Shown piece after piece: positions 1-64,000 of a stretch of DNA of 64,000 bases. This stretch comes from Entamoeba invadens IP1 (taxonomy: Eukaryota; Evosea; Mastigamoebida; Endamoebidae), in NCBI RefSeq assembly GCF_000330505.1, contig NW_004440169.1, positions 186,001 through 250,000 on the forward strand, given 5' to 3'. Position 1 is the first letter of the stretch, and every line of letters starts with the position of its first letter. Both the position numbers and the translations under genes were made by a program. The notes under the pieces are model-generated. The model did not search any database. It saw only the letters and a program-made list of their open reading frames with translations, and was not told where the DNA came from.

Positions 1-3000
1 TATAGTCAGTGCACAGGGACTTTATTACCCACCTCTCCATATACTTATGGTATCTTTTTTAAATTAACAAGTGCAGTTAAACAAAACATATACATTTCAA
101 CAAAAGAGTACACTGAAGACGAATTGCGTATACTTGGCTTACAAGAGAAGATTAAAGGGTCTGGCTTGGGGATAGCTACAATGAGCACCTGTATATCATC
201 AGAAGATGAAAATGAAATGTGCACAGACTCCAATGATGGGTACTCTGAATATGTCAGAGATCCAAGACTTATAATTGAAATGGAAGAACACATTCCAGTC
301 TATATATTTGTCCATTCACAATTTGGCCAATATATTACTGAGGATTTTCAAATTCATATTAAAACCACTGAACATGTTTGTGAGGCATTTGCAGAGGAAC
401 TTTCAATGTTGGACTTCGTCTCATTCACAACAAAAAATTTCTCAGTCAATTTTCTGCAACGTTCGTCGTCTGTGTGTGTCAAAGTAAAACAGTATGTGAA
501 GTGGTACAAAATCACTGGTGTTGACTTCCAAATGGTTAAAGTTGACACATGTAATATATCAACTAAGTTTGATACGTCCATTCAAATTATAAAACATAAA
601 GAAGGTCAGAAATATGCGTCGTGTGAGAGTGCAACTTCTGAGTGTGTATCATATGTGCATAACAATTGTGAAGATTTAATACATTCAATAACACTTTTTA
701 AGATGGAGAGTGGATATACTTACCATATTGGAATTACACAAAACATTGAACCACGAATGGAGTTTGTTGATGTTCATTTTGGCGTTGGGTGTATAAACAA
801 CTGCGGCGATCATGGTATTTGCGACCAAAGAAAAGGGATGTGTAAATGTTTAGATGGGTATGTTTTATATTATGGTGGTTGTTCAATGTGTGGAAATGGT
901 GTTTTAGACGAAGAAGAAGAGTGTGACAATTCATATAAAAACGATGCATTTTGTGGTCCGACATGTTATTGTACAGAAGGTACAGTGATGAAGAGAAATG
1001 AAAGTGGCAAATTCTGTGAAGTTCCGACATGTGGTAATAACATTATAAATGATGGTGAAGAAGTTTGTTCTATTCTACATGTTACAATTAATTAATATAA
1101 ATATTAAAAAATGAATGTTAAGATGTAGTGTGATGGTGGTAAGTATTGTGAACATTGCCTATGTAATCCAAAAGAAAGTGTCCATTACTTGGTCCCACAA
1201 ATTGGGTGCAAACCAATTACATGTGGTAATGGCATATTCGATGTCGGAGAAGAAGTTTGTTATACAATCTTAAAGTTAATATATCTGTTTATAATAACAA
1301 GATATCAAACATCTACTACTACAACAATATATTGTAATACTTATTAAATAATAGTGTGATGGAGGTCGAGGATGTATAGAGTGTCAATGTCAATTTGGTT
1401 ATTCTTCCAAAAGTTCTTCTGATTGTCAGAAGAGTAACTTTGTCATGGTCACAATGATAAGTTTGTGTGTGTTATGTTTTGGGTATCTTCTTTATTTCCT
1501 TCTCCTCTTATTTATCGTGTGTGTATTTTATAGAAAATTAAACCAAAAAATTGCAGAGGAGCTTGGTGAGCAAAAAATCTTAGACGACATTTACAACGAA
1601 GAAATAGTCCCATTTAGTCGTGAGGGTGGTGTGCGGATTAATATCGAATCGCCTCCTTTCTTTACCTTTTCACTCGCCAAAATTGACGAAACAGCAAAAA
1701 TCTTAGAGATTAATTGTCTCACACTCGTTGATTTCACACTAAGAAACAATTACAATGAGGTTATGACCTTTATATGTCATGGAGTTGACACGTTTAAATA
1801 CAAACTTGTATTCCGTCCAAAAAGCGGACGATTAAAACCACATCGAGAAATTAAAATCTCTGCATTTGTATCCCCAAAGTGCACGTGTAATGTCCGCGAC
1901 TCCATTTACATATCAATTCGGTATTCCAATTTTAAACGGATCTACAAAAGCGTGGTTTTCGAGAAAATCACTCATTTTATGGACTCAGACTCTTCTGAAA
2001 AAATTGTTAACAAGAAGAAGCACATCTCAATGAAAGAAGTTATGAAAGCGCATTCTGCGTCTCAACGAATACTAAACACGACAAAAAATGAAACAGTTGA
2101 CGTTACTCAAAACTCAATTCAATCAAACACCGACAAGAAAGTCACTTTTTTCTATGTGAAACTGCCACTTCTCTTCTCAAGCGAGATCTCTCCATTTCTA
2201 GATATGGAGGAAATTGAGATCAAACATCCCCAAATCGGCGAAGGTGCTTTTGGAACTGTTTTTAAAGGAAAATACCGAACTGTAGATGTTGCTGTTAAAA
2301 TGTTCAAACAACATGCTAGCGATGAATTTGATCACTTAAGGGATGCTATGCTTCAAGAGACAGACTTACTTCTCCGCCTGAGATGTCCAAATGTTGTATC
2401 GTATATGGGCAGCGCAATAACCGACAACACGTGTTGTATACTGACTGAGTTCTGTCCATTCATGTCGGTCAAACGGTGTTTAGCGCTTGAAGATTTTAGT
2501 GTTGGCTTGAAAATTAAGATCTGTTTTGATGTTGCGAAGGGGATGAAGTACTTACACTCAAACAATATCATTCACTACGACTTGAAGAGCGACAACATCC
2601 TTTTAGTCTCGAAGAACGAGAACGAGTTTGTCGTCGCAAAGGTTTGCGATTTCGGAACGAGCTTGATGTTTGTTGAAACAAACAAAGTGAAACTGAAGAG
2701 TAATATAGGAACACCACAATATATGAGTCCAGAAGTTATTAAAAAGAATGAAACTATTAGTAATAAGACCGACGTCTATTCATATGCAATCACATTACTT
2801 GAGTTGTGGAAAGGTAAAGAAATTTATAACAAAAACATTTTCAGTGACAAAAATGTTATTTATGAGTTTGTATTGGCGGGAAAGAGAGTAGATATACCAG
2901 TGGATTGTACTTATAAAGATCTCATTAATTCGTGTTGGGAACAAGACCCTGCAATGAGACCATCGTTCGATACGATTGTAAAAGAATTCGAAATTTTTTA

Positions 3001-3526
3001 TAAACTACTCGACGTGATTAAAAAACTTATCAATACAAAAGAACAATACCCGTCTAATATTCCTCTCTTAAAATTTTTTAATACAAAAAGTCTGTTGAAA
3101 GAATTGTTTGTAAAAGAAAAAAACGCAAATCACGGAATTGCTCATGACCAAAATTATTCATTTGTAAAAGTCAATAATTGGGATTCGGTCATCGGGTCCA
3201 AAAATGAGAAGGCTAAGATTGAGGAAAACGAAAGTAAAGAAATCGCAAGTGAACTTTCTACGGAAAATAATGACATTTCTGGCGACGGTTCATCCAATCT
3301 TAATACAAATGATAAGAATGACAAGATTGAGAAGTATGGAAATGAAAGTATGGAAAAACAAATAACTCCTCCAAATGATTTTGAACAATCAAAAAAATAT
3401 TACGAAATACCAAAATTTGAATTTGAAAAGTTCGACGAACAAAATGAGAATAAGAGAAATAGTCACGACTTTTATTACATAAACAGTGGGCAAAGTTTTA
3501 TGGATTTGTATAGTTTAAATGATTGA
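1..3526 (+). CDS. Receptor-like transmembrane TKL protein kinase (Entamoeba TMK type), 5' partial
   Basis: The frame is open from base 1, so the N-terminus lies left of the window. Exons are <1-1062, 1129-1254 and 1355-3526, with introns 1063-1128 and 1255-1354 (both GTTTGT...TAG, phase 0). The extracellular part is cysteine-rich and ends in repeated modules of the form CGNGxxxxGEEC; both introns cut the module at the same place, between GEE and CDGG. A hydrophobic membrane segment is encoded at about 1448-1535. It is followed by a cytosolic region (about 1630-1960) that looks like a beta-sandwich of MSP type (inference). The kinase domain starts near 2213: glycine loop IGEGAFG (2234-2254), catalytic HYDLKSDN (from 2573, HYD instead of HRD), DFG (2648-2656), then GTPQYMSPE and a C-lobe RPSFD motif. 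All catalytic residues are present. The tail is Asn/Glu/Lys-rich. Such kinases are an expanded Entamoeba surface family. The ligand is unknown. Confidence 0.9.
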
Positions 3527-3607
3527 TGTTATTATATCATCATTATTACTAAATTTATTATTCACTGTAAAAAAACTATAATAAAACTATAATAAAATAA
3601 AAAAATT

Positions 3608-4916
3608 TTAATTAGTTTGCTCGAATGAAGACCACATTTTCCACAAATCTTCGAAGTCAGAACAAATACACTCTCCTTGTGATTTAAAAAGTTTCAAAAT
3701 TGGAAGAATTAGATTGAAACTATTTTTTTCTTTCAAGTCAAGTATTAACACCGAAAGTGATAAAATCAATTGGAACATTGTAGCCACAAAAGTTCTTAAC
3801 ACTTGATCGTCAAGAACCTTTTCAATCTAGTCATCAGAATTTTTATTATATTATAATAATTAATGAATTAAAAAAGAAGTATACAGAGCAAACTAGATTG
3901 TTATCATTAAATTCCATAATCCAAGTTATTCCATCGGCATGTAAGTCATTCAACACGGGAATAACTTTTTGATTGATTTTACCTAACGCCTCTATGTCGA
4001 TTCCACATCGTTTCATCTTCTCATTCTCCTCTTCGTCATCTTCATTAAATCGAATTAAGTGGTTCACATACACAATAAGTGCCTGTGCAATAACACAGCT
4101 TTGTTCTTTCTTTGCAGTTAATTCCAAATTTGCACGTACTTCCACGCAAAGTCTTCTGATGACAAAATCGATCAACTCAAGAGGTTCTAAGGACAAAAAG
4201 TCAACAGAGGTGTCGACAAGTTTAGCGAAGAGGAAGGTCAACATGATTTGGTAGTTCTCATTTAACTTCCCAGAAAGCATTTTAGCGGTCAACCTTCTGA
4301 GTTGGGTTTTAGCGTCTGGTGTGAGCCCACCAACATCAATGCCAGACATCACGCGAGGACGGAGATCCACCGGAAATTTTTCGATGAGCCAGGATATCTT
4401 CCTTGAATACTCTGGCTGTGTGACCACGTTTGAGTAAGATTTTGCAGATTCCTCACTTTTTATTTGCATGAAATACGCCGGAAGGATCTGAAAGATTTTG
4501 GCCGACGCTCTGGCGACTTTTGTCTGCAACAACACTGCAATGACTTCTATAACTTCAGAAAGACTTTTCGTGAGTTGTGGAGCCGAGAAAAAGCGGTCGA
4601 AAAGACCAAGTAAAATAGGGAATACACTCTCCGAGTTTCTCACCTCGTCTGAGTTCAAGAATAGTTTAAAAATAGTTAATAACGTCTCTGCGGCTTCTGC
4701 TGAGGGCGATTCGGTATCCAAGTACATGAAATAATTCACAAAAAATGTCGGGTGAATGGAACTGAAATAACTGAAGAACTCAGTCGAATAACTCAAAAGT
4801 GTGGTCGTGGGATTTTTCTTTAACAAGATCTCATACTTCTTCGTGAGAAGAAAAATACCTAATACCTTCGATTCGTTGGATGGATCGCGAAGATATTTTA
4901 TTATTGTCTCGTCCAT
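3608..4916 (-). CDS. Conserved helical (HEAT/ARM-like) protein, two exons
   Basis: Exon 1 is 4916-3894 and exon 2 is 3826-3608, giving 413 aa. The intron 3827-3893 begins GTTTGC, a one-base departure from the usual GTTTGT, and ends TAG. Splicing joins phase 0 to phase 0 and replaces a nonsense hydrophobic tail with a sensible leucine-rich C-terminus that ends in an acidic/aromatic stretch. The protein is almost entirely amphipathic helix with Leu/Phe periodicity and no signal peptide or membrane segment, as in armadillo/HEAT-type scaffolds. A faint resemblance to neurochondrin-type repeats was noted but is not secure. The biochemical role is unknown. It is antisense to, and converges on, the receptor kinase, leaving about 80 bp between stop codons. 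Confidence 0.65.
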
Positions 4917-5341
4917 TGTTTATGTGTTAGAGTTGAGCTTTGTTGATTCAAAAAGGGTTCTTCACATTTTTGTGGAGAAGAATTGCGGATGAGTAAAATA
5001 TAGTTCTTTTATTGTTGTTTATTAATTTCATGGTAAAGAATCGAACGAAAAAATGTTCACTAACATCAAAAAATTAGAGACAAAAATTGTGATAAATAAT
5101 TGTGAATTTTTTTGGTTTTGTTTTAGTTTTTAATTATTTATAAAAAATAATACAATTGATAATAGTAACAATAATTTATTTTTAAAAAACAATTGTACTA
5201 GAAATAAATTAAAAATAAATTATTTATTTTATTATTCTTTTTCAAATAAAACAATTTAATTTATAAAATATACAAAAATAGTTAAAAATAAATTTAAAAA
5301 TATTCAATAAAATAAATATATTAAAAAAAATAATACTTATT

Positions 5342-6050
5342 TTTTAACACGTTGGAGTTTATTGTGTGCTTTTTTCCCAGAATTTTTTTTCATTGAAACA
5401 CAACATACTATTTTGCCGAACTACCAAAACAAAATTTTTTAAATAACAATTTCACTGAATAATCTCCAAAATTCAAAACGATAATATCTGATCGAGTCCT
5501 AGATGGAAAAGACGCCTTTGATTATAAAAACTAAAGGTTTAAACAAAAACAGTTCGTTTTTAAAATTTTTTATATCAATATCAAATTGAGTAATATGTTT
5601 AACGTTGAATATTATGATAAAGATACTTAATTTTAGGGACGGTTGTCGGAGTTAATCTTGTTAGAAAAAACAGACGTACTAATATCTACAATTGAAAGCA
5701 TGTATATTTATAATATAAACACTCTATGAATTTATGTGAATCAAGTTGATGAAACGTCACTTCAAGTGGCGACAAAAACGCTTATTACAAACGTTCTTCG
5801 TCTTAGCAAATTACCACAAATTATAAAACACTTGGACGTGGTTAACAAAAACAATAATTCGAATATCTGAGTGATTTTTGTTATCATTTGAATATTAATT
5901 TTACTAAAATCACAAGGATAAAAATCCACAAAGGAGCTCAAACGGGTTTTCCATTTTTTATTTTTTTTACACTCGGCAAAAAAATAAAACATCAACTTTT
6001 TTATTTTTTTTCATATAAAACTGAAAAAAGGAAGCTCCAACGTGTTAAAA
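5342..6050. mobile_element. Miniature/non-autonomous element with TTTTAACACGTTGGAG inverted ends
   Basis: A perfect 16-bp inverted repeat is seen at 5342-5357 and 6035-6050. Inward of it about 75 bp remain imperfectly inverted, including matching poly-T/TTCC and TTTTGCCGA blocks. The interior (about 700 bp) has no intact reading frame; a short minus-strand frame at 5762-5995 may be a remnant. No clear target-site duplication was found. The rest of the 4917-6356 spacer is A+T-rich and I see nothing else in it. Confidence 0.6.
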
Positions 6051-6356
6051 TAAATAATGTTACTATTAACACTTTAATTAACTATTTTTAATAATAATAA
6101 TAATCATTTGAGATGTTTTTCCTTTTTAGTATGTGTTCTATTAATCACATAATAAGCGTCTGGAAAACTGGAAAAATATTTAATAAATTCAAAATTTCCC
6201 GATTTTTAGACCATTTGAATTTTGTTCAATAATTAAAATAAAAACTAATGAAAAAACCGAGAGTTTGTTAATTACAATTTATGAATTTGATAAGATTGTG
6301 GTGGTTGGAACGGCGCACATGAAATGGAAATTGATAAAACATTCTATAAACAATAG

Positions 6357-7046
6357 TTAAACAATTGTGCAACATTTTTTGTCATTGTGATTGTTGACCT
6401 CATGGCTACTCTGAGGAGTTTTGCTTGACTTTCTTTTTTGAGATTTTATCTTTTTAGTGTTTTTGTTGAGGGGATTGTTTTTAAATTTTTCAAGAGCGTT
6501 TGGATTATTTTCGAAATATGAATTGACGATCTTATTCAACACCGTTTTACACCCGTCGGGGTTTTTTGTCGACGTGACAAAGAAAGGCATATTATTTTGT
6601 TCTGCGTGTTCTTTCACGAGATTTTTCGTCTCATCTTTCTCTTCCAAGTCATTCATGTTTAATATGACGTACTGCTCGACGTTAGCGCCGGGATTAAAAA
6701 AGACTGAAGAAGGGGATCCTTCCAAGAAGTTATATGAGTCTATTGAATTCGTTGCAAAGACAAAGATAAGGATATTCATGACTTTAAGAAAGGGTAAAGC
6801 TGTCGACCCGGAGTCCATAAACTTTTCGACGACTTCAAAGCCACAATCTCCAAAAGTTAATGGGATTGTAGTATCTAAAACAGTCACATTTAACTCACTA
6901 TATTCCATTTCTGTTGTCCGAATATATTCATTATTAACCGGCTCGTTACACCAGACATGAATTAGGGACGTCTTCCCCGTCTCTTGGTAGCCAAAGATTC
7001 CAATATTCAATCGGTTTTCCTTATCTCTCAAATTGTCACACATCAT
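6357..7046 (-). CDS. Divergent Ras-superfamily small GTPase with C-terminal prenylation box
   Basis: A 229-aa single-exon protein. The P-loop GYQETGKT is at residues 19-26. The switch II/G3 region reads FGDCGFE where DxxGQ is expected. G4 is NMND instead of NKxD, and the G5 position reads TSTK. After the G domain comes a strongly basic Lys/Asn/Ser-rich linker, ending in CCTIV, that is, a cysteine followed by a CaaX box. The protein is therefore probably prenylated and membrane-anchored. Loss of the canonical G3 glutamine and G4 lysine suggests altered nucleotide affinity or hydrolysis (inference). It fits the Ras/Rab/Rho range but cannot be placed in a named subfamily. The start ATG lies just downstream of a short AT-rich leader. 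Confidence 0.75.
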   Translation of the reverse strand: MMCDNLRDKENRLNIGIFGYQETGKTSLIHVWCNEPVNNEYIRTTEMEYSELNVTVLDTTIPLTFGDCGFEVVEKFMDSGSTALPFLKVMNILIFVFATNSIDSYNFLEGSPSSVFFNPGANVEQYVILNMNDLEEKDETKNLVKEHAEQNNMPFFVTSTKNPDGCKTVLNKIVNSYFENNPNALEKFKNNPLNKNTKKIKSQKRKSSKTPQSSHEVNNHNDKKCCTIV

Positions 7047-7583
7047 ATCTTATTTTTCAAGTTTGAGATAAACTCGAAGAACTTCCCTTACGTCGGTTTA
7101 TATTCTGCTTTGGCTTTTTTACTAATAAATGTAGTTTCAACTAAAACATTTCTCTCGTTTAAAAGATTGCTTTTGAATTGTGTTATTCTTGTTTTTTAAC
7201 TAATTATTTATTGTATTATTTTAATTATATTTTAATAATATTTTAATTATATTGTCGTTATTAATTTGTCTTTTTTTGTAAACCAAAAAAAACATTTTTG
7301 TTAATATATTTTTAATTTTCATATTAATAAAATGAAACTTCTCTATTTTTCTTTAATTCATATTTGTAAAATAGTGTATTAAAAACAATCTTTAACAATT
7401 AATAAAAATGTAAATAATTATAACTTTATTATAGTATATATTTTCAAATGTTAATAAAACAAACAGTAACTTTATTTACACATTTTTAGTTCAAATTAAA
7501 TACACTTTTTCTATGAATAACTACAGTTTATTCTATATAAAACTATTAATTTTATATTAAAAATTACAAAATTAAATAATTTA

Positions 7584-7773
7584 AAGACCAACAGAAAATA
7601 GTCGTACACTTGTGATTTTAGTATCAAACAAACCAAAAAATCGGGTATATTTTTTCATGTATAAAATTTGACTAAACAATCAGGAAAAAAATTGGGTTTT
7701 GAAAAAATAAAAACCCGACTTTATACAGAAAAAAACCTTAAAACAATGTGTACGACAGTTTTCTGGTGCTCTT
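7584..7773. mobile_element. 190-bp MITE, copy 1 (Tc1/mariner type, TA target site)
   Basis: Ends are AAGACCAACAGAAAAT... and the inverted ...ATTTTCTG(G/A)TGCTCTT, with about 26 bp of terminal inverted repeat running to GTCGTACAC. It is flanked by TA on both sides (7582-7583 and 7774-7775). A second copy of exactly the same length lies at 42738-42927; I count about five differences in 190 bp. There is no coding capacity. An internal shorter inverted pair (AAATCGGG/AAACCCGA-like) may form a hairpin. Confidence 0.85.
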
Positions 7774-7843
7774 TATAATAAAAATTTTTTATTTATTTTG
7801 TTGTTATTTAATAATAAAAATTAACTATTGAAAATACATATTA

Positions 7844-8648
7844 TAGTCGGGGGATAAATGGCATTAAAAAGGGACAAAGGTAGTTAATTTTGATAAATAT
7901 AATTTTGAAACTATAATTTTTAAAAAATCTATTTAAAGGTCAAAATAAACATAAAATTAAAATAATAATATAAATTATCGTTTTTTATTTTAAATGATTA
8001 TAAATTGAATAATTATAAATTTCTATTTCAAAAATAAACAAAAACACCTCAATTTGTTCACTTAAAAAATGTGGAAGTCTAAAACGCAGCACTTTTTATG
8101 GTTTGTCTGAAACTTGTTTTGTTAAAGAATTTTTCCTTTGTTTTTTCCTTTGTTTCATTTCTTTTCTGCTCTTTTTCAACTCCAATTGTTTTTATGTTAA
8201 AATGGTCTTTCTCTTATCCTTTCTCAATGGGAATGGTTCAACAACGAAAGATTGAAAGATTTCAACAAATGATGATTTTTCAGTGATTCCCTGACACTTT
8301 CAAAAATTGACACTGTTGTTAATTCATTAAACTCTGGCATTTTAACCATATACATCATGAATATATATTGAAATACAGTTTTTAAACTGGTTTCTTGTAT
8401 TTAAATTGCTTTTTTATGTTGATTGCCTGTGGTTATTTCATCAAGGGTTCCTTTCTCTTCTTCTTCCATTGTTTTCAAAGATTGAATAATATCAAAAATA
8501 GATAGTTATGGTTTTCTTTTATTATTTTCAAAGTAGTTAATTGAAAAAACCCTTCTAATACTTTTATGGTTAAATAAATTATATTTTATAGTTTTTTACT
8601 CAAATTAACTACTTCTGTCCCAAATTAACCCCCTTTATCACCCGACTA
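7844..8648. mobile_element. 805-bp TIR element (TAGTCGGG ends) with transposase-like debris
   Basis: Left arm TAGTCGGGGGATAAATGG is mirrored at the right as a run ending CCCGACTA. The match extends, imperfectly, for about 50 bp and includes GGGACA and GTAGTTAATTT blocks. TA flanks both ends. On the minus strand the interior carries short coding-like stretches (for example one containing MPEFNELTTVSIFES, and one containing MEEEEKGTLDEITTG) interrupted by stops. This suggests an internally deleted, decayed transposon. A 62-aa plus-strand frame (8098-8286) is probably not a gene. Confidence 0.65.
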
Positions 8649-8738
8649 TAGTTATATAATAAAATTATATAAACACAAATAATAAAATATTTAGAACAGT
8701 AATTTACCCGACATTTTGTGACGGGGACACAGACAGAA

Positions 8739-8957
8739 CTAATTTTTATGTGCTTTCCTCTTCTTGACCTCGATGAAGCCTTCTTTTTCTTTTTCTGTTT
8801 TTAATTGCGAACGTTCTGTGAAATCATAAGCGACATTAAATTCATCATTAGATTCCAAATATGATGAATATGCGGCGTAATATGGGAGTTTATCGTCGTT
8901 GATGTGTTCACCCTTAACTGTGGATGGAAAATTGTTGATCGTCATAACTTCAGTCAT
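8739..8957 (-). CDS. Small hypothetical charged protein (72 aa from first ATG)
   Basis: The frame reads MTEVMTINN... and ends in a Lys/Glu-rich tail with a basic KKRKAHK finish. Composition and codon use look like a real Entamoeba gene. The frame stays open for about a dozen codons upstream of the first ATG, back to an AATTAG that could be a splice acceptor near 8990, so this may be the last exon of a longer gene. No donor exon was identified. No family recognised. Soluble, no membrane segment. Confidence 0.4.
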   Translation of the reverse strand: MTEVMTINNFPSTVKGEHINDDKLPYYAAYSSYLESNDEFNVAYDFTERSQLKTEKEKEGFIEVKKRKAHKN

Positions 8958-8981
8958 TTCAGAATTACAATCGAGTACCAC

Positions 8982-9645
8982 AAACCCTAATTTTTTCTTT
9001 TTTTTAATACAAATAGATTGAAAAAAAATATAATTTTTGACTCGAAAAAAAAATAGTAGTTTTAAACTTTAATTTATTAATTCAAAATAACACCCCATTG
9101 TTTCGATAAAACTGTTTGTTTTTATAATTTGGTATCTTAAATTATTTTAATTAATAATGAATACTAATAATATAGTAAAATATAGAACATATTTATGAAA
9201 CTATAAATTTGATTATTTTTGTTATTTTATTTAATATAAAAAAACATAGTCATTCTAAAAATATATTTTCATTGTTTTATGATATTTGTAATTAAAAAAA
9301 CTATAATTATCTATTTTATTTTTAGTTAAAATCAACAATTTTTAAGAAATTAGTAAAAATTATTATAAAGAATAATTTTAAAATCAACATTATTAAGTCA
9401 ATTAAAAAATATAATATATAAAACTATATATTTAAACTATTTTGGCTAAAAAAAAGTATTCCTCAAAAATACTAAAAATCAAATATGTTAATAACATATA
9501 ACATTGAAAACTATAAAAAACTATAACAATTGAATTTATATTTGGCAAATAAAAAATTGGTAAAAATGATGATGTGAAGTTAGTTTATAAGAGACAAAAG
9601 AAGAAAAATACAATCAATCTGTTAATCTCAATCACACAAATCGGA
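8982..9645. other. AT-rich spacer
   Basis: Homopolymeric A/T runs and short ATTA repeats. I see no gene, RNA or clear inverted repeat here. Confidence 0.5.
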
Positions 9646-10182
9646 ATGTCAGTGATACAAGACCCAAGTTTTCAGGAGAAAAAAGATGGTGATATTTGGG
9701 ATTCATGCTCAAGCGATGACGCCACCCCATATATACTACGGCGAGGTGGAGTTTTCTCTCCACGGCCGACACAATTCATCCGATATGACCTCAAGTCGGA
9801 AGTGGCGCGGATGAAGAACGACCGAAGAAAGAGAGACTTTGTGTCGTGGCTCAAAGCACTCCAGCGTGGATCTGCGACGAAAAAGATGATGGTGTGTGGG
9901 AAAAAGTCATCGGAGGTGGTCTCCAAATGGTTGAAAGACTGTGGTATTCCTTTTAAGGAAATGGATTTGGATGATGTTGTTAAAATAAAATCAAATTTAG
10001 GGAACGATGAAAATGTGTATTTAGTGTATGTCCAGCGGATTGACTGGTTGCTTGACAAGAGCGCATGGCTCGAAAAATCGAAAGCGAAAAGGGTTGTATT
10101 TTGCTGCGAGTCCACACAGAGGTGTCCGAAAAACAGGGGGCATTGGTTTGTCAAGATGGTGAAGAAGATTGTGTTGGTCTGA
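9646..10182 (+). CDS. Hypothetical basic protein, 178 aa
   Basis: The start is placed at the first in-frame ATG (9646); the frame is open further upstream but contains no ATG. The N-terminal third is charged. From about residue 80 the pattern is a small alpha/beta fold: a beta strand (KKMMVCG), a helix, GIPFKEMDLDD, another beta strand (VYLVYVQ), a helix, then VVFCCES. The GIPFxExDLDD stretch resembles the strand-helix unit of glutaredoxin/thioredoxin folds but lacks a CxxC, so I do not assign it. GC content is clearly higher than the flanks, supporting a real gene. The 3' end lies 55 bp before an assembly gap. Confidence 0.6.
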   Translation: MSVIQDPSFQEKKDGDIWDSCSSDDATPYILRRGGVFSPRPTQFIRYDLKSEVARMKNDRRKRDFVSWLKALQRGSATKKMMVCGKKSSEVVSKWLKDCGIPFKEMDLDDVVKIKSNLGNDENVYLVYVQRIDWLLDKSAWLEKSKAKRVVFCCESTQRCPKNRGHWFVKMVKKIVLV

Positions 10183-10237
10183 TGTAATTACTTGTGTTAT
10201 TTCTAGTTCATTTTATTGTTGTTAATACTACATTTTT

Positions 10238-10337
10238 NNNNNNNNNNNNNNNNNNNNNNNNNNNNNNNNNNNNNNNNNNNNNNNNNNNNNNNNNNNNNNN
10301 NNNNNNNNNNNNNNNNNNNNNNNNNNNNNNNNNNNNN
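10238..10337. other. Assembly gap (100 N)
   Basis: Exactly 100 N, a scaffold placeholder. The bases just before it (AGTTCATTTTATTGTTGTTAA then TACTACATTTT) recur in shortened form just after it (AGTTCATTTATGTGTAA then TACTACATTTT). Confidence 0.98.
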
Positions 10338-12036
10338 AGTTCATTTATGTGTAATACTACATTTTAAATCATTTAAAATAATTTTAATTAATTTTATTAC
10401 TATTAAATATTGTTCGAACTTAATATAGTTTATAATAATATATTATTTTTGGTAGTTTCAATATTAATAATATAAGAATTTTTAGTAATCATAAGAATAT
10501 AACAAAATATAGTATAATTATCAAGCTTATAAAACTAAAATTTAATTATTTATTTTAGCAAAAGTAATAATAAAGTTAATGATTGTTATTATCAATATTA
10601 TAATTATTGGTTTTATATTATTTAACAAATAACAGTAAATAACATACATAACAACATATTGGATGTATTGTGGGTGTATTTAATAGACATTTTAAAGGCA
10701 ACATAATGTAGTTTTGAATATCATTTATTTCAATTTTAAGTCTTCAAACACTATATCGACTGGTGCAATTATCAATTAAAAAATGTAATTCTTGATCTCT
10801 TGATGGTTGTGAAAGAATCAACACCTTTTAACGACCAGTATATTGAAATATCTGTAGATGTGGAAATCAGTGTTTGATTTTACATGTTCAATACGTCTCA
10901 TGGTGTTTGTGTGTCTGTTTTGTACATTTTATAAAATCTATGATATAATTATAAATCACTTTGTTTTAGAGTTTTCAACATCTAAGTGTGGTATTAACTG
11001 TATTTACTTTTGTTGTTAAATACTTGATAACACCGAGCGTATCAATGTTTGTTATAGTGCTTATTTCTTATGTTATTTTTGATATATGTTTAAATGTAAA
11101 AAGTTAATGGTAATTACATTGTTGATGATTTAGAAGACACCTACGTTGTTTCTCTTTTTGAGTCAACATATCAAACTGAATTATGGTTGAGCTTATTAAT
11201 TAATATAACATTGTTATCGACTTGAGTCAATAATTTATTCATTCAAAATACAGTTAAACCTCACAAAAGCGGAATTTCTGAAGAGTGGGCATTTTATAGA
11301 CTAAAACTAAGTAGAGTTCTCTCTCTAACAGGTTATAGGGTTTGATTGGCTAAAAATGACCGATTTTGTTCGAACATAAATTAATGCTTGTTTCGGTTTT
11401 GAACAGAATGTCCAAAAAATTAAAATAAATTCCAAGTTAAGTGTTTAGATTAATAATCCCGTTTTTATCAATATTTTTAATAGTAATCCAAAAAAACAAA
11501 AGATAATTTGGGGTAAAAACTTTTACAAAAACCAGTTTTTTAACACAGTCCGTTTTGAATTATCTGGTCTTTTTTTAATTTTAAACATGTTTAAATTTGC
11601 TGTTTTTAAAATTACTCGACTTTTTTTCAACATTTCAGTCTTAAACCATTAAATGAGTTTTATTTATCATTGTTTTTTAACCCTGTTTTTTTGTTCAGTA
11701 ATTAATACTTTTTTAATAAGAAGAAAATAAATGATAATGGTATTTTTTTGGCTGATTTGCCACGAAGTTATTTTTTTCTTGTTTATTTGTTAGTTTTTTA
11801 CACAGTTATCAATCTGTGGACTTTTGCATATTCTATTAATATAATTTTTATCGTGTTTAATTACTAATATAAATTTTCCAATAAAACTCGATAGAATAAA
11901 ATAATTGAGTAAATAATTGTAAAAAATACAACGACAATATCATTTGTATGTTGCTAATGGTTTGTAAATAAAGTTATATTAGTTAAAAAATTTATCCAAT
12001 TATAAATCACTATTCAGTTTTTGTATCAATCCTCCC
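10338..12036. other. Gene-poor spacer with coding-like fragments and a pogo-like terminus
   Basis: Several short stretches on the plus strand read as plausible protein: about 10738-10878 (ends ...EISVDVEISV), about 10969-11105 after a TTTTAG (hydrophobic, membrane-like) and about 11105-11225 (DDLEDTYVVSLFEST...). They do not join cleanly with standard splice sites, so either a multi-exon gene or a decayed one is possible. At 11249 TA is followed by CAGTTAAACCTCACAAAAGC, resembling a pogo/Tigger-type transposon end; no matching right end was found. The remainder is A+T-rich. Confidence 0.3.
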
Positions 12037-12855
12037 TTATTTGGGCATATTCCGGTCTCTTCCAAAGTGTCTCGAAACGCAGTTGACGTCGATTATCGGC
12101 CTTCCAATCCACATACAAAACACCTGGGAGAGCCAATCTTCTGTATCATGATAATTAGTGAACTTCAATATTCTTGAAAAGAGTTTTGCTTCATCGCTGC
12201 TTCTAAAGGCCCCAAAAGCCCCCCAGACCTCTTCTTGAGTTAAGTTCAGTTGTGATACATTTCTATTGGCTTGGCCATTTGTTAGTGATATCTTCGAGAA
12301 GCATCTTGGGATAGCTGTCTTGTTGATCTCAGGTCTCTTCATCAACTCGCTCACAGTTGAGAATGTATTTGGGGCATATGTTTGGTCGTCTTCTGCGTAG
12401 ATGTAAACATCAGTTGGGTTGTTATTAAAGGCGTTGAGAAGGGCCGAATAAAAGTAAAAATTGATTGTGAGGTGTTTCTTCAATAAGTACTGATCCCAAA
12501 CTTGTACACGTGCAAAGTGTGTTGAATAGTAGTCATTAAACCACTTCCCAAATAAAACTTTTTCCTCTAAAGGTGGTTCAGGCCAATAAGGAATAATGTT
12601 TATGTTTGGAAAACGGACTTGAAGTGTTCGGATTACTCGGTCATAGTCGGGAAAATCACAGTCTTGTAAACACCCCTTTACCATGTATATACTTTTAATT
12701 TCAACATCAGAAGGTAGGTTTTCAAGTGCAACATAGAAATCCCGCATCGAGCGCAAAAGCGCCTTTTTCATTTTGGACTTCTTTGGTCCCGCCAAAAGGA
12801 TGTACGTGACCGAGTATGACTGTGCGGCAACGATAAGGAGTAGTAACAGAATCAT
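12037..12855 (-). CDS. Secreted/luminal glycosyltransferase-like protein (GT54/MGAT4-like)
   Basis: 272 aa. The N-terminal hydrophobic segment (first ~15 residues) is a signal peptide or anchor. Next come YILLAGPKK, a KGCxxDCDFPDYD motif, an acidic triad in VYIYAEDDQTYAPN (metal/nucleotide-sugar binding in GT-A folds), then DTEDWLSQVF and a final SRHFGRDR. The order EDD ... DWL ... (H)xG parallels N-acetylglucosaminyltransferase IV proteins. It shares the KGCxxC.FP(D/E)(Y/F)D element, the EDD motif and overall length with the gene at 17814-18671, so the two are paralogues. The likely place of action is the ER/Golgi lumen. Donor and acceptor are unknown. Single exon. Confidence 0.6.
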   Translation of the reverse strand: MILLLLLIVAAQSYSVTYILLAGPKKSKMKKALLRSMRDFYVALENLPSDVEIKSIYMVKGCLQDCDFPDYDRVIRTLQVRFPNINIIPYWPEPPLEEKVLFGKWFNDYYSTHFARVQVWDQYLLKKHLTINFYFYSALLNAFNNNPTDVYIYAEDDQTYAPNTFSTVSELMKRPEINKTAIPRCFSKISLTNGQANRNVSQLNLTQEEVWGAFGAFRSSDEAKLFSRILKFTNYHDTEDWLSQVFCMWIGRPIIDVNCVSRHFGRDRNMPK

Positions 12856-13635
12856 TAAATAAAATTTTTGAAACTATAAATCTACTTGTTAATTTATTAC
12901 TTTAATAATTATGGAATAAAAATAACGTGTTCGTCAGGTTTAATTTTTTTGGTTTTTGTATAATTGATGTTTGGAAGACAAACTTAGCTTTTTTTGAAAT
13001 TTGTTTCCTAAAAATTCTATAATTATTACTATACAGTTGTTATATTTATAATTTTTTTGTTTTTTAATCTTTTCTCCCTGTTTTTGTGTAAATAATTAAA
13101 TTAGAAAAAAATATTTAACCTTATATATTAATATTTGTAATTTTTTTTATATGAATAAAACCATTATAATAATTACTTTATATCTGACCAAAACATGAAA
13201 TTGAAATGATAATAAATTATTATAATAGTTTAGTAAAATTAAAAATAATCTATATATGTGCTGTAACAAGGTTCGTTACCCAAAAAGTAATGCAATTAAT
13301 TATTATAAAAAAAAATAATAAAACCGTAAAACTTTAATAATCTTATTATTTAAGTTAAATCATAAGCAAAGTTATAATATTGGTAAAACTATACAATTGT
13401 TCTTAGTTATTTAAAGCAAATTTTCAACTTATTTATGAAATGTACATTTAACTTGTATTTGTTTTTGCTAAAATGAATGTATTTTTTATTTGTTTATTAT
13501 ACAATTTTTTAATAAAGCAATAAAAAACTAAAGAAATATAATTCAATTTAAAATAATATAATATTTTAATTAAAATGCTATATTTAAAACTAGAGGTTAA
13601 AAGAATACAGAGTTTTGCCATTTATATTGATACTA
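12856..13635. other. AT-rich spacer
   Basis: Low-complexity A+T sequence between the glycosyltransferase-like gene and the transposon cluster. No feature seen. Confidence 0.5.
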
Positions 13636-13853
13636 CAGTTGGGTCATAAACCTTAGCCTAGGAAATTAACCTTAACTCAAATAAAAACTAATTATTTTCT
13701 ATTGTTATATTAAAATAATAAACTATACCTAAATATAAGTCAATTTTTTAAAATATTTGTTTTTTTAGTAAAAACCCATGTTTTTAAAAAAAAATATAGG
13801 AATTTCTTTGGGCTAAAGTACATTTCCTGGGCTAAGGTTCATTTTCCCTACTG
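13636..13853. mobile_element. 218-bp MITE (CAGT...ACTG ends, TA target site)
   Basis: Left end CAGTTGGGTCATAAACCTTA; the right end read in reverse begins CAGTAGGGAAAATGAACCTT. The arms keep matching through CCTTAGCC(T/C)AGGAAAT for about 45 bp. TA flanks both ends (13634-13635, 13854-13855). Non-coding interior. Ends and target site fit the pogo/Tc1-mariner group. Confidence 0.75.
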
Positions 13854-13925
13854 TAGACATCAATTTAAAATTAATTTTGAATCTACTTAAAAATTCGATT
13901 TTTTAATAAATAAAGTTTGAATGTA

Positions 13926-14684
13926 CAGATACAGGAAAAACCAGGGACCAGACTAAATTAAGCTGTTTTATTTTTGGTATATAGTTTCCTTGTTATGGAA
14001 AAATCCCCAAATAATCAGGTTTTTGGAGGATATGTTGGTTTATTTTCAAAAACCAGGGACCAAGTATTAATAGACACACTATTTTTCAAATAAAATAGAA
14101 AAAACTATAAAATATGAAACTCTTAATTAATCATTTGAAGCTGCCTTTATTGTTAATGCCCAGCCGAGCCAAAGTAAAGTTTGTTCTTTATATTGATTTA
14201 TCTTCCGTTGTTTAATACGTTTAATGATCATCCATCATTTACTGAATGTCTAACATTCCAATAATTTATTTATTCTTTACTTTATTTTCATTTATTACGT
14301 GAGTCACTTTTAATACTGAACGAAAAGTGACTTATTGAAACAACCAAGTGAATAAAAAAAATGAATGAACGATTTAATTGAATGGTTGTGTTGAAGTTAA
14401 ACAAGGTTGAACAAAAGAATAATATTTTATAATTAAACAAAAATTAATAATAATAAACTTACTATTATAGCTCACATTAAGCTGTTGTTCATTCAGACTT
14501 TATACAACACATTCATTTTTTTTTCATCCCGAATAATAACCGTTATTAAGACCAAATAACAAGAAAATTACATTTTTATTTATATATTTGCCCGTTTTAT
14601 TGTATAAAATCCGCTTAATATTCAATAGCTAAAATTAGTCTGGTCCCTGGTTTTTCCTGTGGTCCCTGTTAATTCCGCTATCTG
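13926..14684. mobile_element. 759-bp non-autonomous element (CAGATA...TATCTG ends, TA target site)
   Basis: Left arm from 13926 and reversed right arm from 14684 both carry the block CAGGAAAAACCAGGGACCAG followed by ACTAA. The right arm has about 20 extra bases near its tip that the left arm has lost. Another CCAGGGACCA block occurs inside at about 14050. TA duplicates at 13924-13925 and 14685-14686. The right tip (CAGATAGCGGAATTA) resembles the left tip of the pogo-like transposon near 59894 (CAGATAGCGTAATTA), suggesting mobilisation by that family. No open frame. Confidence 0.7.
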
Positions 14685-15614
14685 TAATGACATTACATTT
14701 GGAATTTATTTGTCATTTAGCACATTTCAAATTATTGTTACATTTTTCGCTTACAATTTCATTGTTTAAAAATTATTTTCACACTTTTTTAAAATTAAAC
14801 AAATTAAAGATGTTTTTTTTACTGTGTTAAAAAATAAAATATTGTTATTGATACTGTTTTTTTGTTATAAAAAATAATTAAAGTGCGAAGGTTGACATAA
14901 AACTCCAACTTTCACATTAAATTTAACATGAAACTCAACCTTTATGATAGACGTTATTGTTGAAGATATTTTTTTTCATTTTGGCAAAAAAAAAGATTGT
15001 CATTTTGTATTATTATAATTAATACAATTTATCAAAATATATAATACACAACTAAAAATTATTATTAAGTTGTAAAAAATGTTTAACTTGTTATAATTTA
15101 ATAACTCGACTTTACAATAAATAGGATCTCGTTGTGGTTATGCACCCAACTAAATCGAAACAGTTTAAATATTTGGATAAACATGAATTAAAATATAAAA
15201 CAATGTTTCAACAATTATATATGAATATTGATTAAATTAATATTCATAGTTGTATATATCACTTGATAATTAATTAATTTTTGTTGATAATTTAATGGTA
15301 CTTATACAATTGTTTTTAGAAATACAAATAATTAACTCCATAAAAAAACTCTGAGCTGAACTGTTTAAGGCATACTAGCCCCTTTTAATTCCATTTATTT
15401 AGCAGTAATATAAATAAATACATTCAAAGATTTGTGTTATTATAACAAAAAAATTACTTCAATTGTTAAAAATTTGTTTATTAAATCAATCCAATTTATT
15501 ATAAAATTAAAACTATACTATTATAATTATTATATTTTTTCAAAATTAAAATTAACTTACCCAAATTTAATCGTTTCAAAAAAGTTAAAATGTTTTAATT
15601 TTAAAACGAAGATA
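14685..15614. other. AT-rich spacer
   Basis: Mostly A/T. There is a weak inverted similarity at about 14888-14945 (AAGGTTGACAT... versus ...CTCAACCTTTAT). An 82-codon frame at 15432-15680 is low-complexity and overlaps a transposon end, so it is not called. Confidence 0.4.
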
Positions 15615-15874
15615 CAGTTCCTCAAACTAGCCTTATGGGAAAAGCTTGCCTTCTGGGATTGTTTTTCAAAATATAGTTAATTTAATCATATAAATATTCC
15701 AATTAATAGTTAAGTATCAGAAACTATATTTTGAAAAAAAGTTTTGATTGGTGTGGAACAAATTTGAAATTTTATAATAAAATAAATAATTCATTTATAG
15801 TTAATATATAATAGAAATACTTGAAAAAAATCCCAGAAGGTAAGCTTTATTCATAAGGCTAGTTTGAGGTGCTG
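15615..15874. mobile_element. 260-bp MITE (CAG...CTG ends)
   Basis: Left arm CAGTTCCTCAAACTAGCC and the reversed right arm CAGCACCTCAAACTAGCC continue to match through TTATG(G/A), AAAGCTT(G/A)CC and TTCTGGGATT for roughly 60 bp. Left flank is TA; the right flank now reads TT, probably a mutated duplication. No coding capacity. Confidence 0.7.
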
Positions 15875-16026
15875 TTATATAATAACTACGCAATCTTCAC
15901 AGTAAAACTCTTTTCTTATTATATTATAATTATAATATAATTATATAAATAAGATTAGTAAAATTATAATAACAATTGTTGTTTTTGGTTAAAAATGAGA
16001 ACACCACAAAAGAACTCGAAACCCAC

Positions 16027-17142
16027 ATGGCCCCATTCAATGTACTTCACATAGTTTTTATTATTCTTTCCACTTTAGTTTTTTCCTTATTACTTCTCTT
16101 CTATTCAACCTTAGGATATGGCATAGCAACATTAACATATCCTCGGTATTTCACTCCACGCCATTCGAATTACTCATACCCTGTTCCAACGTACCATGAC
16201 TCTCTGATTGATGTTCGTCGCTTTAATTACAAAGGAAAGTGTGGTGATGTCTTCAAATACAAACCAAACAATAAAAAAGACTTGTGGCTCACAGCTGTTG
16301 GGATACGAGACGTCGAGTATTGGGACAAAATTCGAGACAACACTAAATTTGCTTTTGGTCTCTCGAACTCGTCGATCCCCAACGCCGATCGCGTTGTGTT
16401 ATATCTTGACGGCCTTGACATCCCCGAGTTTTTCGATATCGCCGAATCTTATCGCGTTCGTGTTGTTCGCGAGAGAGTTGAGAAACAGTCCACTAAAAAA
16501 GGGCAAGATGTCGTTCGTCGCTTTTTCGCGTACTTCAATTTTTTGTCGAAGAATGTTGGGAAGTACGAAAGAATACTTATCAGCGACCAGCGAGACGTTT
16601 TTATCTTCGGCGACTTCTTCGCGACGTTCTCGGGCGACGAACTTGTCTTTTTAGCGGAGTGTGATGACGGTGGGATTAATTGTGTGACCTTTGGGGTTGA
16701 ATGTGTATACAACGCGATGAGGGATGGATTTGGAACAGAGGAAGCAGACAATTATGTGAAGAATGGGTCTATTTTGATGAACGCGGGGACGATGTTTGGA
16801 GGCGCCGAACAGATCTTTTTGTATGTGAAAAAGATGGTTGAAACATTAGACGTTGAAAAGTGGGAGAAGTGGGGGTATGACCAAGCCGTGCATAATCATC
16901 TCTTTTACGCGTTTTATAATAACTCGAACGTTAATAATAAGAATGAAAATAATATGAGCGTTGATATGTGCACACAACGGGCTTGCTTTAGAGAGAGAAA
17001 TACTGCAGTCTATAGTAATTACTGGAAAATGTTGTACACAAGAGGAAGCGGATGTTCACCCGTCCTTCGTCATAAAATATTGGCGGAAGGATTTTCTATA
17101 GACCACGATAGGTATTATAAGAAGGAGGAGCCGATTAAATAA
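16027..17142 (+). CDS. Type II membrane glycosyltransferase-like protein
   Basis: 371 aa from the first in-frame ATG (16027). A short cytosolic N-terminus is followed by one long hydrophobic anchor (about residues 8-33), then a luminal domain. The catalytic-type signature is ILISDQRDVFIFGD (a D-x-R-D-V-F pattern typical of GT-A-fold transferases), followed by a Cys-rich stretch, NAGTMFGGAEQI and GYDQAVHN, all characteristic of small-family eukaryotic/bacterial glycosyltransferases that use a DxD-like site. It probably works in the Golgi/ER lumen. Substrate is unknown. Local GC is much higher than the surroundings. It lies between the two paralogous GT54-like genes but is not their homologue. 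Confidence 0.65.
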   Translation: MAPFNVLHIVFIILSTLVFSLLLLFYSTLGYGIATLTYPRYFTPRHSNYSYPVPTYHDSLIDVRRFNYKGKCGDVFKYKPNNKKDLWLTAVGIRDVEYWDKIRDNTKFAFGLSNSSIPNADRVVLYLDGLDIPEFFDIAESYRVRVVRERVEKQSTKKGQDVVRRFFAYFNFLSKNVGKYERILISDQRDVFIFGDFFATFSGDELVFLAECDDGGINCVTFGVECVYNAMRDGFGTEEADNYVKNGSILMNAGTMFGGAEQIFLYVKKMVETLDVEKWEKWGYDQAVHNHLFYAFYNNSNVNNKNENNMSVDMCTQRACFRERNTAVYSNYWKMLYTRGSGCSPVLRHKILAEGFSIDHDRYYKKEEPIK

Positions 17143-17439
17143 GAGTGTTAATTGTAATGTGTGACTGATTGTTATGTTTAATTTGTGTTTTATACAATTT
17201 TTGAGTTAAAATACAATAACATTAGTAAAGAAGTGTGAACTGATTATACGAAACTGGTTTATATGGAATTTATGTTATAAATAGATCTATTCATGGTATT
17301 TATTTTAAATGGATTTTATTTTCTTTACTGAGTTAACTTATTGAAAGTAGGTTCTATAATTCCAGTTTTTCTTTTTGTTATTAACCAGATTCTAAATCTC
17401 TTCCAATAACACAATACCACACTATTTTCATCATATATT

Positions 17440-17538
17440 GTGGTTTATAATATATTCTTTTTGTACTTCTTTTTTTTAAGGTGAAGAGGAAAAATAACAG
17501 CTTATTTGAAAGAAAGAAGTACAAAAAGAATAAACCAC
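17440..17538. repeat. Imperfect hairpin between convergent genes
   Basis: GTGGTTTA..TTCTTTTTGTACTTCTTT on the left (about 17440-17478) is mirrored at 17508-17538. The left arm has a 7-bp TAATATA insertion relative to the right; the loop is about 30 bp. It sits between two convergent 3' ends (17142 and 17814). It could be a MITE relic or a transcription-end structure. No other feature in 17143-17813. Confidence 0.5.
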
Positions 17539-17813
17539 TTCGTTTAATATATCACTTATTTCAAATGTAAGTTATAAATGTATTTATTTTAAAATATAAC
17601 TCCAGTCAGTCTCAAATGTTATCTGGTACCTTTTTGACCAATAAAATTGAATATTTCGGGAAGCTGTCCCAATTGTTTCACGTTTTATTTAATGTCTGAT
17701 GTTTAAACAAAAATAAAGCTATTTATTGTTCACTAGATAACAATAAAAGACTGACTCGAACGATATTGATTTCAAATTAAAAAAATAAGATAGAAATACA
17801 TCTACTCAATTAA

Positions 17814-18671
17814 TTACATCCAAAACTTCGGGTCTTTTACCGTAGTGAATCTTTCCCACCCGACATGCTTAGCCGTTTGGAACATTGGTGTGGACATATT
17901 CAAGAAGTCGTCCATATAACAGTTATAAGCGTCAACACAAACACCCCAATTCATGTATTTCCAGAATTTGTTGATCTTCTTAAACTCTCGTTTTCCAAGC
18001 AAAATGCCGAAGAACCCCGCAACACAAAATCCGAGTTGTTTGTTATGGACTTTGATATCATTATACTTGTCTTGACATATCATAGTCCGTGTAGCCACTT
18101 GTTTGCCATCTTTGTATTGATCCAAAACGTTCTTAAGAGTGACAAAGAAGTCCTTTTTGATCAGAATGTCGTCTTCCAAAAAGAGGATGTAGTCTGCGTC
18201 TGTATATTGTTTGGCATACCTTGCTAGACTAAATGCATAATGATTAATTTTGGAGTCTTTGATGTACCACCAATAACAAGACTCCTCTCGTTCGTTCACC
18301 GTGTCCTTCCTAAAATCAACAACCCAACTCTCAAACTTCTCTTGAAATTTGACCATTCCTTTGTCTTCTAATTTGTTGACTGGAATCATTTTAAAAGAAA
18401 CATTGTACACCTTGAAATCGTAATTGGAGAGTCTGTTGAGTTCTTTGTCAAACTCTGGAAACTGACAATTCTCACATCCTTTAGTAAAAAACAAATCAAT
18501 CTTGATCCCAAGGTGATTGAAGTTATACGCATGCAAAAAGTAATCCATAGTCTCGTGGAGATAATTATGGCTTTTGGGTCCTACTGCCATTGTAAAGACA
18601 ACGTGATGCTCTTTAGTAAACAAAGAGCTTACAGATAAAAGTAATAAAATAAGAAAAAGCATCGTGTGCAT
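17814..18671 (-). CDS. Secreted/luminal glycosyltransferase-like protein (GT54/MGAT4-like paralogue)
   Basis: 285 aa. Signal peptide or anchor at the N-terminus (hydrophobic to about residue 17). VFTMAVGPKS, then KGCENCQFPEFD, then the acidic triad YILFLEDDILIKKDF, which is the metal/sugar-nucleotide motif of MGAT4-type GT-A folds. Near the C-terminus AYNCYMDDFL and TAKHVGWERF occupy the place of DWLLD and HVG in that family. Relationship to 12037-12855 is seen in shared motifs, length and N-terminal topology. It probably acts in the secretory pathway on protein or lipid glycans. Single exon, start at MHTM; the next Met (residue 4) is an alternative. Confidence 0.62.
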   Translation of the reverse strand: MHTMLFLILLLLSVSSLFTKEHHVVFTMAVGPKSHNYLHETMDYFLHAYNFNHLGIKIDLFFTKGCENCQFPEFDKELNRLSNYDFKVYNVSFKMIPVNKLEDKGMVKFQEKFESWVVDFRKDTVNEREESCYWWYIKDSKINHYAFSLARYAKQYTDADYILFLEDDILIKKDFFVTLKNVLDQYKDGKQVATRTMICQDKYNDIKVHNKQLGFCVAGFFGILLGKREFKKINKFWKYMNWGVCVDAYNCYMDDFLNMSTPMFQTAKHVGWERFTTVKDPKFWM

Positions 18672-20458
18672 GCCTTAAATACGTTGAGTGTATCTACCAG
18701 TTTTTTTTCAAGTCTTCAATTGAACAGAAAAAAGAGAAGTAAGTCGAGAAAAGAAATAAGTTTACGAAAAACTATTACTTTTAATATTATTTTTAATATT
18801 TTGGATTGATACAATTTGGGTTATACAAGATGTCCATTTTTTGAAATTAATTCTGAACACGTTTTGAAAAAAAAACAGATTAAATTATATCGGGTATTCG
18901 TTTTTGGTCTTTATTGAAAAAAAGTAAAAAAATAGGAAATAAACAGAGGTCTCATTTCCGTTATAAATAAGAATATCTTGTCCACTCAAAGTTCATTTTT
19001 TTTATCATTTTTGTATATAAAAAACTTTATATTTTTGCTTTTTTCTTTCAAAATTATAATTAATAATTGTTTTATTATATTACTTTTTAATTGTTTTTTT
19101 GAACACTGTATTATAACAAATAACCGTGTATTTGATTAATTTTTAATAACATAAATTAATATGAAATTAATAATTAAACTATTATAAAAACAACACAGAC
19201 AAGTTCTTTGGTATAAATAATGTTATAACTATTTCATTTATTATTATAACTAAATTTATATTACTCTATTATCTAACAATAAATTAAACTATATATAATA
19301 TTAATATAATCTGATTTATTTTATAATATATTAATAATATATATTTAATATTTGTTATAAAATATATTATCTTCATGAAAATAATTGATTTTTTTTTACT
19401 TATATTTTTATCTTAGTTGAATGAGCATCAATATGAAGAGAAAAAGATCAGAAATGTTTTATATATTTATCCTAATAATTCAGCTTAAATTGACATATGT
19501 TTTATCACCGACCAAAAACAGCTGGAAAAGAGATTAGAGTTACATTTAACGGAAAAAGTGGGATGCTAATCTAAATATTAATTAATTTGATATTATTAAT
19601 AATAAATTTATTTTGGTTTTTTCATTTTATTAATTTTTTGATTAATAATTTATATTAAAATTAATAGTAATTTTATTATTTTTCAATTGATATTAACCAA
19701 TAGTTACGAGCATCCTCCTTTCTCTTGCATCCCCATATTTCCTCCTACTGTTATAATTATTAAGAAACTGTATCAAAAACAGTAAATGATAAAATCGTTA
19801 AATTAAACTGTACTAAATAAAAAATAAAATGAACACTGTGTAATAATTGAGCTTCAATGTTTTTATTCTTTATACAAATATCGAACAACATTTAAACTCA
19901 GAATACTTACTTATCTTGAGTTTAAATTACAATTATTTCTAATAACATTAAAATTACTTTTAGTTATAACAAATGTAATTGTTTCTATCGATAATGATTT
20001 AAAGTTAAAATGACTTGTTTATCTATCCATACATACTATATTCAATTTTTAAAATCAAGACTTTTATAAGTGATAACGATGAATTCGTTTTTATAATGAC
20101 TATAATTTATCTACTTTGAAAATTGAAAAAGAACATAACGACACGAAGTCATTATGTATAGTGTTGGAAATGGTCACTCAGAAATAAAAACATATGAATC
20201 ACGGCTCTATCAGTTGGATTTTTCATCATTGTGACGTTAATCAGTTTCCCAACTGTCCTTTTATACTGAAAAAAAGGGTTTCTACTATTACAAAGTATAG
20301 CTACATTATTATAACAGTTAAATCCAATGAAAACATTTTGCACTTTTCAAAAACAAATTCAATTTTCAGTTCATTCGTCGAATTCATTAACAGTTTTTTT
20401 GGAATTAAAATAAGTCGAATAAAATATCACCAGAACATGATAATCAATTCACTTCAAA
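18672..20458. other. Long AT-rich intergenic region
   Basis: Dominated by ATTA/TATA repeats. A short opposed pair, GGATGCT (about 19562) and AGCATCC (about 19710), is too small to call as an element. Small frames at 20152-20343 and 20194-20514 are shadows in the promoter region of the next gene. Confidence 0.5.
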
Positions 20459-21987
20459 ATGAGCGACCACCCCGAGTTTGCAAAGTTCAAGAAGATCCAA
20501 CTTCTCACCATTAAAAATGCCCAGAAGGAAGGATATTTAGTCAAAAAGGGTGCAGATTTTCACACATGGAAGAAACGTTGGTTTGTGATGAAAGACCACT
20601 ACATTTACTACTTCACCAAAAATAGTCCAAACGCAGTACCAAAAGGTATTATTGAGATCAACGAAAAATCGACAGTTCAATTACTTGAAGACTCCCGCAA
20701 ACCAACCATTTTAATAAACTCTGTGCACCGCACACAAGAAATCAACTCAGAAACCCTCGAAGATGCTAAAAACTGGACTGAAGCGATCAAACAACAAATC
20801 GAGAATTTTAAGATCAACCCCCAGACAGACGAAATATATTCCTTCGTTGATAAGACAAACATACCCGAGCAAAAACAGACATACTGCCCTCCTCTGGACA
20901 AAGTTGAAATTCCCGTCATGCAGTGGCAAGAAGTCCAAACACGTTTGACCGAAGAGAAAAATTGCGATAGTAATAAATTCAGAGAATTACTTGTCTCTAT
21001 CGGAAAGAGCACTTGCGAACGATACTTTTATTCGATATGTGAGATTATAATGGGTACGTGGAAAGACACGGAAATCGGTGACTTTTGGTGGGACAACTTT
21101 TGTGAAGGTGACTTAAAAGACATCGAAATGTTTGCTGGAGGAATTCAAGGGGATAGTTCGATCTGTGGGATGGAACCTACCGATAACCGGAGCACTGACA
21201 AAAATGTTATACAAGTGCATAGTAAGACTATAACAAGTGGGCAAAGTGAAAAACCGAGTCAACCAAATATACAAACCTCACAAAGCACAGAAAGACTGCA
21301 GACTCAAAGTGTCATCCAAATTGGACAAAAACCACAAAATGAACAAACAGAAAAACAAAAGAGAATTACACAGAAGCCAAGTGAGAGTCTGGGGACTGTC
21401 ATATTCGTCTTGGGAAGAACAGAAAATGGCGCTCAACGACTCGCAAATATCTACAACTACTTGATCAACAAATATTGTTACTCATGTTTCGAGGTAAGAA
21501 AGTGTATCATGCAAGCTATTTCAGACTGGGGAATAAAGACTAATGAAGTCTTTTTCACCGTGCTCGTTGTCGACTTGATCAAAAATTGGAAGGCAGAAGA
21601 TGTCATCGCAATGATTAAAGAAATCATCATGTACACAGACAGATATGAAACTTACCAGTGGGAACAATACCCTGATCATGTCAACAACTTCTTTTCTTTG
21701 TTTGTTCTTTTTACTTTATTTAATTATATTTAATTATATTTTACTATATAATAATATATTTAACTTAAATATTATAGTAATACATTGTTTTATGTTTATT
21801 AGTCGAAATGGTCAATTGAAGTGTTTTGGAATTTGCTTTCTTTTGTTTCCTCACTAATAGACTCATCAAAGATTGGACCACATCTAAAAAACAATTTTTG
21901 CTTTCTCGTACAAGTGAATTGGGATGGCCAGCTGGATCACTTGGAAAGATGGCACATCTTTTTAGTGAACAATCCTCCACAGAATAA
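20459..21987 (+). CDS. PH-domain protein, two exons
   Basis: Exons are 20459-21699 and 21861-21987, joined in phase 2; the intron 21700-21860 is GTTTGT...CTAATAG. 455 aa. The PH domain (about residues 22-120) shows KEGYLVKKG, WKKRWFVMKDHYIYYF and the invariant C-terminal helix tryptophan in AKNWTEAI, so phosphoinositide or membrane binding is likely. A middle region rich in Gln/Ser/Thr/Lys (about 250-310) looks disordered. The C-terminal domain (about 310-455) is all-helical, Trp/Tyr-rich and unassigned. Without the splice the protein would end in a hydrophobic nonsense tail; with it the end reads LLIKDWTTSKKQ...EQSSTE. Confidence 0.8.
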
Positions 21988-22472
21988 TACATTTTTGTTT
22001 ATATTTTTTTTAAATTCATTTTGTTAACTCAGTAACTGTGACTTTCATTGAAATTTAAAATGTAGCCACTTTTATGTAAATTGAACAAAAAATGATTATT
22101 TGTATTAATAATAATTAATTAATAAATTAATAAATGATAAATGATAATTAATAATTATAGTATCAACAAAACACTATTTAAACACAATAAAAAAAATATC
22201 TCCTTTGTTTTTAACATTGAAAATCTTTTTATAAGCAGCTCTGCGAGATATTTCATAATAACTTAATTCGAGATGTTGCTTTTTTATTATTTCAAGTACG
22301 AAATAAAGAAAGCTATTGTTATGAAATAAAAAGCTAACTACTTTTCATAATACTTTGAAATGTTGTTTTTTGTCAAGAATAATTTGTAAACGTTTGTTTT
22401 TAAAACATTATTTTGGAACAATTACCAAATGAAGACATAAATGAAGACGCTTTGTATCTTTAAATAACAAAA
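21988..22472. other. AT-rich spacer upstream of the PFOR-like gene
   Basis: Repeats of TAATTAATAA and a stretch of alternating A/T. No gene or RNA seen. The region includes the presumed promoter of the PFOR-like gene; no canonical element could be assigned with confidence. Confidence 0.4.
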
Positions 22473-25400
22473 ATGTCATTGATTGATGGATGCCACGCAG
22501 TGGCACAAGTTGCTTATTACATGAGTGACACACAATTTATATTCCCAATTTCACCTGCAACATCCATTGGCGAAACGTGTGAAGAAATGTCAGCTTCTCA
22601 TGTTAAGAATATGTACGGAAACGTTACATCGGTTATTGAAATGGAAAGTGAACTTGGCTCAATTGCTTCTGTACATGGTTCTGCACTTACTGGTGCAATT
22701 CCATCCACCTTTACTTCATCACAAGGATTGTTACTAATGCCACCAAATATGTTCAAAATTGCTGGGGAGTTACTTCCAGCTGTTATTCATGTTGCATCGC
22801 GAAACATTGGAGCTTCTGGGATGACTGTGTTTTGTGACAATACTGATGTGCTGTCATGCAGATCAACTGGTTTCTGTTACTTAACGTCGAACACCCCACA
22901 AGAGAGCTACGACTTTGCCGTCATATGCTATATGGCCACAATCGAAGCATCACTCCCCTTCCTCCACTTCTTTGATGGGTTCAAAACTGGCTACGCACTC
23001 CAAAAAGTGAGCACGTTGGAACCCAACGATCTTTTCGGTCTGATCAATAAAAAGCAGCTGGAGAAGCACAGACAAAGGAGACTGTCTCCACACAACCCAA
23101 CAACACAAACTCTCATACAATGCAACGACACGACTTTCCAAGCAATGGAACGTACGAACGAGTACTATAACAGAGTACCCGAGATTGTCCAAAATTGTTT
23201 CAATAAATTCGAAGAGAAGACTGGAAGGAAATACAACGTTTTTGATTTGTTCGGCGACACTGATGCTGAGGTCTGTATCATCGCATTTGGTAGTGTCTGT
23301 GGAACAATCAGAAATTTGCTTTTGGAAGAGAACAAAAAACTTGTTGGGGAAAAGGTGTGCCTCATCGAAGTGAGGCTGATTCTGCCTTTCTCTGTCGAGA
23401 AGCTTATTGAGAAGATTCCAAAAACTACAAAGAAGATCGTTGTGCTTGACAAGACCAAAGAACCTGGAGCAAACGGGGAGCCTTTATATCAAGCAGTGTG
23501 TTCTGCATTGAACGAGGCCGATATGAGAATCAAAGTTCATGAATGCAGATATGGTCTTGGAGGCAAGGAAATGACCCCTTCCATGATTCTATCGATAATA
23601 AAGAATATTGCTGAGAACAACAAGCTGAAAACGATGTTTGTTCTATTTTTTTGCCTTATATTCTTCCCCATTCTGAAATGGCGAATCTTGTTCTGTTAAT
23701 CACTCATTCTATAAATACATCATCTATATACTACATTTAATAATTTACAAACTATACTTAATATATTAAATTGTAATTAAATAAATAATATAGTAATTTG
23801 AACCATATGTTTTGCCACAAAAGAAATAAACAACTGATTATAATAAAACAGCTATTTATTTATAGTTTCACAATTGGTATAGATGATGACGTCACACACC
23901 TCTCACTTTCATATGACTCAAACTTCACGATGAAAGGCGCTGATTTTGAGGTGATTATATATGGTGTTTCTGGTGTTCCAATATCAAAAACGATTTTGAG
24001 TTCCACAACGAAAGAAGAATACGTTCAGGGATTTAAAATGATAGATATGGCTAAAGAAGCTGGAATGGTAAGAAACGATCTCAGGATTTCTAAAAGAGAA
24101 ATTCTCTCACAATTTGAGATTGAAGAGGCGGATGTTGTCTTTGTATTGGAGAGAACTCAATATTTCGTTCCTGTTTTGAAAGACATAAAGAAAAACGGGA
24201 TTCTTGTCATTTCAGAAGATTGCGAGTCGTTCCAACAACTCAGCCTTGAGACGCTTGAAACGGTGTTGAGGAAAAACGTCAGAGTCTTTTTCAAGAAAAT
24301 GACAACTGAAGATTGCGTCAAAGAGGTACTAAAAATGAGAACTGGAAATCACTCATTTGATGAAGCAGATTACAAAGGTGGAATGTACAAACAGAAGATA
24401 GAGAAAATTATAGAAGAAAAGAGAGCACACAAGAAGGTTGTTAATGACAAGTACTACACCGATATAGTGCTGAAGATAGAAAATGGACATGGAAACGAGT
24501 TGAAAGTGTCTGACATGGTGCCTGGGTTCTATTGCCCAACTGGACAGTCACAGTTCAACAAAAGAAGAGTCAACAAAAGAATACCACATTGGGATATTAA
24601 CATGTGCCAACAATGCTCAACGTGCTCTATCGTGTGCCCGTCATCATCCTCACGAATATTTGCGCTTGACGTCGACCACCCAGTACCCGACGAGTTCAAG
24701 ATGAAAAATTCGACAAAGGGAAATTACAAGTACCGCGTGCAAGTATCACCGGAGGACTGTATGGGATGCAACAGCTGTGCGAGTTCATGCAAATCGAAGG
24801 CAATAACTATGCTTGAGGACGACGATAATTACGAAGAACAAGTGAGAAATTGGAAGTTCGCAATGACGATCCCGGACTTCGAAAAGAAGTCGACAATTGA
24901 GGAGTTGGCAATGAATAAACCATTACTTGAATTTGCGAACGTATGTACTGGTTGTGGAGAGATGGCTTCGGTGAAGATGGCAACGCAGTTGTTTGGAAAG
25001 AGAATGGTTTGTGCTATGACGTCTGGGTGTTCAAGTGTGTCTTCTGGGGTAATTGGTATGACTGCTTTCACAAAAGACGCAAATGGACGAGGACCAACAT
25101 ACGGCAACTCACTTTTGGAAGACAACATGGAGTATGCCTTTGGGATGGCAGTTTCATTGCACCAGAACAGAGAAATACTAGTTAAACATGTTAATACAAT
25201 TGTAAACAACAAAACACTGAGAAGCAACATTGGAAAGGAGTTTGCGAAGTTGTTGGAAGAGTGGCTTGTTGTAAAAGAAGACGGAGATAAAGCCGAGGAA
25301 CTTTGCGCAAAAATTGAACCACTTTTGAAAGAAATCAAAAGCGAAGAAGATATTGTTGAGGTGCAAAAGTATGCTGAATACTTCCACAAGATTGAGGCGT

Positions 25401-26029
25401 GGAGCGTTATTGGCGATGGCGCAGCATTTGACATTGGTACTGCTGGGGTTGACCATGTTGCTTCATTGCACGTTGGTTTAAAGACAATTATTAACAACAC
25501 CCAAGTATTTTCAAACACTGGCGGGCACCACTCAAAGGCAACACCAGAAGGTGCAATTTCCAAATTCGCTTCAAAGGGAACTGATGCTGTTCAAAAAGAC
25601 TTGGCATCAATTCTGATTAACTACGGCACGTGTTACGTTGCTCAGTGTTGTGTTCAGGCAAACCCCGAGCAAGCAATGAAAGCTTTGATCGAGGCCGAAA
25701 GGTTTAACGGACCGGCGTTTGTCATATTTTATTGTGTCTGTGTCGACCACAAATTCGACCTCCATAACGCAATTGAGGAATCGAGACTTCTGGTCCAAAA
25801 TGGGTACTGGAACTTGTTCAGATACGACCCGTCAAAGAAAGGAGTTGGTGTGAACCCACTCACACTGGACAGCGAGTGTAGGATCGTTGACTTTTCGCCA
25901 GTCATCATGAATGAAGACCGATTTTCGTTGCTTAGAAATGATGACGACAAAACAAAGCAACTTGTGAAGGGTATCCAAAACAAAATGCAAGAAAAACTCG
26001 ACGAGTTGGTGAAACAAACAAAGAACTAA
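22473..26029 (+). CDS. Divergent pyruvate:ferredoxin (2-oxoacid) oxidoreductase, two exons
   Basis: Exons are 22473-23635 and 23866-26029, with intron 23636-23865 (GTTTGT...TAG, phase 2); 1108 aa, slightly short for PFOR (about 1170). Domain order is that of single-chain PFOR: POR N-terminal pyrimidine domain (FPISPATS replaces the usual YPITPSS), transketolase-C-like domain, a gamma domain lacking the usual GSDGTVGANK loop, a two-cluster ferredoxin domain (CxxCxxCxxxCP at about 24604-24640; CxxCxxCxxxC at about 24758-24792), and the TPP/proximal-cluster domain (CTGCGE, GCSS, CVDH; GDG and SNTGG cofactor motifs). All cluster cysteines seem intact. The altered substrate and CoA-loop positions suggest a paralogue with shifted substrate use. 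Cytosolic, anaerobic 2-oxoacid decarboxylation to acyl-CoA with ferredoxin reduction is the family reaction. Confidence 0.88.
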
Positions 26030-26065
26030 TTAAAATCAAATTGTCATTGGTTTAAACAATTCGAA

Positions 26066-27516
26066 TCAACATTTACCAAACACAACCCAACCATCATCCC
26101 GCTGTTCTTTGTTCGCAAACAATACAAACGAATTTACTGGACTTGGCACACGAAGTGCTACAAAAATATCGTCTTTCATGTATTGTTCCACATTTTGTAA
26201 CCCACCAAAAGTGTAGCCCCACTCTTTCGTTACTCCTGGTAATATACCAGATATAACAACACTACTTGGCTCTTCTTTGATAATAGTCACATTACCATTT
26301 GACTCTTTCTGGATTATTCCAAAATTAACTTTCCAGTCGTAGTAAAACGGTGCAACACCATCGTTTGACACATTCACGTTGATTTGAATTGAGTCTGTTA
26401 TATATTCCACTCGACTCGTTTGTAAGAACAAATTGTACCCCATCTTCCTCTCTGCTCTCTTTCTTCTCTTATTAAAGTTCTCATCAGTTTGTTTTTTGCT
26501 AAAGTAGTCGGCAGATAACATGAATGATGGGTGAAACAGTTCAACATTTTCTAAGTACTTTTCAAGTTTCGAATCAGTCGAAAACATCTCACTTTGTCCA
26601 GCTGGATAGTCCTCTCCTCCGAAACTCTCTGTTTTCCATCTGTCTGTCATGTTATGTGTTATCATCAAAGACATCATATAACTGTCGTCGTCTTGGTTAT
26701 TAAACATGTCATGATACAGTCCTATCTTTCTTAATTCACTTCTCTCCTCTGCGATTCTAACTTCGCATTTCGTTCTTTTCAAATTGTTCAAATGCATGTC
26801 CATGATGCGATCTAATGTGGCAGATGTCGCTTTTTTAGTTGTGTCTTTGATATAATACTCGTGCCACTCGCCCCCTCTTTGTCATCATTCAAATGAATGA
26901 AATTGGTATTAAATGTATAAAAACACAACAAACAGTGCCCATATAGCCCTAATTGCCAAAACGCAATTCTCCCGTCCCCATCATAAACCTTTCCAATTTC
27001 AGTCATCAAATATGACAATTGCTCGAGGAGATAATTGTCGTTGTAATTGGGACTTTGAGCGGGGTCATATCCGTACGAGTACATCGTTATTTTGTCTTGG
27101 ATGTATCGGGGGACAAACGACTTTTCGCTTGGAGCGTCCAACACAAGTCGAACGACAGCTTGTGTCTTCGAATTGTTGCACTTGACTAGTATCTGTTCTA
27201 AAGCAGACAAATCAACAGTGTTCTCTTTTGTAAGTAATTTGTCGACTTCGATGCGACTATATTGCAGTGAAAATGGTACATTTGGCACATTACTGTTGCC
27301 GTACCAATTGCAAAATCCTTTCAACGGATTACCAAGAGGTTCGTCGACTCTTTTGAAGTAATAAGTCCCACTTATACATTCGTGTGGAACTGATGAACTA
27401 CTTTCATCGCCAACAGAAAGACCAACTGCGAGGCCTATTACCACTGCCGTGAAACTAATAAACACCACAAATGCAATTGTGGTTACAATGAATATCACAA
27501 CTATTTTCTTCATCAC
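26066..27516 (-). CDS. Membrane-anchored DUF4874/DUF4832 glycosidase-like protein, two exons
   Basis: Exon 1 is 27516-26934 and exon 2 is 26874-26066; 463 aa. The intron 26875-26933 begins GTTTGT but ends AAAGAG, not TAG. The join restores GLYGHWGEWHEYY, the TIM-barrel core motif of the DUF4874 family. N-terminal residues about 5-36 are strongly hydrophobic (signal anchor), followed by a Ser-rich linker, then PLKGFCNWYG (DUF4874 start) and, in the second half, the beta-sandwich-like DUF4832 part (GYNLF, VNVSNDGVAPFYYDW, VVISGILPG). Several N-x-S/T sites fit an extracellular or luminal position. The family is presumed carbohydrate-active; enzymatic activity is unproven. Ends converge on the PFOR-like gene with 36 bp between stops. 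Confidence 0.75.
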
Positions 27517-27594
27517 TATGTTGACAAGAATTAGAGTATAAAAAGATCACCATAAATGCCAAAGTAATTATCCATATATAGGAAATATATAGTA

Positions 27595-27665
27595 AATTAT
27601 ATTAAATAAAATTATAATAAAATTATATTAAAAATTATATTAAAAATTATATTAAAAGTATAATA
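27595..27665. repeat. Short AT tandem repeat
   Basis: About five copies of an AATTATATTAAA-like unit in the spacer between two minus-strand genes. Unit length drifts by one base between copies. Confidence 0.6.
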
Positions 27666-27748
27666 AAACCATTTTCAGTAGAATTACCATTCATTTGTCT
27701 GATATTCGACTCTAAGAATAACACAAACAACAATCAAAACATTCAATT

Positions 27749-28975
27749 TCATTTTTCATGTAAGAGATAAGGCAAAATTGTTTTCACAAAAGTTTTTCGA
27801 CGTTCATCTTCGACACTTTTAAATTTCTCGCTTTGAATTTCCTTAGGGTTCAGTTTCCGTTTAAATTGTTGTGAGAAGGATTGATCGAACTCACTGAAAT
27901 TCACTTCAAACAGGTTTTTGTCTTTGACTTGCAAAGGTTCACGACGGGAGATACAGACAATCAACACGTCATTTTGACTCATCTCCTGGACGGCGTTTTG
28001 AATTTTTTTTGTCGCCACCGTTTTCAGATTTGAACTTTTAAAAACGTCGTGGATTTTACAACAAAAGATCAGAGCGTTTGACTCGTGTTTTGAGTAAAAA
28101 CAAATTCCGCACGTTTGTGGGTTAAATTTTGTCACGAAGTCAGGGACATCCAACGGACTTTTCTCATATGAAATTGACTTCTGTTCTTTTGTTTGAATAT
28201 TCAAGAATTGTGATATGAAGACGTCAAACAAAATTCCGGTATTAATTGCATCGTTCAAAGCACAATGAAATTTAGGGTTTCGACTATGCCAATCACAACG
28301 AGTTCCATACTCAAGTTGTTTAAATATTAAATTGAGACTTTTCCTTGTGAAGTACATTTGGTGCTGCATGACGTCACAAATGACTTCACCAAGACAGAAG
28401 TGATTAATGAAAGTGAATTGTGGCATCGTGACCTTCGCCCACTCAAACATCGTCGTGAGACATTGGCAGTCCGAGGAGACTATTTCCTCTTTCGACACAA
28501 ACACAACATTTGCGTCGACCGCTCCACAATACTTCGTGACACTTGCGAGGAGCTCTTTGATCACTTTGGAGTAGTCTTTCCGTAAGTTCGGAGTACTTTT
28601 GGTGATGCCATGAATCAGTTGGTTGTATGTGAAGGTCCACTTTTGAATAGGGGGGTGTAACATACAGTGGTACGTACCTACTAAATCTTCGCCTATCCTT
28701 TTAAACACAAACCCCGCTTCAACAGGATACGTCCCGATGTCTTGAAATTGTGTAAATTCAAAATCATAAAACACAAAGACCACACGAGGGTTGTGAAGTA
28801 ACAAATCCTTGACATATCGTTTCGTCGTTTCTTCTTGTTTTTTGGTCTTTTCTCGTTGAATTTGTTTTTTTTCTCGGTTCATGACGTCTTCTGGTAATTT
28901 ACTCGACTGTTCTTTGGTTTCGTTTTGGGGAATCCGTTTGCTCAATCGTTTGGTTGGAGCTTGAGCTCTTTTCAT
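27749..28975 (-). CDS. DnaQ-like (DEDDh) 3'-5' exonuclease, Maelstrom-domain candidate
   Basis: 408 aa, single exon. The first ~60 residues are very basic and glutamine-rich (nucleic-acid binding or nuclear localisation likely). The RNase H-fold exonuclease signature follows: D71-F-E73 in VFYDFEFTQ, a candidate middle Asp at 169, and H237-x4-D242 in FHCALNDA. The block between (GTYHCMLHPPI.KWT ... HGITKSTP) matches the layout of Maelstrom-type domains, in which protist members keep the catalytic acids and His. A Cys-rich segment follows (QTCGICFYSKHESNALIFCCKIH), possibly zinc-binding, then a basic C-terminus. Possible role in small-RNA or RNA turnover (inference). A generic DEDDh exonuclease is the fallback call. 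Confidence 0.6.
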   Translation of the reverse strand: MKRAQAPTKRLSKRIPQNETKEQSSKLPEDVMNREKKQIQREKTKKQEETTKRYVKDLLLHNPRVVFVFYDFEFTQFQDIGTYPVEAGFVFKRIGEDLVGTYHCMLHPPIQKWTFTYNQLIHGITKSTPNLRKDYSKVIKELLASVTKYCGAVDANVVFVSKEEIVSSDCQCLTTMFEWAKVTMPQFTFINHFCLGEVICDVMQHQMYFTRKSLNLIFKQLEYGTRCDWHSRNPKFHCALNDAINTGILFDVFISQFLNIQTKEQKSISYEKSPLDVPDFVTKFNPQTCGICFYSKHESNALIFCCKIHDVFKSSNLKTVATKKIQNAVQEMSQNDVLIVCISRREPLQVKDKNLFEVNFSEFDQSFSQQFKRKLNPKEIQSEKFKSVEDERRKTFVKTILPYLLHEK

Positions 28976-29497
28976 ATAAGTTTCTTAGTTTTTCAAATAC
29001 TTTTGTAAATGTAAAGATCTTACTCAAATTTCTATTTTTTCAAAGTCATTGAAAGTTGTTTTCTTTAAGATTGGTATTCTTTCACAAACCCATTTCTTTA
29101 ATAATTAAATTTTATAATATTTAAACTATAATCATTGGTATTAGAAATATTAACTAGTATTATTAATAAAAAAACAATTTATTAATTTAAATTATATTAT
29201 TAATATAATTTAATTAAGAAAATTAAAAAATTATATTAATACTAACAAACGTTAAATAAAATAGTACATTGAATTATTCACACTTGTACATAAGAAATTA
29301 GTAAAAAAAACTATACTGACTTTGACGTATTACGACAAACTTCAACACTTTGATTGTCATTCACATTTTTTCTCTTTTTGCAAAGACGTTTAAATAGAAT
29401 ATAAAAAGATACCACAAAATAAGACGCTTTTGAATAGAACCCTTACTAGTTTGTTAATTCAACAATAATAAAAAAGATAGAAACATGAATTATTGCC
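28976..29497. other. AT-rich spacer up to the scaffold gap
   Basis: A+T-rich. The last ~90 bp before the gap look like an Entamoeba promoter plus leader, with an ATG at 29485 (MNYC...) running into the Ns, so a plus-strand gene may begin here and be lost in the gap. Confidence 0.3.
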
Positions 29498-29597
29498 NNN
29501 NNNNNNNNNNNNNNNNNNNNNNNNNNNNNNNNNNNNNNNNNNNNNNNNNNNNNNNNNNNNNNNNNNNNNNNNNNNNNNNNNNNNNNNNNNNNNNNNN
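29498..29597. other. Assembly gap (100 N)
   Basis: Exactly 100 N, immediately 3' of the histone H3 fragment on the minus strand; its true length is unknown. Confidence 0.98.
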
Positions 29598-29895
29598 ATG
29601 GCTGCGCTTTGGAATCTTAAGTCAGTCTTACTCTGTTGAGCTATTCTCTGACTAAGTGTTGGAAGGGTAACTTACGGAGCAACAATTCAGTCGATCTCTG
29701 GTAGAACTTAATCTCCTGAAGCGCCTTAATACCCGGGTGGGTATGACGGGCAACCGGTTTCTTCTGTGAAACACCGGCAACTGCTTTCTTGGACGAGACA
29801 GCAGCCTTCTTTGACGCTGCTTTGGGCGCATAGTACTTTCGTGGTGCCTTGGATGATGATGGTCTCTCTGCATTAATACCTTTTGTTCTTGCCAT
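29598..29895 (-). CDS. Histone H3, truncated by gap, one frameshift
   Basis: The start is MARTKG at 29895. The tail is divergent ([21 protein letters not shown]), then [20 protein letters not shown] and [11 protein letters not shown] of the alphaN/alpha1 region. After E, a stop appears because one base is missing at about 29644-29648; adding one A restores [12 protein letters not shown] and continues to the gap edge. The sequence lies at a contig end, so an assembly or base error is more likely than true inactivation, but a pseudogene is possible. The last ~45 residues are hidden in the gap. Core nucleosomal histone; both ARKS methylation motifs of standard H3 (K9, K27) are replaced. Confidence 0.85.
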
Positions 29896-30759
29896 GTGTT
29901 GAAAACACAATTTGATTTTGCAGTTGGGTAGTTTAAGTTCTAATACCACTTTTCCATATTATTTCTCTTTTTGAAAGAAACCCTAAAGGGTTGGGATTGA
30001 AAAAGATTAAAAGTCGAATAAAGAAAAAAAAATTATTTTTTTATTGACAAAGTCTAAACTTAAAATAATAATTAATTAAAATTAAGATAGATTTGGATAT
30101 TGTTTTAGTAAATTATATTGAAAGCCATAACAAAACATTTGAAATGCTAAAAAGAGAAAAAATGATTGTTTTTATAAAGCTATTCAATTTAAATTAATTA
30201 TATAGTTATTTGTTAAATTTAACAATTAATTATAAATTATTAATATATTTTAATGATAAATAATAAAATAATTTAAAATTCTATTAAGTTATAATAATTT
30301 TATAATATAATAGTTGTTGTATGATTATTAATAAGTTTTAGCATAATAAAACTATATTAAATAGTATCGAATATAATTCAATTTAAATTATAATTATTAT
30401 AATTAATTTTAATAACATTTATTATTAATATAGTTAATTTATATAAAAAACAAGAAACTATACATTATAATTATATATATTATATATTAATTAAATATAA
30501 TAAAAACTCAAAAACTATTTAATAATAATTTTTTTATTATTAAAAATATTTAAATTTTTATAATTAATAAATAATAAAATTTTTAACCCAAAACACAAAA
30601 AAAGTCCACAAACAATTTGATGTTTTGAATTTTTTTGGATTTTTTTTTTAAACATTTTAAAAACCATTTTTGAAATTGGTTTTAACATATTTTTACTATA
30701 ATTTTTCATTAAAAAAACACCAACAACACAATTAATGAAAAAACTATATTACATAACTA
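29896..30759. other. AT-rich spacer
   Basis: Extremely A+T-rich with TTTAAATTAATTATA-type repeats. A 64-codon minus frame (30515-30709) is low-complexity Lys/Asn/Ile and not called. Confidence 0.5.
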
Positions 30760-31095
30760 TTATTCGTAGTACCTCGACTTTCTTCCTTTTGATTGATGAA
30801 TCCAATATTGAAGAGTAGAGGTAGATAACCCAGTAAAATCGTCTGGTCTAGTGTCTTGTAAAAAAGCAATAGTTTTTGCAACACCAATAGATCTCGACAA
30901 TTTCACGGCAAGGACCTTTTGTTCCATTAACCACTTTCTTTTCTTCTGGTCTTTCTTTGTACATCTGTGGACTGGACTGCGGGGAGCCTTTTCACTTCTT
31001 TCTTCCGAGGTCATCTTCACGTCGGTGACGTCCTCATAACCCACAAAGAACCTGAAGTTCTCCAAGTTTTCGACTGCTCTGAATGCCGATTGCAT
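30760..31095 (-). CDS. Small basic HTH-like protein, 111 aa
   Basis: Starts MQSAFRAVENLENFRFFVGYEDV. The central region is highly charged; the C-terminal half (EQKVLAVKLSRSIGVAKTI, then GLSTSTLQYWIHQSKGRK) has the spacing of a homeodomain-like/transposase-type helix-turn-helix with an STLQYW recognition helix. It could be a DNA-binding protein or a domesticated transposase DNA-binding domain. No catalytic part is present downstream. Codon use and GC are gene-like. No family certain. Confidence 0.5.
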   Translation of the reverse strand: MQSAFRAVENLENFRFFVGYEDVTDVKMTSEERSEKAPRSPVHRCTKKDQKKRKWLMEQKVLAVKLSRSIGVAKTIAFLQDTRPDDFTGLSTSTLQYWIHQSKGRKSRYYE

Positions 31096-32547
31096 TGCAC
31101 TATTCTTTGTAATTAGATTCTCAGTTGCATTTTATATATTGCCCTAAACCCGCATTTTCGTTTTTAAAAATAGGTGTTGCTTTTGAAATGTTCATGTTAT
31201 AACATATTCGAGCGGTTTGGCCATATTTGGATCATTCTTTGCTGTGATAGTTGTAAAATAGTTCTTTTGTTGTTATTTTACTATTCTGTTTTAGTTTCTA
31301 TTTGCAAGCAAACATTGACGGTCTCAAGTTCAGTTTTTAAGGCGCGCGTTGAACCTCTTCGAATTTTCGAATACGTACGTTTCCTTCTTGAAAAATCTCA
31401 CACAAAAGATATCAACTCTTATAATTTGAACGCAATAAACCCAATATATGAGGCACAAAACTAGTTAATCAAAAGACGAAACTATTTATGTGAAAAAAAT
31501 ACGTTCAAATCGCTACAAAAAAATTGCTTTTTATAAGTATTGTTGTATTGTTTTTTTATAATATTTTTTTACTATAATAATGGTTCCGCCGTGTTTTTTT
31601 TCTAAGTTTGGAGCTGTTGTTTGGTTTTGATTATTTTATTTTTCCAATGATTTTTTTTAAAGTAAAGCACTCTACTTTTCTATTTTTACGCAATGAAATT
31701 AGGTCGTCATTTTACGTGTAATAACCGCATTGTTACGGGAATATCTGCATACCTTTTAGCGAATACTTCCATTAGTCGACAAAACCAACAGTTTTGTTAG
31801 TGAACTATTGTTAAACTATAACACAACCATAAAAAACATAAACGAACAAATTAAAAACTTGGACATTTTCAAGTTTTTTAAATATTTCATCGCAAAAAGG
31901 TTTTTCATTTCATTTTTTCGTTGTTTTGCTTATCAAAATGTCGCACAATAAAAACCCTTGTACATTTCATTGGCTAATTTGACCTATCAAAATTAAAGGA
32001 CGTTTCATCCGAGAGTACCGTTTGAATTTTCAACCATTTTGCCCGAAATTATTCACAACAAATACGTGTTATTTGGATACTTTAATCCAAAATATATTAG
32101 AACTTTTTCGATCATATATTTTTCAAGTCATTTGTCTGGCTTATTTATCATTTCTGATAGTTTACAAACTTATTGTAGAATTCCTAATAAATAATAATTT
32201 CTGTCTTGTAAGAACTAAAAATATAACTATTATCAGATGTATTTACTGATGTTTTAAGAAGTTTAATAATTCTTAATACTTTTTGTTTGAAAGTATTAAA
32301 TCAAAACTAATACAAAATACTTATTAAATACAATCTAATAATGTAAAGTAACAGTTTTATTATCTATAAAAATGTTATAATTCATTTATTATTATTATTA
32401 CTATTTAATATAGTTTCAAATTAGTTTATTATTAAGTTATTAACATATATAATAAAAATATCAAAAATATATAGTTTTAATAATATCAAAATTATTATTA
32501 TTTAAAATATTTATAATTTTCGATTCCAACAACACACTCAAATATAA
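31096..32547. other. Intergenic region, possible small exon
   Basis: A 96-codon plus frame at 31174-31464 has a plausible-looking C-terminal part (FEYVRFLLEKSHTKDINSY) after a TTTTAG that could be an acceptor near 31289, but no upstream exon was found. The remainder is A+T-rich. Confidence 0.25.
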
Positions 32548-35136
32548 TTAAAGCCCGTCTATATACTTCATCCACTTCTCTCTATTCTTCTCCGTTGCAG
32601 CCAATAAATGCAGTTTAACATCGTTTTGTATAATGAGGAAAACGTTCTTCAGTTTGTCATCAATAACAACAAGAGACGTGACGGGTGGTGTCAAACCCAT
32701 TCGAAACTCCTCAATCAGTGTCATCTCGCTAATATCGTCGATACTCCACTCCTGTTCTCCAGTGAACTTTCTAGTGATATACCCATCGTCCACCTTCAAT
32801 CCTTTAAACATCTTCACCTTTGCAATCAGCAATAAATTGTTCATCAACACACACATGCGTGGTATACTCTTCTCAGCCCCAAACACGTCTCCTATTGGAA
32901 TTAAGAGTCCAAAATACACCAATTTCCTTCTTTTGATGGCAAGAGGGCCCGTCGACTTCCGAAGACTTTTCTCGACAGTCATGACGTTATTTGAGCTTTT
33001 TGTGCTTCTCAGTAAATTTGTTGCTGACGTGAAAATCCGCTCGAGGAATTCCTCGCACTCAGTAACTACAGTAAAGTCCTTTTGTGACGTTTTCAAGCAT
33101 TTTTTCGTCGTTTTACAGAAGTGCAGATACTCCTCCAATCGCGTTATAGGGAGGTGCAAATAACTCTGTGGATTATCGATCACTGGCGGGACAAAATTCT
33201 CCTTCTGGATTTCTCTTTGTGTGTTGACGTACACGGAGATGTTTAAAACGACTTGTTTATTGATTTCAAGGTCTTCTTCGACTTGTGGGAAACTCTTCGA
33301 GAACAGTTGATACCCTCCAAAGTACAGTGTATATATTTCAAAGTCTTGTATTAAAGGTTTTAAGATGTCTCCAATAGTCACTACATTATTCTCTAATACA
33401 AGCTTCTCGACACTTCTTAAAATGTTTCGACTCAACGCCATCATCTTCTCTAACATCCCTCCAATGTTCTTAGCAAAATCTATATATTTATTGACACACT
33501 TAATCGCCTTAATATAGATCTCAAAGAATTCTAATAACTGTCTAAAATAGACATATTCATCATTTCGAAATTGATTGATAGTCATATACAGATCTTCCAT
33601 CATCACTTCTTTGTTTCCACAATTCACTATCTCTTCATTTCCTATCGACTTGGGACGCTGCGAAGAGTACTGAAACTTCTTCTTGACATTCAGACTCTTT
33701 CGTAGATTGAGGTTTGGCGATCTTGGAAGATCTAATTTAACGGAGTCATAGATCGCCAACGCCAAGATCCCCCGCGTCTCCTTTTGTTTATTCGAAAGAA
33801 TATTTAAAAAGACTCCAACGAACTCGTCGATCTCTTCATCAGTCAATTCCCTCTTTAATTTGGTCTTTGTTAAGACGTCTTCAGTATTAATCGCTTCACT
33901 CAGGCGCACACACTGTTGTTTCGAGTCTTCCAATTCGTCTCGGAGTTGTGTGATTTCGACCATCTGTGCAAAATTTTGATTCATCAATTCGCGCACTTTC
34001 AAGCCGACTTCCGAGTCTCGTCGTTCTTTTCTTTCAACCGTCGACTCCCCCCTTTCATTCAATAGTTCTCCCTCTTTTTTTGACTCGAATAATTCACTCC
34101 GCTGTAATATCTCATTCTTCTCCTTCTCATCTAAACTCTGTGGACTCCGCATCTTCCCAATTTTGAAGTTCTTCTTCTCTCCTTCTTTCTGTGCCATCAC
34201 GCGTGTGAGTCGTGGCGTCAAATTTGGTGTCGTTCTGTTACTGTTATGAGCCGACGCAGTGAGTGTCGCGTAATTTGATAAGTCCATCGACAGTCCTCGA
34301 GATAACGAGCCCGGTCGTGCTATAATTTTTTGGACCTCATCAATTTGGATTTTAAGGATCTTCCCGTCTTCTTCTACTTGTTTTTCTTTCGTTTGGATGT
34401 CCGTTTCTTTTGTTTTGATGTCTTTCATTTTACTCGTTAAACTCTTTTCAGTGGTATCAAGTTCCTTTTTTAACGCTTTCAGCTTGTCCTCCGCATCTTT
34501 GACTTGTTGCGTCACACGAGTGAGTTCTTCACTTTTCTCTTCAAAGTGAACTTCACACATTAACACAGCAGACTCCCGTTCACGAACAACATCTTCACGC
34601 TTTTTTATTTCTATCTCAAGACTTTGGAGCTCTTGCTGAAGCTCTTTTAATTGTTCTTTTCGGTCATTAACTTCGGAAATTGGCATCGTGTCGATTTCTT
34701 CGGGTGTTAACGAAACGACTTGTTTTTGTTGTGAAACTTCTTCATGTTCGAAAAAATGTGTCAGTGCTTTGTTGTCGTTTTGTTCGTCTTCTGTGAGTGT
34801 AGTGGTTGTGTCTTTGGTCTCCCACATTTTCTTCACTATTTGTAAAGAAGAGATGAATTCGTCGACATTAAAACGTTTGGTCTCTTGGAAGATTTCTTTC
34901 CAAATCCATATTTGTAATTCTCGAGGCTATTTGTTACACGTTACTCGCCATTTCGTATTTCAAAAGATCTGAACTATTATATGAAAAACATTAATCATTG
35001 AATTATTTAATTTATTAGTACGACAAACAGTGCGAAAAGGTCGCTGTGGTATAAATTTAATCGTCTTCAAATACTCCGCCTCGACTTTGTTCCAATAATC
35101 AAACGCTTGTTTTGTGTTCAAAACATCCTCCGCCAT
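32548..35136 (-). CDS. Coiled-coil RhoGEF (DH-PH), two exons
   Basis: Exon 1 is 35136-35029 (36 codons, MAEDVLNTKQAFDYW...) and exon 2 is 34926-32548; intron 34927-35028 is GTTTGT...TAG, phase 0. 828 aa. Without the splice the protein would lack its first 66 residues and start at a non-ATG codon. The N-terminal third is a charged coiled coil (about 100-230: KELQQELQSLEIEIKKRE, etc.). A Ser/Thr/Arg-rich linker with possible phosphosites (SLSRGLSMDLS, RTTPNLTPRLTR) follows. A DH-type helical bundle begins near FRNDEYVYFRQLLEFF (about 490) and continues to about 680. A PH-type domain ends at KNREKWMKYIDGL, with the C-terminal Trp helix. The family activates Rho/Rac GTPases by nucleotide exchange, controlling actin. 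Confidence 0.8.
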
Positions 35137-35761
35137 CCTCTTCTTTTCCAGTTTTCTTATTTCTTTACAAGTTGACTCGAATAGAAATAATCTTACACCT
35201 ATTTGTATTTACTGCCACTTGACTTGTTCTGTAACGCTCTTTATATTTTTACCCCCTTATTTGAAAAAATTAAATTCCCATATTTTTAGTAATAAACAAT
35301 ACTAGAAATATCATTTCTTTTGTAATTGCTTTTTTTGTTATTGGATCTTTTTTCTAATAAAAATACGAAGGATCCAAAATTAAAAACCCCATTTTTAATA
35401 TAAAATAATCTATTTTTTAGAATTTGTTTATAAAAGTCGTGTAAATTAAAAATATTATAAATTTACTATTTAGTATAGTTTTGTTTTAATAATAGGATCA
35501 ATTGGTATTAAAGAATCTCACCAACTTACAATCAAAAACAAAATCTGTTGCAATAGAAGATCATTCCGCCACGCTTTACACCACTTGAATTTTCTGCTCT
35601 TTTTTTATACAGTGGAGTATCAAAGAATTGATAAATTCTTTAAAACCAAAAAAAATTGTACGTATTATTATTAGTAATAGTTTACTAAACTATACTATAC
35701 AATTCCAAGTTTTTTTCTCTTTTCACCCATCTTCTTTTCTTACATCCTTTTCTTTGTTCGA
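35137..35761. other. Divergent promoter region
   Basis: About 620 bp between the divergently transcribed RhoGEF and TBC genes. A+T-rich; no repeat or RNA seen. It should hold both promoters. Confidence 0.4.
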
Positions 35762-36685
35762 ATGTCGAGTGCCACACCGAAAAGGAGCATCATCGATTTT
35801 TTACAACAGACCGTTTCCTCGGAGTCCCCTGACTTTGTGAACCAAATTCAACAACTTCGTCAATTAGTATTAACCCAAGCCATGCCGAAGTATGACGAGT
35901 ATGAACCCCTTACAATTCGTGGACAAGTGTGGAAATTACTTTCTGGCATCTACACATTGGACGATACTGAGTACATCAACTGTAAAGATAAACCATACCC
36001 AAGACTCGAAAAGATCGGAAAAGACTTTTTGAGGACGTTTGGTGACAAAGAACCGATAATCTACCAGATGCGTGGGTGTGTTGACAACTTAGTTCGATTA
36101 CTCCGAGTTACGTGTTTGATCACGTCACTTCAGAATGTTAATTACATGCAGGGAATGAATGTCTTGGCGGGAATGTTTCTTATTGTGATGCCGGAATTGG
36201 ACAGTTTCTTCATGTTGAAAAAAATGATTCTTGAAATGATCCCCACATATTTCGGGAATGAATGTATCGACGGAACAACATACGGATGTCAATTGGTATA
36301 TAATTGTATTAAGTCGTTCGACCAAAGACTGTATCGATCACTGAGTTACAAGAAATTCGATCCATGCTGTTTGAACCAACGCATTACGTCTCTCTCGACA
36401 TGTAGCGGGCCAATAGAGGAAGTCCAAATCCTCTGGGATTATTATCTTGCTTGTGGTTGTTACAACGTCGTGTACATCACTGCAGCACAAATCTTGATGA
36501 AGAGAAATCTGCTGCTCAAGTCAAGTTGTCCCAAAGTCGTCATGTCTCAACTTGAAGAGGTGAAAGCTAAGAAACTCATTTTCATTGCAGAGATGGTTAA
36601 GTTGCAAATCCCATCGAAACTATTCGACCAAATCCAAATCCACACAACTTCGTTTAAAGGAAATCCATTTTATAAAAAAAAATGA
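35762..36685 (+). CDS. TBC-domain Rab GTPase-activating protein (BUB2/Cdc16-like)
   Basis: 307 aa, almost only the TBC domain. Dual-finger residues are present: Arg91 in IGKDFLRTF (IxxDxxR, residues 85-91) and Gln130 in NYMQGMNVL (YxQ). The arrangement (RGQVWKLLSGIY, short length, NYMQGMNVLAG, later QILWDYYLACG) is closest to the compact BUB2/Cdc16 subgroup. It should stimulate GTP hydrolysis on a Rab/Spg1-type GTPase by the Arg/Gln finger mechanism. Cytosolic. Single exon; start ATG follows an AT-rich leader. It converges on the cenH3-like gene with about 90 bp between stops. Confidence 0.85.
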   Translation: MSSATPKRSIIDFLQQTVSSESPDFVNQIQQLRQLVLTQAMPKYDEYEPLTIRGQVWKLLSGIYTLDDTEYINCKDKPYPRLEKIGKDFLRTFGDKEPIIYQMRGCVDNLVRLLRVTCLITSLQNVNYMQGMNVLAGMFLIVMPELDSFFMLKKMILEMIPTYFGNECIDGTTYGCQLVYNCIKSFDQRLYRSLSYKKFDPCCLNQRITSLSTCSGPIEEVQILWDYYLACGCYNVVYITAAQILMKRNLLLKSSCPKVVMSQLEEVKAKKLIFIAEMVKLQIPSKLFDQIQIHTTSFKGNPFYKKK

Positions 36686-36778
36686 TTGTTATGTATATTT
36701 GATATTTGGTCCGAAAGTGACTCGATAAAATCGATCAAATAAGAAATAATCAATACAAACGATTCATACAACCGTCTA

Positions 36779-37132
36779 TTAATAACGAAGTCTGAGAGCG
36801 AGGAGTAGGTCGCGATTGGTCACAGTAACTCGTTTTGAGTGTGCCGCGATTTGTTGGGAATCTTGAAAAAGCGAGACAAGATAACTTTCAGAAGCAGATT
36901 GAAGTAGTTCACACGCCCTTTTCTCAATTCGAAGAACATTTGGTTTTGTCTCTCGAGTCAAGTCGCGTGCAACTTTTTTGAAAGTGGCCTTAGGGATAAG
37001 GTTATTTGTAGTTCTCTGAAGTTGCCTCATTTCGGCTTCTATTCTTTGGAAAGGTTGTCTTGGGGGTGTACATCCGCTTTGTCGCCAAAACTCTTCCTTG
37101 ACGCATTTCGGCATCATATGGACATTATTCAT
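36779..37132 (-). CDS. Divergent histone H3 variant, candidate centromeric H3 (cenH3/CENP-A)
   Basis: 117 aa. A short tail of ~25 residues has no similarity to H3 tails. The histone fold matches H3: LIPKATFKKVARDL (for LPFQRLVREI), RACELLQSASESYLVSLFQD (for VMALQEASEAYLVGLFED) and AAHSKRVTVTNRDLLLALRLR (for [21 protein letters not shown]). Between alpha1 and alpha2 there is one more residue than in canonical H3; a longer loop 1 is typical of CENP-A. No ARTK, no K9/K27 sites. It would replace H3 in specialised nucleosomes, most plausibly at centromeres. Single exon, one of two H3-like genes in this window. Confidence 0.72.
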   Translation of the reverse strand: MNNVHMMPKCVKEEFWRQSGCTPPRQPFQRIEAEMRQLQRTTNNLIPKATFKKVARDLTRETKPNVLRIEKRACELLQSASESYLVSLFQDSQQIAAHSKRVTVTNRDLLLALRLRY

Positions 37133-37382
37133 GGCATGTATCCCGTATTTTCTCTCTTTTTATCTTCATTCATTCCACTTTCTTCAATCTCATCTTTTTA
37201 TTAAAAAAATTAAAAAATTCATTTCTAATGTATAACAAATTACATATCTATAATTAGTTTTATCATGTTAAAGTAATATGATAATAAAGTTCAAGTATAA
37301 TAAAATTATAGTTATAATAATTATAAAAATGTATAATTTAATAAAAAATAATTATTATATGGAAAAATAGAAAAATCAATTA

Positions 37383-37535
37383 CAGTTAGTTCCATAAAAA
37401 TTTACTAATGTCTCAAATTAATAATAAAATATACCAAAATAAATATAAATTGCACTTATTTTCAACTTTGTTTTACAATAATATTAAATTGTATCATAAT
37501 TAATGAAAATGTCTCAAATATTTAGTAAATTGTAT
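37383..37535. repeat. Left terminal inverted repeat of the composite element
   Basis: Perfect inverted match to 42589-42737 + 42930-42933. Internally repetitive: short units such as ATGTCTCAAAT and AATTGTATCAT recur, possibly multiple transposase-binding sites. Confidence 0.85.
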
Positions 37536-37771
37536 TCCTTTTTGATTTAAAAAATGAATAAAATATTCTACACATCTATTAATAGTAAAAATGATGTATT
37601 TCAAACACTTATGGGAATTATTATTGTATTGATCATTTTTGATGAAATTTGTTTTTCAAAATTGTTATAAAAATAATTTAAAAATAAAACCCTATAAAAA
37701 GATAATAAACATATAATATATTGAAATATAAACTTTAGAATTATTCAAAATTTTATTAACTTAAAAATCAA

Positions 37772-39859
37772 ATGAAAAAATTTGATTGGGCATTCCCATT
37801 AACAATGGAATGTAGAAAAGGCTTATCAATGGATCTCCAATTAAACTTTTCTTTTGGAGCTCAAGCCACACCATTTAACATTTGTAAAGTTCCTCCAAAA
37901 CCAACTTTCTTTGAAACGGAACTAGAAATCACAAATGAAACTAAATATTTCGAAAATCCAAATGAAAAAGATCCCACATTTATCAGAAATGCATTTTTAG
38001 CATCAAAACATATTGATCAACACTTTGAAATGTACAATGCCAGGATGAAAGAAATATCTAAACAATACTACGAAGAAGATGATATTCATGAAGTATTGTT
38101 TCCTAGACAAATTGTTCCATCTTCTCAATTGAATCTCAAAAGAAAAAAATATTACAATGAAAGAAAAAACGACTTGTATACACAAATATATATTTATTAT
38201 TCTGATTGTAATAATTATAATAGAACTGCCAAACAATTCAAATTGCCTCCTTCAACCATCCACAATATCATTGAAAGGGTTAAAAATGGAGTGTCTCTGA
38301 CTGGTAACAAAAGAGGGAGGAAATCGGGGCACAATTACAAATTTGATTATAATACAATAACAATGATACTCGAAGAAATAAGCGCGAACAAACTCACAAC
38401 CTTAAAATTGATAACAAAACATGTAAACGAAAAAAGAGATGAATGGATGGAAGCTATAGCTCGGTACGAATCTTATTTAATGAGAGATGAACATGAAATC
38501 AAAAAGATGTTGAAACAGAAAAAAGTCAGTTTAAGTGGTGTACACAGAATATTAAAGAGACTAGGAGTGACACTGAAACTAGTCAAAAAAGAACAATTTA
38601 ATCGAAACATCAAAGTTCGGATTGAACAAAGAAAAATATATGCTGATCATATCGAATATTTGAATTATTTCCAATTCGTTTATGCATATATAGACGAAGT
38701 TGGAGTCAACTCTAACCACACGAGAAGACAGGGTTATTCGTTTATAGGTCAATGTTGTAGTGTTGAATCCAAAAACATAAAAGAGCCAAATTTAACCACG
38801 TTTGCCATGATGGTCATGGGTAAAAATTTGGTGTTTCGTATTAGTAGTAAAAGCTCCAATGTCATTTTCATCAACAGCGTCAAAGAAGTTTTTATTCCAC
38901 AATTAATAAAGTGGTATGGTCCAGTTTTTATACACTTTGTAATTGATAACGCATCAATCCACAAGAAGGATATGATATCGGTGTGTCAAGAGTACGGAAT
39001 ATATGTAACTTATTTAGTACCATATTCACCTCAATTAAACGCTATCGAAAAATGCTTTTCAGCAATGAAGTCTTATTTGGCTGAGATTCTAAGTGATAAC
39101 GAGTCGTTCAAAAAAGCATTGAACTTTATGAAATGTTACGAATATCATGATTTGATACTCAAGGATGTACGAATGACTAACATAAATATAAAAATGTTTT
39201 CGTCTCTTGTTACAGCTTCATTGCTTTGGGTGAGTTCTCAAAGTACATACAATTTCCATATTAAAACGTTTGAATGGGTGAAAAGAGCAAAAGAAGGGAT
39301 TCGCTTTGAGAACGACGACAACTTAAACAATAAAATTGTTCGAATTGAAGTACCGATCCCTGACGAAGAATTTGTGTTTAGTTATAATGATAATAACTCA
39401 CAAAGTACTGTAAATTTTATATCCAGAAATGATGTACTGCATGTTTTGACGTATGACCCATTTACGATTAAAAATGAAAAGTCCTTTACAAATTGTGAAC
39501 GCTTTTTTCAAGAAAAACGTCAAGAAGGAGAATTGTATCGTTATAATGAAGGAAAAAATAACTACCAATTTGAACACAAAATCATTCCTGATATTTCTGA
39601 CACTTTTGCAATTCAGGAAAATAATATAATGGAAGAATGTGATTATTATAATGAAGAAAAGTTGAAAAGTGAGTGTTCAAAAAGTGAATATATGTTTTCA
39701 CAAATTTCAACAATAAAATGTTGTGACGATATTGATAAAAATACAAGTCCAAAACTCATATTACCTCGAGAAATTGATGAATCAACAATCGACTTAATTC
39801 ATCAAAAAATCAATGTGATGATGAATGCAAATGTTGTGTTGGGACTCAAATTCAATTAG
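37772..39859 (+). CDS. Tc1/mariner (IS630-type) DDE transposase
   Basis: 695 aa to its stop. HTH region: TAKQFKLPPSTIHNIIERVK then a GRKSG linker. Catalytic triad: D in YIDEVGVN (about residue 310), D in FVIDNASIH, E in SPQLNAIEKCF, with 33 residues between the second D and E. All three are intact, so cut-and-paste activity is possible. The long C-terminal extension (about residues 470-695) is Asn/Glu-rich. The last 26 codons overlap, in a different frame, the start of the C48-like frame. A single -1 step or one missing A at the A6 run 39804-39809 would continue this protein into that domain, for about 1056 aa. Terminal repeat identity suggests recent mobility. Confidence 0.85.
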   Translation: MKKFDWAFPLTMECRKGLSMDLQLNFSFGAQATPFNICKVPPKPTFFETELEITNETKYFENPNEKDPTFIRNAFLASKHIDQHFEMYNARMKEISKQYYEEDDIHEVLFPRQIVPSSQLNLKRKKYYNERKNDLYTQIYIYYSDCNNYNRTAKQFKLPPSTIHNIIERVKNGVSLTGNKRGRKSGHNYKFDYNTITMILEEISANKLTTLKLITKHVNEKRDEWMEAIARYESYLMRDEHEIKKMLKQKKVSLSGVHRILKRLGVTLKLVKKEQFNRNIKVRIEQRKIYADHIEYLNYFQFVYAYIDEVGVNSNHTRRQGYSFIGQCCSVESKNIKEPNLTTFAMMVMGKNLVFRISSKSSNVIFINSVKEVFIPQLIKWYGPVFIHFVIDNASIHKKDMISVCQEYGIYVTYLVPYSPQLNAIEKCFSAMKSYLAEILSDNESFKKALNFMKCYEYHDLILKDVRMTNINIKMFSSLVTASLLWVSSQSTYNFHIKTFEWVKRAKEGIRFENDDNLNNKIVRIEVPIPDEEFVFSYNDNNSQSTVNFISRNDVLHVLTYDPFTIKNEKSFTNCERFFQEKRQEGELYRYNEGKNNYQFEHKIIPDISDTFAIQENNIMEECDYYNEEKLKSECSKSEYMFSQISTIKCCDDIDKNTSPKLILPREIDESTIDLIHQKINVMMNANVVLGLKFN

Positions 39860-40941
39860 AAAATTATTTTAACCCAATTATTGACAATACATATCATTCA
39901 AAATCTTGGCAATATTGGGGTTATTATGATCCAAATGATTACAGAAGAGATACCACAACTACAAATGAAGTTAAAGAAAATTGCGAAAAATGTTTAACAA
40001 ATTCACAAATGGAAATAACAAAACAAATTTGTCATTCTTCATTTCAAAATGGTACTAATATAGAAGAGGGTCAAACAATCGGAATTGGTTGGAATTTTGG
40101 GGATAATTTGATGGATTTGAGTGATTTGGATGATGAAGTTATAATTGTTAAAAAAGAAATGGAAGTTATAGACTTGGATGGTTCTTTAAAATATGAAAAT
40201 ATTGAAAATGCAAATTCCGAATTCTTGAATTATAAAACATCAAAAAAACAAATAGAATTTGATTATTCAAGAATAAATTCCTCGTTGATTTTTATGGTTA
40301 AACCAATTATAAACTTGCCATATTCTACTGATATATCCGCAATTCAAAATGTCATAACTTCTGAAATGCTTAATACAGAAATACTCGATTTGTATATTTT
40401 GTGGATTAAACTGAGAAATGTGTGCTTGTGGAAAAGATCGATTTGTTTAACTGATTGGAATAATTTTACCGATGGTGGAATTAGAAAGAAAAGAGTTAGA
40501 GAAGCGATCAAAAATATGGGTATTTGTGATACTTTTTTGCTTCCTGTTTTTTATAATTCACATTTTATGTTGTGTGGAGTATTTTTTGTTGATTCCTCAA
40601 CACCCATCATAGCCGAGTTCAACAGCATTAAGAATTACTCAAGTGGATTTCTTAGAAAAGTTTCCAAATTTCTTAGAGATGAATTCGAAAAAGAGAAAAG
40701 AATTAATTTCAATTTAAAATGGGTTGTTGAAATACAAACTCCAATTCAATTTGACTTAATATCATGTGGTTCTTATTCGTCTTATTTTATAGAAGCGATA
40801 TTCAAAAGCAATCCAAGATGTGTCAACAACATCCACAAGTGCTTTTCTGATTCATCAGCTTTTAATTTTCGGACTGAAATTTTATCTTTGACATCAGTCG
40901 ACAACATACAAAGAATTCTTAATCTTATTTCTTATTGTTGA
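39781..40941 (+). CDS. C48 (Ulp1/SENP-like) cysteine peptidase domain, fused to or following the transposase
   Basis: The frame is open from 39781; the first ATG is at 40009 (310 aa from there). Sequence upstream of that ATG is coding-like (WQYWGYYDPNDYRRD...NCEKC), so translation probably enters from the transposase frame. The peptidase core shows His in FYNSHFMLCGVFF, an EFNSI strand where the family usually has a catalytic Asp (Asn or Glu here), and Q-x5-C-G in IQFDLISCGSYSSYFIEA, matching the Gln oxyanion residue and nucleophilic Cys of Ulp1 peptidases. The replaced acid may reduce activity. The family cleaves SUMO/ubiquitin-like modifiers or isopeptide bonds. C48 domains are known as cargo of some other DNA transposon groups. 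Confidence 0.7.
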   Translation: MNNRLNSSKNQCDDECKCCVGTQIQLENYFNPIIDNTYHSKSWQYWGYYDPNDYRRDTTTTNEVKENCEKCLTNSQMEITKQICHSSFQNGTNIEEGQTIGIGWNFGDNLMDLSDLDDEVIIVKKEMEVIDLDGSLKYENIENANSEFLNYKTSKKQIEFDYSRINSSLIFMVKPIINLPYSTDISAIQNVITSEMLNTEILDLYILWIKLRNVCLWKRSICLTDWNNFTDGGIRKKRVREAIKNMGICDTFLLPVFYNSHFMLCGVFFVDSSTPIIAEFNSIKNYSSGFLRKVSKFLRDEFEKEKRINFNLKWVVEIQTPIQFDLISCGSYSSYFIEAIFKSNPRCVNNIHKCFSDSSAFNFRTEILSLTSVDNIQRILNLISYC

Positions 40942-41052
40942 ATTAATTGTGTAATTTTATTTTTTTCTTCCCAAAAATGCATACTTAATAAAATTGTCCT
41001 ATTAATATAAATATCAAGAAGTAGTATTCAATTTTTAAATCAAAAAGGAATA

Positions 41053-42589
41053 TCATAAATAAATAAAATGTCTCAAAATAATATTTTGTTTCAAATTATT
41101 GAAAAAATGTATCAAATAAATGAAAAATATATATCATAATTGTTATAACTTGTCTCATAATTTTGATAATAATTAAAAAAACATTTAAAAATAATAATTA
41201 AAAGTCTTCACGAGCAAATATTTTTAGAGTAACTACAGAGTAAAAATGTTGAATTGTTTTTTTAATTTCATGTGGTGGAATTTCATTAAAACACAAACTT
41301 ATGTTTTCAAACATATCTTTCAAATCAACACTTCCCAATTTCCCGACTTTAGTTTTCCAAATACCGAAAACATTTCTATTGGATTACACTCCGGAGAATA
41401 AGGAGCGTTATATAATACTTCACACCCCTTTACATTTGCAATTTCCACAATTTCATCTCTGTGTATAGCTGCGTTATCCAAAACAAATACAATCCAACTT
41501 CCATCTGAAGTAAATGTTTCAAGTAAATTCCGAAAATATACTTTAAATATGTCTCCGTTAACTACCGTGTTGAATAAATTGCAATATTTATTTCCAGAAT
41601 CTGATATGGCGCAAATGCAACTTAAGTTATACGTTATCAATGGCGTTTCAACGATATGTTTTCTTCCTCGTTGTCCCCATGCACTCGTTTTCACATTTCC
41701 AACACTCCAGTGACTTTCATCAACAAATACAACTGAATACCCCGAGATAATAAATTAATCTAGTTTTCTCCTCTTTTCGATTCTCAACTCTTTATTTTCT
41801 GGTGTATTTGCCCTGGGTCCTCTTTTGGTTATTTCAATAAATGATAGTTGTGGTAATAAACACGTTTCCATTATTTGTTTGCTGTGAATATATCGATGTA
41901 TTGTTGAAATTGAAATTGACTGCATATTTTTCTCGGCGATATCTCTCTTACAATCACGTAGACTTTTCTTTCAATAGAAAGTTGTTTTGATATTTCAGTT
42001 AATAGCTCAGGACTATATTTGGGTTTTCTTCCTCTTTTCGATGGCTTTGATATGTTCCTGCCACTACAGAATTCTTTTAAAAGTCTTCTACAAGACTGAG
42101 TCTGGATTCTTGTCTTTTGTTGATAAAAGTCAACAGATTTTGTCGTTCCAAACTCTGCATAAAGTTCAATCATTTTTTTGTCTCTGTGATTCGGTAATAT
42201 TAACATATATTCTTTTTTTTCTTGGACGACTGTTGTTCGTGATGCTCTTCTTGAGTCATGATGGCTCTTGTAGCCATAATTTCCTCTTCTTGTCTCATTG
42301 GTATGAGATCTTTTTCAATTGGTATATTTTCTTGAAGAGGGGGTCTGTCGAGATAATGATTAACATTAACTTGATGAATGAATTCAAAATGGTCGATTGA
42401 CATACAATCTTTAATTAAAAATTCAGTTTAAATACACAAAAATTTGGTAATTAACAATAATGTTAGAAATAATTATCAAAATTACGAGACAATTTATAAC
42501 AATTATGATATATATTTTTCATTTATTTGATACATTTTTTCAATAATTTGAAACAAAATATTATTTTGAGACATTTTATTTATTTATGA
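41053..42589. repeat. Inner inverted repeats of the second mariner (41053-41175 / 42469-42589)
   Basis: About 123 bp, near-identical inverted copies (two differences seen) bracketing the decayed minus-strand transposase. On the right the inner repeat runs straight into the 153-bp outer repeat; on the left the outer part is missing and the sequence abuts element 1 at GGAATA|TCATAAAT. Confidence 0.8.
41198..42403 (-). pseudogene. Decayed Tc1/mariner transposase (second element)
   Basis: Reading from 42403: MSIDHFEFIHQVN..., an HTH block (KSVDFYQQKT...RRLLKEF, then KPSKRGRKPKYS), catalytic D in VFVDESHWS, D in FVLDNAAIH, E in ECNPIEMF (33 residues between the last two), and a C-terminus ending FAREDF at 41198. 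At least four frame changes or stops break it, so it is inactive. Motifs are mariner-type but clearly different from the intact transposase beside it. Confidence 0.8.
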
Positions 42590-42737
42590 TACAATTTACT
42601 AAATATTTGAGACATTTTCATTAATTATGATACAATTTAATATTATTGTAAAACAAAGTTGAAAATAAGTGCAATTTATATTTATTTTGGTATATTTTAT
42701 TATTAATTTGAGACATTAGTAAATTTTTATGGAACTA

Positions 42738-42927
42738 AAGACCAACAGAAAATTGTCGTACACTTGTGATTTTAGTATCAAACAAACCAAAAAATCGGGA
42801 ATATTTTTTCATGTATAAAATTTGACTAAACAATCAGGAAAAAAATTGGGTTTTGAAAAAATAAAAACCCGACTTTATACAGAAAAAAACCTTAAAACAA
42901 TGTGTACGACTATTTTCTGATGCTCTT
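42738..42927. mobile_element. 190-bp MITE, copy 2, nested in the right terminal repeat
   Basis: Same element as 7584-7773. It is inserted at GGAAC-TA-ACTG in the host repeat with duplication of TA (42736-42737 and 42928-42929). The uninterrupted version of the target is present at the left end of the same transposon (37383-37396), which proves the insertion and its boundaries. Confidence 0.92.
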
Positions 42928-43080
42928 TAACTGTAAATTAAAAATTGATTTTTAAAAACAATCAATTTTTGATAATCAATTTAATAAAAAAAAATTATTA
43001 TTAGTTATAAATTATATTATTATATTATTTTTTCAAATAAAAAAATTATAATAATAGAACGGAAACTAAAAACTCACAAA

Positions 43081-44199
43081 ATGGCACTGCTTGCCCTTTT
43101 TTTTATCATTTTTTTCAATGTAATGAGCAAGCAGTCGTACTGTAACTCTCCCAAACTTCATCCTAAAATTGTCAAAACAAAACAGCTCAAAAAAATATTC
43201 ATAATCACAAGACATGGATCGAGAAGTCCGATGATAGAGAACAATCTCAAGTTAACTTGTAACAAAACGCAAAACTGTAAAATAAATGAATTGACAGATT
43301 ATGGAAAAGCTCAAATGATGAAACTTGGCTCTGAACTTAAAGAATATCTTAGTTCCAATCACTTTGACTTAAACGAAAGTAAAAGTGTTTTTAAAAGTAC
43401 GCGCACCGACAGAACTATAAAATCAGCAGAATCGTTTTTGAAGGGACTTTTTGCAAATAATTTTCAGAATTACACAGAAAACATTTTGAAAAACATTTTG
43501 TCGGAAAACACAAACAAATTTTCGCTTCATTTAACGAAAAATGATGTGATTGAAGAAAAGCAAAGAGAGCGTTTTAGATTTATAGAATCGACAATGGCAC
43601 CTTTTATTAGTAATTTAGCAGAGAAATTTGCAAAAGTGTACAAAGAAAATTTCAGTACCGACGAAACAGACAAAAACGAAAAGAAGACAAAAACAGAACT
43701 GTTAATAGACATGTTCGACCTGTTACAAATCGCAGAATGCAACAACTTGGAATTCCTTAAAAGCAAAAACGAAAGTTTTTCAAATAATGATTTTGAGATT
43801 TTATGGACGTTTATGGATTATGTGGCTTCACAGATTGTTGATCCAGAAATTGCTGATTTGGCCACAAAACCGTTGAGAAACGAAATCTCTCATTTTTTAA
43901 ATCCTGAGATTGAAATCAAAAAAAGTGAAGAAGAATGTGTTGGCGGAATGTGCAACAATTTAAGGAGCAAAAATTTTGAATTTGTATCTGGACATGATGA
44001 TACTCTCTACCCATTAATGGTCTTTTTTAAACAGAACTTCATTGAGCTACCATCTTTAGCATCGTATTTAATGCTTGAGATGTTTGATGAAAACGGAAGT
44101 CAAAGTGTGAGAGTGTCATATAACTCGCGTGAGTTAAAAATATGTCAACCACTCAAAACATTTTGTCCTCTCAACGAATTTTTAGAATGGATAAAGTAA
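43081..44199 (+). CDS. Secreted histidine acid phosphatase
   Basis: 372 aa. Signal peptide at residues 1-16 or so. The catalytic phosphohistidine motif RHGSRSP is at residues 44-50, and the proton-donor HD motif is in VSGHDDTL (about residue 304), both intact. A distal catalytic Arg is probably in STRTDRT. N-x-S/T sites and several cysteines (CVGGMC, CQPLKTFC) fit a secreted, disulfide-containing enzyme. The family hydrolyses phosphomonoesters at acid pH in lysosomes or outside the cell. The start lies only 147 bp after the transposon's right end, so the insertion may have affected its promoter. Single exon. Confidence 0.85.
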   Translation: MALLALFFIIFFNVMSKQSYCNSPKLHPKIVKTKQLKKIFIITRHGSRSPMIENNLKLTCNKTQNCKINELTDYGKAQMMKLGSELKEYLSSNHFDLNESKSVFKSTRTDRTIKSAESFLKGLFANNFQNYTENILKNILSENTNKFSLHLTKNDVIEEKQRERFRFIESTMAPFISNLAEKFAKVYKENFSTDETDKNEKKTKTELLIDMFDLLQIAECNNLEFLKSKNESFSNNDFEILWTFMDYVASQIVDPEIADLATKPLRNEISHFLNPEIEIKKSEEECVGGMCNNLRSKNFEFVSGHDDTLYPLMVFFKQNFIELPSLASYLMLEMFDENGSQSVRVSYNSRELKICQPLKTFCPLNEFLEWIK

Positions 44200-44446
44200 T
44201 CAATTGTTGTATTCTTTTTATTAATCAATAGTATATATATTGATTCAATAGTAATAATAAGTTTTATTAATAATAAATGATTTGTTTTAAATTACACAAT
44301 AGTTTTTTTTAATAGTAAAATACCAATACTTATTAAATTAGTTATAAAGTAAATATATTTATAATTTATTATAATATACAATATATATATTAATAATAAA
44401 ATTTATAATAAATTAGTAATTTATTAAAATGGAATCAATCACACAC

Positions 44447-46036
44447 TCAATCAAGTTTCTCTCTGTTTTCACTCGCCAAATTCGAATTTTCTTCTTTTTT
44501 ACTCGCATCTATTTCTTTAGTAAAAAATAGTTTAATAAGAAGAAGCGCCAACACGGCGATGACATCAATGAAGAAGTAAGTACTAACAAAGAATTTCCAA
44601 GAGTCTTCGAACGTGTAGATCATGAACGGTACAAACGAATAAGTGATTGCGACTCTCGTATATAGAAAAGTGATCACCAAATACATCTTATAGAGGATTG
44701 ATGTCTCTCCGTATTTCTTTATAATAAAAGGCTCCACTTGATATGAAAATTTGGCAGATACCGTATTATGAAGGGCTAACATCCCAAATGCCAAATAATA
44801 TCCGGGATAGACTCCATGCCATAAAGCGCTTGTTAAATTCGTCAACGTTTGTTTGTACCTATCAGTTAAGCCGGACAGTGCTTTAAAAGCTTCGTACACA
44901 TCTACCTGTCAATTCTATTAATATAATATAATTATATTATAATTATATTATAATTAATATATTATTATAATATTATATTATTATAATTATATTATTATAA
45001 TTAATCACAAACGATTTTTAAAGAAGGACTGGACATAACAATTCCACCCCCCAATCACCTCTTTGCACGACCGAGACAAACAAAATGTTTTCAACTTGAC
45101 ATTTTCGTAATTCTCCCAAGTTGCAACACCGTTTTGATATCCAGAAAACCCAAATCCCATCACCACTCCCGACAACTCCGCCAGTTTCCACGACGCAAAA
45201 TATCGAAAGACGGTGGAGTACATAAAGATCTGCGTAACGACCATCCGCCCGAGAAACCCGACGTGTTGTTTTTTGTCAATGACTATTTCGTAAAACTTTT
45301 GTTTCAATGGTAAGATCAACGCAATAATAGTCAGACCTGCTAACACGATGATTTGACACGTCACAATGAATGCGGCAGACCAATCGATTGGAAGTAACTT
45401 TGGACTTTGTGTGTCTTTGTATTGATTGTTGGTGATCTCTATAGAAGACTCTTTCGAGTCATTATCAGAACACTTGAAGAGATCTAAAGAGACGAATTTG
45501 GAATAAGTCTTGTACTCGAGACATGGCCCACTGAAACAAGCAGGGAAGAAGTAGAAATATCCGAAGAATTGTAAGAGCGTTGGGAATTCCTTTGGTGTAA
45601 TGTTGTTGTTAGTGTTATAGACACTCTTCGTGGTGATGGAGGGGTTATGCCCCTTCGCAACATTAAAAGCAAAACTCGAGAGTTTGATGACGACGATCAT
45701 TTGTAGCGTTGCAATATCCAATTTCCACTGGAGATATGACGTGTAATATTTGTATATCTGGAGCGTCGTTAAAAAGGCCATGTTCGAGAGGAAGAGCGCG
45801 ATCGCGAGTTTAATGGATTGATTTGTTCGCATGACGAAGAATGTGATACACGCCGGGATAAGTGTGATGAGCATCTGTTCTTCGTAGACATAAAATAAGA
45901 GGAAAACACCCGTTAACCCATATACAAAGTGTTTCAAGTTCTCATTGGGAGGAAGGAAGCGATAGATGTAACACAACGGAAGTTCGATGAGAAACGCAAG
46001 AAGGTAACGCAGTTGGTCGGGCGGTAAGACCGGCAT
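44447..46036 (-). CDS. MBOAT lysophospholipid acyltransferase, two exons
   Basis: Exon 1 is 46036-45013 and exon 2 is 44901-44447; intron 44902-45012 (GTTTGT...GTAG) is almost pure AT. 492 aa, about ten hydrophobic segments. The MBOAT signatures are split by the intron: Asn in GGWNCYVQSFFKN (end of exon 1) and the catalytic His (about residue 370) in SALWHGVYPGYYLAF (exon 2). The sequence around the His (S-A-x-W-H-G-x-x-P-G-Y-Y) matches the LPCAT3/MBOAT1/5/7 lysophospholipid acyltransferase group, so the likely role is acyl-CoA-dependent reacylation of lysophospholipids in the ER membrane. A nearer in-frame TAG acceptor exists at about 44917, but only the GTAG site keeps the frame. Confidence 0.82.
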
Positions 46037-46519
46037 GAACTAATTTATTTAGTTATAAAAACTATTGTTAATGAGGAAGAGGATTATGCCATAACGACTG
46101 ATTTCTGTTATTTTCTTATCAAAGTCAAGTTCAGGTGATTGTTTTGAGACTGTTTTTCTGCGTTTTTCAAGCTATAAAAGTATTAGTTGATACTATAAAA
46201 ATAATTATTCATCACCATGAGATCAAAGGTTTTTTGTATTATTAAAGTGTTATAAATTTGTTAATATATTTTAAATTATAATTTAATAGTATTTATTATT
46301 ATATTTATTCAATTTAAATTGTTATAATAATCTAGTTGATAAAGTAACTATGAAGTGTTTAGTTTGTTTACTATAAAATAACTTAATAATTATTGTTATT
46401 ATTTTTATTAAAAGAAGTTTAAAAGATATATTATAATTTATAATAAAATTGTAATATATTATATCATTTGTTTTGTTTGAAACAATTATGAAAAGACTGA
46501 ATTAATTGATGGAGTGAAT

Positions 46520-46612
46520 TCACTCATTCTCTTCTTTCTTTTCAGTGGCAGTAGTTTTTGGTGCAGTTTCTTTTGGTGCAGCAGATCCTTTCTTTCCTCC
46601 CTTCTTTGGCAT
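46520..46612 (-). CDS. Tiny Lys/Ala/Glu-rich ORF, 30 aa
   Basis: MPKKGGKKGSAAPKETAPKT... ends EKKEENE. It has higher GC than the surroundings and clear codon bias, with a promoter-like leader upstream. It resembles the basic N-terminus of several ribosomal proteins but stops before any core domain and no donor site follows, so no identity is assigned. It could be an independent micropeptide. Confidence 0.4.
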   Translation of the reverse strand: MPKKGGKKGSAAPKETAPKTTATEKKEENE

Positions 46613-47011
46613 ATATATTAATTGGTGAATTGAGTCTTCAGTTGTTTCTTTGTATATCTATTCCATTTTTGTGTCTATTAATAAAGAACCATTCATTATA
46701 GATTTTTAAATTATCTCCGTAATCTAGTTGATTTGGTGAGAGGTGGATTGTATTAATATATTTTATTATTGGGTAAATAACATTTGAATAACACTTTGAC
46801 AAGAACATAAGAATAACAATTGTAAAACAATTAAAAAAATTGAATAAAAAAAGTTTTTCCTTTTCAAAAAAAAATATTTTTTTGATTAAATATTATTAAT
46901 TAATTAATTAATCGTTCAAATTATTTCAAATATTTTTTTGAAAAGATTAATACAACACTCAAAATTGAACTCTCTGAATATTTTGATACTTAAAACCCAA
47001 ATACAAAACAA

Positions 47012-48934
47012 TTAGTTACACTTTTTAACCAACATATTCGCCTTATCGACAAGTTGTAATGCAATAGTACAAGGTTCCATAGCAAATGGTTCTCCATCGC
47101 ATTGAGCGGCTCTTCTTTCTTTCAAGATGATCTCAATTTTCTTTCCTTGTGCTATTTTTATCGGTTTTGTGAGTCCTACGACGGTCAAGTGGAAGTCGAC
47201 GACTGAAGGAATTCCGACTATTTCAATCAACCCGTCGCTAAAGTCCGAGTCTTTAAATCCCATCATTGCTTCATTCTTTGTCACTTCATCATAGAACACA
47301 ATTCCTCCCCCATAAATGGGCAAATTAATAAATATCAGTGCTTCAATAGATGGCAGTTTGATTTCTTTCCCATCCACTTGGAGTACAACCACTTGATCAA
47401 TATTCCCATCTTCATTCTTCATACAAACTCTCGGTAAACTCAGAGCATATTGCACTTTATTCATATTCCTCGAATTAAAAGTATCTGGGTTCGCCTCTCT
47501 CCTTTGATGAAAATCAAGTCGGATCCCTGCGTCCAGTCCAATACTATAATAATTATTAAATGAGATATTCCTCTCTTCCCCACTATTAAATCGTATCGAA
47601 AGCTTCCATCGGTCAAGTTCTTTATTCAACGCACTCTGGACGTCTTTCACTATCGAATAAAGACTTCCACCATCATACCCCGTACCCCATCCCGTACACC
47701 TCGACAAACTATTCCCCGTCCCAAGAGGTATAATAAAACACTTCGGGTGTAATTCGTGGCGTAAGAACTCATCTAAGACCCAAGTAATAGTCCCATCCCC
47801 TCCACAAAGGGCTGCTATAAAATTTGACTTATATGACGCTATATACTCAAATGTATGTGCAAAAGAACCCTCGTCGGAAATGTCACAGACTTGTGGCACT
47901 GAAAACAGTACTTCCGCCATTTGAAGGATCTTCACACCAAGATGATTCCCAGACTTTTTGTTGACAAAAAAGATGATCGGCGTCTTCTCAAAACTCTCGC
48001 CAAGCCAATTGCGCTCACCGGGTGAATTTTCGACTTTTTCAATTTTCGATTGACTTTTTTCGACTTTCTCAATTTTCGACAAAGTCGAAAATTTGGTGGT
48101 CAGCGCCACAAAACACTTTTTGTCGTCATCGAATGTGGTGAGATTTGGAGTGACGATAAACTTCCCGAACTTGCCGTGATAACACTTGAGTGGAGCATTT
48201 GGGATGCAATTAGAATGCACCACCATCCCACAATAAGCACATCTGAAATCGACTAAACACGTTGCACTGCCAACTGCTTTCTGGCAGACAAAGCAATTTT
48301 CTTTTCCGATGAGGCCAGTGTTTCGATTCCCTGGGACAAACCAGTGGAAGTCCTCGTGTGAGTCTAAAGAGATTGGACGACACCCCATTTGTAACTCCGT
48401 GGCACAAGTTTTGTGCATGTAGATCTTGCAGATGCGACACTTAATACAGGAAACGGAGGCACCAACTATGACACCCCTACAAACAACACAATGCGTTGCT
48501 CGACGACGCACACTCTTTACTAAACAATGAACACAATTGTTTTGTGTTACGTTCTGTGGCATTGGTATGTCCTGGTCTTGCAGTGGAAAACCATCGTCTA
48601 GAATTCCATCAGAAGACGAGTGAGAATGCTCACGTGGCGATATTAAAGTGGGAGAGTCTTCGCCACTTCGGGGCGAAATTTGTGGGGGCGTTGCTTGTGG
48701 CGTTTGTTCGTCTTTCTTTTCTTTGAGGTGCGGATAACAAAACAAATAACAATTTTGGGAACATTGGGAGTGCACTGAAAGTCCACAAGAGGAACATTTG
48801 AGTGAATCAAAAAAGGGTGTAATGGGTTGTCCACAGACTTCGCATATGGAAATCACCTTTGTCGGAACAAACGTGTGTTGATTTATATGTAAGTTACACA
48901 GTTCGAAATCTTTTGGCGACAATGAACTTAGCAT
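47012..48934 (-). CDS. Diacylglycerol kinase with three C1-type zinc fingers
   Basis: 640 aa, single exon. C1-like fingers: about residues 18-66 (HTFVPTKVISICEVCGQPI... HSQC), about 136-190 (CVVCRGVIVG...HKTC) and about 195-255 (HWFVPGN...CFVCQKAV...HSNC). A low-complexity linker contains a KIEKVE(K/N)S repeat. The catalytic domain starts PIIFFVNKKSGNHLG; the nucleotide loop GGDGT is encoded at 47788-47803, then PLGTGNSLSRCTGWG. The accessory domain carries NYYSIGLDAGI. All key motifs are intact. The enzyme phosphorylates diacylglycerol to phosphatidic acid, damping DAG signalling at membranes. C1 fingers may bind DAG or act as protein contacts. Confidence 0.92.
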   Translation of the reverse strand: MLSSLSPKDFELCNLHINQHTFVPTKVISICEVCGQPITPFFDSLKCSSCGLSVHSQCSQNCYLFCYPHLKEKKDEQTPQATPPQISPRSGEDSPTLISPREHSHSSSDGILDDGFPLQDQDIPMPQNVTQNNCVHCLVKSVRRRATHCVVCRGVIVGASVSCIKCRICKIYMHKTCATELQMGCRPISLDSHEDFHWFVPGNRNTGLIGKENCFVCQKAVGSATCLVDFRCAYCGMVVHSNCIPNAPLKCYHGKFGKFIVTPNLTTFDDDKKCFVALTTKFSTLSKIEKVEKSQSKIEKVENSPGERNWLGESFEKTPIIFFVNKKSGNHLGVKILQMAEVLFSVPQVCDISDEGSFAHTFEYIASYKSNFIAALCGGDGTITWVLDEFLRHELHPKCFIIPLGTGNSLSRCTGWGTGYDGGSLYSIVKDVQSALNKELDRWKLSIRFNSGEERNISFNNYYSIGLDAGIRLDFHQRREANPDTFNSRNMNKVQYALSLPRVCMKNEDGNIDQVVVLQVDGKEIKLPSIEALIFINLPIYGGGIVFYDEVTKNEAMMGFKDSDFSDGLIEIVGIPSVVDFHLTVVGLTKPIKIAQGKKIEIILKERRAAQCDGEPFAMEPCTIALQLVDKANMLVKKCN

Positions 48935-50064
48935 GCAATGGTTTTTAACAGTTTGTGCCTCTTTTTTTTATTTCCATGTTGCAAAGAGTGGATGAACTGA
49001 TTGTTTTGTTGTTTTTTTGAATTTGTCTAAAAATGTATAACTCGTAGTGTAATTTGAACAATTTGTTTCGTTTTCTTTTATTCAATTTTTTCTATAATTC
49101 GTTTCGAATAAAAACATTTCAATAACATAAAAATATTGCCTCTTTTAAACTCTATTTTTGCACAATTTCTATAATCAAAATATGTTTTTTCGAGCAATGA
49201 GGGAACTCAAAAGATAATTTGTTATAGCTCTGTTGTTTTAAAACTAAAGTTTGGGTTTTTTTTGCTCAATATGCTTTTCATTTCTTTTTTTATTAATTAA
49301 TTATTTTATTGTTTGGGAAATCAAGCAAAATGGTAATTATGGTAAAAACGTTTCAACTAAGAACTCAAAAAATATAAAAGCTTTTTTTGTTCAGTTTAAA
49401 CTATTCGGTATGGTTATATTATTATTAACAATAACGACCTGTACTTTTAACATTTGTCATTGTTTTGTTTTTTGTTTGATAATTACTTAATTTTAGTTAA
49501 TAATTACTATACATTAAAATAATTGGTAATGTTGATGTATAGTAATTATTAGATAATAACTTATTTATTTTTTTGAAACTCTTATAACTTTTGTAGTAAA
49601 AACAACAGAGACTTCCAATTATTTCGATGAGTTTATATTACTTTTAATTCTATTACGAAGTTGTTTGAACTAATAATTATAACTATTGATATTTTTATTA
49701 CAAACCATATTTCATATTAAAAATTAAGAAATTATTAACATTTTGATTTGAAAAAAATAACACCAAAAAAGATAAGAAATCTATAAGATTGTACTATTTT
49801 TAATGATTGTGAAAAACCATTTTTTAAGTTTTAATTTCAAATAATCGAAAGTTTAAATACCTTGAACAGTGAATAACAATATTAATATTTCAAAATGTTT
49901 TTCTTGTATTATAAAGTATAATATATTTAAATTAATAAAAATTGATAAATATAATGGGAAGTATTATTATTAATGAATTAATAAGTAATTAAAAACTTTT
50001 TAAAACAATATGACTTTTACTAATGTTTTTTATTAAGTCTACTATTTTATTACTGAAATATACT
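48935..50064. other. AT-rich intergenic region with a perfect hairpin
   Basis: TAATAATTACTATACAT at 49498-49514 and its perfect inverse at 49535-49551 (17 bp arms, 20-bp loop). Otherwise A+T-rich. An 80-codon frame (49251-49490) is low-complexity and not called. Confidence 0.6.
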
Positions 50065-51073
50065 TTACATCATTCTCAACAGTCCTTTGTGGTAAATATA
50101 ATACTCAACATCAATCACAAGAACAAACTCAACAATTTTGTTTGTACCAAATAAATAGTACAGAATGTATTTTGTGTTGAAGCAAGCAGAGTCATATCTA
50201 TAAAACAATTTCTATATTTTAATATATATTTACTATAAATATCACTGTTATATATTTATAGTAAAATAATAGTTATATATATATATAAAATAAAATATTA
50301 AAATTGTTTGTTATGATTGAAAATTTAACATAAACTTTCAAATTTATTAACAAAAATATAAAAATTGAAATGACAATCTCAACAATAAAAATGATGAAAT
50401 GACAAACATCAAGTGGCATGGCGTGGAACGGCGAAGCATTTATGACTCCAAAAATCTTTTTGGACCAAAGCAAAAGGTTTTCCAAAAAGAGGTCATGGCG
50501 GGGTAAGAGAAGTCTGATCTTTTTTTGAGGAGCCTTTTGCCATAGTAATCCCAACCTTTTAAGCTCTATGATCTCTGGTTGTGTGAATGACTTCTCGACT
50601 TCAAAGCCCCCTTCTTTGCTTACTAAATCGGTGAGCCGCTTTGATGCGCTTGATTTATAATATTGTGCTACGTAACTCAAATAGTCCTCCTTGTATACAA
50701 AACCCTTTTCTTCCACCTCACCTGCTACATAGCATTCGACCACTTTAAATTTCAACAAATCCTCCATGTCGATATGTAACCGAGGGATTTGGAAATATAA
50801 CAGCTGAGATTGCAGAACGATTGGTGGGATATTCAGTGTCCGATCGACATTATAAAATAGTTCACGTATCTCTTCTAAACGTGTAAAAGTTTCTGTGACC
50901 AAACAAGATACATCCTCGATGCCTGTTTTCTCTTCGGGTTGAAGAAATGAACTTGTTTCTTGGAAGCTTTTTTCCAAGTTTTGTTTCTTGTTGAAAGGAG
51001 GATATAAGGTGTCTTCGTATTCGCTGTAAATGTGACTTCCCACCAAATCTTTCGTTGGTGACTTTCTCTTCAT
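50065..51073 (-). CDS. STK19-like winged-helix protein, two exons
   Basis: Exon 1 is 51073-50408 and exon 2 is 50211-50065; intron 50212-50407 is GTTTGT...TAG, phase 0. 270 aa. After a charged, disordered-looking N-terminus (about 60 residues) comes a tandem winged-helix fold: NIPPIVLQSQLLYF, EEKGFVYKEDYLSYV, LKRLGLLW, IRLLLPRHDLFLENLL, and, restored by the splice, KLFYRYDS...HKGLLRMM. These correspond in order to the STK19 family (PF10494-type). STK19 proteins bind DNA and in animals act in transcription-coupled nucleotide excision repair; kinase activity has been disputed. No kinase motifs here. Nuclear role inferred. Confidence 0.62.
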
Positions 51074-51241
51074 TACGCCACTGAAATCTTTTTTGTTTTT
51101 CTCACTTATTTTGTCAAATAATCTATATTTACTATTTGTTAACTATATAATTCTAAACTGTGATTGTAATAAAATAAAAATAGTATTTTATTTATTATAT
51201 AAAATTACTAATGTAAACTTCAATCTCATAAATCACACATC

Positions 51242-53353
51242 ATGATAACACACCCATTCCTTCAATCTCATTTTCCTCTTGATTTTACTATTATGACCCC
51301 TGAACATGTTAAACCGGACATTGAATATGCCATTTCACTAACAAAAAGAAACATAGAGGCCATCCGCCAAGTGAGTATAGAGGCCTCTAATTTTGAGAAT
51401 GTTGTTCATGCGCTTGAAATGGCCACAATGGAACTTGACGACGCGAACACATTAGTCACGATGATGTGTACGCTCCGTGGCGACGTTGATGGCTATACAA
51501 AAGCACAAGAAGAAGTTCTTCCGATGATTACGGAGATCAAATCCGAGATGTTTTCTGATGAGTGTATTTTTAAGTTACTTTCTTATGTTTCCGAACATAA
51601 AAATCAAGAGATGGACCATAACCAAAAACGACTTACCGACTTTTTCTATAAAAAGTTTGTGAAAGGAGGTTCCTTGCTGTCGAAAAGTGAAAAGACCGAG
51701 TTGATCTCTCTTCAGAAAGATCTCAGCGTGTTGATGCAAAGATTCAACTCCAACGTTCTCAGCGATACGGACGAGAAATATGTCACTTTCACTAACAAAA
51801 GTGATTTAATGGGAGTTCCTGAGGATTCAATTGCAAGATTCCATGACGAGGCAATCTCACGAAAAAGTGAGGGGTTTGTCGTAACGCCTAAGGCCCCAGA
51901 TTGGATCCCCGTGTTGTCATATTGTCAAAACTCAACAACTCGTCAAAAAGTCTATCACATGTGCAACACAATCTGCTCATCTGGAAAATCAGACAATACC
52001 ACTGTTATTATTGAGATCCTTAAGAAACGCCAGAGACTCTCTGAACTTCTTGGGTATAAAGATTACTCGGATTATGCCACTGATGGCCGTATGGCAAAAA
52101 CCGGAGACAATGCAGTATCGTTTGTCGATGATCTCAAAAACAAGGTTGCACCTTTTTTCAAGACGGAGATTGAGGAACTTAAAAATATAAAATCAGTTTC
52201 AAGTTCTGATTCCAACGAAAACCTCAAACCATGGGATGTGAGTTATTTAATCCAAAAAATAAAGAAAAGTCAATATAATTATGATGACCAATTATATCGG
52301 AAATATTTTACATTAAGTTCGGTCTTGGACGGGCTTTTTTTGACGATAAAAAAACTGTATGGGGTGTCGTTGGTATATAACGAAAAAGTGAAGGCGTGGC
52401 ATGATGACGTCAGATTTTATGATGTTTTTGACGAAAACGAAAAGTTGATTGGCGGAGTCTTTTATGACTTTTTCCCACGAAAAGGGAAACGTGGAGGCGC
52501 GTGTCAAGAAATAGTGTGGAGAGATTATGTCAAGAAGAATGGAACAAAACGACTTCCTTTAGTTTTTGTGGTGACCAATATCACGCCAGGAGTCGATGGA
52601 AAAGAGGCGAGATTGAACCACGATGAGGTCGAAACTATTTTTCACGAAAGTGGACATATGTTACACGGCATTTTCGCATTCCAACCATATTTCAATCTCA
52701 CAAACGAGAACGTCGCATTTGATTTTATCGAACTGCCTTCGCAATTTTTCGAGAACTGGACGTTCGAAAAAGAAGTAATCAATGTGATGACGTGGCAGGG
52801 AATATCTCAAGAAAATGAGAAGAGTGAGGTCAAAGGAAAAGTGAGTGATGTGATTGAGGAGGGTGGAAAGAAGGAACAGATGAGGCGCGTACCGGATGAG
52901 TTATACAATGTGATGTGGAGTGCTAAGAACTTCATGGCTGGATATTACTATATGCGACAATTGTCTTTTGGAAAAATGGATTTGGAGATACACAGAAACT
53001 TTTTGAAGAGCGGCATGGAACTTGACGACTTTATTAAAGAGAAGACAAAGGATTTCGGAATAGAGTTTGATGTACCCAACTACTCGATTATTCGACGCTT
53101 TGAACATCTTTTCACTGAGGCGTGCTGTTATGCGTGCTCGTATTATTCTTATAAGTATGCTGAAGTTATTGAGGCAGACGCGTTTGAACTTTTTAAAGAA
53201 AAGGGAATTTTCGATAAAGAAACGGCCATGAAGTTCAGAAAATACATTTTGGAGCCTGGAAATACAGAAGATGCTGATGTGCTTTATCGCAAATTCAGAG
53301 GAAGAGACCCAAATCCAGATGCTTTACTTAGAAGAGATGGGCTTTTGAAGTAA
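51242..53353 (+). CDS. M3-family zinc oligopeptidase
   Basis: 703 aa, single exon, full length for the thimet oligopeptidase/oligopeptidase A family. Zinc site: H-E-S-G-H with His468, Glu469 and His472 in FHESGHMLHG; the third ligand is the Glu in FIELPSQFFENW (about residue 497). The N-terminal helical domain begins MTPEHVKPDIEYAI, as in oligopeptidase A. No signal peptide; cytosolic peptide degradation is likely. A Lys/Glu-rich insertion (about residues 520-540) follows the ligand helix. Catalytic residues intact. Whether it is an oligopeptidase A- or dipeptidyl carboxypeptidase-type enzyme cannot be told from sequence alone. Confidence 0.9.
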   Translation: MITHPFLQSHFPLDFTIMTPEHVKPDIEYAISLTKRNIEAIRQVSIEASNFENVVHALEMATMELDDANTLVTMMCTLRGDVDGYTKAQEEVLPMITEIKSEMFSDECIFKLLSYVSEHKNQEMDHNQKRLTDFFYKKFVKGGSLLSKSEKTELISLQKDLSVLMQRFNSNVLSDTDEKYVTFTNKSDLMGVPEDSIARFHDEAISRKSEGFVVTPKAPDWIPVLSYCQNSTTRQKVYHMCNTICSSGKSDNTTVIIEILKKRQRLSELLGYKDYSDYATDGRMAKTGDNAVSFVDDLKNKVAPFFKTEIEELKNIKSVSSSDSNENLKPWDVSYLIQKIKKSQYNYDDQLYRKYFTLSSVLDGLFLTIKKLYGVSLVYNEKVKAWHDDVRFYDVFDENEKLIGGVFYDFFPRKGKRGGACQEIVWRDYVKKNGTKRLPLVFVVTNITPGVDGKEARLNHDEVETIFHESGHMLHGIFAFQPYFNLTNENVAFDFIELPSQFFENWTFEKEVINVMTWQGISQENEKSEVKGKVSDVIEEGGKKEQMRRVPDELYNVMWSAKNFMAGYYYMRQLSFGKMDLEIHRNFLKSGMELDDFIKEKTKDFGIEFDVPNYSIIRRFEHLFTEACCYACSYYSYKYAEVIEADAFELFKEKGIFDKETAMKFRKYILEPGNTEDADVLYRKFRGRDPNPDALLRRDGLLK

Positions 53354-54866
53354 TTTACATTTAATTTTTATTATTATTCCATTATGAAATTGCAAAATAA
53401 TTGATTCATGTTTTTGAGTATACTAAGAGGTAATTTTTAAATATAATTATAATCTTAAAACAATTTTAAAAACATTAAAATAATTCACCTGTTTTAATGA
53501 ATAAATTTGGGGAAATAAATTGTTATTGTTAGTTAAAAATAGTTAAAAGCAATTAACTTGTTTTTTTAATTATTTTAATATTTATTTTTATTCACACATT
53601 CATAACAACACTTTTTTTTTCTTGCGATTGAAACTAATATTATTGTGGTAAAATAGTTGACTGAATGTGTAATATTGTTTTGTGGTTTGTTTTGGGTTCG
53701 AAATGCATTTTTTACGCTCAAAAAACGGGAAATAATTACTTTTCAGATGTTGTTTTAATTAACTAAAACTATACAATATTAAAATAAAAACAATCATATA
53801 AAAATAAATTACAATCACGATAAAAAGAGTGAAAAAATGTTTGACTTTATTATTTTTTGGTATGACAAAAAAAAATTGTTTTTATATTTAATGTTTAAAT
53901 TATCAATATAATACTATTATTATTAATTCTTAATACAATAAAGAAAAAAATGAAAATGGTTTTCGAACTGTTTTTTGTAAAGTTAAAAAACGATAAAAAT
54001 GACAAAGAGAGTTACAAAAATATTCAAATCAAAATATCTTTTATTTATAAATTTTTCTTTGCCAACTTGATTTGGTACAATCAATTGGCTTATTAAAAAA
54101 TTTCTTCATTTTTAAAGCCAAAAACGAAAAGTGATTCGTAATATTTGCTGGTTTTAATAAATTGTTTGAAAATAGCTTTGCCTTTGTGTTTGATTTACAA
54201 AACTTGTAGTTATTAACTTTAATAAAAGTCAATCAAAGTGAATAACAAATTCTAATTTCTGATTGATTTAAGAAATGTTTCAAATTACTCGAAGTTGTTA
54301 TTTATTATAATTATAATATTATTATTATTTAATTATAATTTCTTATAATTATTTCAACCATTATAAACTCTTACAATAAATATAAATGACTTGACAAACA
54401 CTGAGTAAAAATTACTAAAAATATCCAACAACGCATTTTTTGGCTTCGGTAAGAGTTGGTTGTGATTTTTGTGTGACTTCTAATCCCAAATTTGAAATTT
54501 TTCAAAACTTTATTTATTTTATTAATTATCTGATGTCATTTCCTTTTTCTAAATAACTTTGTTTTTAATTGTTATTTTTCTTTCTCCCCAATTCTTAACA
54601 AAAAAATACTCATATTCTTACTCAAATCCTAATATAAATAAATATTTAAAATTAAGTCAACATGAACGATACCACAAAAACAGAAACTTTTTTGGAAAGT
54701 AAAGTTCTATCCCAAAACGTTCACTCTTTTGATTTGAGTTAAAAACAATTCAAAATGAACTATACATGATAATAAATCAATTACAATTGTATCGTAAATA
54801 TCATGTTCGCCAAAAATAGAATCCACATATAACCCTTTTCCAGACGGAAAAAAAATGTAGACTTCA
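53354..54866. other. AT-rich intergenic region, one tiny ORF
   Basis: About 1.5 kb of A+T-rich sequence. At 54662-54742 a 26-codon frame, MNDTTKTETFLESKVLSQNV..., looks coding but ends at a stop without a donor site. It may be an upstream ORF or relic of the next gene. No inverted repeat stands out. Confidence 0.35.
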
Positions 54867-55646
54867 ATGTCACGTGTTCATCACTCCACTCGCAAGTCGA
54901 ACTACTCGTCTAACCCTTCTCGTTTCAGTCTACTGAAGTATTCCGATCTTTTCAATTATTCCATTTACGAAGACGACGCTAGTAGCGACAGCGAGTCATC
55001 CACTACATCTAAAATGCGAATGGATCGACAATACGAGAAAAGTCCCTCCGAGCCCCTCCAATACAAAAAGGAGGTTTTGTCCCCAAGTTGCCTCACATCG
55101 TCGTGCACACCACGTTTGTCCAAAAATAACAAAAACAACGAAATTCCACGAATTGTTGAGCGCCTTGGATTTATTCGAAGAACAATTGGTATTAAAAGTG
55201 AGTCTGTACTGTACGACTCTGCGATTGATGAATTCTCCGGTAGAGCATTGTGTTCGAAGGTTATCGGGAAATCTGGCGTTCTTTTTGTGGCCATCTGTGA
55301 TGGGCTGTGTGTGGGTTGCTACCACAACGACTTCATAAAGGATTTCCCCTTAAATGCTGTCTTTCCGTCAAAAAAATCTTTTGTTGTCATTTTGAAGGAG
55401 AATGTACACGTCACAAACACCGTCTTCAAACGAAAAACTAACTCCTCAAAGAACATTTCTCTCTTCAAAAATTCAGAGATGCTTTTCATGGCTCATGGTG
55501 CTTTTACAATATTTCAGGATGGTGAAATATGTTTCGATGATACTGACACATTCTCTAAATTTTCGGGATTTGAAGGAAATCTTCCCGAAGATATGAGTGA
55601 GAGGAACGGAAAGATCAACCGATTTCTGGTGGTGTTATATGAGTAA
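54867..55646 (+). CDS. TLDc-domain-like protein
   Basis: 259 aa, single exon. A Ser-rich, disordered N-terminus (about 95 residues) with many potential phosphosites. The C-terminal ~160 residues read as a TLDc fold: SVLYDSAIDEFSG (family: LYDSxxDGxS), a helix, VLFVAICDGLCVGCYH (family: strand-turn-FGxY), FVVILKEN, GAFTIFQDGEICF and a final INRFLVVLYE. TLDc proteins form a large family in Entamoeba; elsewhere they protect against oxidative stress or bind the V-ATPase. The specific role here is unknown. It lies head-to-tail with the MscS-like gene. Confidence 0.55.
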   Translation: MSRVHHSTRKSNYSSNPSRFSLLKYSDLFNYSIYEDDASSDSESSTTSKMRMDRQYEKSPSEPLQYKKEVLSPSCLTSSCTPRLSKNNKNNEIPRIVERLGFIRRTIGIKSESVLYDSAIDEFSGRALCSKVIGKSGVLFVAICDGLCVGCYHNDFIKDFPLNAVFPSKKSFVVILKENVHVTNTVFKRKTNSSKNISLFKNSEMLFMAHGAFTIFQDGEICFDDTDTFSKFSGFEGNLPEDMSERNGKINRFLVVLYE

Positions 55647-56008
55647 GAAATCTGTATATTAGGTTCTTATATTGTTCTGTTTTCCCGATTATTTGGGTAA
55701 TGTGAGCATATGGGAGTTACTATCAAAAACAATTAATTTATAGATTGAGTATGGTTTATATTTTATTCTATTAATAATAATTAATAATAATAATAATTAT
55801 TTAATTATTATTTAATAATAATAAACAAACTATTATGCTAAAATATTGTTGATTATAATATTATTATTTTATTTTTTTATTATTACAGTTTGTCATTTGT
55901 TATATAATTATAATTTATAATTTATAATTATTATATAGTTTGTCATTTTGTAATTGTGATTATGGAATAAAGGCATTTATAAGCGTGTTATTTAAAAGGC
56001 AAGATGAG
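55647..56008. other. AT-repeat spacer
   Basis: Tracts of TAATAATAATTATTTAATTA. The downstream frame stays open back to 55940 but has no ATG before 56009. Confidence 0.5.
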
Positions 56009-57685
56009 ATGAATGTATATTTTGTCCTAATCAATGTCTTGCTTTTCTTTTTAGGGACGGCAAACGTCTCGCTGTCGGTGGTCTTCAGCTTTTCGACGTA
56101 TTTACTTTTCTCCGTCAAGTTGTTCCACTTTCCATTGTACTTTGGATTAATGTGCTTTACTTTAGAAATTGCACTTGACGTGTTTCACTTCACGCGTCGT
56201 TCGCTGGAGAATGTGCAAAACGGGTATAAAATCAAGATGGTATCTATTGGGCGTTGTTCTGTTATTGTCATGACATTTGGTGTCTCATTGATTTTGTTTT
56301 GTGTATTGATGGCAAGACTTTGGGAAGGGATTTACACCATTGTTGTGAGGTTACATGCCGTTTTTATTGTCTTACCTTTACTCGCAATAGGTTCAAATGT
56401 ATTGTCCCATTTCATTTCGACGAAAATTAACATCTCACAGTTGGCGCCGCAGTTCAACAGCGTTTTCAAGAAAGAGATGTTCATTAAATATGTCATGAAA
56501 AACGACGAGCCAAATCCCGTTGAGGAAAAGTTTTGGATGACGCACAACTACAAGTGGAAAGACATGGTGAATGAGTGGGTGGAATGGGGTTCCAAGAAAA
56601 GCGAAGAAAACTTTGGGAAGAAGGGGAAAGCGCTGTATGACCATTTACTCCTTTTTGAAAAGTATGTCAAAATGAAGTACGAGAAAATTACCCCCGTCGA
56701 TCAGATCATTCTTTCAGACTTGACACAAGAGAAGGTGGGTGATGGTTCTACGTTCATGAAACAGGAGAATGAGATTGACTTGACCGTGTTATTAAAAAGT
56801 GTCACAAAAAGGGGGTTTTACGAAAAGGAGAGTCTGAGTGCGATGAACGCTCTATTCAAACGCGACGAGATTAAAGTCTCAGATTGCGTCGACGCATTTT
56901 CCGAGATCAGCACAACAAAGGAATTGCTCAAAAGAAAAGTCTGTGATGAAGAGAATATTGCAGCAGTTATTTCGCGAATATCAAACATTTTTGCTGTTCT
57001 CATTTCGTTGGTTGTGTTATGTCTGGCCTTTGGTCTACCACTTGTTGACAACTTGATGCCCGTGTGCACGTTCTTCTTAGGTTTTTCGTTTATATTTGGG
57101 GATTATTTGAGGAGGATGTGGGAGAGTCTCGTGTTGGTATTGTTTTTGAGACCATTTGATATTGGAGACAGAATATCGGTTGGGTCAGACGATGTTGTTA
57201 TCGTCGACGCGATAAATGTACTCAACACAATCACACACGAACCAAATGGAAAGCAAGTATTCATACCAAACGACTACATTTACAAAAACGTTGTCAAACA
57301 GCACAAACGAGCACCATTCTACACTGTCGAGCTGTACATAGACATCAACTTGGACACTGATCTCGGAAAAGTCGATAATGTAAAAAAGGCACTTGAAGAA
57401 TTTGTAAAGATAAACACTGAATTTGAGTGGTCGCAATGCCCTTTCTTTGACTTGTACGACCTAAAACCAAACAATAAGGCGCAGGTCATTGTTTGGATTG
57501 AAATTTACGATATTTCATACAACGACCCCACTAAATTTATTGAGGCGAGAAAACTCATCATCATGGAAATCATGCGAGAAATGCTGAAGAACAATATCGA
57601 GTTTTCAATCAACGAACAACCACTTGACGTAAAAATCCGCCCGCCACTACCCGATTTAATACCTCAAACGCAAGTCAAAATATGA
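56009..57685 (+). CDS. MscS-like mechanosensitive ion channel
   Basis: 558 aa from the first in-frame ATG (56009). About four N-terminal hydrophobic segments (residues 3-140), a long cytosolic linker (about 160-350), then two more membrane segments. The last of them leads into the MscS core: FGDYLRRMWESLVLVLFLRP, then FDIGDRISVG, NTITHEPNGKQVFIPN and an alpha/beta vestibule. This layout is like plant and fungal MSL/Msy1-type channels (six-TM, large loop). The family opens on membrane tension to release ions, aiding osmotic balance. Plasma-membrane or ER location is not determined. An upstream exon is possible because the frame is open before the ATG. Confidence 0.85.
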   Translation: MNVYFVLINVLLFFLGTANVSLSVVFSFSTYLLFSVKLFHFPLYFGLMCFTLEIALDVFHFTRRSLENVQNGYKIKMVSIGRCSVIVMTFGVSLILFCVLMARLWEGIYTIVVRLHAVFIVLPLLAIGSNVLSHFISTKINISQLAPQFNSVFKKEMFIKYVMKNDEPNPVEEKFWMTHNYKWKDMVNEWVEWGSKKSEENFGKKGKALYDHLLLFEKYVKMKYEKITPVDQIILSDLTQEKVGDGSTFMKQENEIDLTVLLKSVTKRGFYEKESLSAMNALFKRDEIKVSDCVDAFSEISTTKELLKRKVCDEENIAAVISRISNIFAVLISLVVLCLAFGLPLVDNLMPVCTFFLGFSFIFGDYLRRMWESLVLVLFLRPFDIGDRISVGSDDVVIVDAINVLNTITHEPNGKQVFIPNDYIYKNVVKQHKRAPFYTVELYIDINLDTDLGKVDNVKKALEEFVKINTEFEWSQCPFFDLYDLKPNNKAQVIVWIEIYDISYNDPTKFIEARKLIIMEIMREMLKNNIEFSINEQPLDVKIRPPLPDLIPQTQVKI

Positions 57686-57802
57686 CTTATATAAACATTT
57701 GCTCCCGACTTAAGATTTGTTTGTTTATTACAATTGTTATTGGTTTTCAATAAGTCCTGAAACTCTAACGAAACGTATTATGCTAGTTTTAAATTCCTTT
57801 GG

Positions 57803-58692
57803 TCAGTTGACTTTATTCTCTGCAAGACCCAACTTTCTTTGGTTGTTGAGCATGTTGATAACAAATATGAAAGCAACGACAAGCACAACAATTAGGACTT
57901 TCGTTCTTAATGATAGTTTTGTTTTTCTAATTGTCAGCAATAGTTCATTATAACCATTTAAAACCATTCGAAAGCAACAAACGCGTTGAGCACCAAATTT
58001 CCATCGAAATCCTTTTTGATTTGTGTCTTCTTTGTGTCGTCATCTTCAACGTCAATCTCCAAATTTGTGCTTTCCTCATCCATCGCAATTCCAACTTCAT
58101 TGTCCTTCGCTATGTTCTTGCTCGACTCTTTTGTTTCAACGACTTCCTCAGCCTCTCCCGTTGTCAACGAGACTTTAGTAGTCTCATTTTTTTCTTCAGC
58201 TTCATTTTTTTCGACTTGTTCTTTATCCCCCATGTTTTCACTCTTAACCACTTTGGAACTTTCTGTGACGAGATTTTTTGCCTCTTTGAACTTCTCCACA
58301 AATTTGTTTTCAGTGAAAATTTCAAGTAACTTGACAAAGAGTGGATTTCCTATGTTATTGTCGTCAAAGACATCTTTCTTGCAAACAGGACACACAACTT
58401 TACTTGAAAAAACGAGGTCTTCAGTTGGTTCAGCGGCTTCTATGTCGTGTTTGAAGCAGTCGAAGTGGACTTTGTGAAGACATGGAAGTCTGGCAGTTCT
58501 GTCCCCCTCAAATATCTCTTCCTCGCAGATTTGACAGTTCGGATCTTTTTTTGCACTGCCCTCGACATATTCATTGTATTGGCAAATAGTGCAAGTTGGG
58601 TGGCTATTTGCCAAGCACTTCAAGCAAATATGTTTGTCGTGGTCGATGCAGTATATTGTCGTCTGTTCCTTGCATTGGTGGCAGATACCCAT
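57803..58692 (-). CDS. ZFPL1-like Golgi RING/B-box protein, two exons
   Basis: Exon 1 is 58692-57983 and exon 2 is 57926-57803; intron 57927-57982 (56 bp, GTTTGT...TAG, phase 2). 277 aa. The N-terminal B-box-like finger MGICHQCKEQTTIYC...HICLKC and the following RING finger (NCQICEEEI...CLHKVHFDCFKHD...VVCPVCKKDVF) are arranged exactly as in ZFPL1. The middle is acidic and disordered. Exon 2 supplies a single C-terminal membrane span (VLIVVLVVAFIFVINM) and a short tail, which ZFPL1 also has and which would be lost without the splice. ZFPL1 supports cis-Golgi structure with GM130; ubiquitin-ligase activity is unproven. Confidence 0.8.
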
Positions 58693-58958
58693 CTCTTTAT
58701 TTTAGAGTTAAGACTTTTTTGTTATTCATTTCAAAGACATTTTACTATTTGATTATTATATATAAACTAATACTAATAAGTTGAAGTATAACAGATAGAC
58801 AGACAGCTCACAGACAACTATTTCTATAGTAAAACGCAACTATAAGTATTAGTAAATAATGTTATAATAATACCAAAAAAAAGTGAGTGCTTTTCTATGA
58901 AAAGTGAAGAGAATTTGAGCTTTGAATATTGAAAAACGAACTGAGAAAGTCACAAGAA

Positions 58959-59368
58959 ATGGACATCCCAAACCTCAAATTGATCAGCCAAGACGGCCAC
59001 GAGTTTTTCATAAGTAGAGAGTGCGCACAACATAGCGGAACACTTAAAACAATGTTGGAAGACCAGCCGACGGAGGGAATCATCACTATACCTATTCCAG
59101 GTATCCCATCGAAACTACTTGAAAGAACTATAGACTACATGTACTACAGACAAATGTATTCAAGAGCACCTTCACAAGACGCAATACCAAATTTCGACGT
59201 GGATCCATCAAATGCACTTGAACTTCTTTTGGCAGGTTTGTTGGTATCTATTTATTTTCAAGATGTTGGTGGTGGCGTTAGAATGGGAGGACTTATTTTT
59301 ATTAATTGATTGTAATGATAATGAAATGCATTATAAAATAACTTGCAGCACATTACCTCGACTTGTAA
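58959..59368 (+). CDS. Elongin C (BTB-fold ubiquitin-ligase adaptor), two exons
   Basis: Exons are 58959-59235 and 59349-59368; intron 59236-59348 begins GTTTGT and ends TTGCAG (CAG rather than TAG). 98 aa, the normal length. KLISQDGHEFFISRECA, SGTLKTML, ITIPIPGIPSKLLERTIDYM, and the spliced end ALELLLAAHYLDL, which matches the C-terminal ALELLMAANFLDC of Elongin C. The final exon codes for only six residues plus one split codon. Role: links BC-box substrate receptors to cullin-2/5 ligases and takes part in the Elongin transcription factor. Confidence 0.92.
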
Positions 59369-59668
59369 ACATGGATACAACTAGTGAATTGACTATTTTT
59401 GTTTTTGATTTATTACTAATGTATCTTATTTATGTGCTCTTTCTTGTTACATATAGAATCAAAACACTGTAAATGTGTCTTGTTTAATAATTGTGTGCAG
59501 AAAGTTAATTAAAAAGTGGATTCTCTTTTCTATTGTTTTTGTGAATGAATTAATAAATCCAATTCATTTAAACAATTTAACATTTTTTACGTTTATTGAA
59601 TGGTTATTTTAAAAACTAAGACTCTTTTATGTTCATATGGTTTTAAGTACTAATATATTTTACAAGAA

Positions 59669-59739
59669 GCATTTGTGGTCTAAGGGCAGAATTCCACCCT
59701 TCCAAGGTGGAGATCCGGGTTCGAGTCCCGGCAAATGCA
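59669..59739 (+). tRNA. tRNA-Gly (anticodon TCC)
   Basis: 71 nt, no intron. Acceptor GCATTTG/CAAATGC with discriminator A (59739); anticodon stem CCACC/GGTGG with loop CTTCCAA (anticodon TCC, reading GGA); T-arm CCGGGTTCGAGTCCCGG with a canonical GTTCGAG loop. A-box and B-box promoters are intact. It stands alone: no other tRNA or tandem unit is visible in the window. Confidence 0.95.
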
Positions 59740-59893
59740 TTTTTGTAAAAATATTAATTAGTTGTAAAATTTTTACACTCCAAGATGTTAATATTCAATC
59801 ACCACATTCAATTGAATTTGGATATTAATTCAATTCTTGCTGACAAAAAAATCAATTTCTTTAGAGTTGTTGATTCAGTAAATTTTAAAATTA

Positions 59894-62112
59894 CAGATAG
59901 CGTAATTATTGGGTGTCAGATTTTTTACTTCAAAAAGTGTACATTTGTTCAAATAACAAAATTTAAACGAAAAAAAAACATAAAAAACCAAATATCAATG
60001 CAAGAAGAAACAGTCCCCACAATCCATTTTCAATTCAAAATATTCATTTCGTCGTTCCTTTAAAATTGATGGATATTATGTCACCTGTATTCATTCAACT
60101 ACATCCAGAAATTACAAAACCGACAAAAGTGAAAAAGTTGATTATCGGAATTAATTGTTTTGAAGAAATGGTTAACAATGTGTTTTGTGCCAGATTCAAT
60201 TATGAATATAATTCACCAAACAAAACAAACTATACATTGAAAGATATTGAAAACGCCGAAGAGATATTAAACTTTTTTGAGTATGATTCTTTGTTTTTCA
60301 AATATAAATCTAGAAGAGAACAAATTGGTTTATTGTACTCTTTATATGGAGATGTTCCAGAGGTTACATATAGAGCTGTTGGAGTATTGTTTGGAATTCA
60401 CAACAATGTAGTTCAGAAAGAGAAATTACAATATACTAAAGACTTAAAATTGGGCAGAAGAAGTGTGGGAAGACCAAGTTTTTTTTGATGATAGGACAGA
60501 GTATATAACAAATTCATTTGTCAAGTATTGTTCAACACAAAAGCTTGCCCTCACAATGGCGTCTTTTGAAAAATTGGTAGAAATAATAACAGGAAGAAAA
60601 ATTAACCGAGAAACAATAAGAAAATGGGTACTCAGAACCTTTAAACTAAAGTCAGTGACAGGAAAACCGGAAGATATTGGGAGACTGTCAATTAATCCTT
60701 CTGAAGTAGTAGATAACTATATCCAATTAGCTCAACTGAATGGGACAGATTCTCGAATTGTTTTTAATGTCGACGAAATAGGTTTTCAAGATTTTGCTGA
60801 TCAAAAAACTGTAAAAGTTCTTGTATCGGAAAATGTTGAAATTGAAAATATCAAAATTGGTGTGGGAAGATCAAATAAAAGATCAACTGTTATTTGCATG
60901 ATTTGTTTGGATAAATCATTGGTTTGCACAGGTGTCATCATCGCCAATAAATCAATCAACGTAGATTTAATCAAATCTTATTCAGATGTCTCATTCTTTT
61001 ATAGCAGTACTGGGTTCGCAACCAAAGATATATTTGTCGAATGGATGTTTACAGTGGTTGTACCGTTCATCATTGCAAAACGTTTTCTTCTCAAGGTTCC
61101 CATGATATTGTTGCAGTTATTACGATGGATGGTTTTAGCGGTCATGACTTTGATACACTCAAAAAAGAACTGCAACAGTATCACATTGTACTCCATAAAT
61201 ATACTGCTCATTGTTCTCATCTTGTTCAACCACTAGACCTGGCATTGTTTGGAGTCTGGAAAAAAAAGCAACATAAGAACTCCTTTTTTCCGTACATCAG
61301 TGGAAAGTTCTTCTCTTTCAGTTGCATCAAAGAGAACGTCAGTCATAAACAACAGCGCTTTTACTGTTCCAATTGATGATTTAGAAGAACCCAATATCAA
61401 TTTGAGAGGAGCTCTCGAAGAAATAGTAAAATGTATTGCAATGGAGAGCAACATTGCTAGAGATGCCACCAAAGGTAAACAAGAGAGAGTCGCTACTGGT
61501 GAGAGACTTAAATTATCAATTAATAAAATCATTAATGCAATGGACATCTCAGCCACACATGAAGTCATTGTGTCTTCTTTTAAAAGAGCAGGTATTATTT
61601 CTGTTTTTAAAGATAATGGCTTAAAAATGTACGTTGACATTAGATCAGCAAGTCGTTTAATAGAAGAGTACAAACTATTTTTTTGAAACTAATGTATTCC
61701 CAATGACAAACATTATGAGCGTTTTGGCGGCTCCAACAGATGATGTCAAGTTGGTTAACGTGTTAAATTTATCACAAGAACGAAGAAAGATAAATAATAC
61801 TCTTCTTCTCGGACACATCCAGACCATGTCAAAATTGCTTGAAGATAATACAAGAACATTTTCTAATGTTAAGAGTTTGATAGAAAAAAATGTGTAGAAT
61901 TGCACAAACCACTATAATTAATGAAAGATTTGATGTACAAGTTTTGACACCTTTGGAGAATTTTGAGCTTAGTGAAGAAGACTGGAGAGTTCTTGAAAAT
62001 GTAGACAATGATTGTGAAAACTAGTTTCTTCATATAAGTCATTTCGTTTTTTTATTTAAGAGTTTTTCTAAATAATAAAATAAAAACAAAGGGATTTGGT
62101 TTTCTGACACCC
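59894..62112. mobile_element. Pogo-like (Tc1/mariner superfamily) transposon, decayed
   Basis: The left tip after TA is CAGATAGCGTAATTATTGGG; an inverted pair ATTGGGTGTCAGA (59908-59920) / TCTGACACCCAAT (62103-62115) brackets the coding region. The outermost right end is not recovered, so the right boundary is approximate. The coding region is on the plus strand and broken. Confidence 0.65.
60069..61897 (+). pseudogene. Pogo/Tigger-like DDE transposase, frameshifted
   Basis: The protein is spread over at least four frames. N-terminal part (60069-60486) with helical DNA-binding pattern and LGRRSVGRPS. Then TNSFVKYCSTQKLALTMASF...INRETIRKWVLRT (second HTH). First catalytic D in FNVDEIGFQDFAD. 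Second in VITMDGFSGHDF. Third acid in HCSHLVQPLDLALFG, the classic pogo-clade (S/T)HLLQPLD motif. A long Lys/Ile-rich C-terminus ends at 61897. Three of the breaks fall at homopolymers (T8 at about 60479, A8 at about 61260, T7 at about 61680); the other is near 61085. Inactive as written. Confidence 0.8.
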
Positions 62113-63694
62113 AATTTCCTTGATTTAAAAATAAATAGGCGTATAAATCCCGAATTAATAAATAAATAATCAAAACAGTCAATTGATGATTTAAAAAAGT
62201 TTAAAAAATATTGTTTGATCATTTATTTAGAAACATATTGAATAAAACACTAAAACTTTTAAACGTGTAAATATGCAACTTCATGCTGACAACGAAAATG
62301 ACCCCACCAATATAAATAAAATGTATAAGTTTAAACATAATATAATTTTGGCTTAAAATTTAAACAAATGTATAAATTAACTGTTTCAATTATTGTCGTC
62401 TAATTGTTTTGATATAGATTGTACAACAACTCAGCGTAATATAATTTGAATAAAAAGGGAAAAATATATCATATTTTTAATAGTGTTGTTATGAATAACA
62501 TTTTTCCAAATAATTTTTTTCTTTACCATTTATTTTATTTCCATTATTTGAGTAAAGTCATTCTTTAAACCGTGCAACTTTGACGTGTCAGTGCAACTTT
62601 GTTTATAGTATAATTATAATAAAAAAATTATATGTTTTTTATAAAAAAACAAAAAAACACAAACAAATTTCTTTAAAACTATTACTCTAATTAATATACT
62701 ATAACTAAACTATAACTAAAGTTGCACAATTTTTCTCAATTAGTTTTTTGAGTTGCACCATTCAACAGTCTCGTTTTCACTGTAATTTTGCAGCGAAAGA
62801 GGCTTTGAATCACACGAATTGGCTTGTCTCATTATTTTCTTTTTTATAAACGAGATGTTTATCATTTGCTCCATCCACAATCGGTGTACAACGCTGTTTT
62901 ATTCGTTCTGTATGACAATTGGAATTCTGGAATTTTAATGTTTTTCATTAGAACAAGCAGTTGAACTTATCATTTAAATATCGAGTTATATTTTATGTTG
63001 ATTTATAACCTAATTCCATTTTTGTTATTGTTTTTGTTATTGTTGAAAAATAGAGTTTCACCTTTGTTGTGAGTAAAAAACAAAAAAAAATAAAGTTGCA
63101 CACTTGTTTGGAATGACTTTATTATGAATATAGTTAATTATGGTTTATTATTATAATAGATTTTATAAAAAAAATATATAGTTGTTAAACTATGAATATA
63201 CTAAATATAATTTTTGAATAAGTATAGTTTGTTTTATAGTAAAACGACGAATATTTAATTATGAATAGTTAAAGTGAGTTAATCGTTGATATTAATTAAT
63301 TATGTGAAATTAAGTTTATATTATTTAGTAAATTAATATTCAATAATATTATATTATAATAAATTATTATATATTATTATAAAATTATTAACTATTTGTA
63401 TTACTATATGTAAAAATAATAAAATAATAGCATAAAACTCTCATTTATTTAATTCTTTAACACTTAATTGGCAAAAAAGACATATTTTTGTCCACCTTTT
63501 TGATTTTTTCTTATAGAAGTTTAAATGATCTTTTAATTTACAACATAAACTATATTTACTATAATTGAACTATAAAAAATAATATTAAGGTATTAAATAA
63601 TTTTATAATATTTTTAATAGTCGTAATAAAAAACCTTCAATTATAAAAAAAAAACATTTTCATAATAAATGTAAAAGACAAAGTCCACGACAAC
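61898..63694. other. AT-rich region containing one MITE
   Basis: Apart from the inverted-repeat element at 62571-62760 and a lone AAAGTTGCAC at about 63093, the region is A+T-rich without recognisable genes. Confidence 0.45.
62571..62760. mobile_element. 190-bp inverted-repeat element with doubled GTGCAACTTT motif
   Basis: Left arm carries GTGCAACTTT twice (about 62572 and 62590), then GTTTATAGT. The right arm read in reverse carries GTGCAACTC and GTGCAACTTTAGTTATAGT. The doubled motif in each arm looks like paired transposase-binding sites. Non-coding. Confidence 0.55.
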
Positions 63695-63980
63695 ATGAAT
63701 GAACTCTCTGACGCTGCTAAAGCCATTTTACGGCTTAATGACACGTTCGATGACATGTCGAATGGTATTTATTTGCAGACAGTTTTGGGTAAAAAAGAAA
63801 AATAATTTGTGGTTGAAGCGAAACAAAGAATATTTAACAGTCTGAGTCGTGATTTTAAAACAACAGTAAAGAAAGCCTTAGTTTAATGTGGCTTTACGGA
63901 CTCAACAGGTTTCACAATTTGAAATAATGACGATTTGTGGGAATAATAACTTAAAGGGGAGAATGCAACAAATGCAGCAA
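63695..63980 (+). pseudogene. Coding-like sequence with in-frame stops
   Basis: MNELSDAAKAILRLNDTFDD... runs 36 codons to a TAA, then the same frame continues with coding-like sequence (VVEAKQRIFNSLSRDFKTT, then CGFTDSTGFTI) through further TAA/TGA stops to near the window edge. No splice sites explain the stops. Probably a decayed gene; no family recognised. Confidence 0.3.
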
Positions 63981-64000
63981 ATTTCAGGATTATTTGAACG

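Follow-up and report, generated by a model that had tools for sequence, protein, structure and literature searches.

Analysis of the window, a 64,000-nucleotide stretch of the Entamoeba invadens IP1 genome, indicated that it carries a member of a transposon family that probably encodes one large protein, a mariner-type transposase with a C-terminal Ulp1/SENP-like protease, and that the window copy has probably lost one base of this frame. In its complete form, the protein would consist of an N-terminal DNA-binding region, the DDE transposase, a linker, and the C-terminal Ulp1/SENP-like cysteine protease. As assembled, the window copy has a complete transposase without a protease tail and does not encode the fused protein (Table 1).

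Table 1. Positions of the transposon and its features in the window.
Feature	Position	Strand	Evidence or detail
TA target-site duplication, left copy	37533..37534	.	single TA in empty site
Transposon, complete, 3516 bp	37535..41050	+	empty site and full-length 98% copy at C186:54627-58158
Left terminal inverted repeat	37535..37560	+	25/26 matched
Transposase ORF, DDE_3, 695 aa	37772..39859	+	ATG start, intact; ORF and Pfam
Weak helix-turn-helix, Sleeping Beauty type	38204..38287	+	transposase residues 145-172; E 0.005, 16.9 bits (cut-off 43)
Second frame, stop-to-stop, linker and C48 domain, 386 aa	39781..40941	+	Pfam stretch residues 245-365
A6 run where the window copy leaves the fused frame	39804..39809	+	run one base longer in both siblings
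Two candidate SUMO-interaction motifs in linker (VIIV, VIDL, acidic neighbours)	40138..40182	+	shuffle P 0.036, uncorrected
Stretch with C48/Ulp1-like catalytic domain	40228..40938	+	seven-sequence profile finds SENP1, E 6.7e-8
Right terminal inverted repeat	41025..41050	-	
TA target-site duplication, right copy	41051..41052	.	single TA in empty site

The transposon is complete, with TTCC...GGAA termini and 26-bp terminal inverted repeats. The TA duplication was identified by comparison with an empty site next door, in the host element's partner repeat, and the full-length copy on C186 has other flanks. Another relative, C200, has perfect repeats of 52 bp. Non-autonomous copies of 76-77 bp also exist.

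The window element is a member of the Tc1/mariner (IS630-like DDE) superfamily, with a DDE_3 domain, the catalytic triad, terminal inverted repeats, and the TA duplication all present. The transposase ORF matched DDE_3 in Pfam (1.6e-17, 64.1 bits; cut-off 28.6) and IS630 in NCBIfam (2.7e-24, 86.2 bits), the latter below a cut-off of 100 that is not defining for eukaryotic members, as NCBIfam models serve bacterial and archaeal annotation. The triad is D308, D392, and E426, with 33 residues between the last two; in the Tc1 subgroup 34 residues separate the second D from the E, a spacing absent from the window transposase. Among 13 relatives, the first D was found in all 13, the second in 11 (a gap in C11, N in C88), and the E in 12 (K in C23). 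Membership of Ginger1 was not indicated, as no Gypsy-integrase-type DDE core was found and Pfam and NCBIfam ranked DDE_3 and IS630 first. No protein matched the transposase or the C48 frame at E 0.001 in a search of 5.8 billion sequences. A search with an alignment of nine pieces returned two DDE_3 proteins of 317 and 332 aa, which we rejected as fused relatives because they are too short for a C48 tail.

The second frame matched Peptidase_C48 in Pfam at 2.4e-4 (21.4 bits; curated cut-off 20.7). Used as a single sequence, the window C48 gave no phmmer match to PDB up to E 1, and structure prediction for the stretch, given no other sequence than the window's, yielded no usable model (mean pLDDT 39). 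A profile built from seven aligned C48 sequences of the family, however, matched human SENP1. Judged from the sequences, the C48 assignment is marginal for the single sequence and solid with the seven together, and the mariner-type transposase with C48 proposed in the initial annotation stands, both domains scoring over their Pfam cut-offs.

The window C48 has His at 40561, Asn at 40621 in the Asp position, Gln at 40747, and Cys at 40765. The initial annotation had described His, Gln, and Cys as kept and the usual Asp as lost; the three residues are indeed present, but Asn is common in the clade, occupying the Asp position in five of six subfamilies (window included), with Asp in C72/C200. Over 10 C48 copies, Cys was read in all 10, Gln was clear in eight (His in C88, unclear in C11), and His was clear in eight (unclear in C143 and C23). 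The change to Asn, the Gln-to-His change in C88, and the weak Pfam score would all be expected of a tail that is dead or serves as a SUMO-binding module without proteolytic activity, retained solely for targeting, and in the window candidate SUMO-interaction motifs adjoin the C48 domain. We consider such a tail rather unlikely given the Cys, Gln, and His counts, the Asp retained in C72/C200, and the viral SUMO-type protease pS273R, in which the third catalytic residue is itself Asn. The motifs are suggestive only: in a scan of seven linkers, the window linker gave three hits, two of them overlapping, vs 0.61 expected, the Harbinger-type linkers gave two each (P 0.29 and 0.17), and the mariner linkers of C11, C190, C200, and C186b gave none. 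We therefore treat these sequence matches as a hint and as candidates.

The transposase ORF and the second frame lie where they had first been annotated and overlap by 79 bp, rather than 78, with the second frame at -1 relative to the transposase frame. The A6 run proposed as their junction was borne out by the close copies (98%), both of which have one extra base in the run and no stop from the transposase into the second frame. Because both have a longer A-run and a continuous frame, the break in the window is best read, from these alignments, as a one-base loss in the run. An intron at the junction was ruled out by the continuity of the sibling copies. In the distant subfamily of C11 and C88, the transposase C-terminus also continues into the C48 region without a stop. 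Elsewhere the frames are broken: C186a and C107 have stops and further frame shifts, C186b has two stops between the transposase and C48 parts, and in C72, C200, C190, and C143 the two parts lie in different frames. C107 meets an assembly gap after the linker, and a 1895-aa frame there was discarded because it runs across the N gap. A whole fused mariner frame was intact in 0 of the 14 elements examined. The single protein of about 1056 aa predicted from the window is thus seen as an open join in the siblings but not as an intact ORF in any element, and the intact stops named beforehand as contrary evidence were absent from the sibling join, with the frame shifts and stops of C72, C200, C190, C143, and C186b on the other side.

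The window copy as assembled does have the layout of two ORFs, an ATG preceding the C48 core, and could be taken to encode two proteins, a transposase that stops at 39859 and a C48 protein begun at ATG 40009 from its own promoter, by reinitiation, or from an internal start. The different, overlapping frames of the two domains in C72, C200, and C190 agree with this, as does the C48 peptidase of some CryptonS elements, which is an additional protein in the account available from PMC3212892. We find this improbable. In the sibling copies and in C11/C88 the frame stays open through the join, and 228 bp of the second frame are open before its first ATG, a region that the initial annotation had called coding-like. 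Moreover, the frame offset in broken relatives goes either way, even between C72 and C200 (~98.9% identical), and therefore there is no fixed two-ORF layout.

These offsets in both directions also argue against a programmed -1 ribosomal frameshift or slippage during transcription at the A-run, by which the window copy would make small amounts of the fused protein. A-runs are slippery, and the sole family copy whose two frames are otherwise intact is the shifted one in the window. However, a run of six A is short for slippage, the run lacks an X XXY YYZ heptamer (codons CAA AAA ATC), and the siblings are open across the join without any slippage; we regard a programmed step as highly improbable, the initial annotation having named a -1 step or one extra A. 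An error of assembly at A6, which would leave the window copy itself fused, concerns that copy only and is compatible with a fused protein in the family. We hold it unlikely, if less so than the other alternatives. The siblings' A-run is longer, and two A-runs each show a two-base difference between C72 and C200, as would be expected from homopolymer errors. On the other side, 12 of 15 matched A/T runs of at least 6 were equal in length between the window and C186a and three differed (15 of 17 runs could be matched, the junction run being among the two unmatched), and 20 open frames of the window, chosen for openness, remain open through 62 A/T runs of this minimum length.

We compared the window with 13 stretches around the stronger of 56 genome matches; the remaining matches, the window's apart, were all at most 49.9 bits. 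The C48 core was found in 10 of these 14 elements, the call being weak in C88 (E 0.002) and made through likeness to C190 in C143 and C23. It was not detected in C151, C55, or C68, and in C107 the C48 region falls in the assembly gap, where the core is unseen. Pfam itself listed C48 in two of six mariner relatives submitted (C72 and C200; not C190, C143, C11, or C88). TA-TTCC inverted repeats were found for seven of the 14 (window, C186a, C72, C200, C186b, C88, and C23), and in all seven, distant subfamilies included, the transposase and C48 both lie inside the ends, which supports the transposase-C48 pairing of the initial annotation.

The mariner C48 sequences formed one clade (support 98/95, five rows) in a tree that omits C143, C11, and C230 as too short and in which long branches may meet in the Harbinger group. 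In the transposase tree, C48 carriers were not one group: the "C48" label needs two changes, and 0 of 200 bootstrap trees explained it with one, although the root is unsure, the window's neighbour element (55 columns) is left out, and C151 is coded a carrier without a detected core. C55, a decayed copy without detected C48, groups there with C190 (99/97). A single gain of C48 by mariner elements is plausible. The join is old, since it is common to subfamilies whose transposases are only ~30-50% identical. Between subfamilies, five comparisons gave pN of 0.39-0.52 vs pS of 0.64-0.71. Two rows of the pN/pS runs were excluded as faulty, the window-C72 DDE (18 codons, wrong frame) and, among the siblings, the C48 of C107 (18 codons spanning the N gap). 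Between the window and C186a, pN and pS were 0.014 and 0.022 for the transposase and 0.011 and 0.007 for C48, and the changes among the window and its siblings look neutral; the C72-C200 C48 ratio was 0.26, on very few changes.

An unrelated DDE_Tnp_4 (Harbinger/ISL2EU-type) family in the same genome has intact ORFs of 879 and 918 aa with C48 at the C-terminus (C186:465044-467683 and C114:329022-331778). Their C-terminal pieces matched C48 at 1.9e-7 and 6.1e-5 and a six-frame search likewise detected it, whereas hmmscan with the two complete ORFs returned no C48 hit at E values up to 0.1. Like the mariner family, these elements combine a transposase with a C-terminal C48 domain; unlike it, they do so in intact single ORFs, with a transposase unrelated to mariner and a C48 domain that keeps Asp and groups apart from the mariner C48.

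The tail is predicted to be an active protease and may act in cis at the transposon ends, where it would strip SUMO from the transposase itself, or from chromatin or repair proteins of the host, and so ease excision or escape from silencing. The host has a SUMO gene with a GGY C-terminus, which therefore needs a Ulp. We give such a deSUMOylation step a little less than an even chance. More tentative is the idea that, in this lineage of amoebae, the IS630/mariner and DDE_Tnp_4 elements each gained a C-terminal SUMO-protease tail because local deSUMOylation at the ends of the element is needed for excision or silencing escape, with the tail acting in cis within the transpososome. Two unrelated fusions in one genome hint at elements that tamper with host protein-tagging when jumping. 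A mariner-type carrier matters here, as these transposases are among the simplest and easiest to assay (one protein, short terminal inverted repeats, a TA target), and the 76-77 bp substrates together with the second fusion make a role for SUMO removal in transposition directly testable.

Mutator-like elements belong to another transposase superfamily than mariner. Those with ULP1 domains, as cited in the accessible part of PMC2836005, share with the window element an Ulp1/C48 domain aboard a DNA transposon. The same portion of that paper describes Ginger1 transposons with a C-terminal Ulp1 or OTU domain and proposes that Ulp1-type domains act in transposition. Ginger1 resembles the window element in its DDE transposase, C-terminal Ulp1-family cysteine protease, and terminal inverted repeats, but has a Gypsy-integrase-type DDE core and a zinc finger in place of a DDE_3/IS630-type core and TA duplication. 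Crypton elements of protists (oomycetes) carry a C48 peptidase, according to the sections available of PMC3212892, with a tyrosine recombinase rather than a DDE transposase. Closer to hand, the Entamoeba mariner families Hydargos, Gemini, Piglet, Mogwai, and Gizmo (PMC2657916) are Tc1/mariner elements with short terminal inverted repeats like the window element, with reported protein lengths of 335 and 336 aa for members in E. histolytica and E. dispar; the main text contains none of the terms "protease", "peptidase", and "Ulp1". The window family, compared with these five by description only, may be one of them. Limited literature searches found no case of a Tc1/mariner element with an Ulp1-type domain, a domain type already described from elements of the Mutator, Ginger, and Crypton groups.

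The initial annotation described a mariner-type transposase frame overlapping a C48 (Ulp1-like) second frame, and this arrangement is real: both ORFs were located, and Pfam assigned DDE_3 to one and Peptidase_C48 to the other. The second frame is -1 relative to the transposase ORF and overlaps it by 79 bp, and both lie within one inserted transposon that has landed in the left-hand inverted repeat of a second mariner-type element, the host element. This insertion split the repeat in two; measured against the partner repeat, the 149-bp piece outside has 100% identity and the 124-bp piece inside 97.6%. Comparison with the partner repeat indicated that the two pieces overlap by exactly two bases, TA, and therefore the insertion can be delimited as in the table, with a TA duplication on both flanks. 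Its terminal repeats match at 25 positions. Within the host element, the minus strand carries a decayed DDE_3-like transposase (~41293-42206; match E 1.1e-5), and the element's end has two further matches on contig C93.

Features of the nested mariner-type elements (window coordinates)
Feature	Position	Strand	Details
Transposase ORF	37772-39859	+	695 aa; Pfam DDE_3 1.6e-17
Second frame	39781-40941	+	386 aa; Pfam Peptidase_C48 2.4e-4, barely above cut-off
Inserted transposon	37535-41050	+	3516 bp; TTCC...GGAA; TA duplication; 26-bp repeats
Host element, inverted repeats	37386-37534 + 41051-41174 (split left repeat), 42468-42738		271 bp

We searched the genome (35-Mb assembly, 233 contigs) for both repeats of the window element spaced 35-60 bases apart, TA included. 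Seven small elements share these repeats, six with 76 bp and one with 77 bp between the TAs, and a backwards control pattern gave 0 matches; a full element with small non-autonomous copies is what a Tc1/mariner family usually shows. A short, divergent histone H3-like gene (36779-37132, minus strand, 117 aa, Pfam Histone 9e-22) lies about 250 bp away from the repeat of the host element. Also in the window are a pyruvate:ferredoxin oxidoreductase (22464-26029) in two frames with ~90 bp of AT-rich sequence between them, a split that may be an intron, decay or an assembly fault, and a Maelstrom-domain gene (27749-28984, minus strand; 2.9e-8). The Maelstrom family is tied to transposon silencing in animals. 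Together with the mariner content, these last two genes suggest an AT-rich anaerobic amoeba, probably Entamoeba, as the source.

The window copy is itself frame-broken, leaving the fused frame at the A6 run at 39804-39809. Two further close copies, one full length (C186a, C186:54627-58158; 98%) and one that runs into an assembly gap (C107:228067-230749; 98% up to the gap), both carry one extra base in this run, and their reading frame continues from the transposase through the join into the linker without a stop. These two alone do not polarise the change in the A-run, because each is the other's nearest kin (support 96/91, transposase tree). The distant C11/C88 subfamily has one open frame common to the transposase and C48 region, which suggests that the fused state came first. 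In C186b, another of the related elements, transposase and C48 are in the same frame with two stops between, and in C72, C200, C190 and C143 they are in different frames, with offsets of +1, -1, +1 and +1 (window, -1). Between C72 and C200, which are ~98.9% identical, each of two A-runs differs by two bases, and the offsets are opposite in sign. A conserved programmed frameshift does not explain offsets that go both ways, even between this pair; random A-run slippage, in evolution or in sequencing, accounts for them. At the family level the transposase-C48 fusion is well supported, and we infer a complete fused protein for the mariner family.

Among 14 elements (the window element and 13 related stretches), a C48 core was found in 10; it was not detected in C151, C55 or C68, and C107 is cut by its assembly gap. 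C68, an intact 485-aa mariner with different repeats, provides a C48-less contrast. Pfam lists C48 for C72 and C200 and gave none for the pieces of C190, C143, C11 and C88, where the calls rest on likeness to the window element or to one another. TA-TTCC repeats were found in seven of the 14 (window, C186a, C72, C200 [52 bp perfect], C186b, C88 and C23) and enclose both transposase and C48 in all seven; no such pair was found for the other seven, the right end being lost in a gap or past the contig end in C107 and C143. A profile of seven mariner-element C48 domains matched SENP1 in PDB (6.7e-8, 155 positions) and aligned with a second profile, built from host and Harbinger-type C48 domains (probability 98.3).

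Catalytic residues may sit in different frames in decayed copies. The Cys was read in 10/10 copies, the His in 8/10 (unclear in C143 and C23), and the Gln six residues ahead of the Cys in 8/10 (His in C88, unclear in C11). The Asp position holds Asp in C72/C200 and Asn in the other eight (window, C186a, C190, C143, C11, C88, C186b and C23). Asn at this position alone does not mean a dead enzyme, because Asn is the third catalytic residue of the viral SUMO-type protease pS273R (His168, Asn187, Cys232), as described in the accessible text of PMC9866604. Five comparisons between subfamilies gave pN of 0.39-0.52 against pS of 0.64-0.71, the latter near saturation, which suggests that selection has maintained the C48 domain. 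The window element and its sibling copies differ by few changes, and these look neutral, as expected of inserted copies.

A second fusion came up among the genome's other C48 matches. Two intact single ORFs (C186:465044-467683, 879 aa; C114:329022-331778, 918 aa) join a DDE_Tnp_4 (Harbinger-type) transposase, unrelated to the mariner-type ones, to a C-terminal C48 domain. Apart from these two, no direct DNA proof of a complete transposase-C48 protein was found in this genome. More, decayed copies lie on C152, C230, C72 (533k), C108 and C57; element ends were not found in the stretches around the ORFs. Aligning 11 Harbinger-type and host sequences showed no variation at the His, Asp, Gln or Cys. 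In a C48 tree of 15 sequences, the mariner domains formed one group (98/95). The Harbinger-type domains made up a second (95/96), for which long branches call for caution, and the host domains a weakly supported third (66/73). A further C48-like family is present at C187:63951 and C158:109662, partly within assembly gaps.

The host SUMO gene (C23:43900-44330) ends in GGY and must therefore be trimmed by a Ulp; the genome has several Ulp-like genes, and no such transposase was found in the short stretches surrounding them. On the simplest reading, the C48 tail would deliver deSUMOylase activity to the ends of the transposon; its target, activity and benefit are all putative. The authors of the Ginger paper proposed a role of this kind for the Ulp1 and OTU tails of their elements, in its accessible text (PMC2836005).

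No mariner-type or Harbinger-type C48 carrier was found reported among the literature matches listed, which came mainly from freely accessible papers; text matches were nil in PMC4482050 and a single reference in PMC4495683, and in the accessible main text of an Entamoeba repeat survey the words protease, peptidase and Ulp1 are absent (PMC2657916). From the accessible text of two papers, Ulp1/C48 domains are already in print for Ginger1, Mutator and Crypton elements (PMC2836005, PMC3212892), where, as in the mariner elements here, the domain is carried by the transposon; Ulp1/C48 in transposons is known, and the mariner-type carrier is a new variant.
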